A DNA stretch of 64,000 nt, taken from assembly GCA_034687125.1 (NCBI GenBank), contig JAQGBZ010000228.1:36094-100093 (forward strand), read 5' to 3'. The translations under genes were made by a program, and so were the position numbers. Within the stretch, counting starts at the first letter, position 1. Every line of letters starts with the position of its first letter. The DNA comes from Neelides folsomi (lineage: Eukaryota > Arthropoda > Collembola > Neelipleona > Neelidae). The notes below the pieces were generated by a model, which saw only the letters and a program-made list of their open reading frames with translations, did no database searches and had not been told where the DNA came from. Of the stretch, positions 1-64,000 are shown piece by piece.

Positions 1-1781
1 TTTCATTTGCCCTGTATGATGAATAGCTTAAATTTGTGTGGTAATATCAAAGCGTGGTATTCATAGAATAAAGTCAATAAATTATTATTACCTCTTCTGG
101 GGAGTACGAAGGCTCATAGGAAGGTCAGAGTTGAATGATTGAAGCGGGGGTCAAAGGCCGGATCAAGAGATGAGCCTGTGTAAAAAGAAAGTGAAATGAG
201 CGTGAGCTTCTTTCTTCATTTCTCTCCCACCATTTCTCACTCATCTAGATAAGCCTTTATTTATCAAGCTTCCATAAGCCCTCCTGTCGCATTTATTTAA
301 TTTCACCCTATTCACTCCCTTTTATCTCTCACAAGGGTGTCTTCGGTGACATGAACTTGATTTGATAACGAGCGGCCCAAGGCTCCTTCACTCCACATGA
401 ACAAGTTATTAGAAGACTTCTTTCAATCCTCGGCCTTCCCCTGGGCCAAGGGAACTTCCAAGGAGTTCTTAAACACTTCCCATCACAGGCCGCTCCAGTT
501 CTCAATGAACTGCCCCATTTGATTCATTGTCACTTGTGATGGATGAAGCCGGCAATTAAAACCGGTTTAACTGTGAGACTGAACATTGAACATATTTGCC
601 CCTGCTGAGTCTCCCGAGCGCCTTATTTATAATTTCACAATCCTTGGTTCATCAATCCTCGGCTCTGTCGGCCTCCTCTCAGAGTCCTCTGAAATCCTCG
701 TCCTTCTCACACTTGTAGAGACAAAATGGAGGAAGGGCTCTTTGAGACACTTGTCGTTTATAAGCCTGTCAAGTCAAAGGCCTCTTTTATATACACACGA
801 CCCCGAACATCTTTCCCGAGGGAAAGAAGGCAGGGAGTTCTTTTGCATTGTGAAAAACAAAATATTCATCTCTGCTTCCCTTCGAACAAAGGCCGAGGAG
901 AAACAAAGAGGTTTAAATTATTAGGTGCAGAGGAGATTTTAATGTTTGGCCATTATGGCTCCTGGAGAGAATCTAAAGAGAACATTGCACTTTGCATAAA
1001 TGTCCATCGCCCCTTATTCCTCATACATAATATTTCCTCATCGCAATTACAATAACATTTAATCATTTTTAACGATTCCTTAAGCTACTTTCAACTCCGC
1101 GTGAGCCGCGTGTAAATAATACTCAAACGTAAATACAAACAGTACACTCTTCAGCAAATCAGACTTTATGGGGAAATGCTAAGTATTTGGAAATTAAAAT
1201 ATTTTGAGTGGTCCGAAAAGATGGGAATTGAGGGAAATAAATAATATTTATGCTCATTTGCAAGAATCTGTTCAAAATGGGATTGCATTGTGAAGTGGTC
1301 TAATGGGGATGAGCATCATTTCTCGTCACATGCCCCAGGGGTGCATATTAATTAGAAAGTTAAAACTTCCTGGCGCGGAATGAAGGGCCATGGTAGTGAA
1401 TCACATTATCTGAGTAACAATGTAATGGATCGAGGGCCGGGAATGCGAACATGTACGCCACACGGAGCATGTGAATGATCCCATAATGAGAAAAGAGGGT
1501 TGACAAGTTTAAGCCCTCATAATCGTACACTAATGAAGAGCAGCTCTGGTTGTAAACAGTGGTAAAGGGCGTGCTGAGGGGTTTCCCCAACCAACAGCTC
1601 AATGAGAAGAGAGATCTTGTAAATATAATGACTCACATTATTGTCATCATGCTGTCGATATGGTCTGAATTTAAATTTAAAGGAAAAGAGGGTTTGTATT
1701 TTAATTAACCCGCAGCAACATAGGTTTAATCGAAAAAGCTGCTAATTGGAGGAACAAACATTTGGATGAGGATTGAGTGTG

Positions 1782-1796
1782 TAATAATAATAATAA
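1782..1796. repeat. (TAA)n microsatellite
   Basis: A short run of five TAA units. It is a simple sequence repeat with no coding context. Confidence 0.7.
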
Positions 1797-2667
1797 CAGG
1801 GGCTTGGGTTCGAGTCGGGGCATTAATAAGAAACACATCATTTATTGCTCTTCTGGAACCGCAGGGAAGCTGTGAGATAAATACACACACTCGGAGCCTC
1901 ACATTTATCTGATTTACTCTCGGGAAAGTTGATGGGATGGATCCCTCTGGTTCCTTCAAAACGAGGAGCTCCATCATAATCCCTTTCTGCTCAAAATGAG
2001 GAAATGTATGTGGATCGGAATGATCATGGGAGGTATAAGCTCCTCAAACAAGAAACGGAGATGGATGGATGGGAGAATGATTGGGAGAAATGGCTCAAGT
2101 GGAATTATCCATTCCATCATTTCACATCCCTTCCTCCTCAACCTGAGCGTGGAGAAGTTGAAATGAGGAAATAAACCATAAACACCGCAGCTCCAAAGCC
2201 CGCCTCAATTTATCCAAAAGAACATGAAAGATGGGTGGTTGATTTAGGAGCGGATCCCCAATTGGGACGAATATTTTCTCATGGCATTCCTCCTTCAAAT
2301 GTCCGGAACCCGTAGTTCTCCCAGACCCTCCAATTAATTTTCCACTCGGAGAAGATGGAATGCCAAGGAGAGGAACGAAGAGGAACATCTGTAAGGAAGC
2401 CTTATTAGAATGACGAGTTCCTTCCCCAACCATTCAAAAGAGTTGTAATTGAGTAATTGAACAAATCCGTAATAGGAGCTAGGAATGGCACGAACGAGAT
2501 CAGAACTCATTTATCTCACATATGGCAGCCGCTCATTTCTCATCTTTGCTAGAGAAGATCTGGCAAAGAAGAACTAATTGGAATTTATTAGCATTTAAAA
2601 CTTCAACGTACAAGACAGCTTTGTTCCTCTCCTTCAAAAGACGTATAAAGGGCTAAAGGGATTTGAA

Positions 2668-2713
2668 ACATTTGAAAACATTTACTCAAATTATAATACA
2701 TTTGAAAACATTT
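2668..2713. repeat. Two 16-bp direct repeats, 30 bp apart
   Basis: The word ACATTTGAAAACATTT occurs exactly at 2668-2683 and again at 2698-2713. It is a small local duplication of unknown meaning. Confidence 0.6.
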
Positions 2714-5700
2714 GCTTCCATTTGTACGGTAATTAGAAAACAAGGGCTTTAATCTTGTCTTTTGAAACTTTGCAAGTATTATTTGATCTCATGGGACATT
2801 TCCAACTTTGTCCCATTTTCATAACATTTTTCAAATCCATTTATGTTAATTTGAGCACCATGGCCTTCATTTTATAATATGGTTAAGATTCAAATCCCCT
2901 TCTTATTAAATGACTAATAGTTTTGGTGCGAACCTCCCTGGTATTTCTTGTCCCTCTTCATTCTCATTTGTCTAAGCCCCATTAAAAGTGAGAGTGGAGG
3001 AGAAGTGTAACTTATCGCCATCCACTCTCTTTGCCTAATGGGCCTCGGATTAAAAACAAAAACTTGGCATGGGAGTCAAACTAATATTTCTTCCTATGCC
3101 ATGTTCAACAAACATAAGGTTTTTTCCCGGGAGGACCTTGAAGTTTCAACTCGTAGTGAAGGTACTTTACACCCAAGAGATATTCGATAAGTGTATCAGT
3201 AGAACAGAATTTACAACATAAATTATAGAGAAAGATTAAAGAACTCCGAGACAGGTAAATCTATGCTAACAAGAGCAAGTAATAGTGGAAAAAAGTGTTG
3301 CTAGTTGAGTTCCAAGATTTACCGCCATGCTATTATCAATTTATCAATCCAATTGTGAGTCCAAATACCTTAAGAGTCTCAATGGGAAACTTTTCATGGA
3401 ATTGACTTATCCATTTGAATTCCATTCAAAGAAAATACACACCTTTTTGTATCAATGTAAAGTACTTTACAAATTCTTACAATTCGAATAGTTTAATAGC
3501 TTTAAGGAAGATTGCTTCCTTAAATAAAATAAATTTAGAACAAAGATGCTTTACATACTTTTTTATAATGAAGTTTTCATTCAAAATTGATGTAAATATT
3601 TATGATTTTGATCGACTTTTACTACTTTTTTATAATTTTTGAAATAGAAACTTGAATTGTCATGTGTCGGAAACGTCATTTAAAATCTAATGTATTCACT
3701 TCCAGGATTCCTGCTCAAGCATTCAAATAACATAGAATAATTTGATGGAATGGTAAAGCAGGTTGAAAAGAAGCTTAATGGTTTCGAACAATGTGGACCA
3801 TTTGAAAAGAACAAGTCTTTTAAAAGAAACTTGAAGTTTAGAGAAGGGGAGTATTGGCGATTGAATGGGTGATTGGAGGGCGAGACACGTGCTCTTGATT
3901 TGTAAATTGTTTGTCTTGGGTCGTATATTCGTATTTGGATGCATGGGGATGACGGGAAAGGTTGACAAATGCAGCATGGAATCCCTCCTGCATTTAATGG
4001 ACCAATGTCAAGTACAAGGAGAATGCTGCTACAGTACTCCTCCAAGTTCTACAGCTTCCGGAAATCCCGTCTAATGCATCTCTTACGAATACTTATATTT
4101 TATATATGCCCCTTCCGCTACCGCATTATTAAGGAGCATAGTTTCAAGAGAGTCCTGGACGATCCTTAATCTATAGAGGAATTCGCTGAGGGTGGATATG
4201 GAAGGGGAAGACCCGCAGACATCCGCATGTTGCAATGTATGGTCTCATTGTACCTATGCGTGTACGCGTTCATAGGACGTGTCGAGCAATCTTCCGTAGG
4301 TAAATTATGCCTTCTCATAAAGAAGCCCTTCGCACAGACTCTCTCAATAAACTCTCTTCCCCTCCACCCTCTTCATGTTCTTCTTAAGCTCTTACATGGG
4401 CTCTAAAGTTCTAAAATAATCTTAAGGAGACATTATCATGGAGGGAATCGTACTTTAAATTTCAATCTCATTACCAAGCTGTCGCATGTCAGGAGCACGA
4501 GAAGGAAACCCGGAGAACTGTCCCCAGAACCTTCTTTTCCCTATAATTTAATAAGGAGTTTGAGGAGGAGCGATAAAGAGCTCCCGTTCCTAAATTATAA
4601 ATCCTCTAAAGAGGAATCTCATATTCATCTTCCCCCGACCCTGCCAATTTCAATGCTTTCGGACCATACGGGTCTTATAAAATAGTCAGGAGAGGATTCA
4701 AAAGACCCCTCCTCGGGGATCTGGAGGGGAAGAATAAATATGAGTGGAGGGGCTTTTTATTCCGTTATTAATAAAAGCCGAATCAAATATGCTTGAAACC
4801 TTCTCTGGCTTTTAAGTCCTTAAATGTGCAACTATAAGGGAGGGCGAGGTAAATTATGTAAAAGTTGAGACGTCGGATTTTTCCCCAAAGCGGATTACAC
4901 CAATCCTCTCATTATTTCCTCTTTCTGGGTTTATAAACTTTGCTCCGACTCGGCGGGGAATAATGGGGGAAATGTATTGGGAGGGGATTAAGCGGAAAGG
5001 GTGGAAGGTGAGGGACAAAGATTAGAATTGAAAGGTGAACGAATTTCCCTTCAAGTGTTAAGACACCCAAGCCTCTCTTGAGGGAGACTAATGGAAGAAA
5101 AGGGGGACGAAATTGTGATTTTAAATGATGGGGGCTCGAGGTCGAATTTCTCTCTTGAGAAAAGAGTGAGAGGAAGTAGGGTTGAAAAAAAGTTTTATTT
5201 CCCTGTCCTCTGCCTAAGCCCAACTCTTCCTCACTTCCTTGGGAAGAAAAGTGAGTTGGAGAGTTTAAAGGTATTACTTTAAAAGACTTTAGAGAAGAAA
5301 GTTCCTTATCTCTTTTCATTCTCACGTTCAACTTTCAAACAGATAACCCTTTTCAAATAACCCATCAACTCCAAACTGTTTTTCCTATATAAGCTAATTA
5401 ATTACAAGGTAAAAGTCAGAGCTCAATTTCACTATCCCCCTTTTTTCAGTAATTGAGAGCGGTGAGGGAATTTAAGTCATGTATTATTTTAACGGAACTT
5501 TAGCCGGCTGAGTAGTGGAGGAAGACAAAGGGTTTACCGCAGTATTCCACAACAGAACCTTTTTCATCCTCGGAATCCATCGGGGGTTTGAGGAAAAACT
5601 TTTCAAACAATGGAGGAGAGGAGGGCGCAAAAAGAATTATGACTGCGGCTGAAGATTTCCAGACCAGAAATTTTCGGAACGGTTAGAAATCACATTCCAG

Positions 5701-8700
5701 AACCTAAAGTAAGAAGGAGCTGATCGCGGGAAGGAACAGGAGACCCTCGTGGTTCCAAATTCCAGAAATTGGGCCGAAACTCCCGGACTCCAAAAGTCCG
5801 AACCGGAGATATAAAAATTTATGATCCCATGAAGCCTTTCATTTTCAAATAATATTCTCTCGGCTAAATCATCTCAATAGGCCGAAACTGCGTTGACTCT
5901 TGACTTTTGAACAACGCCGCCCTATCACCTCTAACTACGTCTCTACAACCATATTTATCCATCAGGGATCTGAAGCTCGTAAAGAAATGAAAACTTTATA
6001 AGAGAGGTCATATATCAAAAGGAGATTAAGAAACTATTTCCTCATATCACAAATTGGTGGGTTTCATAATTGATACAACTCATCAGAGGAGGAGAGGATC
6101 TGTTGAACTTCGACACATTTAGGTCGTAAAAACGTTGCGGAAGATAAGTTTTTTCAAGTTTAGATAACTCGCGAAAAAATCCCGGGAAAGCTCGGAAAAT
6201 TTATAATCCTACGCAAGTATTAGTCTTATTAGTGAGTAGTTAATCCAGGTTAATATGAAACGAAGGGTTGTAAATCAGAGAGCCAAAAAATTAATCAAGA
6301 TGTCCCCCCCTTTCAACTTCCATTATTTTTTGGTGAGAGAATTAGGTTTTGAAGTAAAGAAGGAGATGTGTATTGAAGGTCTTGAAAAATTTAGCACCTT
6401 CCTCTAGTCAAAGCACATTTGGGGAAGGCAATCTTTCCAATGGTCCACAACCCACAAAGTTTTCTCTTCAACCGGTTCCCCTTCCTTCATCTCCCCCCTT
6501 AATGCTCAAATAACTTAAAGTTCGAACAGCTCAAAATTGCCAATTCTCTCACTTGACTCCGAGAGAATTACGTTCTCTGCATAATGTCTCTGACGGAGCC
6601 CGCCCGATTCCAATGGAAATGTAGGAGGTTCATTAGCTACGAAAAATCGTCTTTTCACCTGTTTTGGCAAACCCATTACAATCTTCGAGGCCCATTCTCT
6701 CCAAACCAAGTTCTTGACTTGGGACCCACTCGTGCATTTGGTACTAAATTACCCAAACCTCAGCCAACTTTAGCTATATAATCCATTTGAGGATATCTAT
6801 CTCATCTTGCCATTATATCTTTTATTTCATATATCAACTTACTTTACTACTTGAAAACATATGAATTCGAATCAAAGAAAAGGGTTCAAAACGAAGGTTC
6901 GAACTTTTGAGCCTGAATGAAGAATTTTAAATCAAAGAATAAAACCTCATCAATTGTGTTTCATTTTCATAAGAATTAGACTTGTTTGATTAATGGTTTA
7001 TTGTTTGTTATCTAAAAGCAAATTGTCAATATGTAAAACATAGCATTAAGATTTCATTTTTTTAAATTTACAGAAGATAAGTTTGAGGATTTGGTTCCAA
7101 ATGGTATTTTTAGGCCTTAAATCCAAGGAGCTAAATGTGGTAATGGAGTCATTAGAGGATTAATGACCTGAAGGACGAGTCTTTATTCTCTTTTTACGAA
7201 GAAGCCTCCTTCTAATTTGAAGCCGGGAAATAAAAGAAGGCGGCGTGTTAATAGCTACAATTCTCAAGACCATTGAGGAGGCTTGGGGGTATGATCATTT
7301 GGAATTAACTATAAAATGCATGAACCAGGCATGGTAGCCTTAAGATGGAACACATTAGACTCCATAGTTTGAGATAAAAGACATTCCGGCATAAAACTCG
7401 TGAGTTTTGGGTTCTCTAATTTCCCCTTTTTCTCCCATTGGGCCTCTCGGGAAATGTTCGTGGGTCGAAGGAGATGTGGAAGGGAAAAGGGGAGTCGGAA
7501 GGCCGCAAATTTATTGAATCCATTTTTCAGTTCTGGGAACTTATGAGAGCTTCTGTTATTTGTCTAAGGATGTTGAATGTGTGATGTTATTTTGAGGACG
7601 GAGGATTCTCCATCCTTCTCTAATGCACGGCCTCGTTTCGCGAAAGCTTTTGCTTTTCCCATTTGCCAAATGAACTCCCTTTCTCCTTTCTCTCCTTGAT
7701 TCCCCCATTAGGAAGTCTGAAAAGAAGCCTTTACGTCTTCTGCCCCTGATCATCCCCACGCGGTGCATAGAAGACTAGAGGAAGAAATGGACGAGAATCC
7801 CCGAGATGAAATGGCGAACCTTCTGGATGGCTCCTTCAGTCCCCGATGAGGAAAAAATATACAATTCCGTGAAAATTTCAAATTTGGCCAATATTCCCAC
7901 GCTCAATGTAGAACTTTTATAATGTACATAGGATCTCTTAAGCATCTTTAATCGATCTTTCACCACACGGTACAAGTCCTTTATAATATTGTATTTATAA
8001 TGGAACACATAACGATTAAAAATATTTTATAATTTTAATATGTAATTATTTCAATTTGAATGATAAAGAAAAAAACTAATAATTAAAGGTTTATTTTTTA
8101 AGTTTGTTCTACTACATTAGAATTATGAATTAAAGAGTTGGATTTGCCCGGCTTGCCAAAATCTATTTTAGAAAATGTTTTGCAAAATGATGAAAAATGG
8201 TAAAGTGGAATTTTTTCCAAAAGATAGATTTGGAATGTTTATCTAGTTTATTTAATGGTGGGAAGTGGAAGTATAAAATGAAATGGAAAAGGTCTGTTGG
8301 CAGGTTCTAAAATTAAGAGTGACAATTGAGCCACCCTGTAAGGAAAAGGATCTCCATTTCCTTTCATTCACCCGGGTCTTTTTTAGCCTTTGTTGGTTTT
8401 ATCCTCGCATGATTCATGCATATTTGCCGAGGAAGTAAAGTGAGAGATTATGTAACGAACATTTATTGTTTTTCCGAATGATAAATATTTGCAAATTCTT
8501 TTTAGAGTTGGGACATTGAAAGGAATCTTTCGGGTCGAAAGGGGATATCGAAAAACGACGAATCCTCCTCAATCCACACCCAGCCCTTGTCACCCGAGAA
8601 ATTCAATTTATGCATCCAACACTTCACATACATCCCATGTACATTTCCCTATCGTTTCTTTCCTTCGGATGACACGAAGAAGTCGGGAATTTGGAGGATA

Positions 8701-10880
8701 TGAATGGATCTTGTAATTTCACTTTCTCCTATGGGTGACATAAAATTATTAAGTATTGGCAATAAAGTCAGTGTCAAATTTGAAATGTACACGTTTCTTT
8801 CTCACACACTCGCTCTCAGAGCTTACATTATTTCAATAAGTACTCCGTTGGAATCCAAGTTGATATCACTCCATGTAAATCTTCAAATCTTTCATTTTTT
8901 ATCAACGATGCACAAAATATTTTATCTTTAAATTGATCTCCAGCTTTTTCATATTACCATTACAATTTACACTTATTTAGTGAGAGTTGAGACAAAATAG
9001 ATCTTTTCATCTTATCAATGCATAAATCTTTGTATAATATGTAAGTACTGATCTAAAAGATCATATAAATGTGAATCTTGAAACTTGAAAATTATATGGC
9101 GAATAAAATTTCTTGATAATAAATGGGTAATGTTTGTTATAATATTTGTAAAGCTTTTAGTTAAAGTTAAATTGAGAAACGAGCATTTCAAAATGATAAA
9201 TATCAACAGCGCCTACTAACGTTTATAATTTTAGATAAAATTATGCAATAAAATTTAATCGATTTGCATCTGAAATGTATCGAATGTCGTAAATCTAAAG
9301 AAATTAGAGAATTTTACGATTCTCTGAGGGGACAGCGGAATTTCTGAAACTTGTAGGTGGGATCTTTTATATTACAAGTTTTCCTCAAAGACGTTCCTCT
9401 GTCTCCTCGTGTTCTGGGTATTACAAGGAGGGGAAGCCGGGTAATTGCTTTCTTTTGACAGGGAGATTGCAAAGTATAAATCACGAGTGAAATATTCAAA
9501 TTGTGAAAACAACCTGGGCGCTTGCTTACTCCCATTCCCTTGTTTTATGGCGACCCCGAGCTCCGCTTTTACCCTTCCACCAGATTCCCAAATGATCCCA
9601 TTCCTTCTCCAATAGCACCACAATAAATAATGCTTATTAGAATGCTTCATTGAGGAAGGCTTTGAAAATCCCGCGTTCAAATTATATTCTAAAAAAACGT
9701 TTTTCTCTGGATCGACCAACCGGATAAGAAGATTATTTTAATAATAAAACATCACCCAAACGTGGGCCAAGAAAAAGAACAAGAGTAAATAGTCGAACTG
9801 TGAAGGAGCCGAAATGGTGAGATGGAAATGAGAAAACATGAATGCTAATTGGCAAATCCCGGTCATTTTCCTTTAATGTCCAGCATTAAGAGACCGTAAG
9901 GGAAATGCTAATAGATTCATTGCTCCCTTTAAAATTATATAGTTTGTAGTGGTGTAGTTCGCAGCCTCATTCCGACGGAAATGCCCGTGAGCTTCGTAGT
10001 TACATTAGTGAATTTTTGGGGAGATTTGGATTGAACCTATCTTTAGAACTTTACGGCTCCTCCGCCAATATTCCTCTCTTTTATGAGGCCCCACTCAAAC
10101 CCTCGTGTAATTTCATTATTAAGAGCAGATGTATGAATATGTGTTGAGTAAACAATCTTTTAACGTCGCCCTTTGCTCCTCATCCGTGGAGAAGTTCCTT
10201 CGCTATGGGCCAGTAGTTTCCAGCATCTCAAGAGGATGAGAACAAAAACTGAGTCTCGTACATACAAGGAAGATATGCATAATGTGAACGAGTTACGTAA
10301 CATGACATTAAATGCCTGGCTCTACAACCCGACTATAAGTACGCACATTAGCATATGTTGTATCTATATTTATAACATAGGACCAAGATAGCAAGTATAT
10401 CAGTCGGCAGTTAAAGGGGCTTATTTAGGGAATTTTATGATTCCTTTTGCAACTTCTGTCGAGTGTAACTTTGCAATTTCCCCCTTCCTACCCTTTGGCC
10501 TATGTACACTTCCTTGCGTTATGATAATAACGAATTCCTCAATTCCTGGACCTTCTTCCCTCATAAATGGTTGTTCGCCGTCTTATGAATTTCCATCCTT
10601 GTTCAAATAAATTGATTGTTCAAAATATGCCCTCCCTCCCAATGCCCCTTTTTTAATCGACATTTGAGTTTATTGGAGAAGAACTTGTAGATAGCAGTTC
10701 GAGAGGAATTTCAATTCAACTCTCAAGCGACAGACGCCTTTCCATCTCCGAGATGCTCGAAGGGCTCGAGAAATGGAATGAAAGTAAACGGAATGACGGG
10801 TGAAGTTGGGATGAGAAAGTCGGAGACTCTTATTGAATTCACTTTTAGACTTTTGATAACTCGGCTCTCTATATTTACTC

Positions 10881-12800
10881 ATGTATTTATATAGACCAAT
10901 TTTTCATCGAGAATTTCTTTTCATATTAGGTCCCATATTGTACAACTATTTGCCAATCTTTCATCAGAATAATATCAATAATATGGAAGGAATTGTAGGT
11001 ATGTAATATATTTTTTAACTAAATTGTATTTACAAATGCATGTACCAAATATATTTTATATTTATAATATAATCTACATTACTTATAGGGATGGGAAAAC
11101 TGTATAAATATTTTATCAAGCATTGTTAATCTATGAGAAATATTTCATTTCAGTTGAAGTTGAAATGAATAAAAGTTGAAGTAAAAGGTTTGAATTTATG
11201 ATTTGAACCAAAGTCATCAATTCATCAAATAAAGTTAACTTATCGTTGCAATTTTATACAAAGTTCAAATAAATGTAATAAAAATACTTCCCTGACATAT
11301 CTTCAGAGTTTAATAAGAACTTACATATTTTACAGAATCTATTTATAAGTTTAATGACATTATTATACAAATGTTATTTAAACAAATAAACATAAATCCA
11401 TATTATGGAATAGTTATAATTAATACATTCAAGATTAGATCCAGATCTAATACAATTAAAATTGTATTAAGTAGACAAATGAATGTTGTTAATAAGAAGC
11501 AACACAAGTTCATGGTGGATTACGAGATTATTTGTGTTTGAGAGCGCATTTGAGCTGAAGTATATTTTCCGCATGTTAACAGAATAAAGCCCCGTGTATA
11601 AAGTGAGAAGCTCATGGTGACTATTTCTCCGTTGTGAGTGATCCTTTGGATCTAAAAGGTATTTTATGTTCTAAGGACGCCGGAGGATTCGAAGGCAGCG
11701 AGATGTGAATTCACAGGGAGCGTCTCCCTTGACTTCTCCCTCAGAAGCTATCTCGGAGAGATATGTTGGTTATGGTGCAGAGGAGTTTGGAAAGATACGA
11801 GAAATTGTGAGAGTGATGCAGGAGGAGAAAGCATCTGGTCACACCCTGTGGAGCCGAACATCTTATACAGCTTGGATTCATCCGATCCAAAACGGAACGA
11901 GTTCCTACGGCTCTCCCGCCACTGAATGAATTCAGCGGAATCGTGGAAGGAAAAAACTGCGGAAAGGCATAAAACCCAAAGGAATGGTTCTTGTGCAGAG
12001 TTAAACGGAATAAAACTACGGTCACCAGATAAACGGAATCTTATTTCCCCTTCTGCCCGTCGACTCCTCCGACTTCACGAGATTCTTTGTGGGTGCATTT
12101 GGGGGAAAAAATTAGACGGGATCTTTAAGTCTCTGGTGCACAATTTAATACCCCCTTTTACTCTTCACAAAAACCCTCGTCTTAATCAAAGACAGAAGGA
12201 ATGAAATTTTCATTACTTTGGCTAAAAGAACCCTTTTAAGTTCTTTAATCAACGTTTTCAAACGCTGTGATCATTTAAAGAGGTTCAAAAAGGAGAAACC
12301 AATTATTCAAACGTTTTTGCAGCACTATTTTAATTAGCTAAATCCTGTCGTATTTTTAAACGGGCCAGGTTTATATTTACAGAAATAAATTACACTACGT
12401 TTGTAGTAAAAATGTAAAGTGGAGTATTAAGTTATTAAGTTAATAAAATAAACCAAAAAGGTAGTTATTGGCCAAGTTAATCGGAAACTTTGTTTAGGAA
12501 ATTTCCTAATATTACATAGTGTATTTTATAGAGAATCATTTAAAAAAGTTATTAAGCTTAATTGCAAATGTTTACAAAGTTTATGGGGAGAAAGTTCTAG
12601 CACAAGTTTACTTTCTGCAAATTGAAATCCGATAGACATTTTTGCAATAGCTAAAGATAATTGTATTTGTTCAACCCCAAGTTGATAATTTTTTGAACAA
12701 TTCCCATTCCGGTGAGAAAAATGGTCATATGGAAATTCGGCCCATCTTGTTTGTTTTACATCCTATAAAACACGAGCGAGGGCCTTAAGTTGGAAAGGTG
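10881..12800. other. AT-rich intergenic DNA
   Basis: Mostly AT-rich DNA (10880-11540 and 12280-12700) around a more GC-rich patch at about 11560-12200. The three short overlapping open frames in that patch have no recognisable domain and conflict with one another in frame and strand. No gene is supported. Confidence 0.55.
11434..11469. repeat. Two overlapping palindromes
   Basis: ATTAGATC (11434-11441) pairs with GATCTAAT (11444-11451) across 2 bp. It overlaps a second palindrome in which TAATACAATT (11448-11457) pairs with AATTGTATTA (11460-11469). Both are perfect inverted repeats. They could form adjacent small hairpins or be a remnant of a transposon terminus. Confidence 0.6.
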
Positions 12801-13842
12801 AGTGTGAAGAGTTTTAGAATCCTATGAAATGAAATGAGAGGTTTTGTTGTTTCGGCCCGAGTTTTTCGTTCCGCAGCTGGTGCATGAGGAATTACCTCCG
12901 ACCATTTATCATTTCCCATCAAGTTTCTCTCCTGTAAGTGGAAGCGTAGGCAGAAGGCGTGAGGGCTTTTGGTTCGTTGGACTCCGACAAGATGAGTTTT
13001 CCCGGGCGCGTCTCACTCCCGGCCCACAACTGATCTGGAAAAGCTTGAGTCAATCTCCGGCTCACATTTTCCCGATCCCAATCCATAACCCAGAACATTA
13101 GTCGGGATGAGGATAAGAGAAGGTCCGGGCCAAAAAGGTACCCGCATGCCATTGCCCGCCGGTTCCCAAGCGAAAAAACTTATCCTGGTCGCGGTGCCGG
13201 TTTATGATAATAACTTTGAAAGTTCCGCTTGACTTTGTGGTCCGCGGAACGGATTTTAATTGGGCGTTCAAAGATGGATTGCTGGGCTCTAATTAAAATC
13301 AAATAATGTATAAAATTTACTTTATGCTTTTAATATGTTACATAACATGGACATGGAACAAGAGAAAAATTTTTCAGGTCTATACTTGAAGTTGAAAGGA
13401 ATTTTGATGGATGGGAGGAATAAAAGCCATATTTGTATAAATGAACATAAATACTTAAATGGAAGTCCTTGGGTATATGAGTTGTTGAGCTAATTGGCCT
13501 CCCTCCTTTTCTATAAGTGGAAAATTCGAAATGAGATTATGATGATTAAAAGGAAAGTTTCATGTGGAAATGTCTGTCTACCTTTTGTATTAGATAAAGG
13601 TTTATTCAACACTTTTAAATTATTTACATAATCTCAAATTCACTTTCCTAATACAAAGCCCTATACTTACTCCAATTTCTCATTTTAGGGGACTTGAAAT
13701 TGAAGACTAAAACATTCCTTCTCGTTGGTCATCAACCACTCTTGGCAATTCGAGTCTCAGTTGTCTCAGAAGACTCAAAACACTCCCAGTTGAAGGCAAA
13801 AGTTAATAGATGCGTGAATTTGAAACTCAAAGCAAGGGGAGG

Positions 13843-13863
13843 GAATGAAATGAAATGAAATGA
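13843..13863. repeat. (AATGA)n microsatellite
   Basis: About four pentamer units of AATGA/TGAAA type. It is a simple repeat. Confidence 0.6.
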
Positions 13864-16800
13864 GAATCTTGGAGTTGTGAGAAGATAAAAGGAAGGCATT
13901 ATTTTACCATCAAGGAACCAGAAACAGTTCAAATATAATTTGCAAAAAGGAAACAAATAGATTTTTCCTCCTCTTGGTGGGACCTGAGGAGAAGTTTCTC
14001 TGACAGGCTCAAGAGATCCACAAAGGGACTCCGACCCATTTGAAGATTATGAGATGAGACTTTATCTCTTCCCTATGATATTCTCAAGGGTTAACTCCCT
14101 GCCCATGTTGAGGCATACTGTTGTGTATTATATCACAATATATCATTTTATATCTTCTTACTTAGTAAATACACACACAGTACTTGTAGAGCTTCGGGAA
14201 ATGTCTTGAGAAACTGAAAGTTCTGAGAAGGTTTAATTGAATTGTGAAACACTTTGTTTTTGTTAAAGAGGAAAATTACTTACTCCTCTACTTTCACTTT
14301 GTTTTCCATCCCGAGCCGTCTTTCATCCTCGCGAATCCAATAACACTTACTACTTACATTGCTCCATATCCCCTCCCTATCCACACCCATGTAGGGAATG
14401 GAGAGCGAACAAATTGTTCCTCTCTTTAATTAAGAAAGTTAAGCTTCAATTCACAGAAATCTTTAATAATTCCTAGGAAAGTCTCATCATGTGGGGGCGC
14501 CGAGTTTTCCCAACCCTTTTTATTTCCTCATCTCGTCCTATCTCACCACCAGAAGGGGATGGAAACAACTATTTATAATTCCCACCCTCATTATGCATAC
14601 TCTCCTGAGACCCAAAAAGCGAGAAATTAAGAATCCGACATTAATGGAGAGCCCCAACTTCAACCCTTCACCTTTCCCTTCCAATTTCACCCGAGATCAA
14701 ATTAACAAATTCAATCTTTGGCTTGGATGAAATTACAACGGATCAAACTTTCTTCCTTCATTAAATTCATTAAACAAAAACTTATTAAAAACCTTTCAAT
14801 TTCATTTTGTGCATACATACCACTTATTGTAAATAAGTATACGATGATGGATTTCTATTGTGTGTAAATAAATTGAAGATTCTACAAAAGCGGATGTTGT
14901 AAAAGTGTTTGTTATGAAATAAGTAATTTAGTAATAAAAGCCAGTCCTGTTGGGCGTCGTTTCCTGAATGAATTGTTTAAAAGTATCAATTGAGTCTTCT
15001 TTTTGAGAGCACTTGGAAGATAAAAATACATGAAGTCTTAAAGTTTAGCCAGTGGATCTGATCCGCGTTCTATCCCTAGTTCGGACTTCACTTCATGTTC
15101 GGCTCATCGATCCGATAAGAGATTTCTCTTTTCTCCTCGTCTTCGGAGGAAAGCCTTTATAAACTACGTATAATACCTCAGACATTCTAATCTACGAGGC
15201 TCTCGGCCGAACCCAAGGAGTGTGAAAGCAGGAGGGGTTGAGATTGGATTGTGGTCCTCAACTACGCCTTATAGACTATCGAGAAAAGGAAAAAACTTGG
15301 ATTTTACTTACAGGGGAATAAAAGGGATCTCTCAAAAAGCGACTCAATCTCTCCTCGACCATCTCTCTATAATTCCTCCGCCCCGCCACAATCTCCTCCA
15401 AAGCCCATCGTGTATTCCCCCTCCGCCCGATTCCTTATTTATAATTTAATGGCAAACTCCGCGAATCCTCATTTGCTCCTCCGCAACCGGTGAGGGCACC
15501 CGAGGAATGCTGCAGTATTTTTTATCCCGCCTGTCAATAAGGCAATAATGGCCTCGCCCCTTTGCCTATTCCCCTCAGCATTAGATAGCCTAAGTGCTGT
15601 ATAACTACCAAATTCTGGTTCATTGCGGTGAAGTATTTGTAAGTATTGAAGGTATGCACGTCGTCTTTATGTGTCTGACTTCCCCTCCTCCTGTGAGCAT
15701 TTAGCTGGTCCGTTTGGTCCAAATGGGTTTTTAATCTCTTTCGCCAGAGCCGCTGTCGCCCATCTCTCCTGACACATGTGAGAGGAACACAATGGGTCCC
15801 TCATTCCCTCAACTCCGCACTTTCCCCGGAAATTCACTTCGATTCCTGCAGTCTCCTCACATCGGAAAATACATCGGAATACATCGAATATATAGAAATG
15901 ATATTTAAACACCGGAATATATAGCTTACATATGGTACAGGTATATCTATCCTTTAGCTATCCGACTATCAGACCTTTACATCCTTGAGCCAACCAGCTC
16001 TCAAGATATTTGCTTCTGAATAAATTATAACGACAATTCTCCTCTTGCGCCTCTTCAAATCCGATCCGTTTTCAGATAAGTTCATACATAAATGATATAT
16101 TTGTGTTGTAGTAGTAGATGTGAGCAGAGCAAATATTGTGCATCAACTCCGTATGGATAATTATTCAGAGTTGAGAGCAGACGGAGAGCTCGATGATAAT
16201 GGATGAGTTTGGGTGGCGAGAAGTATGTTCCTATATACTTTATCAGGGGAAAAGATCCGAGGGTGGGGAAGGAGGGACGGTAGATCATACGTAGCATAAT
16301 TGAGAGAAAAACTGCTTGTGGGGCATAGCGGAGGAGAAATACTTGAATTTATTCCCTGGGCCTGAAGGCAGAGATGCATGAGAAAGAGCATGTTTTATTC
16401 AGGGAAAAAATGTTAAAAATTAAAGAAGGAAATGCGGAAAAAATTAGGCTTATTTGACTAAAGAGCATTTTGTCGAGGAGTTCCGAGGGGTTGTATATGG
16501 GAGCGAGTGCGTTGGGTCCGCCTATTAAAAAGATTTACTGATAAATGATTCCCTTAATGTCTTCTTATGTTTATAACATTACAAACCGGAGGTATTTCCA
16601 TTCCAACATCCATAAATATGTAGCGTGAGTTGGGAGCCCCTCACAATTCTACAGATTCGCAACATCACCATCACAGGGTTTTGGCAAGGGAAGCACGCAG
16701 AGAAATATTTTATTCTTCACCGCCTAATCTCTCCCTTCGCCCATTGTTGTTTCGATTCCATCTTCGGCCCTATTAATTACCTCTACTCACCCGCACAGAG

Positions 16801-19800
16801 TGCATATCTCCCTCATGATTATATTTATTCCATTCTCGCCACGTAACCTGATTTTACAACCGCATCATGAAAGTTAATTTATACTAAAACAATCCGTCCA
16901 ACTTCCATTGTAAATTTATATAACATAAAGCGATTGCATTGGGGTGGCGGAAGTTGATAAGTATACCCTTTCCCTTAGCTTTCTCATTTCCCTAACCCAC
17001 GAGCATTTACCATTAAGTAATTATGAGGGGCGAATGTATGCAGGAATTTACAACATTATTTTACAAATTATGAGGAGAGGAAAGGTATAAAGGGGGTTTA
17101 AAGGCGGAATTTCATTATTCTTATGATGCTTAAGTTCGCATCAGAATTTAAGAGCAGGTCTTAAGCATAACTTGAAAGATGAAGACATCAAGGAATTGAT
17201 TTTCTCAAAGCTCCCTCCTTAAACTCCCTCAAGAGCTCCTTCATAATATTTAGAGGGTTTAAGAGGGAAATCTCGAGATCAATTCTCCTAATGATGCGGA
17301 AGGTAAGGTGAAACTGGGAGAGAAATTAAAATCAAACCCAGCGTGGTTTCCCTTGAGAATCGCTTTCATTTTAATTGTGAAGAGAGAAAGAAGATCTTTC
17401 TTTTTTTACTTCCCCTTATTTCCCCAGCGGTCTCCTCACCAGTTAAAAAGAACACAAAGGGGCCAAAAGTTGAAATGAAATTTTTAAAGTGATTGAACAT
17501 CTCTTATTTTGATGAAGGTTGGGGCAATCTTTGAGTAATCCTACTTGATATTTAATTTCCTATATTTGTCCAACCACTTACATTTTCCATCTTAAGTCCT
17601 AAACTCACAGTATGTCCATAACCCATAACATATAGCTTGAACCATATAAATTGTATATTTAAGACCACGTGTATTTGCTCCCAGATATTCGAGTCAGATA
17701 GGAAAGTTGACTCAAGTTATAAACACGTTCAAGTTTCTTTTTTATCTTGGACATTTTTCCTGGAAGGGTCAGAAAGTGAATTGGGGAAGGAGACGTCATT
17801 TTCGTTTCCGCCCATCACACATCATCTCACATCCACTTTGCTCGTCGCTACATTCGAGGACTGTCCACCTTGCCATTTTTCTCAATTGAAGAGAGATTCT
17901 AAGGTTTATCTGACAGGGGCCTTCCGATTTCTTTTGGGAATGGACCCTGACATCATGTCATGTCAACAGTTTGTTCTTCTACTTCTATTTCCTCCAAACT
18001 TCTCTTGTCCTTTCACCTAACACTAATAAAAATCCACTTCAATTTGGATCTTTCATATCTGACTTCCATTCCACTTTAAGCGAACTCAATTCATTACAAT
18101 TTCTTTCAGATGGCAAGGATTTAATATCCACATCATTACATGTAAGTACATCATATCAATCACATTATTACATTAATGCTAATTGCTTTTACTATCGCTA
18201 AATTTCTCATCATTTATCTTATTCATGATGACAATCCATACTGTAGAAATGGACTTATTTTAAACATTTGGAATTGCCCAAAATAACGTTAGTTTTACAA
18301 GTGCTGGCCCAATTTTTTTGAAATAGACAGAGAGGAGTGGAACAAATGTTCCTAGTCAAAGTGCGAACAATAAATAAATACTCGTCGTGAGGAAGAGCCT
18401 TTTGAATACATAAATACTCCAATGGAGTTACGAGACATCAGAAACATTAACATGGGCTTGGGGAAGCATTTTCATTTGCATGCATGTCCATTCAGGAACC
18501 CACACATACTCGATTTCCACCAGTTTGGGTCTCTTTTATATCTCCCTGTTCTTATTTCCGCACCACTCATGTATTTTTCGACGTTTCATTCTCCCCAATT
18601 CCCACCCAAACTAAATAAAATAGGAAAAGTTGTGAAAAGCTTCGGACCGGGAGAGTCCGCAGGGAACCTCCGAAATTCTCTTTTCTTCGGGAGCTCCCGT
18701 GGAATAAGGAATGAATAAGAGAATACTCCGCTTCCTCACAATGACCTTTTACTACGGAAAAGGGTCGGAGGCAAACAGAGTTGTCTCTAAAGGGCCAATC
18801 TGCCCTAATTCCCCGTCGACTCAATTTAGATGTCAAATTCATTCGTCCTTATAATGAAAATAAATATGTTCTCCTAACCTCAAAAATTCTATTCATCCGG
18901 ATAAAAGAAAAAAATTCTAATCAAATCCAAGAAATTCAAATGGTTCAAAAATTGTAAACTTTATCCCATCATAGCCAATTTTAATAGTCAACTAACAAAG
19001 AAAACAAAAGTTGACTATACTTTTAATCATCTTTTAATCCTTTGATATAAGAATTGTTATTTTAACTTTCAGGGAAATTTCCTTTTATATGAAAATTTGC
19101 GTGATAATGCTTAATGCTAGTAAAATACGTTTAAAAATTTTAGCAAAAATTTTTGAAGTTATAATTTGCAATTTAACTCATTTTTTTGAATAATTGACAC
19201 GTGTTGAAGAGCTCAAATAGAGGAAATTTAGAGATAAAACCATTCTAGAGAGCAATGCGAAAAGGCGGTTAAACATTGTAAATTATTCAACTCTTTCCTC
19301 ATCATAAAGGTCTTTTGAAGAGGAAGTTGGGGGTCCCTTGAACTGGAATATGAAGATGAATTAAAAATACATTTAAAATGAAAGAGCAACAAATTGATTT
19401 TTCTTCCTTAGGCTCTCTTTTCTCTCTCACTATGCGTAAGGAGTATTTACACCATATACTTCTTTACACAATATTCTCCCTTATATTTCTTAGCATCAAA
19501 TTTTCCTTTATACCATAATTCACCTACATAATAGCAGATATATAATGTAAAGAACCCTTCTCCTCGTCAGCCTCAAATGAAAATAAAAATGGAATTACAA
19601 AGGCTGAAAATGCAAATTAGAATTGTCTTCAGCCTGCTGCGGATCCCTTTTGAGCAAATGAGCGCCGAGGACGTGCTTCTATCCTCAAACTCTCCCGGCC
19701 CTCCACGTCTCAATGCGGAGTTTCAAAATTGCAAAGCTGTCATTCCTCCAAGAGCAATATCAAAGAATCAACGGCTGATAACATTATGCAAAATCCAAAA

Positions 19801-22800
19801 CCCATTACCATTAAGCTTTCCACAATTTGGTCCGATAAGTTCTCAATATCTTTTCCCTCCTCAATACCTTTTCCGTCTTTCTCCTTTTTCCATAATATTT
19901 ACCTGTGTACGAGAATGCTCGTATTATACGGAAACAAGTAGAATATCAGAGATATAAATTATGTCATGGCATTATGTATGCGGAAGGTATGGAAATTTTG
20001 AAAATATCAAATTGATAATGGCATCAGGGATTGTATTAACCTGCAGGCTCAGCAGGAAAATGATCTTTTAAAAGAGCCACATTAAGCCTCCGTGTGGGGC
20101 TGGTCTTTGGAAATGGCGCTGAAGTATATTTGTGTATTTGTTTGGTTATATAAGGAAGAAGAGAAGAATGAGCCGATTCTTCCTACCACTTTTTACCCGA
20201 CCCGGGAGGAAAAAATGAGCGGAAACTGGGAGTTAGACATGTAAGAGCGTAATTTCCTCGGGAAAACTGAGCACCTTGGTTGGCCCATTGCCACAGACTC
20301 CTAAATTCTCAATACCTCATCTCCTCCGAGTTGAGGATGCATTTGGAAGTTAATATACTCCCTTAGTCCCTTCCTTGACATCCTATCTCCCAAGGTTTGT
20401 CCTCCCTCCCCCACCCTTGTCGCTCCCATCTTCAGCCCGAATCGGGATCCGAATAATGAACATGAATGTAATATTTGAAAGTCTACATCCACAATGTCTA
20501 CCTTCTCAATTTTCCAGTCCAACCAAATAAACGATGAATGCACGAATGCTCCAAATTCCCTCTTCAAAGGAGCTTGAGGAGTATCAAGATGAAAAAATTC
20601 CCAATTCATACCCCATTCAGCCACAACTGGATACACAAGAGAGCTATCCATACATCTTGACGCGAGTCAGCAAACATGAAGCGACTCTCTTTACTAATAA
20701 CTTCTCTCAGTGTCTCTCAATTCTATTTGCGGCTTCTTTAGACATGAATATGACATTAGGAAAATGAAGAAGCTCTTTTCATCAGAAAAAAATTCAATCA
20801 ATACGTCCATAACCATCTCGCATTACGTCGTCGGTCGAGGTTCTTTCGCAAATAATAAATATTATGTGTTTATTTGAAGAATCCTCATGATTATTTGCTT
20901 CTATCAAAGGCTGATTAATTGCCAAAACCCATTATACTAACAAAATAAATAATATCCAAAGGACCTCACTCTTGGAGTCAGCGCACTTCAGAAAACATCA
21001 AAATAACATTTTTCTCATTGGCAATTCAATTGAGTGTATTATACTTAATTACTTATAAATTGTTATAAATATTTATGTATCAATGTATCAGTATAATAAA
21101 TAAATACATAATATCAATGAATGGACATATAAATACAAAATATTGATTTAACAATTTAAACAAGGTAATCGCAAATTCTCAAATCGCGAAAAATTGAGCT
21201 TGTCATTAAAGATTACAAAAAATTATAAAGTCAACATGAGGTTTAATTTATAAAAGGAGTAAGAATAAAAAGGGATTTGAGGGTTTTAACCTCAATAACT
21301 ACCAAGCAAATGAAAAGAGTTATTCGAGTGATGCGGATCTTCCCTTTGCTTTCAAAAGGTATAGAGTTAAATAATAGAGGAACTTTCTCTTCGTGCAATT
21401 GAACTGATCCGAGGAAAGGTTCCAACTCTTGTTAATCATAACAAAGCCCTATGCCAAGTTTCTTTCTCCTTCTCCCTTCCAAAAATAAAAATGCTCTCCC
21501 TTACAATTTATTGTGCATTTTGCCGTAGGAGGAAAAATGCCTTTTTTGTCTTCAATACAAGAGTAATTTACGGATTCCGAGAAGTCTTTGATGGTGAAAT
21601 AATAAGAGGAATTGGAGAACATTACATTATATGCATTAGCCATGTTATATCCGTCATAAAGAGAATATATTGGTTTACAACTAGGATACAATATGTATTA
21701 CCTATATGAATTACACGTATCAACCCCTATAGGTATACAATATGTATAAACATAAAACAAAATGTGTGTTATTTAAGTATATAAATATTTTATGCGCATT
21801 ACATAAGTAATATATTTGATAATATAGTGAATTTTGTATCCCACTATGGTAGTTATAAGGCCTCCTACGTAAATACTATATGACTTGTAGTATAGCTTTT
21901 GTCTAACATCATACAAACATTTAGGTAATGCACTAATGTGCTCAATACTTTAGATGAAATAGAAGGAAAAGTGTCAGTCTATTTCGTTTCCTAGGTTTTC
22001 TTTCCACTGAAGAGGGTCTGTGAGATCCCACACCTTTCCCATCCGAAATAAATCTATCTGGACAGCCATCCATCCTTCCACTCTCAACCCATCTTGAGTT
22101 CTCCATTGCTTGGAAACGTTCCTTCGGCTCCGCAAAAATGGGAACCGGATCCGAATCAAAGGAAAAATCTGTCTGGCTCGAGATGAAATGGAAAGGTGTC
22201 GAGTGGGATTAAAAGAATTCTATCCACAAGGACTCTCCCTTGGATACCCGATAGCAACCCGGGTTTTCCCTTCATTATCCCGAGTTCTAGTGCATTAGCA
22301 AGATTCTCCGCTACTCACTCGGCTTTTCCATGAATCCTCCACTAATTTAATTATTTGTTTCAACCCGAGGTGAATTTACAATGGGATCTCTCTCATGCAT
22401 TAGCGTCCTAATAATTATCGCCCTTCCATCAACTTTTCATTTCCTTCCATCAGAATTTTAAATGGGAAGATCAATGGAATTGCAAATGTACCATTATGAG
22501 TGTTCTTTGGTATATCTTCTTTCAACGTCATCACTTTTTGCTAACTTTTAGCTTTTGTTGCCTTATTTCCGGATATTCGTATTTAGCAAGGTTAGGTTTG
22601 TGCTAATTTGGGCCGTTGGGTGAGTTGGGTCTGATTATTCATGTCGGTCGTAAGAGTGGTCGAGCCCATAAAGCAAAAAAGCTATTATTTTTTTTCTCCT
22701 CAAATAAGTCTCGAAGGTTGAAAAGTTGGGGACTTGAGCTCAGGAATCAATTTAACACCCGAACACTTGAGCAATAAAGCATTTACTCTCCTCCTAACTT

Positions 22801-24347
22801 CGTCTCCTTCCTCTATCTCCCGGGCTTCTCCTACGGAACTTCAGTTAGTTCGGCTCAGTCACCATTTAAAAAGGGAGAATTACCCGAATAAATCAAAAAG
22901 AGTTTCATTTCCACTCTCATTCCTCACTTCCCAATTTATTCTCATTGTGGAGAGGTCGGGTCGAGAGGGGTTAAAAATGGCGTCCGCTTCCTCCCCACCT
23001 TTTATTTCCCCAATTTTTCATATCTGGGAATTTTAAATATCAAATGAACCTTTTTATGAACTTTTTTTCCCTTTGTTCTCAAAATAACTTCCCAATGTCA
23101 GGGTTGGGCCGTTGGAGAGGGCGAAGGAGAGGCATATGCTCATTTCGGCATTCTCCACTTCTCTTACTGACTTTGTAAGTCTTTGAGTGAAGGGAGAATA
23201 TGACATGGCCTGATTTGAGCCTTCTCCTATTTGTGCTCGGGATCACTCATCGACCCGCTCCTTCATCGCTCCAGACTCCTGGAACTCTAATGAGATGGTA
23301 AGTTAATGAAGCATCTAATTGATGGCTAATGAAAAATAAGCCTCGACTCCTCACTCTGCTCAACCTCTACGAATGAATGTAAAGTGTGGAGCACATTGGT
23401 TCTCCTTCAAGTCTCAACAAGGAATTCACACGTTGTCTCGAATCAACTCTCCAAATGAGACTTAAGAGTTGCTTTAAACTAACTAAAACATTTTAACTCA
23501 AAATACTACACACGCTTCAAAATTCGAAAATGCTCATTGCATTTTTTTTATGAATAAAAGTAAAATAAATATTATATTTCTTTTAATTGATCAAGAATTG
23601 AGTTACTGTGCTTTTGCTTTGAACAGTTAGAATTACATTGTTCGAACTAAATGCTGTACGTTATTACATTACGTACTCGCATATTATGAATACATTTTAA
23701 AGTTATTTCTTATATTGTTATGAACTTTATGATAATAGTTAAATGCCGAAGAGAAAACTAATTTGAATGTAAAACATTATTAAGCTCGATTTAATCATGT
23801 TGGTAAAGCCGGGAAAACCAAAGTAGCCTCAATCACTTAATGATTGGACTGAAATGCTAAGGGGAGGGCTAAAAGGAGCATTTTAATTAGTGAAGAACTT
23901 TGAAATTGAGGCAAGTTTGAGAATATTTGAAAGGGAAGGAGGAACATTATAGTTCATAAGACTTGATAAATCTTGATTAACTCAATATTAATTGCAAGGG
24001 AGTCAACACAAGAGCCATTTCCCGACGCTGGATCAATTTCTCGAAGAAGTTGAGGGGCTCAAACACTCATCCTCTCCCTTAAGAAAAGTTAGGAATCCCA
24101 AGCAGCAGTGTTCGCACTAAAGGGGAACTTTTCCCTTCATCAAACCTCTTTCAAGCCTATATGGAAGATGCCCAAATTAAACGACACTCCACGCATTTCA
24201 TAGCTACTCCCCTCCACAATTAACTTTCTTATATTATATGTATATGAATGCGGGGATTTATGGTCTTCCCACATGTCCGCTATTTTGTGGGGAATAAAAG
24301 ATTGTGGAATGAGTGTCGTAATGGACTTCCTCTTTCCTTGTCCTTCC

Positions 24348-24397
24348 TCAGTTCCTTCTCAGTTTCTCCTCAATTCTTTTTCAGTTCTTCCTCAGTT
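24348..24397. repeat. Pyrimidine-rich repeat with 11-bp period
   Basis: The hexamer TCAGTT (once TCAATT) starts at 24348, 24359, 24370, 24381 and 24392, exactly 11 bp apart, within a CT-rich tract. The strict spacing marks a short tandem repeat, or an array of sites on one face of the helix. Confidence 0.6.
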
Positions 24398-26948
24398 GAG
24401 GAGAAAAGTTCATTAAAAATGAAAAGAAATCTCATTTGAAAACTCTTACCTTTCTCCTCTGTTTGAGTTGTTCTGTTTGAATTGAGTTGATTTCCAAGTT
24501 TCACTCGAGTCCTCGACCCTGTCAAGGAAAAAAATAAGTTTTACAAATTTTCATGTGGAGTGATATGTTATCCCGCATATCTGACATGTCATACATATCT
24601 GTATACTAAATACATAATGTATAGTACTACTGGTATTATTCCATTTTTATAGTAAAATTATAATTCAAGGATCTTATAATGTTATTCAAAAGGTTCAAAG
24701 GAAAGGAAAAGTGTGCAATGTTTAATAGAATTGATTTTATGAGGTTTATGCGGAGCAATAAAAAATGTGAGAGCTCCTGCGGCCCGAGTTTGAGTATGGG
24801 ATCAAGTGCAGATGCAGGAGATTTTATATCTTGGATCTATTATACATAATGTTTGTGAGTGAGTTTCCTAATAAAAAGATATGTGGGGTTGTATGAATAT
24901 GATGGAGGAAATGGAGAGTTCCCTCCGAGGATCCTTCTAACTACAAACACTCCTCGGTTCATTGGGGATTCTTTTCCAGAACAAAGTTCTTTTACCTTTC
25001 TTTTATATAAATATAATCTCCCAACCAAACCACTACACTTCTTCCTTCTTTCTATTCATGAATTCTTGGTCACGTCACGAGCCTCCTGTCAAACAATAAA
25101 AGTCTCTGTAAATTCCGAGTTCACCCCGACTCCAATTTCCACTTCAGCCTCATTCGACTCAATTCAATTGACTTCACTTCACCTCCTCGATGACGGCGAA
25201 GAATCGAGAATGAGCATTTACCAGCGGAATCATAAAAAGGCGAGCAAACAAATAATAAGGGAGAGACTCAATCAAATCAATCTGGAGATTTCTGGGAGAA
25301 AAACGAGCTCCTTTTATTTATGCTGTCAACATGTGTGAAGCTCCAGAACTTATTTATTCTTATCAAGAACTTCTCCCGCCCCAACTTGTCGGATTTATTA
25401 TGAAATGGTCCGAATTTAAAAAAATCCAATTTATTTGCTTAATAGAAAACTGACGTTGGAAACTTTGTGAGTGTGAGAATTGAAAAAAAGGCCCGAACTG
25501 TGTTTCAAGACGTTCTCAATAACTTATCTGGTGTAATGTAGGAAGGATATATAACTTATAACCTTAGACCCCTCGAGCCTTCAAATGAAGTCGAAGAGTG
25601 AGAACAACAAGAAGTTCCTACTGTTAGCTTATTTCCAACTTTGTCCAACCTCCTTTTCCTTCCTCAATTCGAATCACTAATGAAGCAACTTTTCGCTCCG
25701 CTCACGACCTCGATTCCGATCCAGGCGCTTAATCCCAAAATCCCTCTAACTCCAAATCCAAATCCTCCACCATTTGAATTTCAGACTTTGTATACTAAAC
25801 ACTGCTAACTATCCGCCCAAATTCTTCTATTTCAAGTTTCTCGACCAGGAACTTAATTTTCTCCACATTCCTCAAGCTACTCCGAATCTCCTTACTTAAA
25901 AAGAACCCAGAAAAAGAGTTTTAATTCAGCCTTCTTGAATTAGCTCAATTTTCTCGAGTAGTTTGAGTTGGAGGCTCAGCTGGGAATGACGAAGGCTTCT
26001 GATCAGGTGGAATTATTTAGGAAAAGATCTCCCTGGGATGATTCATTGCGATAGTTTGACAGTTCAGGTTTAAATTGCAAACAGAATTTTAATTGAAATC
26101 CCCTCAACTCAATTCTAATGATATGGACGGATATAAATCAAAGAAAGTTCCTCGTCCTTGAACATGTACCAAATAATACCATCGGCATTGCAATTCATAG
26201 ATGTATAACTGCATAGGCAAACCGGTGGATTTCAATTCTCCACCCCTTGTTTGGTTATGCTTTGAGTTGCGGGTAAGATTTAAGTGGAACCGAATTGGCC
26301 GAAAATATTTGTGAGAGCCGAATGAGAATTTATGAGAGATTTCCCTCTTTCTAATTTCTCCTCCATGGCAAGGAGAGTGTTATGAGTGTGTACATGTTAT
26401 GATTCCACTTGTGGGAAATGAACCCGGTTCTTAAAACCCAAGTCCCTCTCAATCCTCTTGCTATTTTTCCACGAGAGACAAAGTTTGCCTTTCCTCGACA
26501 CTTTGTAAGAGTTAAGGGATGAGCACATGCCACACAGATGTTCATTCCGTCTTCTTCTTCGTCCCTCCGACCCGTCCGGAAGGAAACAGAGCCGCTCTCT
26601 ACAACTCCGCCACTCAAAATACAACTCCCTGGAATCTTCTTTCCTCTCACACTCCTCAATATCTATTGTCCTATTTCTCCATAGATTACCGCCCATCCAT
26701 TCTATTCTCAAACAAAAGTTAAAGAAGATTTTTTCAAGAAAGTTAAAAGCACAACTTTCCTCTTTCCTTCTTTCCCAACCAACTCTGTCCCATACAAAAT
26801 TCTTTCCCAAGATAAAATTAAATACACAAATACACAATTTTCCACTTTAACATTAATCTAAATATAAGTATTCAATCCATTCAATGAACTACAAATGTGT
26901 TAAATCATTCCACGATTCCAAACTTTTATATAAATCGAAGACAACATG

Positions 26949-27041
26949 TACGGAGTGGCCCAGGGATCGATTGGTTTAAACATATGCAATTGTTATATAA
27001 ATATATATGTTTAAACCTATCGATCACTGGGCCACCCTGTA
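26949..27041. repeat. Mariner-like terminal-inverted-repeat hairpin
   Basis: Two arms of about 37 bp face each other across a spacer of roughly 18 bp. Both contain a TGGCCCAG-type core, GATCGAT and GTTTAAACATAT. The right arm, read on the minus strand, begins TACAGGGTGGCCCA, which resembles the termini of mariner/Tc1-type elements. A TA lies at each outer edge (26949-26950 and 27040-27041), consistent with a TA target duplication. No transposase fits inside, so it is a minimal non-autonomous element or two abutted ends. Confidence 0.65.
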
Positions 27042-30000
27042 TATGATAATGACAATTACCTTAATTGATTGTGTCATACAACATAAGAAACGTTACAACT
27101 TCAATCTTTCGCGCACTTAACTTTTGAATATACTGATCTTACTAAAATAAAATAATGTTGAGCCAACAATGAACATTTTACTCCAATTGGGTTGTATCAT
27201 TTTAAAATGTTTTTCCAGAACTTAGCTAATGATCAGATCAAAAGGAGGGGGATGATGGGGCGAATATTTGTGAGAGTCTGTGAATAAGGTGAGAGCGAGA
27301 GTGTTCTGTTCGCTGGTTGAATGTCGACTGGGATCCGTTGGTTCGAGGGCTGCACTTCCCCGGTGGAGATGTGAGAGAATAAGTTTGAACCTGGTCTTGG
27401 CTCTCAGTTTCGGATGCGTAGTGTGGGGATACGCGGCAGACTGGTGATCCCGTAAGGAGCCACCCAGAGGGAAAAGGAGCTTGATGAAAAGAGAGCTGTA
27501 GAAATATAATAGAGATGGTCCTTCAAACTCCTTCTTTTGTTTTTCTTCCTCTTCCCTATTTATAAAGTATGGATTCTTTCACTTTCTGTTTTTCTTCAAC
27601 GATTTATGGGAAGTGTCCTAAGTGTCTCATACTCACCCAGAGCCTCCAACTCCTCGGCTCCCCAAACGACTCTTGAGGGCTTAATTTAATGAAACATTCA
27701 CTTTTACTTGCCCCTTACAACTGGGTCACTGGTCCCTACAAACTTCCTGCCTTTTTGAATAAAGACGTTCACAACCGACGAAATAACCTTTTAGAACAAT
27801 TCCCCCTTTAACGCGCCTTTTGACTCCTTTCATTAAAATGGTGTTAACTTATGTGCGTAACTCCCATGGACTTTAAATGCTTATTCCCATTTTGAATAAT
27901 TTTCCAATTTCCGAGGGGCCCGTTATGCTCATATCTTTAATGCGTATAATAGAACAAGATATTCATAACCATGAAAAATGTAGCTTTGAAATAAAAGTAA
28001 TACCTGTATTTTAAAGTTTATGAATTTATATATAAGTATTTTAATTAAATTAAAGATTCAAAATCTACAGTGAGTGAGTGGCAATTTCATAATTTTTTGG
28101 TTCTTCAAGTGATTTAAAGTTAAACCAATATTATCTTTATATTAAACAAAATTATAAGTAGAGTAGTAGTAAATGTGAGTTTCTTCGAAAGATCTTTCAA
28201 CCCTTTCACTACAAACATCTCGTTGTTCGCATAAATCCTATTCAGATTCCCCAGAAGCCTCAAAGTTCAAGGTTCTGAATGTGAGGGTATGGTCGTAAAT
28301 ATGAACTTATTGTAAAATTGTAAATTTGAATGGGAAAGAAGGAAGGTGAGTTACGGGGCCGCGTTCTCCCGTTGACAGAGGTTCGGAGAGGGAACCTTGA
28401 CTCGGTGCATTTCATATCCGAATTGAAATATGAGACATATTTATGTGCATACTTTATTGGATCATCCTATTGGAATCTCATGGTTTATGAGCAAGGAAGG
28501 CTAATAGAGAAAAGGGGGGAAAGAAATAATACAAAAGAGCCTTTGGATTCTGCAGTTCCCTTTGCTCATTTTTCAAAGGTGGTTTGAGGTGGCTGGAGCC
28601 CCTCGATTCCTTTCATTCATCCACGTCTCAACTTCTCCATTTCATATTCACTCTCGGAAGATGAGGAAGAACCGATAAGATCTCCTCCGTGCACCACTCG
28701 ACCTCAACTCACAAACATTCCCTTTCTATCCAATGAGAAAAGTATACTTTGATTCTCTGCTCAAACTGTTCTTCTCTTCTTCTACAAGTTCTATGCATCT
28801 ATCTGTGTTATTACTACCTATATAAATCTAACCCATGGAGAGAAGTATATCTCGGTTTATGTCCTCATCTCAATATTTACCGGCGAAGAATTTTTGTGAC
28901 TTGCTATGAAATATTTCTCAAGATTTTCTTACATTTCACCTCACGACGAGAAAAGAGTCGTTTGGTGAAAAGTGTCGTAAGCTATTTTTATTTTGTGGAC
29001 AGTCCGCACTTTCGCTTTCACTCTCAAACGAATCTTAGAAAACTCTATGACTCGAATATAACTATGCATCCATATTTATCTGTATAAATATATAGGTAAC
29101 TTAAAATATCTTTTGGGTATAGTCATATTCTGGCAAAATCTATATTATGTAGGGTTGTATTATTGGATCGTTGAGTGAAGGAGTTGAAATTTGAAAAAAT
29201 GTGTATGAGCAGTAGAGGAGTATTTACGAGGATAATCTGCTGACCTGTTCATATTTCTCTAAAGGAAAAGGAGCGAATATTCATATCCCTATAAAGTTTA
29301 GGTCTTGAGGACGAGAAGAGCATTTCAAAATCTCCCGAATCATTTCCCCTCAAGTGGACATATCTCTCTCACTCCAATCGTCATCTTTATCTCCCTCCAC
29401 GTTCCGATCAATATTTATTCTCTTCCAAATTGATGCACACAAGTCTTTGTTCTCGAGACAAGAATTTAATTTTCCACCTCAGTCGGCTGATTCTGCTTTT
29501 GTACTCTTTTACACTCACACCATAATATAACGTTTATCAACTTGCTTAAATCCCAACATTTAATATTTGAGTAATTGAGGTAAAACATGCAAGTAATGAA
29601 TAATTTGTTAGGGTATATTTTGAATAATTAAGAAAGGATTAATTAAAATGGAAAGAGGCCAAGAAGAATAAAAGAGAAGTGAAGGTAGGTGAGGAAATTG
29701 GGGCTAAGAGGTTCAAGCCACTCTTAAGAGATTGCTAATGAAAAAATGAAGGATTTTCTCGACACCTATAAATTACTCCTCTTTGACTTCCACTCCTTCC
29801 TAATTTTTGTAAGAGCCGGAGCCTCGTAATCTTCAACACTCACCCGAGTGTTCCAAGCCTTGCAAATGGGTTGGGATCGATGATCGTAACTCTATTGTCT
29901 CTCAGAATCCAACTTCCCAACTCACCGACCCCCACTTCTCCTCCATTTATCCAAAGCAGATCTACATCCATCATCTTCTTTTTCCTAAAACCCTTTACAA

Positions 30001-31526
30001 CTCTTCCAAATACCAAGAGATTTTTATGCAATACTTCGCTCCAGCTTCCTTAATACTACAGAGAGGAGGTACACGTGTAGGTAGAAAAGTCCGCCGCGGA
30101 ATTTCATTTTGAGAAAGCTTTCTCTCATTTAAATTTCGACCGATTTTGAGATGAGAATTTTTTATGAGATGTTTAGAACCGGGTTGAATTAAGAAGGGGA
30201 AATGATGCTCCGGAGGAACATTAATGAGCAAAAGGAAAGGGAATGGAGGGAGAAAGTGATTGAGATTGAGGATAACGAATGATGAGAATGAGCGGAGTTC
30301 ACGGTGATTTGAAAAAGGAGGTCGTTTGGAAATGGATTGAATCGATGGTTGAATTGAGGGAGTTAAAGCTCCGAATCAGGAGCCTCAAGGGATGACTATG
30401 GGGATTTCAACTGTATTGAAGGAATAAATTCTCATCATCATCCCTCTCTCCTCCGATCCGCGAGATGAGGAGACAAGAACCGAAATCTCCCTTCTCCTCT
30501 TCCCCCACTCCTCATATTTCAGCTTTCAATTGAACACGGCTCACAACAGGATTAGCTCCTCGACAAATTAGCTCGGCTTTGAGCTCCTCATCTTCTCCAT
30601 CTCCAGATCTTCAAACCGCTTCTCTTTAGATAAACTTTAACCATCGATTTAAACTCATTTAAACCCGTTTAAGTGAAATTAAATCCGAACGTCTCGTGTT
30701 TGCTTGAAAGAAAAAAAGAGGTTCTTCACTGCCGAACAAAATAAACCTTTTTCAAAGTCAATAGGAAATAATGGGCGGTTCTATAAAATGTGGTTTATTT
30801 GACTTAAAGGATTCTTCAGGGAGATGAATTGAACGATGAAAGATAATTGGGATGAGTCGGTGGGTTTAATGAAGCGTCAGAAGAGAATGACTCTCTTGTC
30901 CACTTTAATCGTCTTTCCACAAGTTACAAATGGTCAATTCTCAATGACCCTTGATCTTCCCTTTTAGCCAACTCACTCCGTCCCTTCCACAAACAATGGC
31001 CAACAAAGGAATTCCCTACTGATTGATAGCTCAATTATGATCCACGTTTCTTAATTACAATTTTAGGGTCTGCTCCTGAGAATACAAAATGTAAAGCATG
31101 GATAATAAATACAAATAACTATAATTTATGTACTTAAAAACTTTCGTGGTTTCGTGCTCCTTTAAATAATTAATTATTATCCCCAGTTATTCAATGTCCT
31201 TTTATCTACTGAATAATTACAATATGTGACGTTGTGAATAATATTATGAACATCCGTTTTTATTACGATCAACATTTCAAGAATAAAAAATACATAGAAT
31301 AATAAACAAGCAGGAAAAATTACTGATTAATTTACAACTGTAGCCTTGCGGGCTTTTGAATCGTGAGAGGAACTTTTGGCTCCTTTTTTCTTTTTGCTGT
31401 TAAAGGACAATGTAAAATACGATTAGAAAAATTTCAAATGGACGATAAAAAATGAACATGTGAATTAAATAATTAAATAATAATTCCTATGTATTAGCAC
31501 ATGTATAAGAGTTACTGTTTTAAATA
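27042..31526. other. Gene-free stretch
   Basis: Purine/pyrimidine-biased DNA with AT-rich islands (27930-28190 and 31080-31520). Open frames are short and none carries a domain I recognise. A somewhat GC-richer patch at 27270-27500 is closed by stops in all frames at the exon scale. Nothing supportable was found. Confidence 0.55.
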
Positions 31527-33503
31527 TTAATTAATTAATTCTTCATATTCTTCATACGCTTCATAATCATCCAGGAGGAGAGAGAAGTTGGCAGGAAATA
31601 ATTGGAGAAATGGTTTTGGCATGTGAAAAGGATATTTGTCAGGTGGTGCTCGGATTTTGTTCTCCAGCTTTTTAATTTCAGTCTCGCACTCGTTGAGTTT
31701 GTCTTCGTTTTTAAAATCAATGCCGTAGGCTCGGAGTTGATAAGCTAGGAAGTAGTAGTAGTACGTATCCGCACCAGTGATATAGTGAAACGATATGAGT
31801 GTGTCGGAGCAGCATTCAAATCCCTTTGAATCAAATTAAGCTAATTACTTTAAATAAGCATTTTAAAGTAGTAGATTTTGACATGAACCCTACGCAATTT
31901 ATTTATTCGCATTTCTCATCAATTAGAACCGTTTCTATTTTATATATAAAGATACTATTCAAACTTTCACTTCATTACTTCAATTAGTGAAATTAAAAGG
32001 ATTTTATTAAAAATGCTTCAACATAGCATATTCGTAAAAAATCTTAAACATCCATATTATTGTGTAGTATTACAAAGATAAAAAACAAATGAGATTAATT
32101 ACCATTTTGTGAGGATAATAAGAAATGTTTTGATACCAATCGTAATGAAAGCTAAAAAAAATAATCTAATGTAATACTTCATTTAAAAAAACCTTATTTA
32201 TTAAAACAAGATAAGTAAAGAAAATAATGAAACATGGGATTGATATTGCTCATTTGTAATTCAAGAAATAATCTGGTCTTTCAATTAAGAATCTAAAACG
32301 GCCAATCAAATCTCTTGAATCTTGCGATTTAATTCCAAGCTGAGTCATGCATTCGCCTGTAGATTATAAAAAATTAATACCTTATTAATCGAAATTGAGA
32401 AATAAGTTGGAGGAGAATTGGCATTACATTTATGTTATACAGATTTCAGAATAAATATTTATTATATAAAAAATATAATTTGCAAGAATGTTTTAATTTT
32501 AAAACAAACCAAATGTATGATCTTCTGAGTCTGCCCTATGTTGAAGGCATTTCTTATTTATAAAAACTTCTTTGGCAAATATTTTAAGTGCTTCTTTACT
32601 AATAACATAGCCTATAAAATTATTATATTATTATAACTATAACACAGCATTAGATTAATGTAAATATAGAAAGTCTTGCTCGTATTATAATCAACGTATG
32701 TTATCTTACAGTACACTACTTCTGCATACTGAATACTTATAGAATAAGTAAAATACTATTTACATAAATATTTTCTCTTTACCCGGTCCTCCAGCCATCC
32801 ATCCTCCGACTTTCATTCTCTGATATTTCATTCCAAAGTAAATTGGTTCGTTTGAGTTATATGAACTTAAAAAATTTCGGAGATTTTCTACAATGAGGAA
32901 ACCGTCATCGTCAATCTTTATGGACCACTCAGCATCATTCAAATGATGGCCATGAATGTATTTAAAAGCAAATTTTGTTTTGCTCCATAAATATTTTCTC
33001 CCCACAAGAGTATCATTCCCCGTTATAGTTCCTAATCTAGTTTCTAAACGAAAATGCCGTTTAATTCTTAAGTATATTATTTAATAATATATTATTTTTG
33101 TACATAAATTTTAGTTCATTTAACTATTACTATACATGGCTTAAATTACTTAATTCACCATTTTGATCACTAATTAGCACAGTTTTGTCACAATGTCGTC
33201 TCCATGTCGATCTTGAATGATATGCCTTTCGCCATTGACTATTATTAGTAGTGAGGATGTAACACAAAATTCTCACTTTTGGAAGCAAATAATTCTGTGC
33301 GTTAATAAGAATGCTATTCGTATCACCATTCTCAATGCATTGACTTCGGGAAAAGTCAGAAATATCCGGGTTATGGCTTAAAAATTAAAATTTTTAAAAT
33401 CAAGAATTTTCTTCTGTTTGTGTGTTAAATGTTTTTATTTATTTATTTAACTTACTTGTGTATAAAAACTGTAAGTGCAATTCCTATAAGAAATGAAAAT
33501 ATT
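31527..33503 (-). CDS. C1GALT1: Core-1 beta-1,3-galactosyltransferase-like (possibly defective)
   Basis: The family (glycosyltransferase family 31; C1GALT1, T-synthase) transfers galactose from UDP-Gal to GalNAc-Ser/Thr in the Golgi. Exons seen, 5' to 3' on the minus strand: 33456-33503 (hydrophobic anchor), 33159-33376, 32783-33043, 32510-32611, 32254-32356, 32103-32151 and 31527-31823. Phases agree at every junction. The family signature is clear: RILCYILT, the R-x-TW block, the metal-binding IKIDDDGF motif, EPIYFG, a GG-P-G turn, GYVISKEAL, DSRD, the aromatic FHYDWYQ block, and CCSD near the C-terminus. The C-terminal tail is long and acidic. There are two oddities. The donor after exon 32254-32356 reads AT instead of GT; read through, the frame stops at once (TGA). 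No ATG was found upstream of the anchor exon before a stop, so the 5' end is unresolved. It is a real gene or a very recent pseudogene. Confidence 0.8.
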
Positions 33504-34879
33504 CTTGGAAATAAAATAGTAAAGCGAAAAGAGCGAAGGGTTGATTACCTATATTCCTAAAACAGTATATAAATTAAATAAAATTAGTTTAAACTGATAT
33601 TCATAGTATACTAATAACTAGTAAGTATATTTAGGAATAAATCCAATATTAAAATAAATATTTTACAACAATTAATTGATAGGTAAATATTATGTATTTG
33701 AATTGTAGTAGAATATATAGTATAATGAAATATTATTTATAACAAAATAATGATGTTAATATTATTTTGACATACAGCAATTTTGCCTTGAAGACTTTAC
33801 AAGAGATTGTCATTTTAATATACTTCAGGAATATTGATATTCAAAGCGAATTAAATATTTCATGATTAATCTGTATCTCAAATGTTTATCAAAATTTATA
33901 AAATAATGTCATGATTATAAAAAGATTAACTTTAACAATTCATAGAATTAATGGTATAAATATTTAGTGTAGGTACGTACTGTGAGAGTATATTTAAATA
34001 GGTATTATTAATTTATTTTATTACAAATGTATTGAATAAGAAATTATTATAGAAACGTAGCTCCAATCTGTGTATTTATGAAATAAAACTTTCGTTGTAA
34101 ATGCTATAAATTAATAAATATAAAAATCATACAAATCATACAAATAGCAATGTACCTTTTCCTTATGTATTTTAGGTACCCTAAAAGACATTTCTAAATG
34201 AAATCAAACTTATAAATAATAATTTCTAATTATGTATTTATCTTTTGTGGTACAATAAATGATATATTATATTTTTATCGCTGACTAATATAACCTAACT
34301 ATATTATCATATTCTTTTATTAATAGTTCCACTTATTATTGATTATTGTTAAACTCGAGCCCTTATATTATAAGTGGTGTCTAATTTCGTCCATTGACTC
34401 CAAGTAGTTTGAAGTTCGAAGCTAAAGTTAACGGATTATCATTTATGAAAAAAATTAATAAGATTTTATAATAAAATCTTATTAATTTTTTTCAAATTTT
34501 TATATTTGGAAATCAAAAAAATGTGAGAGTACATAAAATATGTAGTTTCCTCGAATCGGGTCAGGTCAAATTGAGGGAGGTCGTATGTTGTTTAGTCGCA
34601 TGTCTATATTTTACTTTAAAGCCCAAATGAACAATGCAATGCATAAAGTAGAAGTAGATGTTAAAGACCATTGTATAGGACTGTATACATTTTCGTTCTA
34701 AAGTGCCATAAGAACTGTCTATAGGTACTTGTTTTGCACATTACTTTCGTAATATTACAATAAGTAAAGCCATTCAATTTAAAAACAATATTTCAAGAAG
34801 AAAGATTGCATTCAGTGCAATGAAGACATATTTGGAAATAAATGATTTACTAAAAAAATAACAAGATTATTATGAGAAG
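33504..34879. other. AT-rich intergenic region between divergent paralogs
   Basis: Very AT-rich spacer between two head-to-head galactosyltransferase-like genes. It should hold both promoters and the missing first exon of the minus-strand gene, but I could not identify either. It contains a perfect palindrome, listed separately. Confidence 0.5.
34447..34493. repeat. Perfect 23-bp inverted repeat, 1-bp centre
   Basis: GAAAAAAATTAATAAG... at 34447-34469 is the exact reverse complement of 34471-34493, with a single A at 34470. It sits in the spacer between the two divergent galactosyltransferase genes. Such a structure can extrude as a cruciform. It may be a degenerate mobile-element end. Confidence 0.7.
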
Positions 34880-36331
34880 ATGAGAAAATTATATAAACTT
34901 GCCAATCGTGTTTTCAGTTCTGTTATTGTGTTTTTCTTTTTCATCGGAATAATCTCTACAATTTTATTTTATGAAATTTCACGATTTCAATTACTAAACT
35001 TAAAAGCTTGTTATTTGACATACTCATTGTCAGCCAACAATTTGTAAGCAATATTAACAATGTAAATACATATTTAAGTAATAAAATTTATTTACATTAA
35101 CCATTTGTAAATAATTTATAAAACAATCAAGAATTCAATAATAACAACTTTGTGATATAAGAGATTTGCTGCTATTGATTTTAAAATATATTATATTAAA
35201 TAAATAATTTTTTAAAAGGCAATTGGATGCAAAAACGAAGATTGTCAAAGTTGAGAAGAGCAAAGCAAGAATTGTTTGCTGGACTTTGGCTCACACAGAA
35301 GAAACCTTAAAGCTTGCCTTTCATGGTAAGTATACTTGGGGATCTCGCTGTACTAGTTATTACATCTTCACGGCAGCATCCACAAAAGAGCTTTTCAATT
35401 ATTTTGGAGTTGTTCAAGTCAACGAAACGGATTCATGGGAAAGAACTAAATTTGCCTTGACATACCTTCAAAAAAATGAGAATTTCAACAATACTTGGTT
35501 CATTCGGCCGGGAAAGCAAAATTATCTCATTATTGAAAATCTCATGCACTTCATCGACAATTTGGAGAATTCTTCAGCTCCACATTATTACGGATTCAAC
35601 TTTTACTATGAGAAGTCACGTAGAATTCAAGTTGCACATCCGGCTGCTGGTAAATAATGATTTCAAACCTATTTCCAACATTTCCCTCTCTACTTGCCTT
35701 TTTACATTTTTCTAATTTATTATTTCAATACATCTACTTGTATTATCATTACTATATGGTAATTTAACTACCTATGCTAAAATGTATAATACATAAATAA
35801 TTGTGTATGTACTTGTATGTACAGATACATGATGATAATAATTTTAATAATATGATTTTTTTAATTTATTAAGCGATGGTCCTCAACCATGAAGCTCTCC
35901 ACAAACTTTTCAACTTGAAAACAGATTCTCAATATATTAGTTGGAATTCTTCTTATGAATTTGTGAAAGTGGGTTTGTCAACATGTCTCCAAACAGTGGG
36001 AGTTTATTTGGGAGATTCGAGAGATTCATTGAACAGGACAAGATTTGTGCCCCAACTACTAAATTTCTATTTGGATCCACTTCAAGTGAAAAATCCAAAG
36101 CATGACTTTTGGAATTGGAGTGTTTATGCTCAAGAATTGGGTTTTAATTGTTGTTCCGATCTCACAATTTCTCTTTATGTTAACTCCCACAAAGTTCTTT
36201 ACTTATTGGAGTACATGTTGTACCATTTTCACATTAAGGGCTATTCTAAAGTACTTCTAAATGAGTCCATTCAGCTCCCGATTTCCAAATTGATAAAAAA
36301 ACCCAATGGGATTAAAATTTTCTCCCGATGA
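34880..36331 (+). CDS. Core-1 galactosyltransferase-like protein lacking the DDD motif
   Basis: CDS join(34880..35043,35219..35649,35874..36331), 350 residues, with phase-consistent GT-AG junctions. The ATG at 34880 is chosen because the ATG 8 bp upstream meets a stop after two codons. The protein is a type II membrane protein: a short basic cytoplasmic end, an anchor at about residues 13-31, then a stem and a family 31 (C1GALT1-like) domain. Family blocks include ARIVCWTL, TWGSRC (94-99), SWERTKFAL, IIENL, HYYGF, DSRDSLNRTRFVP and CCSDL. The stretch that is normally WFLKADDD reads WFIRPGKQ (148-155), so all three metal-binding aspartates are gone. The usual GGAG turn reads PAAA, formed across the exon 2/3 junction. 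The reading frame is otherwise intact, so I infer a catalytically inactive paralog, perhaps with a binding or chaperone-like role, rather than random decay. It lies head-to-head with the DDD-containing copy. Confidence 0.85.
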
Positions 36332-36619
36332 ATTAAAAACGTTGAGTGTGACTCAGAAACCGATAACGAACAAGACAACTATCGCAACATCTTCAAACCC
36401 TTCGAGTAAGCCACTAATAGAAAGGAAGACCACTCATAAGCAAAGTACTAAAAGTAAAACATGAATAATGATATTGGGTCAAGCAATTTAAGCAAATCAT
36501 ATTCCAAAAACAAAACCCAAATACCTATGTTTGTAGGTAGGTAAACTTTTTAATTGCTAATACATAAAACTGAGTTGTTAAATTAATTAAAAAGATTAAT
36601 TAAGAAGTGTATGTATGCA

Positions 36620-36968
36620 TATTCGGCCTTATCATTTGCCTAAGTTAGGATTCAAAGTTTCAAAGATTTTCAAGGTAGGTCCTCCTTTTAAAAGTCCTAA
36701 AGCGATTATCGTTTAAAATAAATAACGGTACAACCATATTAAAGTTGCGACAAATTTAAGCAAATAACAAAGAAAATCAAAGTAAGCTTAAATTAGGTTG
36801 AATTCCTTTTGGCAAAGTGCGCATACGCGCAAGTCCTAAGAAACGCTGAGCAAATCCTAAGAAATGCTAAGTAAATCTTAAAATTTTTTCTTCCTGAATT
36901 ACTTTAGGCAAATTCTGAGCAAAATCTTTGCTAAGCAAATGCCTAACTCGATATTGAATAAGGCCGAT
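36620..36968. repeat. Candidate MITE with degenerate inverted ends
   Basis: TCGGCCTTAT near 36622 recurs inverted near 36958-36967. Degenerate matches continue inward (ATTTGCCTAAGTTAGG against GAGTTAGGCATTTGC). Inside, at about 36834-36875, a 21-bp unit (TCCTAAGAAAYGCTRAGYAAA) occurs twice in tandem. Size and layout suit a non-autonomous DNA transposon. No coding capacity and no certain target duplication were found. Confidence 0.45.
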
Positions 36969-39843
36969 TATAATTAGTTATGTACAAGTCGTATAAATAT
37001 CTAAATCATTTGGGTATAATGTAATTAAGAGAATTTGTATTACCTATTAACATTATGAATCATTTAGAGTGCAAGTTGTATTAAATTCTTATTTGTTGAG
37101 TTGAGAAAGTTTCAGTGTTAAAATGTTTGCTACTAATTTCAAATACCTATGTAATAAAATAATGCTATAATACACTGATGTTAATTATTGGTATTGTATG
37201 ATATGAATGGATTTTGAAATATGGAATAAATATGAATTTAGAGTTACTAAATACAATGCATTATTAAGTTTGAAATTTCACTTACAGATACTTGTAAGTA
37301 TAAAATAAATAGTAATTAAAAGGTAAGCTTATCTCATAAATCGTCACATTATCTGTGAATCAGAAAATTTTGAATTTTACCTATTTCAACAATGGAATAA
37401 GATTTTATTGAAATAAATGTTAAATTTTATTTAACCCTCTCAAGAGTGACTAATTTGAAACACCCTCACAATATTAATGAGGAAAAGTGTGGATTTTGAG
37501 ATAGAAGAAACTAAGATTTATTCCGTCATTAATAAACTAATTAGGAAGAAGGATGGACACATTTATAGCCAAAACTTTTGTTTTATTGTTCAGTTTACTT
37601 TCTTTAAACGAAAATTTGTAGCTTCGACCTTCTCCATCTCTTATGAACATATTAACAATATTTATCATTTTAATTTTTAGCCTCCTCACAAAAGGACTTG
37701 AGAGCAAATGGGCCCAATGAGAAACGATTATTTACAAAAGTGCTCAGCTTTTCCATTAAATCCTCTCAGCCCTTTTCACTTTTCAACTTCCTCCCATAGA
37801 TCTTGGATAATTGAACTAAACAGTTTCATCAAACTTGTCAACTCCTCCCTCCCTGATTAAAAATTTATGAAACAATGAAATATACCTGACTTTATTACTA
37901 AATTATCAAATTCCTAGACGGAATAAATGGTTTTACCAATTCCGTTATGCTCACTGCTTCACGTGCCCAATTCCTTAGCTCTTTAATATTCCATGTTCTT
38001 AATAAATATTGTAAATCTCCATTAAAAATGAATCATGTTATTTTAAAGGACAAAAGTGCGTATACGCCGATCACCCGAAAGGATTGTTAAAAGTCCGTAA
38101 AACAGTTTGTATTAAACAAACGTTGGGAAGTACAAGTAAGTTGTTCATAATACATAAAAAAGTGAAGAGTGTGGGAAAAGTTCTATACAAGTTTCCCTTT
38201 TGGTTTCTCAACTTTCAGAATAAAAAGGAGGAAAAGTGGTATATGGTAGGGAGATTGAGAGGTAAATTGATGAATCCATATTAGATATAAATCCACATCC
38301 CTCAGTCCTTATATCCAATGTAGCCTTTGAAAGGGATGCCTCAAGGGGGAAAAGATTTGAATTTGGAAAGTATTGAATGAATGGTTCTTCATCTCCTCAC
38401 TCCTTCCCTCCCGGATTCCCAATTCAAGCTCCACTTCCCCTCCTTTAACTCCATCATTTCGGCTCAAATCATATTTCATTTATCACGTCAGCCCAAATCA
38501 ACATCGGGTCTCTCGAGATTGAACCGCGAATAAATTACACCTTTCAATTTAAAGAATTAAATATCAATATTTCTTTTTTCCCCTTAGCTTATTTTCCGAT
38601 CGCTCACTCTGTAACTTAATAAATTAATTTAAACATCTCTGAACCTAAATCCCCTCTTGAGTTTGCCCCCAAAAGACTCCACTTCCCGTTGCCGTTTTCT
38701 CCATGGACCGGGGATGGGGAATGAAAAGTTAATAATAACTGGGACAATAAGTTACAATAAGTGTCTCAATGGGGCTGTAAGGAGCTTGGATAAAAAATTG
38801 AAATGGACTCTGAAGAAAAGACTCTCGGACTCTGCGGGTCCATCGGAACAAATCTCTTCTACCTTTATTTCCTTTGATTTATGACGACTGCAGTGGGCTG
38901 ACTGAACCGCCCGTCTCCTCTCTCGGTCAAACACATTCATTTCCCCTGTCCCTCTCAATCTCGAAATTAAATTCACGGCGACAATCAATGTGTGGGAACC
39001 TACTTACTTATTTTTATTACAACCTGATTTCTAATACAGAGTAATATATTACCCACAGAGTACAGAGCCTTGTAATATCTTTTCTTATGCTACACTTTAA
39101 GAAGGATTTAAACCATGGCTGAGGGAATATATTACATGGGCGAGAAAGGGAAATTGGTCTTTTGTGCTCCTTTGTTACTTCTTTAAAGGTACAAGGTGTA
39201 AAAAACCCATTTGAATTTTTTTCCATGAGATATTGAGGGAGTGCGTGGAATAATGGAGTGGGGAAGGAGTGAGAATGCCGAAGATGAGGGCTGTGCTCAA
39301 TAGAGGATGAAATAGAGAAGAGATGGAAAAGATGGGGGATGGTTGGGAAGGACAATTGGTTTCTCCAAAGGACTGTCCCTTCATTTTTTAGAATGGATCG
39401 GCTATCGACTTGACTCGCGACCCTCCCTTTGAATTTCTACCACGGAGAGACGTCGGAGACTCGTCGGAGTCTGAAGAGGATGAGAAAGGGAGGGCGGTAA
39501 TTCAATATTCCTTCAGTCTGCACTGTCATTCTCATCCATCCTCCTTCGTCCCACATGCAGCCTTTCAGCCGACTCTTGACCGCCTCGTCCATCATCTCCC
39601 CATTCTTCATCTCTCACCTTCACGGCAATCGGAGGATCGAGAGATTGGAACTTATGGAAATATTATTTACAGTGATTTAACTCCCTTCTCTAACATGGGT
39701 CTTTTTAACTATTACAAATTCATTTTATTTATAAAATTAAAAATACGTACACTAATCAAAATATTTAAACAGATTTAATAGGAGTTGTGTAGTTGTGCTT
39801 GTTTAATGACATTTTTAATATTATTCATTAGAAACTTGTTTAC

Positions 39844-39884
39844 CAACTTATTAAGAATGACTCAGAGTCATTCTTTATAAGTTG
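39844..39884. repeat. 20-bp inverted repeat with 1-bp loop
   Basis: CAACTTATTAAGAATGACTC (39844-39863) pairs with 39865-39884 with one mismatch around a single A. The centre reads TGACTCAGAGTCA, which contains an AP-1-like half-site pair. It is built like the palindrome at 34447-34493. The loop is too short for a microRNA precursor. Confidence 0.6.
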
Positions 39885-40609
39885 ACTTGAAGCAGTGAGT
39901 CAGACTTGGGAGTATCAAGGATTTTAGTGGGATTGGATCTATATTATCTGTTATATTCTAATTTTTAGAGATATAACAAGAAACTCTTAGACTTTTTGCG
40001 TGTAAAATTGCAATGTCCTTAACTTATCAGACTTATGATGACCTTATGACACTTTACTTACAAACTCCACAATATCATGTTTATAAAATACAAACAATCT
40101 TTTGAGCGTGAATAATCGATTACATTTTTTTTAAAAAAACTTTGCTCACATTTCAATCTCCTATTTCCTAAATTCGGATTCATTTTGTGCTTGTATGTTC
40201 AATAATGTTAATGTTTTGAAGATTTTGTTCAAGAGCCGCCAGAATAAACTTTCTCACGGATTTGCTAAATTAAAGCGTGAAATAAATCGATAACGTTACG
40301 TCATTCAAATGAACATAATTGTCTATTTATGTACATAATGTATACACATAGTGAATTGGAAAACTGCTATATTTACAAGCGCACAAAAGTTGCAATTTTT
40401 AATGGCCACGCATACTAAATCTGAGCTGTTAAAAAATTAATGTAAAGTGCATAAATACACGAGGAACAACGAAAGATGAATCATTTGGGTCAGATCAATA
40501 GTTCAATTAAACTATTCACATTTTATTTATCATTCATTTAAATTGGCAAAAACGAAGCAGTTAAAACTGAAACGTTCCTATTTTGAAGGCTAATTAACTC
40601 GTTATTAAA

Positions 40610-41822
40610 ATGTACTTTTTATTTTATTATTTTTTGAGACTATTGTCGCGCTTTTACACAGCCCATTTGTCCATTATTTTTGATACTTTGGACTTTTTAA
40701 ACGTTCAAAAATTGGACGAGTTCCCATTTCTGTAAACTTTCACTTTACACGAAAATGCAACTATTCTTGTGGATTTTGCTTTCACACTGCAAAAACAAGC
40801 TATCTTACCCCTCTTGAAAATGCAAAGATTGGTCTATTGAAGCTCAAACATGCTGGAATGAAAAAATTGAACCTTTCAGGTTATTTCTTACAATAACAGC
40901 TAAAACAATCGTATTCTTATATTGAATAATAAATAGAGTAATAATTTACAGTTTAATATGAAGAAAATGCTATTTTAAAAATAATTACCTATTTTATTTA
41001 CAGGCGGGGAACCATTTTTACACAAAGGCAATCTTGGGGAAATTTGTAAATATGCCCATGAAGTTCTCAAGCTCGAATCTGTCTCAATTGTCTCAAATGG
41101 AAGCAAAATTACTCAAGATTTTTTCATCATTTATGGAAAATATGTTGATATTCTTGCAATTTCGGTTGATTCTTTTGATGAAGACACCAATAAATTAATT
41201 GGAAGAGGTAAACTATTTTAATATTTTTATCTTAAGAAAAACAAGGAATAAAATTAATAATTATTATTGTATGGTAAATGCTGATAAAAAGAATGTTTTG
41301 TAGGATTCGGGAATCATTTGAAGAGCTTTGAGAGAGTTGCTCGCTGGTGTGAAGAATATCAAATCATGTTCAAAATTAACAGCGTAATTAACAAATACAA
41401 TGTTGATGAAGATTTCACTCAAAACATTTCAATTCTCAATCCTTGTCGATGGAAAGTCTTCCAAGTTCTTCCAGTAGAAACTGAAAATATCGGGGATAAC
41501 GAGACTGGGCGGAATGTTGAAAGGTTTTTAATAAGTGACGAGCAATTTGAAAGATTTTGCAATAGTCACAAGCATTTGTCTTGCATGGTTCCTGAGTCAA
41601 ACCGGACGATGAAATCTTCATATCTCATTCTTTACGAGTACATGAGATTCCTCAACAAAGGAGACATATGGAGAAACCGAATCAATCCTCGACGTGAGTG
41701 TTGAAAAAGCTTTGGCTAATACAGGTTGGGAGGAAAATGTATTTTTTGAAAGAAATGGAGTTTACAATTGGACCAGAGATAGAGAAAGGTGTTCAAGCAT
41801 TTATCCTTTTAACTCATTTTAA
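40610..41822 (+). CDS. RSAD2: Viperin (RSAD2)-like radical-SAM enzyme, frame-disrupted
   Basis: Viperin is an ER/lipid-droplet radical-SAM enzyme that converts CTP to ddhCTP in antiviral defence. Conserved exons are about 40723-40879, 41004-41207 and 41304-41822. The radical-SAM cluster C-NYS-C-GF-C is at 40756-40779, preceded by [15 protein letters not shown] spans the first junction. [53 protein letters not shown] and [11 protein letters not shown] follow and match the family closely. Two frame problems are visible. Near 41662-41682 one extra base moves the C-terminal block (SILDV... to ...YNW) out of frame, so the main frame stops at 41704. At the N-terminus an ATG at 40610 opens a hydrophobic leader whose frame runs into the conserved block one base short near 40723. 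The usual C-terminal LDW was not found. It is a recent pseudogene, or the window has two base errors. Confidence 0.8.
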
Positions 41823-44800
41823 CCATTTTTCATGGTAAACTTTAAATGAATCTTCAACTTTTAAGAAGCTTTAACTTTATAGTACATGAGTCATACGTTT
41901 AGTAATACTTTTATTTGTGTTAAATAAAACTTTTATTAGTTACTGAATGACTTGTAAAAACTAGGTTTAACTAATTTTTAATAATGTAATTGTTTAAACT
42001 TTAAATTGATCCTTCGATCATGAATAAAGTAATAAATGAAAGTAATAATTTTAGTAGAAGCATGATATGGAAAAAGATTTTTGAAATAAAAAATTGGATC
42101 CACATTTTTAAAGTCTATTTGATTCGCAAAATATTGGTAGGGCAGAGAAGGGAGTCATTGGGGCGTGAGATGACAAACGTTCTTTTTTCTCCGAGTCGAA
42201 TAAGTAGCAGAAATGGAAAGATAATAACTTGAGGTGATGATAAAGGGAAATGATCTCGGAAATCTCTTTTGGAGGCATTGAGGGATCTCCCAGCTACTTC
42301 ATTGGCCCATCAGAGGACCGATGATGGGGATATTATCATGATTCAAAGTGGAGGGTGCTTCCCAACCAGCACATCATCTCTCACATGTAGATCCAAAATC
42401 CAATGGTCCAATGTCCCATCTTTTTCTCTGGTGACACCCCGAGTGTCCCATATCATTTTCATCATCCCACGACGTCTCATCCATCAGGATAAATCCACCT
42501 TGAAACTTCGCTCACACCTAAAGAACTCACATTTACATAGGGGGATTCGGTGGAGTAAAATGGAACCAATTATACTCACTGACAGGTCCTATTTGGATCC
42601 AAACTTTCAAATTCATCTATCACCCATCCTAATTCAAATTCAATTTTTTCCTTATAGTCATTCTTCATCTTCCATCTTCCTTTCATCATCATTCTTATAA
42701 ACTTTCAGACATGCTGCTTTCATCATATTATATTTAATAATTAAATTAAAGAGAGTTTCAATTACGAATTGATGATCATAAGTATTATGTAATTGTAATA
42801 ATATCGGAGTATGATGGGAGCACCCAAATCTAGAGTATAATTTAATTTAATTTTTAGTTATAATTATAGATTCTTTTTTCATTTATGAATTATTTTCAAT
42901 TAAATAAAATGACATGAGAAATATTTTCGAGTAACATTTATTGGTAAAGAAATGCAAAATTGGTGGCGTACATGTTCAATGTTCGTATTTAAAAACAAAT
43001 ATTTTCCTTAATTACAAATCAAAGAAATATTCAAATAAGCATCTCGATTACCAAAGATAAGTTCACAGGAAGTAAATGTGAATATTTACCACTTATTGTA
43101 TTTTAAAATTAAATTCATAAATACTATCTACACCAAATAACAAATTACATAGAATTAAACGCACAATTAGAATTAAATTAGGTGAAAAATTAACAAAAAG
43201 TAAAAAAGTGACAATGAAAAGCCCAAGGCTTTTAAGCTTGATTATATAACATGTTGAATTATAAACCCAAAAAGATTTACAACCAAGTTTTAACCAATAT
43301 AATAGACAGAAGACACACGTATAAGAAATTGCATTTTAGTACCAAAATTTGTGAACGTAGTTTGGCACGTTGTGAGACATTTGCACAACAATAAACAATA
43401 TCAGCTCATTTAAATTCTACGTAATTATCATTTTTTTAACTCTCAACCACTTGATTGTGGAATTAGTAGATTGCTACTCATAACGAAAGACGCTTACAAT
43501 TAAAATTCCTTCTAAAACCACAAAGAATCATTGAGCTTAAGGAACAAAGTATAGTGTCTAAACAAGAACACACTTTCTAATGCACTTAATGCACTATTTA
43601 ATTTATTGTTAATTATAATTAAAGAACAATTATATCTAAATCAATAGATTAATAATTCTTTCTGGTTAAGTAATGGTCATGTTATTTATAAAGAGACGTA
43701 CCTAATCGAAATTATTTTTTGGAGCCAAAAGTCGGAATGAAAAATGAAAGATCGTCAATTATCAAATTGAGTATAATGCAAATGATTGAGTTTTGAACAT
43801 CAGATTTGAAAAATGCCATTTCAGTAATAAAAAGGCATATTAACGAATTAACATGGTTTGGATGATCTCAATGAAATTCATTGTTGAAACGAGCAAATCA
43901 ACACAAACATTGAAAAAATTTCTAGCGACTAGATTGAAAATCAGAATTTCGGAGCTACTCACAATTAGCATGTTATTTTAAAAACAAATAGTAATCTCTT
44001 ATTGAAGTTAAATTAATTAGAAAGTGAATAATAAAATGTTAAAGTTAAACCTATCCAACCTGGAGAAAACATTTATTTATAACTAATAGGCTGCTAAATA
44101 TTATATACAATCAATAATTGTGATCCCGATAACCAAATTGCTGATACCGAAAATTCAATTCGAGGTTTTCTATTATAAATTATACACCTTTGCATTAATA
44201 ATTAATTATTGATTTAATCCAACTCATTGTCAGTTTAAAATTTATAAAGTTTACCAATCAATAAATTAAAATTATATTTGATACATATTTACAATTAGGA
44301 ATCAATCGAATAATTTTTATCCACAAGATCATTAAATACACATTTTTAATAAATTCTAGTATATTAGATCTTAGAGTACAATTCGAGATCAGATATACTA
44401 TATAAGGTATGTATATTTTACGTATTTTATATAATCTAAAATCACAATAAGCAATCCTTATAAATATTTACTTATACCATATTATTTATATCATTTACAT
44501 CCACAGGAGTTTTTTATGAGTTTATGATTATATCCTTATTTGCACAATACAAAAAGAGTTTTAATGTGTCTATTGTAAATTAGCATAGCAAGGCATTTTC
44601 TCTTTTTTATAATTTAATTTCAGATCTCTCACTCAATAGTTGATCTTCAATTATTTAATAAAATTTAAATGAGATTTGTATATCAAATTTTATCAATTTA
44701 ATCGTAATAAAAACGCACAAGATCTCTTCTGTATTGACGATTATAAGGCTTAATTAATTTCATATTATTACTTATCGTTAATAATAATCAAGTAGTACTC

Positions 44801-45244
44801 ATTACCACCGACGAAATAGTCTTGTAGTATTAAACACCTATGTAGATCAGTTGGTTTTTCTTAAAAAAGGAACACCAGAGAAAATGGCCATGAAGAAAAT
44901 TCGCATTCGCATTGCGCTTTAGTAGGTAAATATTGATCATGAACTCGTCTTCGGAAGAAGGAATTGAAAATTCAAAACTTTGCAAAACGCTTCCTCCAAA
45001 TCACCATTTGTTCTGTTGGGTGGTTTATAAATAGTAAAAATTGTAGATTTGAGAGAATACTTTGGGTCGACACACAAATCTCTCAAGCTGACACGCAAGG
45101 AAAAAGCTTTTTGTAGAAGATAAGAACTTCAAATGGATTGGCCATCACACGCGGTGTTGTTGTTGATGGCGTCCGTCTTTTTGATAAGCCCCCGCGTACG
45201 GTTGTCCCCCCGACGGGCGACTTTTATTGGCATTTCCTCCTATT
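41823..45244. other. Intergenic, mostly AT-rich
   Basis: The patch at 42120-42700 is GC-richer and carries a 143-codon open frame (42269-42700) with no recognisable domain. The rest, to 45.12 kb, is strongly AT-rich with no coding signal. A possible alternative 3' exon of the minus-strand ADAM10 gene lies at about 45145-45220. Confidence 0.5.
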
Positions 45245-48200
45245 TCATTTATTAAGTTTAATTATGCAACCATTGTTGTCATTAAATGAAGTACTATTCT
45301 TTGATTTAATCAATTTACCTCTTCCTCTATTTGGTCCACGACCTTCTCCAAATCCATGTGGTCTTGGGGCCGACGGACCCGGAGCAGCTTCTGAGTATGG
45401 CGGCGGAGGAGCCAAAGGAGTAGCGCCGCCATTCGCCGTTGCTCCTCCAGCATTTGTACTCGCCTGACGATAGTTCCTCTACATTGTTAAATAGCTTATT
45501 AGTCCATGCAATTGGAAGTTTAGAGCTTAAGGTTTGTCTGATAGATACACGTACATGTCGACGAAGTGTGTTGATTGGCCTTCTAAGAGTGTCACCAATT
45601 CTTCGATGTGGAGCTTTCTTAGGATTGGAAGAAGGTGTGTGTACAGCACAACATTTGATGAAAAGACCCATCAAAATAATGAACCCAACACCCATGAGTA
45701 AAACGGCCCACCAATTATTCTATTTGATAAAGATTCATTTCATGAATTTAAAAGATTTAATTTAAGATTTCTGATATCAGATGAGTAAAAACAAATTGAG
45801 AACTTACCGTAACCCATTGAGCTACATTCAAGAGAGTCTCTTTATTAAAAAGAAGATTTTTAAGACGGGCTAAGGGGCCTTCGGCGTCCACAGCACGGCA
45901 TTTTAGAAAGACATCACAATAACCCTGTAAGGAAAAGTCATGAACATTAGAAAACTATAAAGAATTAATAACAAAATATTAAGATGATAAATGTATCTAA
46001 TTGTAAATTGCAAAGAGCAAATATGGAACTGAATTAATTTCGGTTTAGTATTTAATTAATATCAAAATAATAATAATTTTAACTGATGTTTAATAAATCG
46101 TGCAGCTAAATATTAAATAAATTATTTTAAATGAATTAAATTTTTTTAAAAAAGAAAAAAAGATTTCATACTTGAAAGTTGTCACATGGAGCTCCTGGTC
46201 GAAGACTTAATCCTCCAGGAAGACCATCGAGATTCAACTCTGAGGTTGATCTACACCTCCCTTGAGAATCTAAGCATGCTAATTCACAAAGCTTCCGCTT
46301 ATCAACATTCTTATCGTTGCTTGAAAGAAAGCACTCTTGGAGATTGAATTTAAGGCAAATTGATCCTTGGCACTCTCCCTTTTGACAGACCTAAAATTGA
46401 AAATAAATGAATAATTATCAAAAACTTGACAAAACTATAATCATACTCTAAGCACTTCACAAGAGATTAATATTATGTTATAATCGAAAAACTAAGATGC
46501 TTTTAATTTCTAATCAATTTTTAATGAAAATACCTGAGTTCCGTTGTTACAAGGTGAAAGTTCTGGCTTGGGAGCAGGTGATGGACATTGTGCAGTGAGT
46601 CCATTGCATTGGGAAGAATGACTACACTCTGTCTCTGATTTGCATGGGAGTCGTTTGTTCCTCAACACGAATCTACATCTTGATTCACAGCATGGACCCT
46701 CAGATGGTGAACAAAGGGCTTGGAGGCGTCTTTTACATCCTGCAGCAGATGGGTTGTTCTTTTTATCGTTTTCAGTGACTTGTCGCGGGTAACAACATTG
46801 CTCTTGACATTCTTCTTCATTGTAGCCGCAATCACATTCTTCGCCCTCTTCTACAATTTTGTTGCCGCAGAACGTTCCATTGGTGGCTAAAAAGTAAAAT
46901 TAGACATTAACGATCATCACTACTAAATGGTCGCCAGTCGCCACTCTCCCCCCAAACCGCAAATTCCCATCGACCCACTTACCAATGAAGCAATTTTGTT
47001 TCTTTGAATGAAGAAGAATTGCATCCAACACAGATGAAATGTTTTTCATGGAACATTCAGAGAATTTGGAATTGTTCGGACGATCACCACTCGTTGCAGA
47101 TGCGAACATAATGAAATTTCCATCTGATCCTCCTGGTCGACACTTGTTCGGATAATCATGCTAAAATAATATATAAAACCATTTTAAAATCTTATAAAAT
47201 TATTCTAATGTATAAAATTGTAGTTATCAAATAAGTAAGCACAAAATGAGTAAATTATACGTTGCTTAATAATGTTAAATAAACGTTAAATGAGGCGAAA
47301 TGTGGATTTTCACTCACTGTTACAAAATTTAGACACTTATTGACACTAAAGTCATGAAAAGACGCTTAAACGTGAAATTACCGGAGATCCAAAGTTGTGG
47401 CCTATTTCATGAGCAAGAGTAAGTTGGGAGACTTTTGGAGGCACGCGGCTATTATAGTTGACAAATGTGATAATTCCTGTGTTAAGACTCCGCTTTGTAG
47501 ACTGGTACACTCCACCAATGGTCTCTGTGTAGGTTTTATATTTTTCGCAAACTCCTCCGGAAGCCCCTGCAAAATGATCACATTAATTGGTTCCATTCCC
47601 ATGCAAAATCCACCTCGAGACTCATTAGCTCGAAAGAAAGTTAACACCCCGTTTTAAATATGGAGCTTAATGAAGGAGCATAAAATGAACCTGAGGCGGA
47701 GGCCACCCATGCAAGTCCCAGAGTTCCTCCTGTAAAGTCCCTGTAGGTGAAGACATAGGCCAAGCAGAAGACTTCATGGTCCGAGAGTGAATGGAGATTC
47801 AGGAAGTTGCTCACATCTATGTTCTCAATGCAAAAGAGATTCTTTTCTCCACGATAGTTCGGCTTACATGCCTTGTCGGTATCAATCTACAAGAACAAAA
47901 GGATGAATTCCAGATACCAACAACAATATTGATATAAAAAACCATTACTTTGATCCTTTGGACTTCAAAGCGTATATTCTTGTAGCTGGTCTCTTGGCCC
48001 TCGAACAGCGTGTTGGAATAGATATGGTTGACAGCTTTCACGTGCTGTGCGATGAGGGAAAGAATTTCTTCCCGGATCTTCGTCTCATCATCCGTTCGCT
48101 CCTATAGTAGAACATATATCACAATTCACTTTAGCGAATAAATAAAAGAACCGAATACCACACAATATGGAGTGGATATAATGGGAAGGGATAGTTGTTT

Positions 48201-51200
48201 AGTTAGATATATAGGAAATCGAACCAATTCGGAAATGTGTTTCCAAAGGAGAGGATCCGTCTGGATGGAGAGTGTGCACGTGGTCTTTGAGTTGGCTCCA
48301 AACCCGTTCCTCGTCGTCGCTCTCCTCCCGCGACCCACATCCATAAAGGATTTCTGAGCGAAGGAGAGATTCCTCATGACGTCGGGGATGTTTGCCTCTT
48401 TAAAGTATTTCGCATAAGAGTGATCGTAGTGATGTTCATCGTCGACTGCGACTGAACGGAGTCGCTCGGCTGAAGGTTTTTGAAGCGGTTTTGACTTTGG
48501 ATGTTTCAGCTCTGGCATGTCTTCCACGGCTGAATTTTGAATTCTGTCCATCCACTCCATAACTTCCTCAGTGACTCCGCACCCTTTTGCATGACCTAAT
48601 CATTCAAAGAATGTCAATTACCTATCTCTGTTGTCTGTCAAATTACAATTTACCCTTACAATATAATTCAATACTAATAGCAATCAATAACACATTATTT
48701 ATTATAATTCGAAAGTATGGTCTCTACTATGAAAGTCCTTCGACTAAATATTTATTATTAATCTCATTTAAACACTCGAGATTGTCGTAATAAGACACCA
48801 ATGATTTAAAAGCTGTATCATGTTATTAAATGGTCTATTAAGAAAATCAATTACCAGTTCTCATATGATTGAATGGGTCATGAACATCACGCTCGGAGTA
48901 TATCACAGAATGAAGGCTTGCATTTGTACTCGGTAGAGATTGAGAGTATTTATTGGATCTCTCGACGTAGAATGTCTCTTGCGGAGTAATGATTTTCCCA
49001 TCAAAGACTCCATCTCGGATGGAGCCAAAGACATAGCTCCCAGCCACACCTGCGAGAAAAAACTGTCATTTCCCTCCAATTCAGGCTTTAATTGAAGAAT
49101 TGAAGGAGAGTGAAAAAGGACCTTCAACGTGGCCGGCGTAGATGTGGGAAAGATCCACTTCCTCGTCAGACTCAAGGCTAGGGCTAAAGACACTTGTATC
49201 CCGCTTCAGGCGGATGGGCAGCCTTTTCTTATGGGAATCGATCGTGAAGTGAATTTCAGGCTCTTCCTTCCCTGACTCCTCCGTCCATCTCTTCACTCGC
49301 AAATGCTTCTCGTGGACGACTACGGGGTCGTAGTCGAGGAGACGATAGTCCTGGATGTACTCGTTCAGTCTTGAGCCTATTGCATAATTAAAAGTTAATT
49401 ATAATATCCATTTAACCTTAATTATAAATGTTATTTGCCTTGCTCTCTTTGTAAAGGATAAAAATGCATCATTAAACAATTTCTTGGGAACTCAACCAGG
49501 TCTTGTCCTATCTTGTATCAGAACTCATTAAATCCATTTAATATAATTTTTAACTATTTCATTTGTTTAAGGCACGTAGCAGATCAAAGATGCAAAAAAT
49601 TGAAATTAAAGATTCGAAAAAAATAAATTCATTTGTAAGGTTTCATTCATACTTTGAAGAAATTAGTATTTCCAACGAACGCTGAGCATTTTAATTAAAA
49701 AGTCCTGCTAACTCTTTGACGTCTGACGTTTCAACTTTTTAAACTTGGAAATTAGAGGAAGGATGAAAGAGCAGAGCATTGAAGATATTCTTATCTCAGC
49801 TCAAGACCATCAAATTAAATACAGTTTGATTAAACTTTTTTTCATCCATATTAACTTTATAAACCAAATCAGAGTTTCTGAGAACCATCATCCTCTTTTG
49901 TTGAAAATGTTAAAATGTTTGCATTGCTCTAATAGATAAGGACAAAAACTCCATTGCGGAACAAAAGTAATTCCCACATACATAATTGTACTCTGCTAAC
50001 GGCATTTTATTGAAGATTATTGCACTTCTCTTCCATCATTCCCTCAACGAAGTCAAAGCCACTTTTTCCCTTTTCCTTTTACACACAACAAAAAATAGAA
50101 GAATTGTTACCATCTAACTGAATACTGAAATCATATTCATTCACACTTATGATAACTAATTACAATTACGTTAAGGTTAATTATGATACTTTGGGGTTGA
50201 GTAATCATCTTCATTAAATATCGCGACTTTAAACCAAGAATCATCAAATTACGACCTTCCTGCAAACAATAAGTAATAGCTTCCTCTGCAAATAATAAAA
50301 TTTACCTCCTTGCAAAAATGTACAATGGGGTATCTTCAAATAAAAATTCACAATAGAAAAAATTCAATTTCGATCATTTTAAATTTTAATCATCTATGAA
50401 TGAATAACGAATGACCAATAAATATGAAGGCAAAGATTACAATAGGCATAAAAAATTGTTGCATAAATGGTACAATTTCTCAAGAACATGTTTAACTAAA
50501 GATTCTCTTAACTATAGACCTATTATACAGAAGAGTGGAATGTTGGAAATAACATCGAACCAAATGGGTTGTGGTGTGGACGTGACGATCCACAGAACCC
50601 AAATGACTAATACCTCCTAATCTACACAACGTCAAAAAAAGAGGTGCAATTTGTCACACTACTCAGGATTTAAGAAAGTGGAGCACGGTGAAACTAAAGT
50701 TAACGTGTCTATGAAACTTCGTGAATGTTTCCCATAAAAAGATTGTCTAAAATGTGTATATAATCAGAAGGCCTCTGTCGATTTGGTTAAGAACGGCTGA
50801 GTTCTTCAAAAGTTAAATGAATTGTGTTCATGCAATCTAGAAAATTAATGAATCATGTGCCTATGAGTCTATACTTTTAATTTAAGCCCATGGTTTTAAC
50901 GACCCACTCCCACGTCTGCGAAAACCCTAATCAATGAAACGGAAAAACGACCTAAATTCATTAAGCTTGATTAGCAATTCGCAACAAGTAAACTTTCAAA
51001 TTCCTCTTCAGAATAGATCAAAAGATATAAAAAGGAAACATGATTCAAATATGTAGCTCATGTGGTTATAAAAACAATAGAGATTTGCAAATTGATATTC
51101 AATATCCATTTTCCATATTGACATTCAAAACTCTCCAAAGAGTAGAAATCTGTTTTATTGCGAATCTGGTTTAATTGTTAAAATCTGCGTACTTTTGGGT

Positions 51201-53601
51201 GTTTGTTTTTGCGAGAGGGGCGGAAATGGAAAAAGAGTCATTGATGATAATTCTGTAAAGTAGGAAAGAGTTGGAAGGTTTTTATTAGTAAAATGAAGAG
51301 AACTTCGAGGTAGACTGATGACACTGATGAGTGAGAGCCGAGGCTTGACCGAATCTCTGAGACAATACTTTTAACTAAAGGATTATTATTCTCCATTTCC
51401 TTTTATTTCCTTTTCTTCGCCAAAGCACATGAAACCGCGACGGTTTTTGTGGGCTTATTATACCTTTTCTTTATTGTAGTTTATTATAGTTGATTATTCC
51501 AACTTCCACTGGTTCTTGATGAGTTTAAAAGAGAAAAGATAGGCTACACTGACTGAGGAAATTCGCCAGACCTAAACGATGACCATGTAACTTTTTTCGA
51601 ATGAACAACTCCTAACGAAGGCTTTCATTCAATTTCATTCTCGGGTTCAAATACTTTGCGAAATTAAAGCAAGTTAATAGAACTGATATGAGATTTTCCA
51701 TGGGTCTTATGACGATTCTATTTACACTTCAATGCACTAATGTTTTTATTATGCACAAATGTTTTTATTAAGAGAATGCATATGAGGACATAAGAATTAA
51801 TATTACCTAATAATTTATTATGGATAATGAATACGCAAACATTATCCTTATTGCTTAATGAATAACCCATTGAGCATTACGATTAGCTATTTAATATAAA
51901 CAAATTGAAAATATGCTTAAACCGCAAGCAGAATAAGTAATTAATTTTTGAAGTGAATAAACTAGTTCAGTGATGGGATGCAGTATTATCAAACTCGTTT
52001 GAAACTCAGTCAAGTCTGTCTCTCGGATGACTCGGATCTCGTTTTTTATATTGATTATCCATTGTGATGACTAGATGAATTCGTAAAGCAAGAAAAATGG
52101 TAAAGTAAAAGCATGCAAATGTATTAGATCTTTAAATTTTTATAGCTTTTTCCAGCATGCTTTTAGAATCTCGTGTACGGAATTGATTGAATAGAAACTT
52201 GAGCTTAAGGAAATAAAACGAGTCATATATTTTTATTTAAACGTCTTTACGTCTTTAGGAGCGTAAGAGGAAGTGAGTGATTTGAGTTTAGATTTTTACT
52301 TCTTCAGATAAGATATTATTTTTAGACATGACCAATATATTTGGTATGTGATTTGACTATAAATCCAATAAATATCACATTCACGTAAAATGTTTTATTG
52401 CGATTTTCCCTATATTTTTAACATAATATAAATAGCTTTACGAGAGATAACAGTAAAATATAATAGAATTTGTAGTCTGCATTTTTAACCGTGATATAAT
52501 ACACATATAATAAATTGGAATATAATAGTATATCAGGATCTAGACATGTTTTATTATTATTAAAGATTCACTAATGATTAATTCTTGCTTCATGAATACG
52601 CAATTCATGGACTGTTCAATTAAGAGATGATAAGTTTAATAAAATGAAAAAATGTACTCTTTTGACAGAAATCTTTCGCTTCAATTCGTTTCTAATTTAC
52701 AAATGACGCAGATTTAAAGGGTGTGAAAAGAAGTTGGAAAAGTTCCCACTTCCAAGGAGATTCATAAAAGTCACAAGAGGTCAAAGCGATTTTACTCTCA
52801 ACGAACGCTCAAAATGACTTTAATTATATGTATTTGCTGTTCGTGTTTGAGTTATAAAACTACAAAGTGAGTTTTATATGAAAAAAGATATTTCATAAAA
52901 TAAATAGTGATTCAACGGTATAAGTATAAAATAAGCATATTATTGTCAGATCACAATTAACAAAACGTTCTCAACTGTCTAAACTAAACATCTCTTCCCG
53001 TGATTTTAACTATTATCACTACATGAGATGGCCAATTTATCATTATGGTCTTTATTTTATCTCTATTCAAGATTTGTTCTGTAGGGCCGTGGCCTTTTTC
53101 CCAAATATTTTCGATGCTATTGTATTGTTTAAGCATGCTATATCCTACATTCACTTGTTAAACTTATATTTATTATAAAATAAATATTAAGTGGTATGTC
53201 TCGTGTATGTGCATCGTATAAAATTATATAATTCTCAATATTATCGAAACGTGTTTGATCAAAACAACAATACTGTGACACATATTAATTTACTAATTCT
53301 AAGATATTTAATATATTGGAGTTCTAGAATCCAAAAAATATATTTTTAAGAATCTAACAAAGGATTCTGCAGGAAAGTAAGACCCAACCGACATTATAAC
53401 CAGACAAAGAAGTGAGACAAAAAAACAAATAAAATGGAGACTCAAGGGTAGATTGGTAGAGATTCTAGAGATGCATTAGAATCCCACAAATTCAACAAAT
53501 GCCAATGCTAAAATAAAATATAAAAAATGATTCTTACCTCCTTCAATGCATGGAAATAAGAAGAGGATGAGTCTAATGAGGAGGGTCCCTTTTGTCCTCA
53601 T
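45245..53601 (-). CDS. ADAM10: ADAM10/Kuzbanian metalloprotease
   Basis: Membrane-anchored zinc protease that sheds ectodomains, including Notch in animals. CDS complement(join(45245..45463,45555..45719,45808..45924,46172..46390,46534..46886,46983..47160,47382..47566,47691..47886,47949..48101,48225..48595,48855..49049,49122..49376,53538..53601)), 889 residues, every junction in phase. The signal peptide begins [16 protein letters not shown]. The pro-domain follows with [15 protein letters not shown] and FYVERSNKY, then a furin-type RGRR at about 260-263. The catalytic [12 protein letters not shown] is at 464-475, split by an intron, with MFASATSGD as the Met-turn block. A Cys-rich disintegrin domain starts with [15 protein letters not shown]. 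The transmembrane helix is at about 765-787 and is followed by VHTPSSNPK, an ADAM10 hallmark rather than ADAM17. The tail has PLAPPPPY. It is longer than human ADAM10 (748), mostly in the pro-domain and tail. The last exon may instead be spliced at 45277 to an exon near 45145-45220. Confidence 0.93.
49377..53537 (-). other. First intron of ADAM10 (4.2 kb)
   Basis: This separates the signal-peptide exon from the pro-domain exon. The donor follows GGAG at 53538 and the acceptor is a TAG before 49376. Phase 1 matches on both sides. No other gene or element was recognised inside; open frames at 49745-49939 and 50411-50620 look random. A first intron of this size could hold enhancers. Confidence 0.7.
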
Positions 53602-54560
53602 TTTTACCCGAAGTGGCCAGTCAAAGGATGACCATCCGAGTTTCGGGTTGTTTAAATCCGCTACCACATTCTGCCTCTTTTAAATAACTGGAGGATGAGC
53701 GATGATCTTCCCCTTAACTCTCTTTTTCTCCCACTTGAGCAAGCACTATTATTAAGCTCAAAAAGATATCAATGATCTTGGATCCTGTCGGCTACTACTC
53801 TGAATCAAACCAATGGAATTGGGAACTTGGAACGATGATGATTCATGTTTGGTAAAGTTCAGAGACTGGGACTTAGCACAAAAGAACAATTTTTCACTCG
53901 TCGTCACCAGACCGAGGAGATGAGTATTCTCTCTCTTCTCTCTCATTCACTCCACTCTTCCGTTTACCTAAAAGGATCAAATTAAATGTGAGCTGTCGAG
54001 ACCTCTGCTATAGGGCCAGCTAAAGGGGACCAGCTGAAAAAGGAGAGATGATAAATAAAGAGGGGATTCCAATGTAGATGCATATACATTTTATATGTAG
54101 GGTTCAATTCGAGTTCGGTAACCAGCATGCGCTTCCTGTACCTCCCTCCTGTACATTACGGCCATATGAATCTGTATGGGCTCTGGTATATGAGACCTCT
54201 ACACGGTTGTACACCCATCGGCCCCTCAATTCCCTATAGCCAGCATATAAAATGTCAAAGTCCCGAGGTTGGGAATTGGGAGTGTAGGCAAACTAGAGGT
54301 AGATTCCTAGATTCTATCTAGGCTGTGTTCAACTCCAAGAGATTTCCAGTTCCTGCTCTTGAGAGCGTTGCTACCACTCGAACCAAAAACAATTTTTGCC
54401 TCTAGTGGAGAATAGGGAAGGTTTGCAAGTTTGAATTTCCCTCTTTGGAATTCGCAAGAAGCAGCCATTCTTTTATCCAACACGTGCTGGAGGAAAAGCA
54501 CGGCTTCTATCCGTTCAGTGCGGATAAATTTACTAATTTCGGAGTTAAAAGTTAATTGAG
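53602..54560. promoter_or_regulatory. Shared upstream region of ADAM10 and NOG1
   Basis: The start codons of the two genes face away from each other with 959 bp between them, so this segment must hold both promoters unless there are unseen 5' exons. It has the GC-richer, GAGG/CCTC-biased texture. I see no convincing TATA box at a fixed distance from either start. The role is inferred from position only. Confidence 0.5.
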
Positions 54561-57511
54561 ATGGCTCAATACAACTTTAAGAAAATCTCACCAGTCCCTA
54601 CTTCTGAGGTACTTTTCAATTGTTTGTTAACCAGTTTCGATTAATGAAAACTGGAGATGATAAATATTTAATTTGATTAAATATATAAAATACTTAAATA
54701 GTGGAGGCGGCATTTTGATTAAATTATTTAAATTGCATTAATTCTTGTTTAACATGTTTAACTAATATGTTATGCTTTTTATTAGGAATTTATCGACATT
54801 ACATTGTCGAAGACTCAGAGGAAGACTCCGACTGTTGTCCATAAACATTATAAAATCACTCGGATTCGTCACTTCTATTTGAGGAAAATTCGGTTCACGC
54901 AACAGAATTTTCATGATCGGCTGTCGATGATCATTCAAGAATTTCCAAAATTAGAGGTAAAGACGTTTTTGCAGTTGAATAATGTTATTAATCTGTTTAA
55001 TGAGTTGTATAAATTGTAATTAAACTTTCATTTAATCTATTGTAGGATGTTCACCCGTTTTACGCAGATTTGATGAATGTTTTGTACGACAAGGATCATT
55101 ACAAGCTCGCTTTAGGTCAAATCAACACATGTCGGCATTTAATTGACAAGTATGAATATTTTTATATTAATTATATAAATTTGCAAGTGGTTCGTGAATT
55201 TATTATAATTCATTCATTATTTTAGCATTTCAAAAGACTATTCCCGTCTTTTGAAATATGGAGATTCTTTGTATCGTTGCAAGCAGCTTAAGAAAGCGGC
55301 TTTGGGACGAATGGCTACTTTGATGAAACGCCAAGCATCGAGTCTTCAGTATTTGGAACAAGTTCGACAGCATTTGGCACGTCTTCCATCAATTGATCCA
55401 AATACTAGAACAATTTTGGTCTGTGGATTTCCAAATGTTGGAAAATCCTCATTCGTGAATAAAGTGAGAATAAATACAATAATGCAAATGAATGTGGATA
55501 TTATGAATTTAACAAATAATTAAGCTATTGTTAATTTTTTTAGATCACACGGGCTGATGTTGAAGTTCAACCGTATGCATTCACAACAAAGTCGCTCTAC
55601 ATTGGACATACTGATTATAAATATTTGAAGTGAGCCTTAGCTGAATTTACCTTAAATATAATGTTAACCATATTTCATTAAACTTTAATGTTAATTTAAG
55701 GTGGCAAGTTGTTGATACCCCCGGTATCTTGGATCATGCTCTTGAAGAAAGGAATACAATCGAAATGCAGGCAATCACTGCCTTAGCTCATTTGAGAGCT
55801 TGTGTTCTTTTTGTGAGCGATCCTTCAGAGCAATGCGGCCATTCAATTGAAGAACAAGTTCAACTCTTTGAGAACATCCGTCCGCTTTTTGCCAACAAGC
55901 CTTTGTTGTTTGTCTTGAACAAAACTGACATCATCAAGCTCGAAGATCTTCCTGATTATAAACAACAAGTGTTTGAAGACATAATGAAAGATCCTGAAAT
56001 CTGTGTCTTGGAAATGAGCACGATGACCGAGGAAGGAGTTATGAGTGTGAAGCATGAGGTAAGAACTCATTTCTGATTCGAAGAGTGCTTAATTTCGATC
56101 ATTTTCATATAATATTTTTATATTAGGCATGTGATCGTTTGATGGCTCATCGAATGGAACAGAAAATGAGAACCAAAAAGGTTAATGATTTCATGAATCG
56201 TCTTCACGTGGCAATTCCCAAGCCGAGGGACGATAAGGAAAGACTTCCTTTCATTCCAGGTTTGAATTAAAAGATTTTAATCTTAAAATGTCATCAAAAA
56301 TGAGTTTAATAACACGCAATTTAATTGTATTTTTTTTAAATTATAAAGAATCAGTTATAAAGAAGCAACAAATGGGAGCTGATGCCAAAAAGAACAGGAA
56401 AAGGAAACTCGAAAGAGAAATTGAACTCGAACAGGGAGACGACTACATTTTGGATTTGCAAAAGAACTACGACATGCCAGATGAATTCAAATATGATCCA
56501 ATTCCTGAAATTTGGGAAGGTCACAATATTTGTGATTACATTGATCCTGATATTTTGAAGGTAATTTAAATTATTGATTTATATAAAATAAAATATTGGT
56601 AAGTTTAGTTATTCTAAATTGAAACTATCTCATACAGAAACTCGAAGAACTTGAGAAAGAGGAAGAACTTAGAGAGAAAGCTGGATTCTATGATGAAGAT
56701 GAAGAGGATGAAACGCCAGAGTATCTTGAAATTAAGAATCTTGCTGCCCAAATTAGAGAGAAGAAAACGTTGATGAGAGTACGGAAATAACTTTTTAGAA
56801 ATTTCAAATTTTAAATTTTAAATTACGAAATATTACATAATGTTTAATTATTTTTAGATGGAGAATAGCTTGAAAAAATCAAGTACAAAGCCGACAATTC
56901 CAAGGAACACACAGGCTCGAAAGAGAGAAAGGAGCGTGTCAGGCTTGAGGACTAAGATGAGCCGACTTGGAGTTGATTTGGAAGATGATCCAAATGTAAA
57001 TTTTACAAATATTTCAATCTTTACTCTTTCATTAATTTAATTAATTGTTCCAAAGTAAGGTATTTAATTTTAATTTTATATTGTAGGCTCATTATGTTAA
57101 GGCTGTTGGGCATACAAGGAGTGTCTCGGCGAAACGTGCAAGAATGGATACATTGGGAAGATCTCAATCCAGATCTTTATCTAGACCTCCAAGAAATCAA
57201 TCTGGTGTCAAAGATCCAGCTGTAAGCTACTCTTTTATTTTAATATTTTACTATTCATTTATGAACATAATCAAAAATTGTTAATTTATATACATTATAC
57301 AATAAGATTGTTTCATTAGTTTATATCTTATTAATAATTTTTAATTTCTTTATAGATGAAGGCGAAGGTTGATAAAATGAAAGCGAAGGCACTGTTGAGA
57401 GGAATTGCCAAGTTCTCTAAAAAGGGTGAAGCCGATCGACACATCGCGTGCAAAAAACCAAAACATCTTTTCGTTGGAAAGCGCGGCATTGGAAAAACTG
57501 ATAGAAGATAA
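54561..57511 (+). CDS. GTPBP4: Nucleolar GTPase NOG1 (GTPBP4)
   Basis: Essential GTPase of nucleolar 60S ribosomal subunit assembly. CDS join(54561..54608,54786..54956,55046..55149,55226..55463,55544..55629,55701..56058,56127..56259,56349..56560,56638..56778,56858..56995,57087..57221,57356..57511), 639 residues against 634 in human; all junctions GT-AG and in phase. It starts MAQYNFKKI as in the family. The GTPase motifs are complete: G1 GFPNVGKS (175-182), G3 DTPG (221-224), G4 NKTD (289-292). The NOG1-specific blocks follow: [30 protein letters not shown], an acidic stretch, and a basic C-terminus with GEADRH, KPKHLF and GKRG. Introns are short (68-177 bp). It diverges from ADAM10 and converges on the ionotropic receptor, 116 bp past its stop. 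Nothing suggests damage. Confidence 0.97.
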
Positions 57512-57539
57512 GTTTTATCTTGTTACTTCTTTTGTTTTG

Positions 57540-57545
57540 AATAAA
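57540..57545 (+). promoter_or_regulatory. Polyadenylation signal of NOG1
   Basis: AATAAA lies 28 bp after the NOG1 stop codon, inside the 116-bp gap to the convergent receptor gene. It is the only canonical hexamer in that gap on this strand. Confidence 0.5.
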
Positions 57546-57627
57546 TCGTTGATTATTCGTAATACTTTTAATTTAACACAATTTTCCAAAATTGCTCATA
57601 TCAATCATACTTCCTTTATAATACTTA

Positions 57628-60600
57628 TTATTCTAAATATGTGAATGGAAATTCGTATTTTTCTTTGTACCATAAAATATATGATATCATGATTTCTAAA
57701 ATAAAAATTTGAAAAGAAAAAACAATACCCACTAGCCATATAACAAAAATCCCTTCCAAATTATCTAAATTCAAAGGGGTTTTATGGCCAATAGCATTTT
57801 GAATAGCTGCTACTTTTGATTTTTTTTCGTGAAGTTCAATTTTTCTCTGAAAATAAAGGTTCGATTAATACTTAGGATCAAAGCTAACATTGAATTTAAG
57901 TACCAAAACATCATTCTGCCATTTAACAATTAATCCTCCTTGAGCTGCAATTAGGATCGCCATATTTATTCCTTGTGCTTCTGGAAGATCAGTTTGCATC
58001 AACCACCCCACAAACAATTTAAGAAATGGTTCATTAGAAATATGATAATTCATCATTTGTTTATTTTTATCTCGAATTAGTTTATTTCTATAAAACATTA
58101 TTTTGTCATCTTATCATAATACATACTTTAATATTACCCTGTTTCCCAGCTGATAATCCGCGGATTACCTAATGAATGTGAGGGTCTAGCTGCGGATTAC
58201 CAATGGGGGCGGATTATGTAATTAAAAAATGAATTTAATTTTTTAAAGATAAAAGTATTTTAAATATAGGATATTTTAAATATAAGATTTCTTAAGGTTT
58301 TCCAAGCGTTCTTTGATTGATTTTAGCATTGGTATTAAAAGTCATTTGAGGTGCGGATTATCTAATGTTCTTATTTTGGGGAAAAAAATCTGCGGATTAT
58401 CAGTGAGGGCAGAGTATAGGTGAGGGCGGAGTATCAGCGGGGAAACAGGATATTTATGTATTATTGCTTAATTAATATATTACTTACCTGACATTATTCT
58501 TATCAAAACTTGCGAGAGTATTGCGGTTGATTTGATCAAATGTTGTTCGTTTATTTGTAAATATAATTCTACCCATCTTCCTCATTTTAAATGCAGTTTT
58601 GTCGTTTGCATGTATAAAATATATTGCTTGTGTTGAACGATTGTTCAAAAAAAGCTTCTTCCCGGATACAAATAAATCTTCCAATGAATTTATGGGTGAA
58701 TCATGATCTGGAAATCTAATGTCAAAATCATTATTTTTAATATACTTAACATTACATACCATGCAGATCTTTTTTTGTCTTATTTTTAATGTTAGATAAG
58801 ATGTGGTTAATTAGATTTTAAGGATGGTGTGTATAATAAATAGTGTATTGAAAATTTTGTTTAACATATTATTAAAAATTATTTAATCTTACGATAGGAA
58901 TGCAGTGAGGTTACTTTTATAAACGTTCTGTAATATAAAGCACGAAATGAACCAGCCAGTTAAAATAAATACTAACGGTCCTTGTTGAAGATACAAGCTT
59001 GTTATAGGCTTTATAAGAACAATTCTTGCAATCTTTTTAATTTAAAATTAAAATTTTATTTAACATATGGATCATTCTGTTATCTTTGTAAAATAAAAAA
59101 AACTCCGACAATGTCGCATATTCCCTCAAACCTTAAAATCCGCGCACAGGGTTCCGTTAATATATTTCGCATCCCTATTCATTAATTTAAAAACAATTAG
59201 CTAGTTAAAAAACGGCACTAGGTAGGATCCAAAATCAAAGTTTTTTTGAATTGTTTTTTGGATATCTTTCATATCACATTCACATTTTGACCCTACGGGC
59301 TGCCGTTTTTGTGCTTTAAGAAAATCCCACGCATTTTAGACGAGTACCACGTGACCAATCACAATGTCTCATTTCACAAAGATAACAGAATGACCCATAT
59401 ACAACAATTAATAGGTATTGGTTATACCTATAGGTATTAGGTACTATAAAAGTATCATTTGTACCTATTTTTAATACATACGTACGACTTGTCGATATTA
59501 CGATATGTAAGGGTGTTGTGCTTAGAGTGGACGAGGAGCATGTCTGGACGTAATCAAATACACGCAAATCCATAGTTTTAAGCGTATCCTCCAGTCTGGA
59601 CGCTTCAATTACACACAAACACACTGTTCAAATCCAGAAATAATATTTGATGGTTTGCATGAAAATTCATAAGCTTTTGTAAAAATTGGGATTAATAATC
59701 GTTCTGGAATTCGTAATCCCATATTTTCACTTTTGTTGTTCTTCTGCCTATTTTCCTTTGAATGGAGAAAAAAATGAAACTTCCAAAGGTTGCAATTTGT
59801 GACTACAATGAGGTGGAAAGGATAAAAGATCGATATAGTTGTTTCTACAACATTTAATTACATCAATGCTGATGTGTGAAATGTGGTTGTCTAAAACAAG
59901 TAGAACACCCTTGGAAGGTGATGAATTTGAATAATTTCGGAACATTTTAATCCAATTATAAAAAACGATTGAATTGCTCCACCCGTTTTTTGTGAATTCA
60001 ATTGTAGTTCCTTTTGGAGTATTTGCATATAAAGACTTATCGGGTCGAATTTTGGGAAAAATAATTAATGGCGGCATGTATTCCCCGGTTGCACTTCCAC
60101 AACATAAAACTGTAATCAATCTTCCACGTTCACCACTAACAACTCTGAACGTATCTTCTCCCTTAATTCCAACGACTGTATTTGGTTTTAATACTGTGCT
60201 AATGCCGGTTTCGTCAATGTTGTAAAATTTTCAGCATCATAATTGTTAGATTCCATAAGCGTTTGAAGATTTGAAAAAAAATAATTAACATTTGTTCTGT
60301 TAAAACATTTAACTCGATTTAAACTAATCGCTCCAGGTTTTTTAATGCTAAATCACTGTTGCGTTTTAAAAACTTTTCAAGCCATTTTCTTCCTGCTAAT
60401 TCTTTATTATGATCAAATGGATGTTTAATTTTGTTTTTTTAGCCAATTGAAAAGCAAGTAAACGAACATCTTCACTTGTGAGTCCATAAAATCGTTTGTT
60501 GATAATTTTTATATGCTCAACTAGAATGTCTTCTTGAATTTTGTTAAATATTGGCTTTTTACCGTGAAATGCATCAACCGGTAATGCTCCAACTATTCTT

Positions 60601-63400
60601 CTTTTTAAAGATATATGTGAAACTTTGAATAATTTTGAAGCCTAACATTCAGACAAGCCGTTTTTAACAGTATCTATTGCTTGTCTGAAATTTTCCTTCT
60701 TTTGTTTTTTTAATGCTTCCATTATTGGTTAGTGTGAGTTATTATTATATTTTGCATTTAAATGGTTTTTTTACATGTGTGAAATCAACTTACATTGAGT
60801 TATTGAATGGAATATCTGTGTAAAACGACTTATTGTACTAATAGCATTTAAATGGTTTTTCACTTATGTGGACTCTTGTGTGAATTATTAAGTTTCCATT
60901 TATTAGAAAAGGCTTTACATATTTTGCATTTAAATGGTTTTTCACTTATTATACAAATTACATTTAAATCGTTTTTCCCCTTTTGTATACCCTATGTATG
61001 CAAATTAAATTTTCTATTTGAATACTCCTATAATTATATATTTTCACTTAAATGGTTTTTCACCTTGTGAGTCAACTCACAAGTTAGTATGTTTTAGGAT
61101 TTAATTAACAAGGTTTTTTTATTTTTGAGTCCGGCCAGGTAATGTGAATAGTTTATTAAGGGGAAAAGTGAGAGGTATTGTTCAGTTGTTCGTAAATATT
61201 GTATATATTCGCCCATAATATAAATATGGGCGATATGGGTATTGAAACATTTAAACAGTTATAGGATATTACAACATGATTGAAACCTATTATGTTTTGA
61301 CTCGAGTTATAACATTAAACAAAGTAATAAAAGTCAGTGTAAGTTATAAAATTAGAAAGGGTTCGAGTGGAGAAATTCCAAGAATAGCTTAATCCTTTAA
61401 AACTTCGAATTTGGTAAATTTAGTGTGTGTTAAAAGATGCGTCCACACTGGTGGATATACTTTAAACAGTGTGTTTGTGTGTAATTGAAGCGTCCAGACT
61501 GGAGGATACGCATAAAACTATGGATTTGCGTGTATTTGATACGTCCAGATATGCTCCTCGTCCACTCTAAGCGCAACACCCTTATTAATTTAATATTTAG
61601 CCCTAAATAGTAGATCCATTTAACGAGATAATCTCACCTGTCCGGTAACATAAAAAATAGTACGCTTAGGTGAATATTTATTGGTTAAAGAATAGTGAGC
61701 AATATAAAAAGTCCATAAGATCGCCCCAACAATAAAGGTTAAAATTATCCACGACGTCCAAATTTTCCATTTGAAAGGCCTTGAATTTTATATTAATTTA
61801 TAAAAAAAATTATCAATGACCATTAATCCAATAAAAAATTATGTTATATAACCTAATATAAAACATAACCACAATTAACCTATTTTATACCTATTATATT
61901 TTAATTATTAATTTAGCAATAATAGGCAATAATAACCTCACTAAAGCAAATAAATTGTTAGAAGGTTTCGACTGTAAAGACACTAATGTAAATAGTGCAT
62001 CGCATATAGGAGAGGAATATTCTCCTATTTGAATTCTTTCATGTGAAGCCAAAACACTTCCAACAATCATGTCAACTTCTTTATCGGCCAATAATTTGCT
62101 TTTTCCTATCCATTTTTCAGGAATAAATTGACCATTTAAATAAACTTCACCAGATTGAAAAAGTTCAAAAGTCATGTCATATTCTTTAACAATATATTTC
62201 ATTAGCTCTCCTTCCACTCCTATAAGGACGCCAGACTCAATTTCAACACTATTGCTTGTAAGGTTCATCTGTCTGTATTTAAAATTAAAAGGAGGATTCT
62301 TGGGCCAATCAACGAATTCAAAATATCCAAGAGACTGTAAAACCAATTGAATTACAATTACACTCATTCAATACTGCTGAAATTGTGAAAAGAGTACAGG
62401 AGGCTTATGATCAAAAACGTGATAATCAAAATACGAGATATTTCGCATGGTAATTTTTATGCACATTTTGGCGTTGCAATAATTTTGTGTGATAAATTTT
62501 GGGTGATAAAATTTGAAACGCTCTTTAGACGTTATAATTTGGCACTCAAATTACTTGTGTCAAATTTTATGGAAATAAACACTCGTGAAGGGGATTATCA
62601 GTTTTTTAGATTAGGAAAATTTAAAGGATAATTGTGCCAAAGTTCTTTTAAAAATATTTATCACAAGATTTTGTGATACGTGATAATTTTTTTAAAACAA
62701 CGTTGTCACGAGATAATTAGCTTGATAACTTATAACTTTACAATTTTGACACACATTTTAATTATCACGTTTTTGATCATAATCTTCCAGATGATTATTT
62801 TACCCTTACATTTGAATATCCAACTTTCATTTTTCTATTTGCCAAAATCAATTTGGGACTTGTCACATTTCTATTGAAATTTAATTTTAACTGCTGCGGA
62901 ATACCGTAATCGTATTGATAAGTTTTAAAATTTGAAGAGTTGATGAAAATTGTTTTTATTCTTATGTTATTTTGAACAAATTTATTTTTTATATTTTTCT
63001 CATTGGGTTCAATAACTAGAACAAATGCGATGTTTTGAAAATTTCTATCTAAAAAAGTTGCGTATTCAAATGAAAACGAAGATATGTCTTCGATTATAAT
63101 AACGCTACAAGGTGAATAGAGGAATTTCGTACTTGCTAATTTTTTACCAAACACCATTAGTGGATGAATATTATCAATAAATATATTGTGTAAAAATAAG
63201 CGAATGCTTCCTGCTTTTTCATTACTTGGTCCACTTTCTTTTAAATGAATAAAATCGCAATACCTTCCTTCATTCAATAAATTTTCTACTACAATATTAC
63301 CAATCATATTTTGAAATGATTCATTTGATTCTGATTTGATAAATGGGGTCGAGTAAACAGGTGAAAAAATATTAAATAAAATAAAATTGATAATATTCAT
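57628..63400 (-). CDS. Ionotropic receptor (IR family, iGluR-related channel)
   Basis: Ligand-gated cation channel of the protostome chemosensory IR family. CDS complement(join(57628..57846,57889..58087,58488..58715,58893..59032,61638..61779,61937..62334,62810..63400)), 638 residues, all junctions in phase. Layout: signal peptide (MNIINFILFNIF...), a weakly conserved N-terminal part to about 197, ligand-binding lobe S1 (SGVLIGVEGEL, the ASHERIQIGEYSSPI block), then FALVRPFKWKIW leading into TM1 (about 337-357). The pore/TM2 exon ends YKSNLTAFLS, the family signature. Lobe S2 follows (SPINSLEDL, FVGWLMQTDLP, AQGGLIVKW), then TM3 (about 598-620) after PLNLDNLEG. The frame is undamaged although the TM1-pore intron has been inflated to 2.6 kb by transposons. 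The last intron is only 42 bp. The ligand is unknown; the glutamate-binding residues of true iGluRs are not evident. Which IR subfamily it belongs to cannot be told here. Confidence 0.92.
58138..58449. mobile_element. MITE with GCGGATTA subterminal repeats
   Basis: A 312-bp element inside an intron of the ionotropic receptor. The ends are inverted repeats of about 24 bp starting CCTGTTTCCC and continuing GCTGATA-TCCGC, with two mismatches. The octamer GCGGATTA occurs at 58160, 58192, 58209, 58353 and 58392, plus an inverted copy at 58154-58161, as in subterminal transposase-binding arrays. There is no coding capacity. Removing it leaves an 88-bp intron. Confidence 0.7.
59068..59397. mobile_element. 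TA-flanked palindromic MITE
   Basis: A 330-bp element in the TM1-pore intron of the ionotropic receptor. The ends are inverted repeats (TGG-TCATTCTGTTATCTTTGT then -AAAT) of about 26 bp with two mismatches, flanked by TA at 59066-59067 and 59398-59399. A second inner inverted pair (AAAAACGGCA near 59208 and 59300) makes the centre foldable. It is non-coding. A separate larger transposon lies 110 bp away. Confidence 0.65.
59748..60722 (-). pseudogene. Broken pogo/Tigger-like transposase
   Basis: The reading starts at an ATG at 60722 with a pipsqueak-type helix-turn-helix (MEALKKQKKENFRQAIDTV). It continues through a TAG near 60643, a frameshift near 60421 (before the HNKELAGRKW DNA-binding block), and a second frameshift near 60235 just before the first catalytic block NIDETG. 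Next come LITVLCCGSATG, then LLVLDNHISH, the second catalytic aspartate, and PPHCSHKLQPLEV. In that last motif pogo-type enzymes usually have LQPLDV, so the third acidic residue is E rather than D. The frame stops at 59748, short of a normal C-terminus. It is a domesticated or dead copy; the stops and frameshifts favour dead. Confidence 0.8.
60754..61063 (-). pseudogene. Relic C2H2 zinc-finger array inside transposon
   Basis: Five copies of the finger-linker coding motif (GAAAAACCATTTAA, i.e. EKPFK) occur at 60754, 60844, 60926, 60961 and 61045 on the minus strand. Three of the four spacings are 82-90 bp, close to the 84 bp of one finger. One whole finger survives at 60866-60943 with C-X2-C-X12-H-X3-H spacing (C-KI-C ... 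H-KSP-H). The others are broken by indels and stops. It lies between the transposase start and the right terminal repeat, so it was captured by, or was once part of, the transposon. Confidence 0.7.
62408..62779. mobile_element. TA-flanked MITE in IR intron 1
   Basis: Inverted ends TGATCAAAAACGTGATAAT occur at 62408-62426 and inverted at 62761-62779, an exact match that continues with one mismatch into AAAAT. TA flanks both ends (62406-62407 and 62780-62781). The interior is rich in GTGATAA and TTGTGATA words and has no coding frame of note. It fills most of the 475-bp first intron of the ionotropic receptor. Confidence 0.75.
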
Positions 63401-64000
63401 TATTGAATCTTAAAAGCTATAAGGTATCTAATATAATCGTTGGTCGTCTTCTCATGTGTTGTAGAAAACTGACAAAATGTTTGGTAAATCTACTTGGTAA
63501 ATAAAACTATATTTTGTAGAGATGTAAGACTATTATTGATGTTTGACAGTGCGAAAGGCACAATATATGTACGTTAAATGACACCAAGCTGAAAGTTTCA
63601 GGTTGAAACTATTGTATTTAATGATTCAAAGAATAGTTAAAGATTGCAAAGAAATAAATCAATCGTAAAAATTAAATTCAATCTTGTATGCGGTTTTTTA
63701 TAACCCACCAAAAATTTGCGGGGCTTCAATGTTATATTAATTGCTCGCATAAATGTATATATGAAGGCGTGAATGTAATAACCAGTTTAGCTAATGTTGA
63801 ATATGGTTTCTATCGAAATATTTCATAATGAGTTTACAAAATTTTAATTTTATAATTTATAACTTCTCTTTCGATAAAAATTCAATCTCTATCATTCACT
63901 AGTTTACTTTTATAAACATAAATAATTTAGAACTTAAAATTACTTGTTAAACTTAAATAATCTTAACAATCAAAGAAAAAGACAACTAAATCTTACAGAA
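63401..64000. other. Upstream flank of the ionotropic receptor
   Basis: AT-rich DNA upstream of the receptor start codon. It should contain that gene's promoter, but I recognise no element in it and no other coding region. Confidence 0.4.

Follow-up and report, generated by a model that had tools for sequence, protein, structure and literature searches.

C1GALT1 builds the core of mucin sugars. A gene of this type, lacking the metal-binding DDD and yet keeping an open frame, lies at 34880-36331 (+) in a 64,000-nucleotide stretch of Neelides folsomi contig JAQGBZ010000228.1 (the window, whose numbering is used below). This DDD-less paralog raises the question of whether it is a pseudoenzyme held under constraint or a gene that has recently fallen silent. 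Our model of it comprises three exons with in-frame joins, 350 open codons followed by TGA, and two GT-AG introns, the first in phase 2 and the second in phase 1; the broken frame or splice sites that mark a pseudogene were thus not found. Exon 1 (34880-35043, donor GTAAGC) encodes a short tail and the signal anchor, a type II segment at residues 11-31 (34910-34972) where the Kyte-Doolittle maximum reaches 2.42 over 21 residues. Exon 2 (35219-35649, acceptor TTTTTTAAAAG, donor GTAAAT) covers the stem and the first half of the GT-A domain, and exon 3 (35874-36331) covers the second half and ends in the TGA. Mononucleotide shuffling left exon 2 open in 1 of 3000 trials and exon 3 in 0 of 3000, and the open frame is beyond chance. 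A four-codon frame, ATG-AGA-AGA-TGA (ATGAGAAGATGA, 34872-34883, +), lies upstream and overlaps the start at 34880.

When PDB chains were searched with phmmer, the sole match at E ≤ 1 was Drosophila C1GalT1 (7q4i; E=4.4e-33, 118 bits, query residues 68-321). Pfam-A returned no match at E ≤ 1, so the family call relies on the PDB match and the paralogs. By its catalytic-domain homology, its type II anchor and its CCSD block, described as characteristic of T-synthases and their relatives (PMC11005171, PMC9865085), the predicted protein is a C1GALT1-type GT31 member by descent, and the original prediction of a full-length, spliceable family 31 protein with an anchor held. The seven N-glycosylation sequons, against 3.5 expected from shuffling (P=0.047), are too weak an excess for use.

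We placed the gene in its family by searching the assembly (75.1 Mb, 840 contigs), where 39 matches to the cuticle domain Chitin_bind_4, and a COX1 that translates under the invertebrate mitochondrial code, mark an arthropod genome. Searches with the DDD-less paralog and with its neighbour in the window (31527-33279, -) retrieved the same six C1GALT1-type genes among the matches listed, and the neighbour query added a weak match, C45. Gene models were built by spliced alignment with the Drosophila C1GalT1 stretch as query; C45 (score 136 versus 298-1028 for the other six loci) and the Fringe-profile matches on C132 were left out of the family alignment. Over the core, identity to Drosophila is 75% for C111, the canonical C1GALT1, located elsewhere in the genome, 60% for C90, 55% for C113 (DVD in place of DDD), 41% for C172 (DDD), 39% for the neighbour (IDDD, in pieces) and 29% for the DDD-less paralog. 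The DVD of C113 (C113:22000-31000, contig 26066-26329) keeps the metal positions and changes the middle Asp, a ribose contact in Drosophila. In C111, C90 and C113, the GGAG loop is interrupted by a phase-1 intron, and the DDD-less paralog carries an intron in the same column and phase; three other core introns common to the same three genes are absent from it. Since the GGAG-loop intron is shared in column and phase, we infer that the DDD-less paralog is a DNA-level duplicate, not a fully processed copy. No branch of the tree is well supported, so the gene cannot be placed among its paralogs. With exon 2 as query, 12 pattern matches in viral contigs and 49 in prokaryote genome contigs were obtained, none of which was confirmed as a relative.

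In the structure paper on Drosophila C1GalT1 (PMC9065035), four GT-A landmarks are defined and the contact residues for UDP, Mn and the glycopeptide are listed. All four landmarks, which an active C1GALT1 would be expected to show, are lost from the DDD-less paralog. In phmmer and column alignments, the metal-binding DDD (Drosophila 181-183) is replaced by GKQ (residues 153-155; 35511-35519, +); PGK, named in the original prediction, sits one residue upstream. The glycine-rich GGAG loop is replaced by PAAA, split by the phase-1 intron (35640-35875, +), as had been predicted. The losses of DDD and GGAG thus stood, but the list was incomplete, those of the xED base and of the C-terminal His having gone unmentioned. 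At the site of the expected AEDVEIG, which contains the catalytic base D255, the gene encodes SYEFVKVG (35951-35974, +); the counterpart of D255 is K with MAFFT and F with phmmer, the base being lost in either alignment. SLYV (36170-36181, +) replaces SFHY, with H324 changed to Y, so that the metal-binding C-terminal His and Y325 are gone. The metal site has turned basic (RPGKQ; K179R, D182K), and the UDP contacts E150, G151, R152, L155, H324 and Y325, together with D255, are all changed. Judged from its sequence, the protein would be unable to bind or use Mn/UDP-Gal.

Other conserved elements are in place. The alignment shows the TWGxRC block (residues 94-99; 35334-35351, +), the GDSRD block (36011-36025, +), the CCSD block (36149-36160, +) and the helix with Y332, Y336 and Y339 (36194-36226, +), Y336 being the dimer-interface tyrosine named in PMC9065035. 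C103, C127, W123, W156 and W176 are kept as well. The non-catalytic positions C246 and C208 are lost, the former probably a disulfide partner.

We then compared retention between the active site and the rest of the conserved core. From PMC9065035 we took 21 active-site positions (150-152, 155, 158, 181-183, 213, 218, 220-224, 254, 255, 300, 304, 324 and 325), with 221-224 standing for the glycine loop by our own choice; the reference columns were those invariant in Drosophila C1GalT1, C111 and C90, 20 in the active site and 118 elsewhere. The DDD-less paralog keeps 1/20 active-site versus 56/118 other invariant columns (Fisher p=1.7e-4), and the result was similar with C113 added to the reference (1/17 versus 45/87, p=3.5e-4) or with both C113 and C172 (1/16 versus 28/46, p=1.2e-4). 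A second alignment, which included Cosmc, yielded 1/20 versus 56/118, 1/17 versus 45/87 and 1/16 versus 28/47 (p=1.7e-4 to 3.5e-4). When alignment doubt was allowed for by counting 2, 3 or 4 of the 20 positions as kept, p was 0.0013, 0.007 and 0.028, respectively. Among circular shifts of the site set with at least 8 usable columns, 0 of 234 gave a kept fraction as low. The neighbour, by the same test, keeps 15/20 versus 60/118 (p=0.054). The human Cosmc row of the alignments and the tree is a putative sequence; it keeps 4/20 versus 48/118 (p=0.087), a weaker skew, and with the larger reference sets 4/17 versus 41/87 (p=0.11) and 4/16 versus 29/47 (p=0.019). As this known dead paralog skews less, the test lacks a strong positive control. 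In the aligned sequences, loss in the DDD-less paralog is concentrated in the active site, where almost every published contact to UDP and to the acceptor is gone, and non-catalytic conserved positions are preferentially retained.

The neighbour had been described as a DDD-bearing copy placed head-to-head with the DDD-less paralog. An IDDD-bearing, C1GALT1-like gene does lie on the minus strand, in pieces at 33279-33159, 33043-32783, 32611-32510, 32356-32250, 32151-32103 and 31823-31527, with its N-terminal exons outside the model; these pieces keep DDD, ED and the C-terminal His. However, it is no close twin: the two genes are 24% identical and therefore do not look like the products of a recent head-to-head duplication. 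Moreover, the frame of the neighbour meets an in-frame TGA (32250-32252, -) after RPDYFLNYK, at the expected intron donor. The stretch of homology that follows is preceded by an acceptor at 32151, and joining it would take a donor in phase 2; upstream of the TGA, the exon that starts at 32356 offers a single GT, at 32299, and this one would cut in phase 1. The TGA could be accounted for by a donor of non-canonical type, by an error in the assembly or by damage to the gene. The first of these is not far-fetched, since non-canonical donors are described as common in one copepod (PMC5714493). Because the frame meets the TGA where a donor is expected, the DDD-bearing neighbour may be the damaged copy.

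Several unrelated features were recognized in the window and beyond. A viperin-like radical SAM gene lies in pieces at 40684-41704 (+); the stretch 41288-41704 matches PDB RSAD2 (E=9.5e-43), and two pieces had no Pfam match at 0.01. The window also contains a Disintegrin domain (46510-46899, -), a NOG1 GTPase exon (55645-56076, +), a DDE_1 transposase fragment (59748-60230, -; E=3.1e-21) and a ligand-gated glutamate-receptor domain below the Pfam cut-off (61894-62367, -). Elsewhere in the assembly, two long open frames of 560 and 553 aa (C468:37385-38233 and 23073-23864) carry phytoene synthase-like domains (PF00494), reminiscent of the transferred carotenoid genes in mites and aphids.

To what extent the DDD-less paralog has evolved under constraint was approached in several ways. 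In a neutral simulation with substitutions only and mutation weights of our own choosing, none of 300 copies of the C111 core was stop-free when brought to 30% identity, and ∼32 unconstrained replacements left a 5% chance of a stop-free frame. Compared with C111, C90, C113 and C172, the gene has pS values of 0.71-0.76 and pN values of 0.49-0.54. Synonymous sites are saturated, so the paralogs yield no dN/dS ratio; pN below pS nonetheless argues against full neutrality, which over the same time would be expected to bring pN near pS. A search of the genome for a close copy or second haplotype gave 9 matches, 100% identical at the locus alone and 25-37% for the rest, so that neither polymorphism nor dN/dS from a close pair was available within the genome. 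In the exons, GC at the three codon positions is 0.38, 0.32 and 0.36, versus 0.15 and 0.21 for the introns, and GC1 (0.376) is below the 0.44-0.52 of four paralogs. The branch of the gene is very long, at 3.2 changes per column in the seven-row tree, where the median is 0.66, and at 3.85 in the eight-row tree, to which putative Cosmc (itself 3.55) was added. By codon usage, the true frame scores only weakly above the wrong ones, exon 3 falls below one minus-strand frame with 9 stops, and three non-coding controls scored negative in all 9 frames. The intact frame, pN below saturated pS and the concentration of loss in the active site agree with the original proposal of a pseudoenzyme under some constraint.

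We consider it probable, by a modest measure, that the DDD-less paralog is a constrained pseudoenzyme, whatever its role. Part of the same evidence can be read as the record of a divergent paralog that was long constrained and silenced so recently that its frame is still unbroken. Its long branch, lowered GC1 and weak codon bias all fit such a history, as do the possible damage to the neighbour and the four-codon frame ATGAGAAGATGA over the start. Recent silencing is thus a live explanation, since the branch is long, GC1 low and the codon-usage score weak, but we judge it unlikely: there is no stop and no frameshift, both introns are GT-AG, and the ∼32 free replacements of the simulation already make an intact frame improbable. 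Furthermore, many replacements are required for the active-site loss by itself, and uniform decay would have hit the remaining conserved positions as well.

Two further readings would make the gene either a working enzyme or an old relative of a known chaperone. The basic metal site (RPGKQ; K179R, D182K) suggests a transferase that is active without metal, with basic residues standing in for Mn as in GT14, or one that uses another donor, and activity without DxD has been published for GT14 and prokaryotic GT6 (PMC7185993). Yet all of the UDP contacts listed above and D255 are changed, and D255A abolishes the activity of Drosophila C1GalT1 (PMC9065035), which makes this reading very improbable. 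To common descent with vertebrate Cosmc, as its invertebrate ortholog, we give slightly less credence again. DDD is absent from both the DDD-less paralog and putative human Cosmc, their branches are alike in length, and an AU test did not reject their clade (p=0.37); a clade with the neighbour gave p=0.52, both values coming from long branches and a single putative Cosmc row. Against common descent, the two are 20% identical, each being nearer to C111 (30% for the DDD-less paralog, 32% for putative Cosmc), they alone share only 5 states, and putative Cosmc aligns with ED at 254-255 while the DDD-less paralog does not, although PMC7185993 states that xED is lost in Cosmc. In addition, according to PMC9865085 and PMC11005171, invertebrates have no reported Cosmc homolog. 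The gene probably arose separately from Cosmc.

Comparison with known systems helps to define what a constrained pseudoenzyme of this kind would resemble. With C1GALT1/T-synthase (GT31; Drosophila C1GalT1, 7q4i), the gene shares catalytic-domain homology, CCSD, GDSRD, TWGxRC, an N-terminal anchor and an intron in the same place and phase as in canonical C111, but it has neither DxD, glycine loop, xED base nor C-terminal His and keeps 1/20 active-site residues. The original prediction likened it to the split between C1GALT1 and Cosmc, and its alignment with C1GALT1 and putative Cosmc, suggested there as a check, confirmed the missing acidic triad. Cosmc (C1GALT1C1), a chaperone of vertebrate C1GALT1, is itself without DxD (PMC5493369, PMC7185993). 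The DDD-less paralog likewise combines C1GALT1 homology with the absence of DxD, keeps CCSD and has a branch comparable to that of the putative Cosmc sequence. In contrast to Cosmc, it is an arthropod gene, is 20% identical and keeps a GDSRD absent from putative Cosmc. The Cg1_T-synthase of Crassostrea gigas is another invertebrate C1GALT1 homolog and showed no core-1 activity in the assay described in PMC11005171; unlike the DDD-less paralog, it has conserved motifs, among which that source lists DDD and EDV. Among the matches listed in a literature search (titles and abstract starts), none concerned a DDD-less invertebrate C1GALT1 paralog; such paralogs may be in print.

We propose that the DDD-less paralog is an old, fast-evolving C1GALT1 (GT31) paralog that would have lost catalysis and kept a folded lumenal scaffold. 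The protein would be made and anchored in the secretory pathway without using Mn/UDP-Gal, and we conjecture that the dead copy, with its kept C-terminal blocks, pairs with a live family member. Published work describes C1GalT1 as an obligate dimer, and the interface residue Y336 is kept in the DDD-less paralog; the likeliest action of the latter would therefore be that of a non-catalytic partner that, like vertebrate Cosmc, aids the folding, stability or localization of a catalytic member. The authors of the structure propose that Cosmc helps to form the dimer interface (PMC9065035). That the partner or client is C1GALT1 specifically is a tentative suggestion. More doubtful still is the narrower version, in which a C1GALT1 duplicate became, independently of vertebrates, a Cosmc-like private chaperone or regulatory subunit serving one of several C1GALT1-type enzymes. 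If the DDD-less paralog is indeed constrained, it would add a second example of a dead C1GALT1 copy maintained alongside live ones, and with it one could examine whether such splits are driven by dimer pairing.
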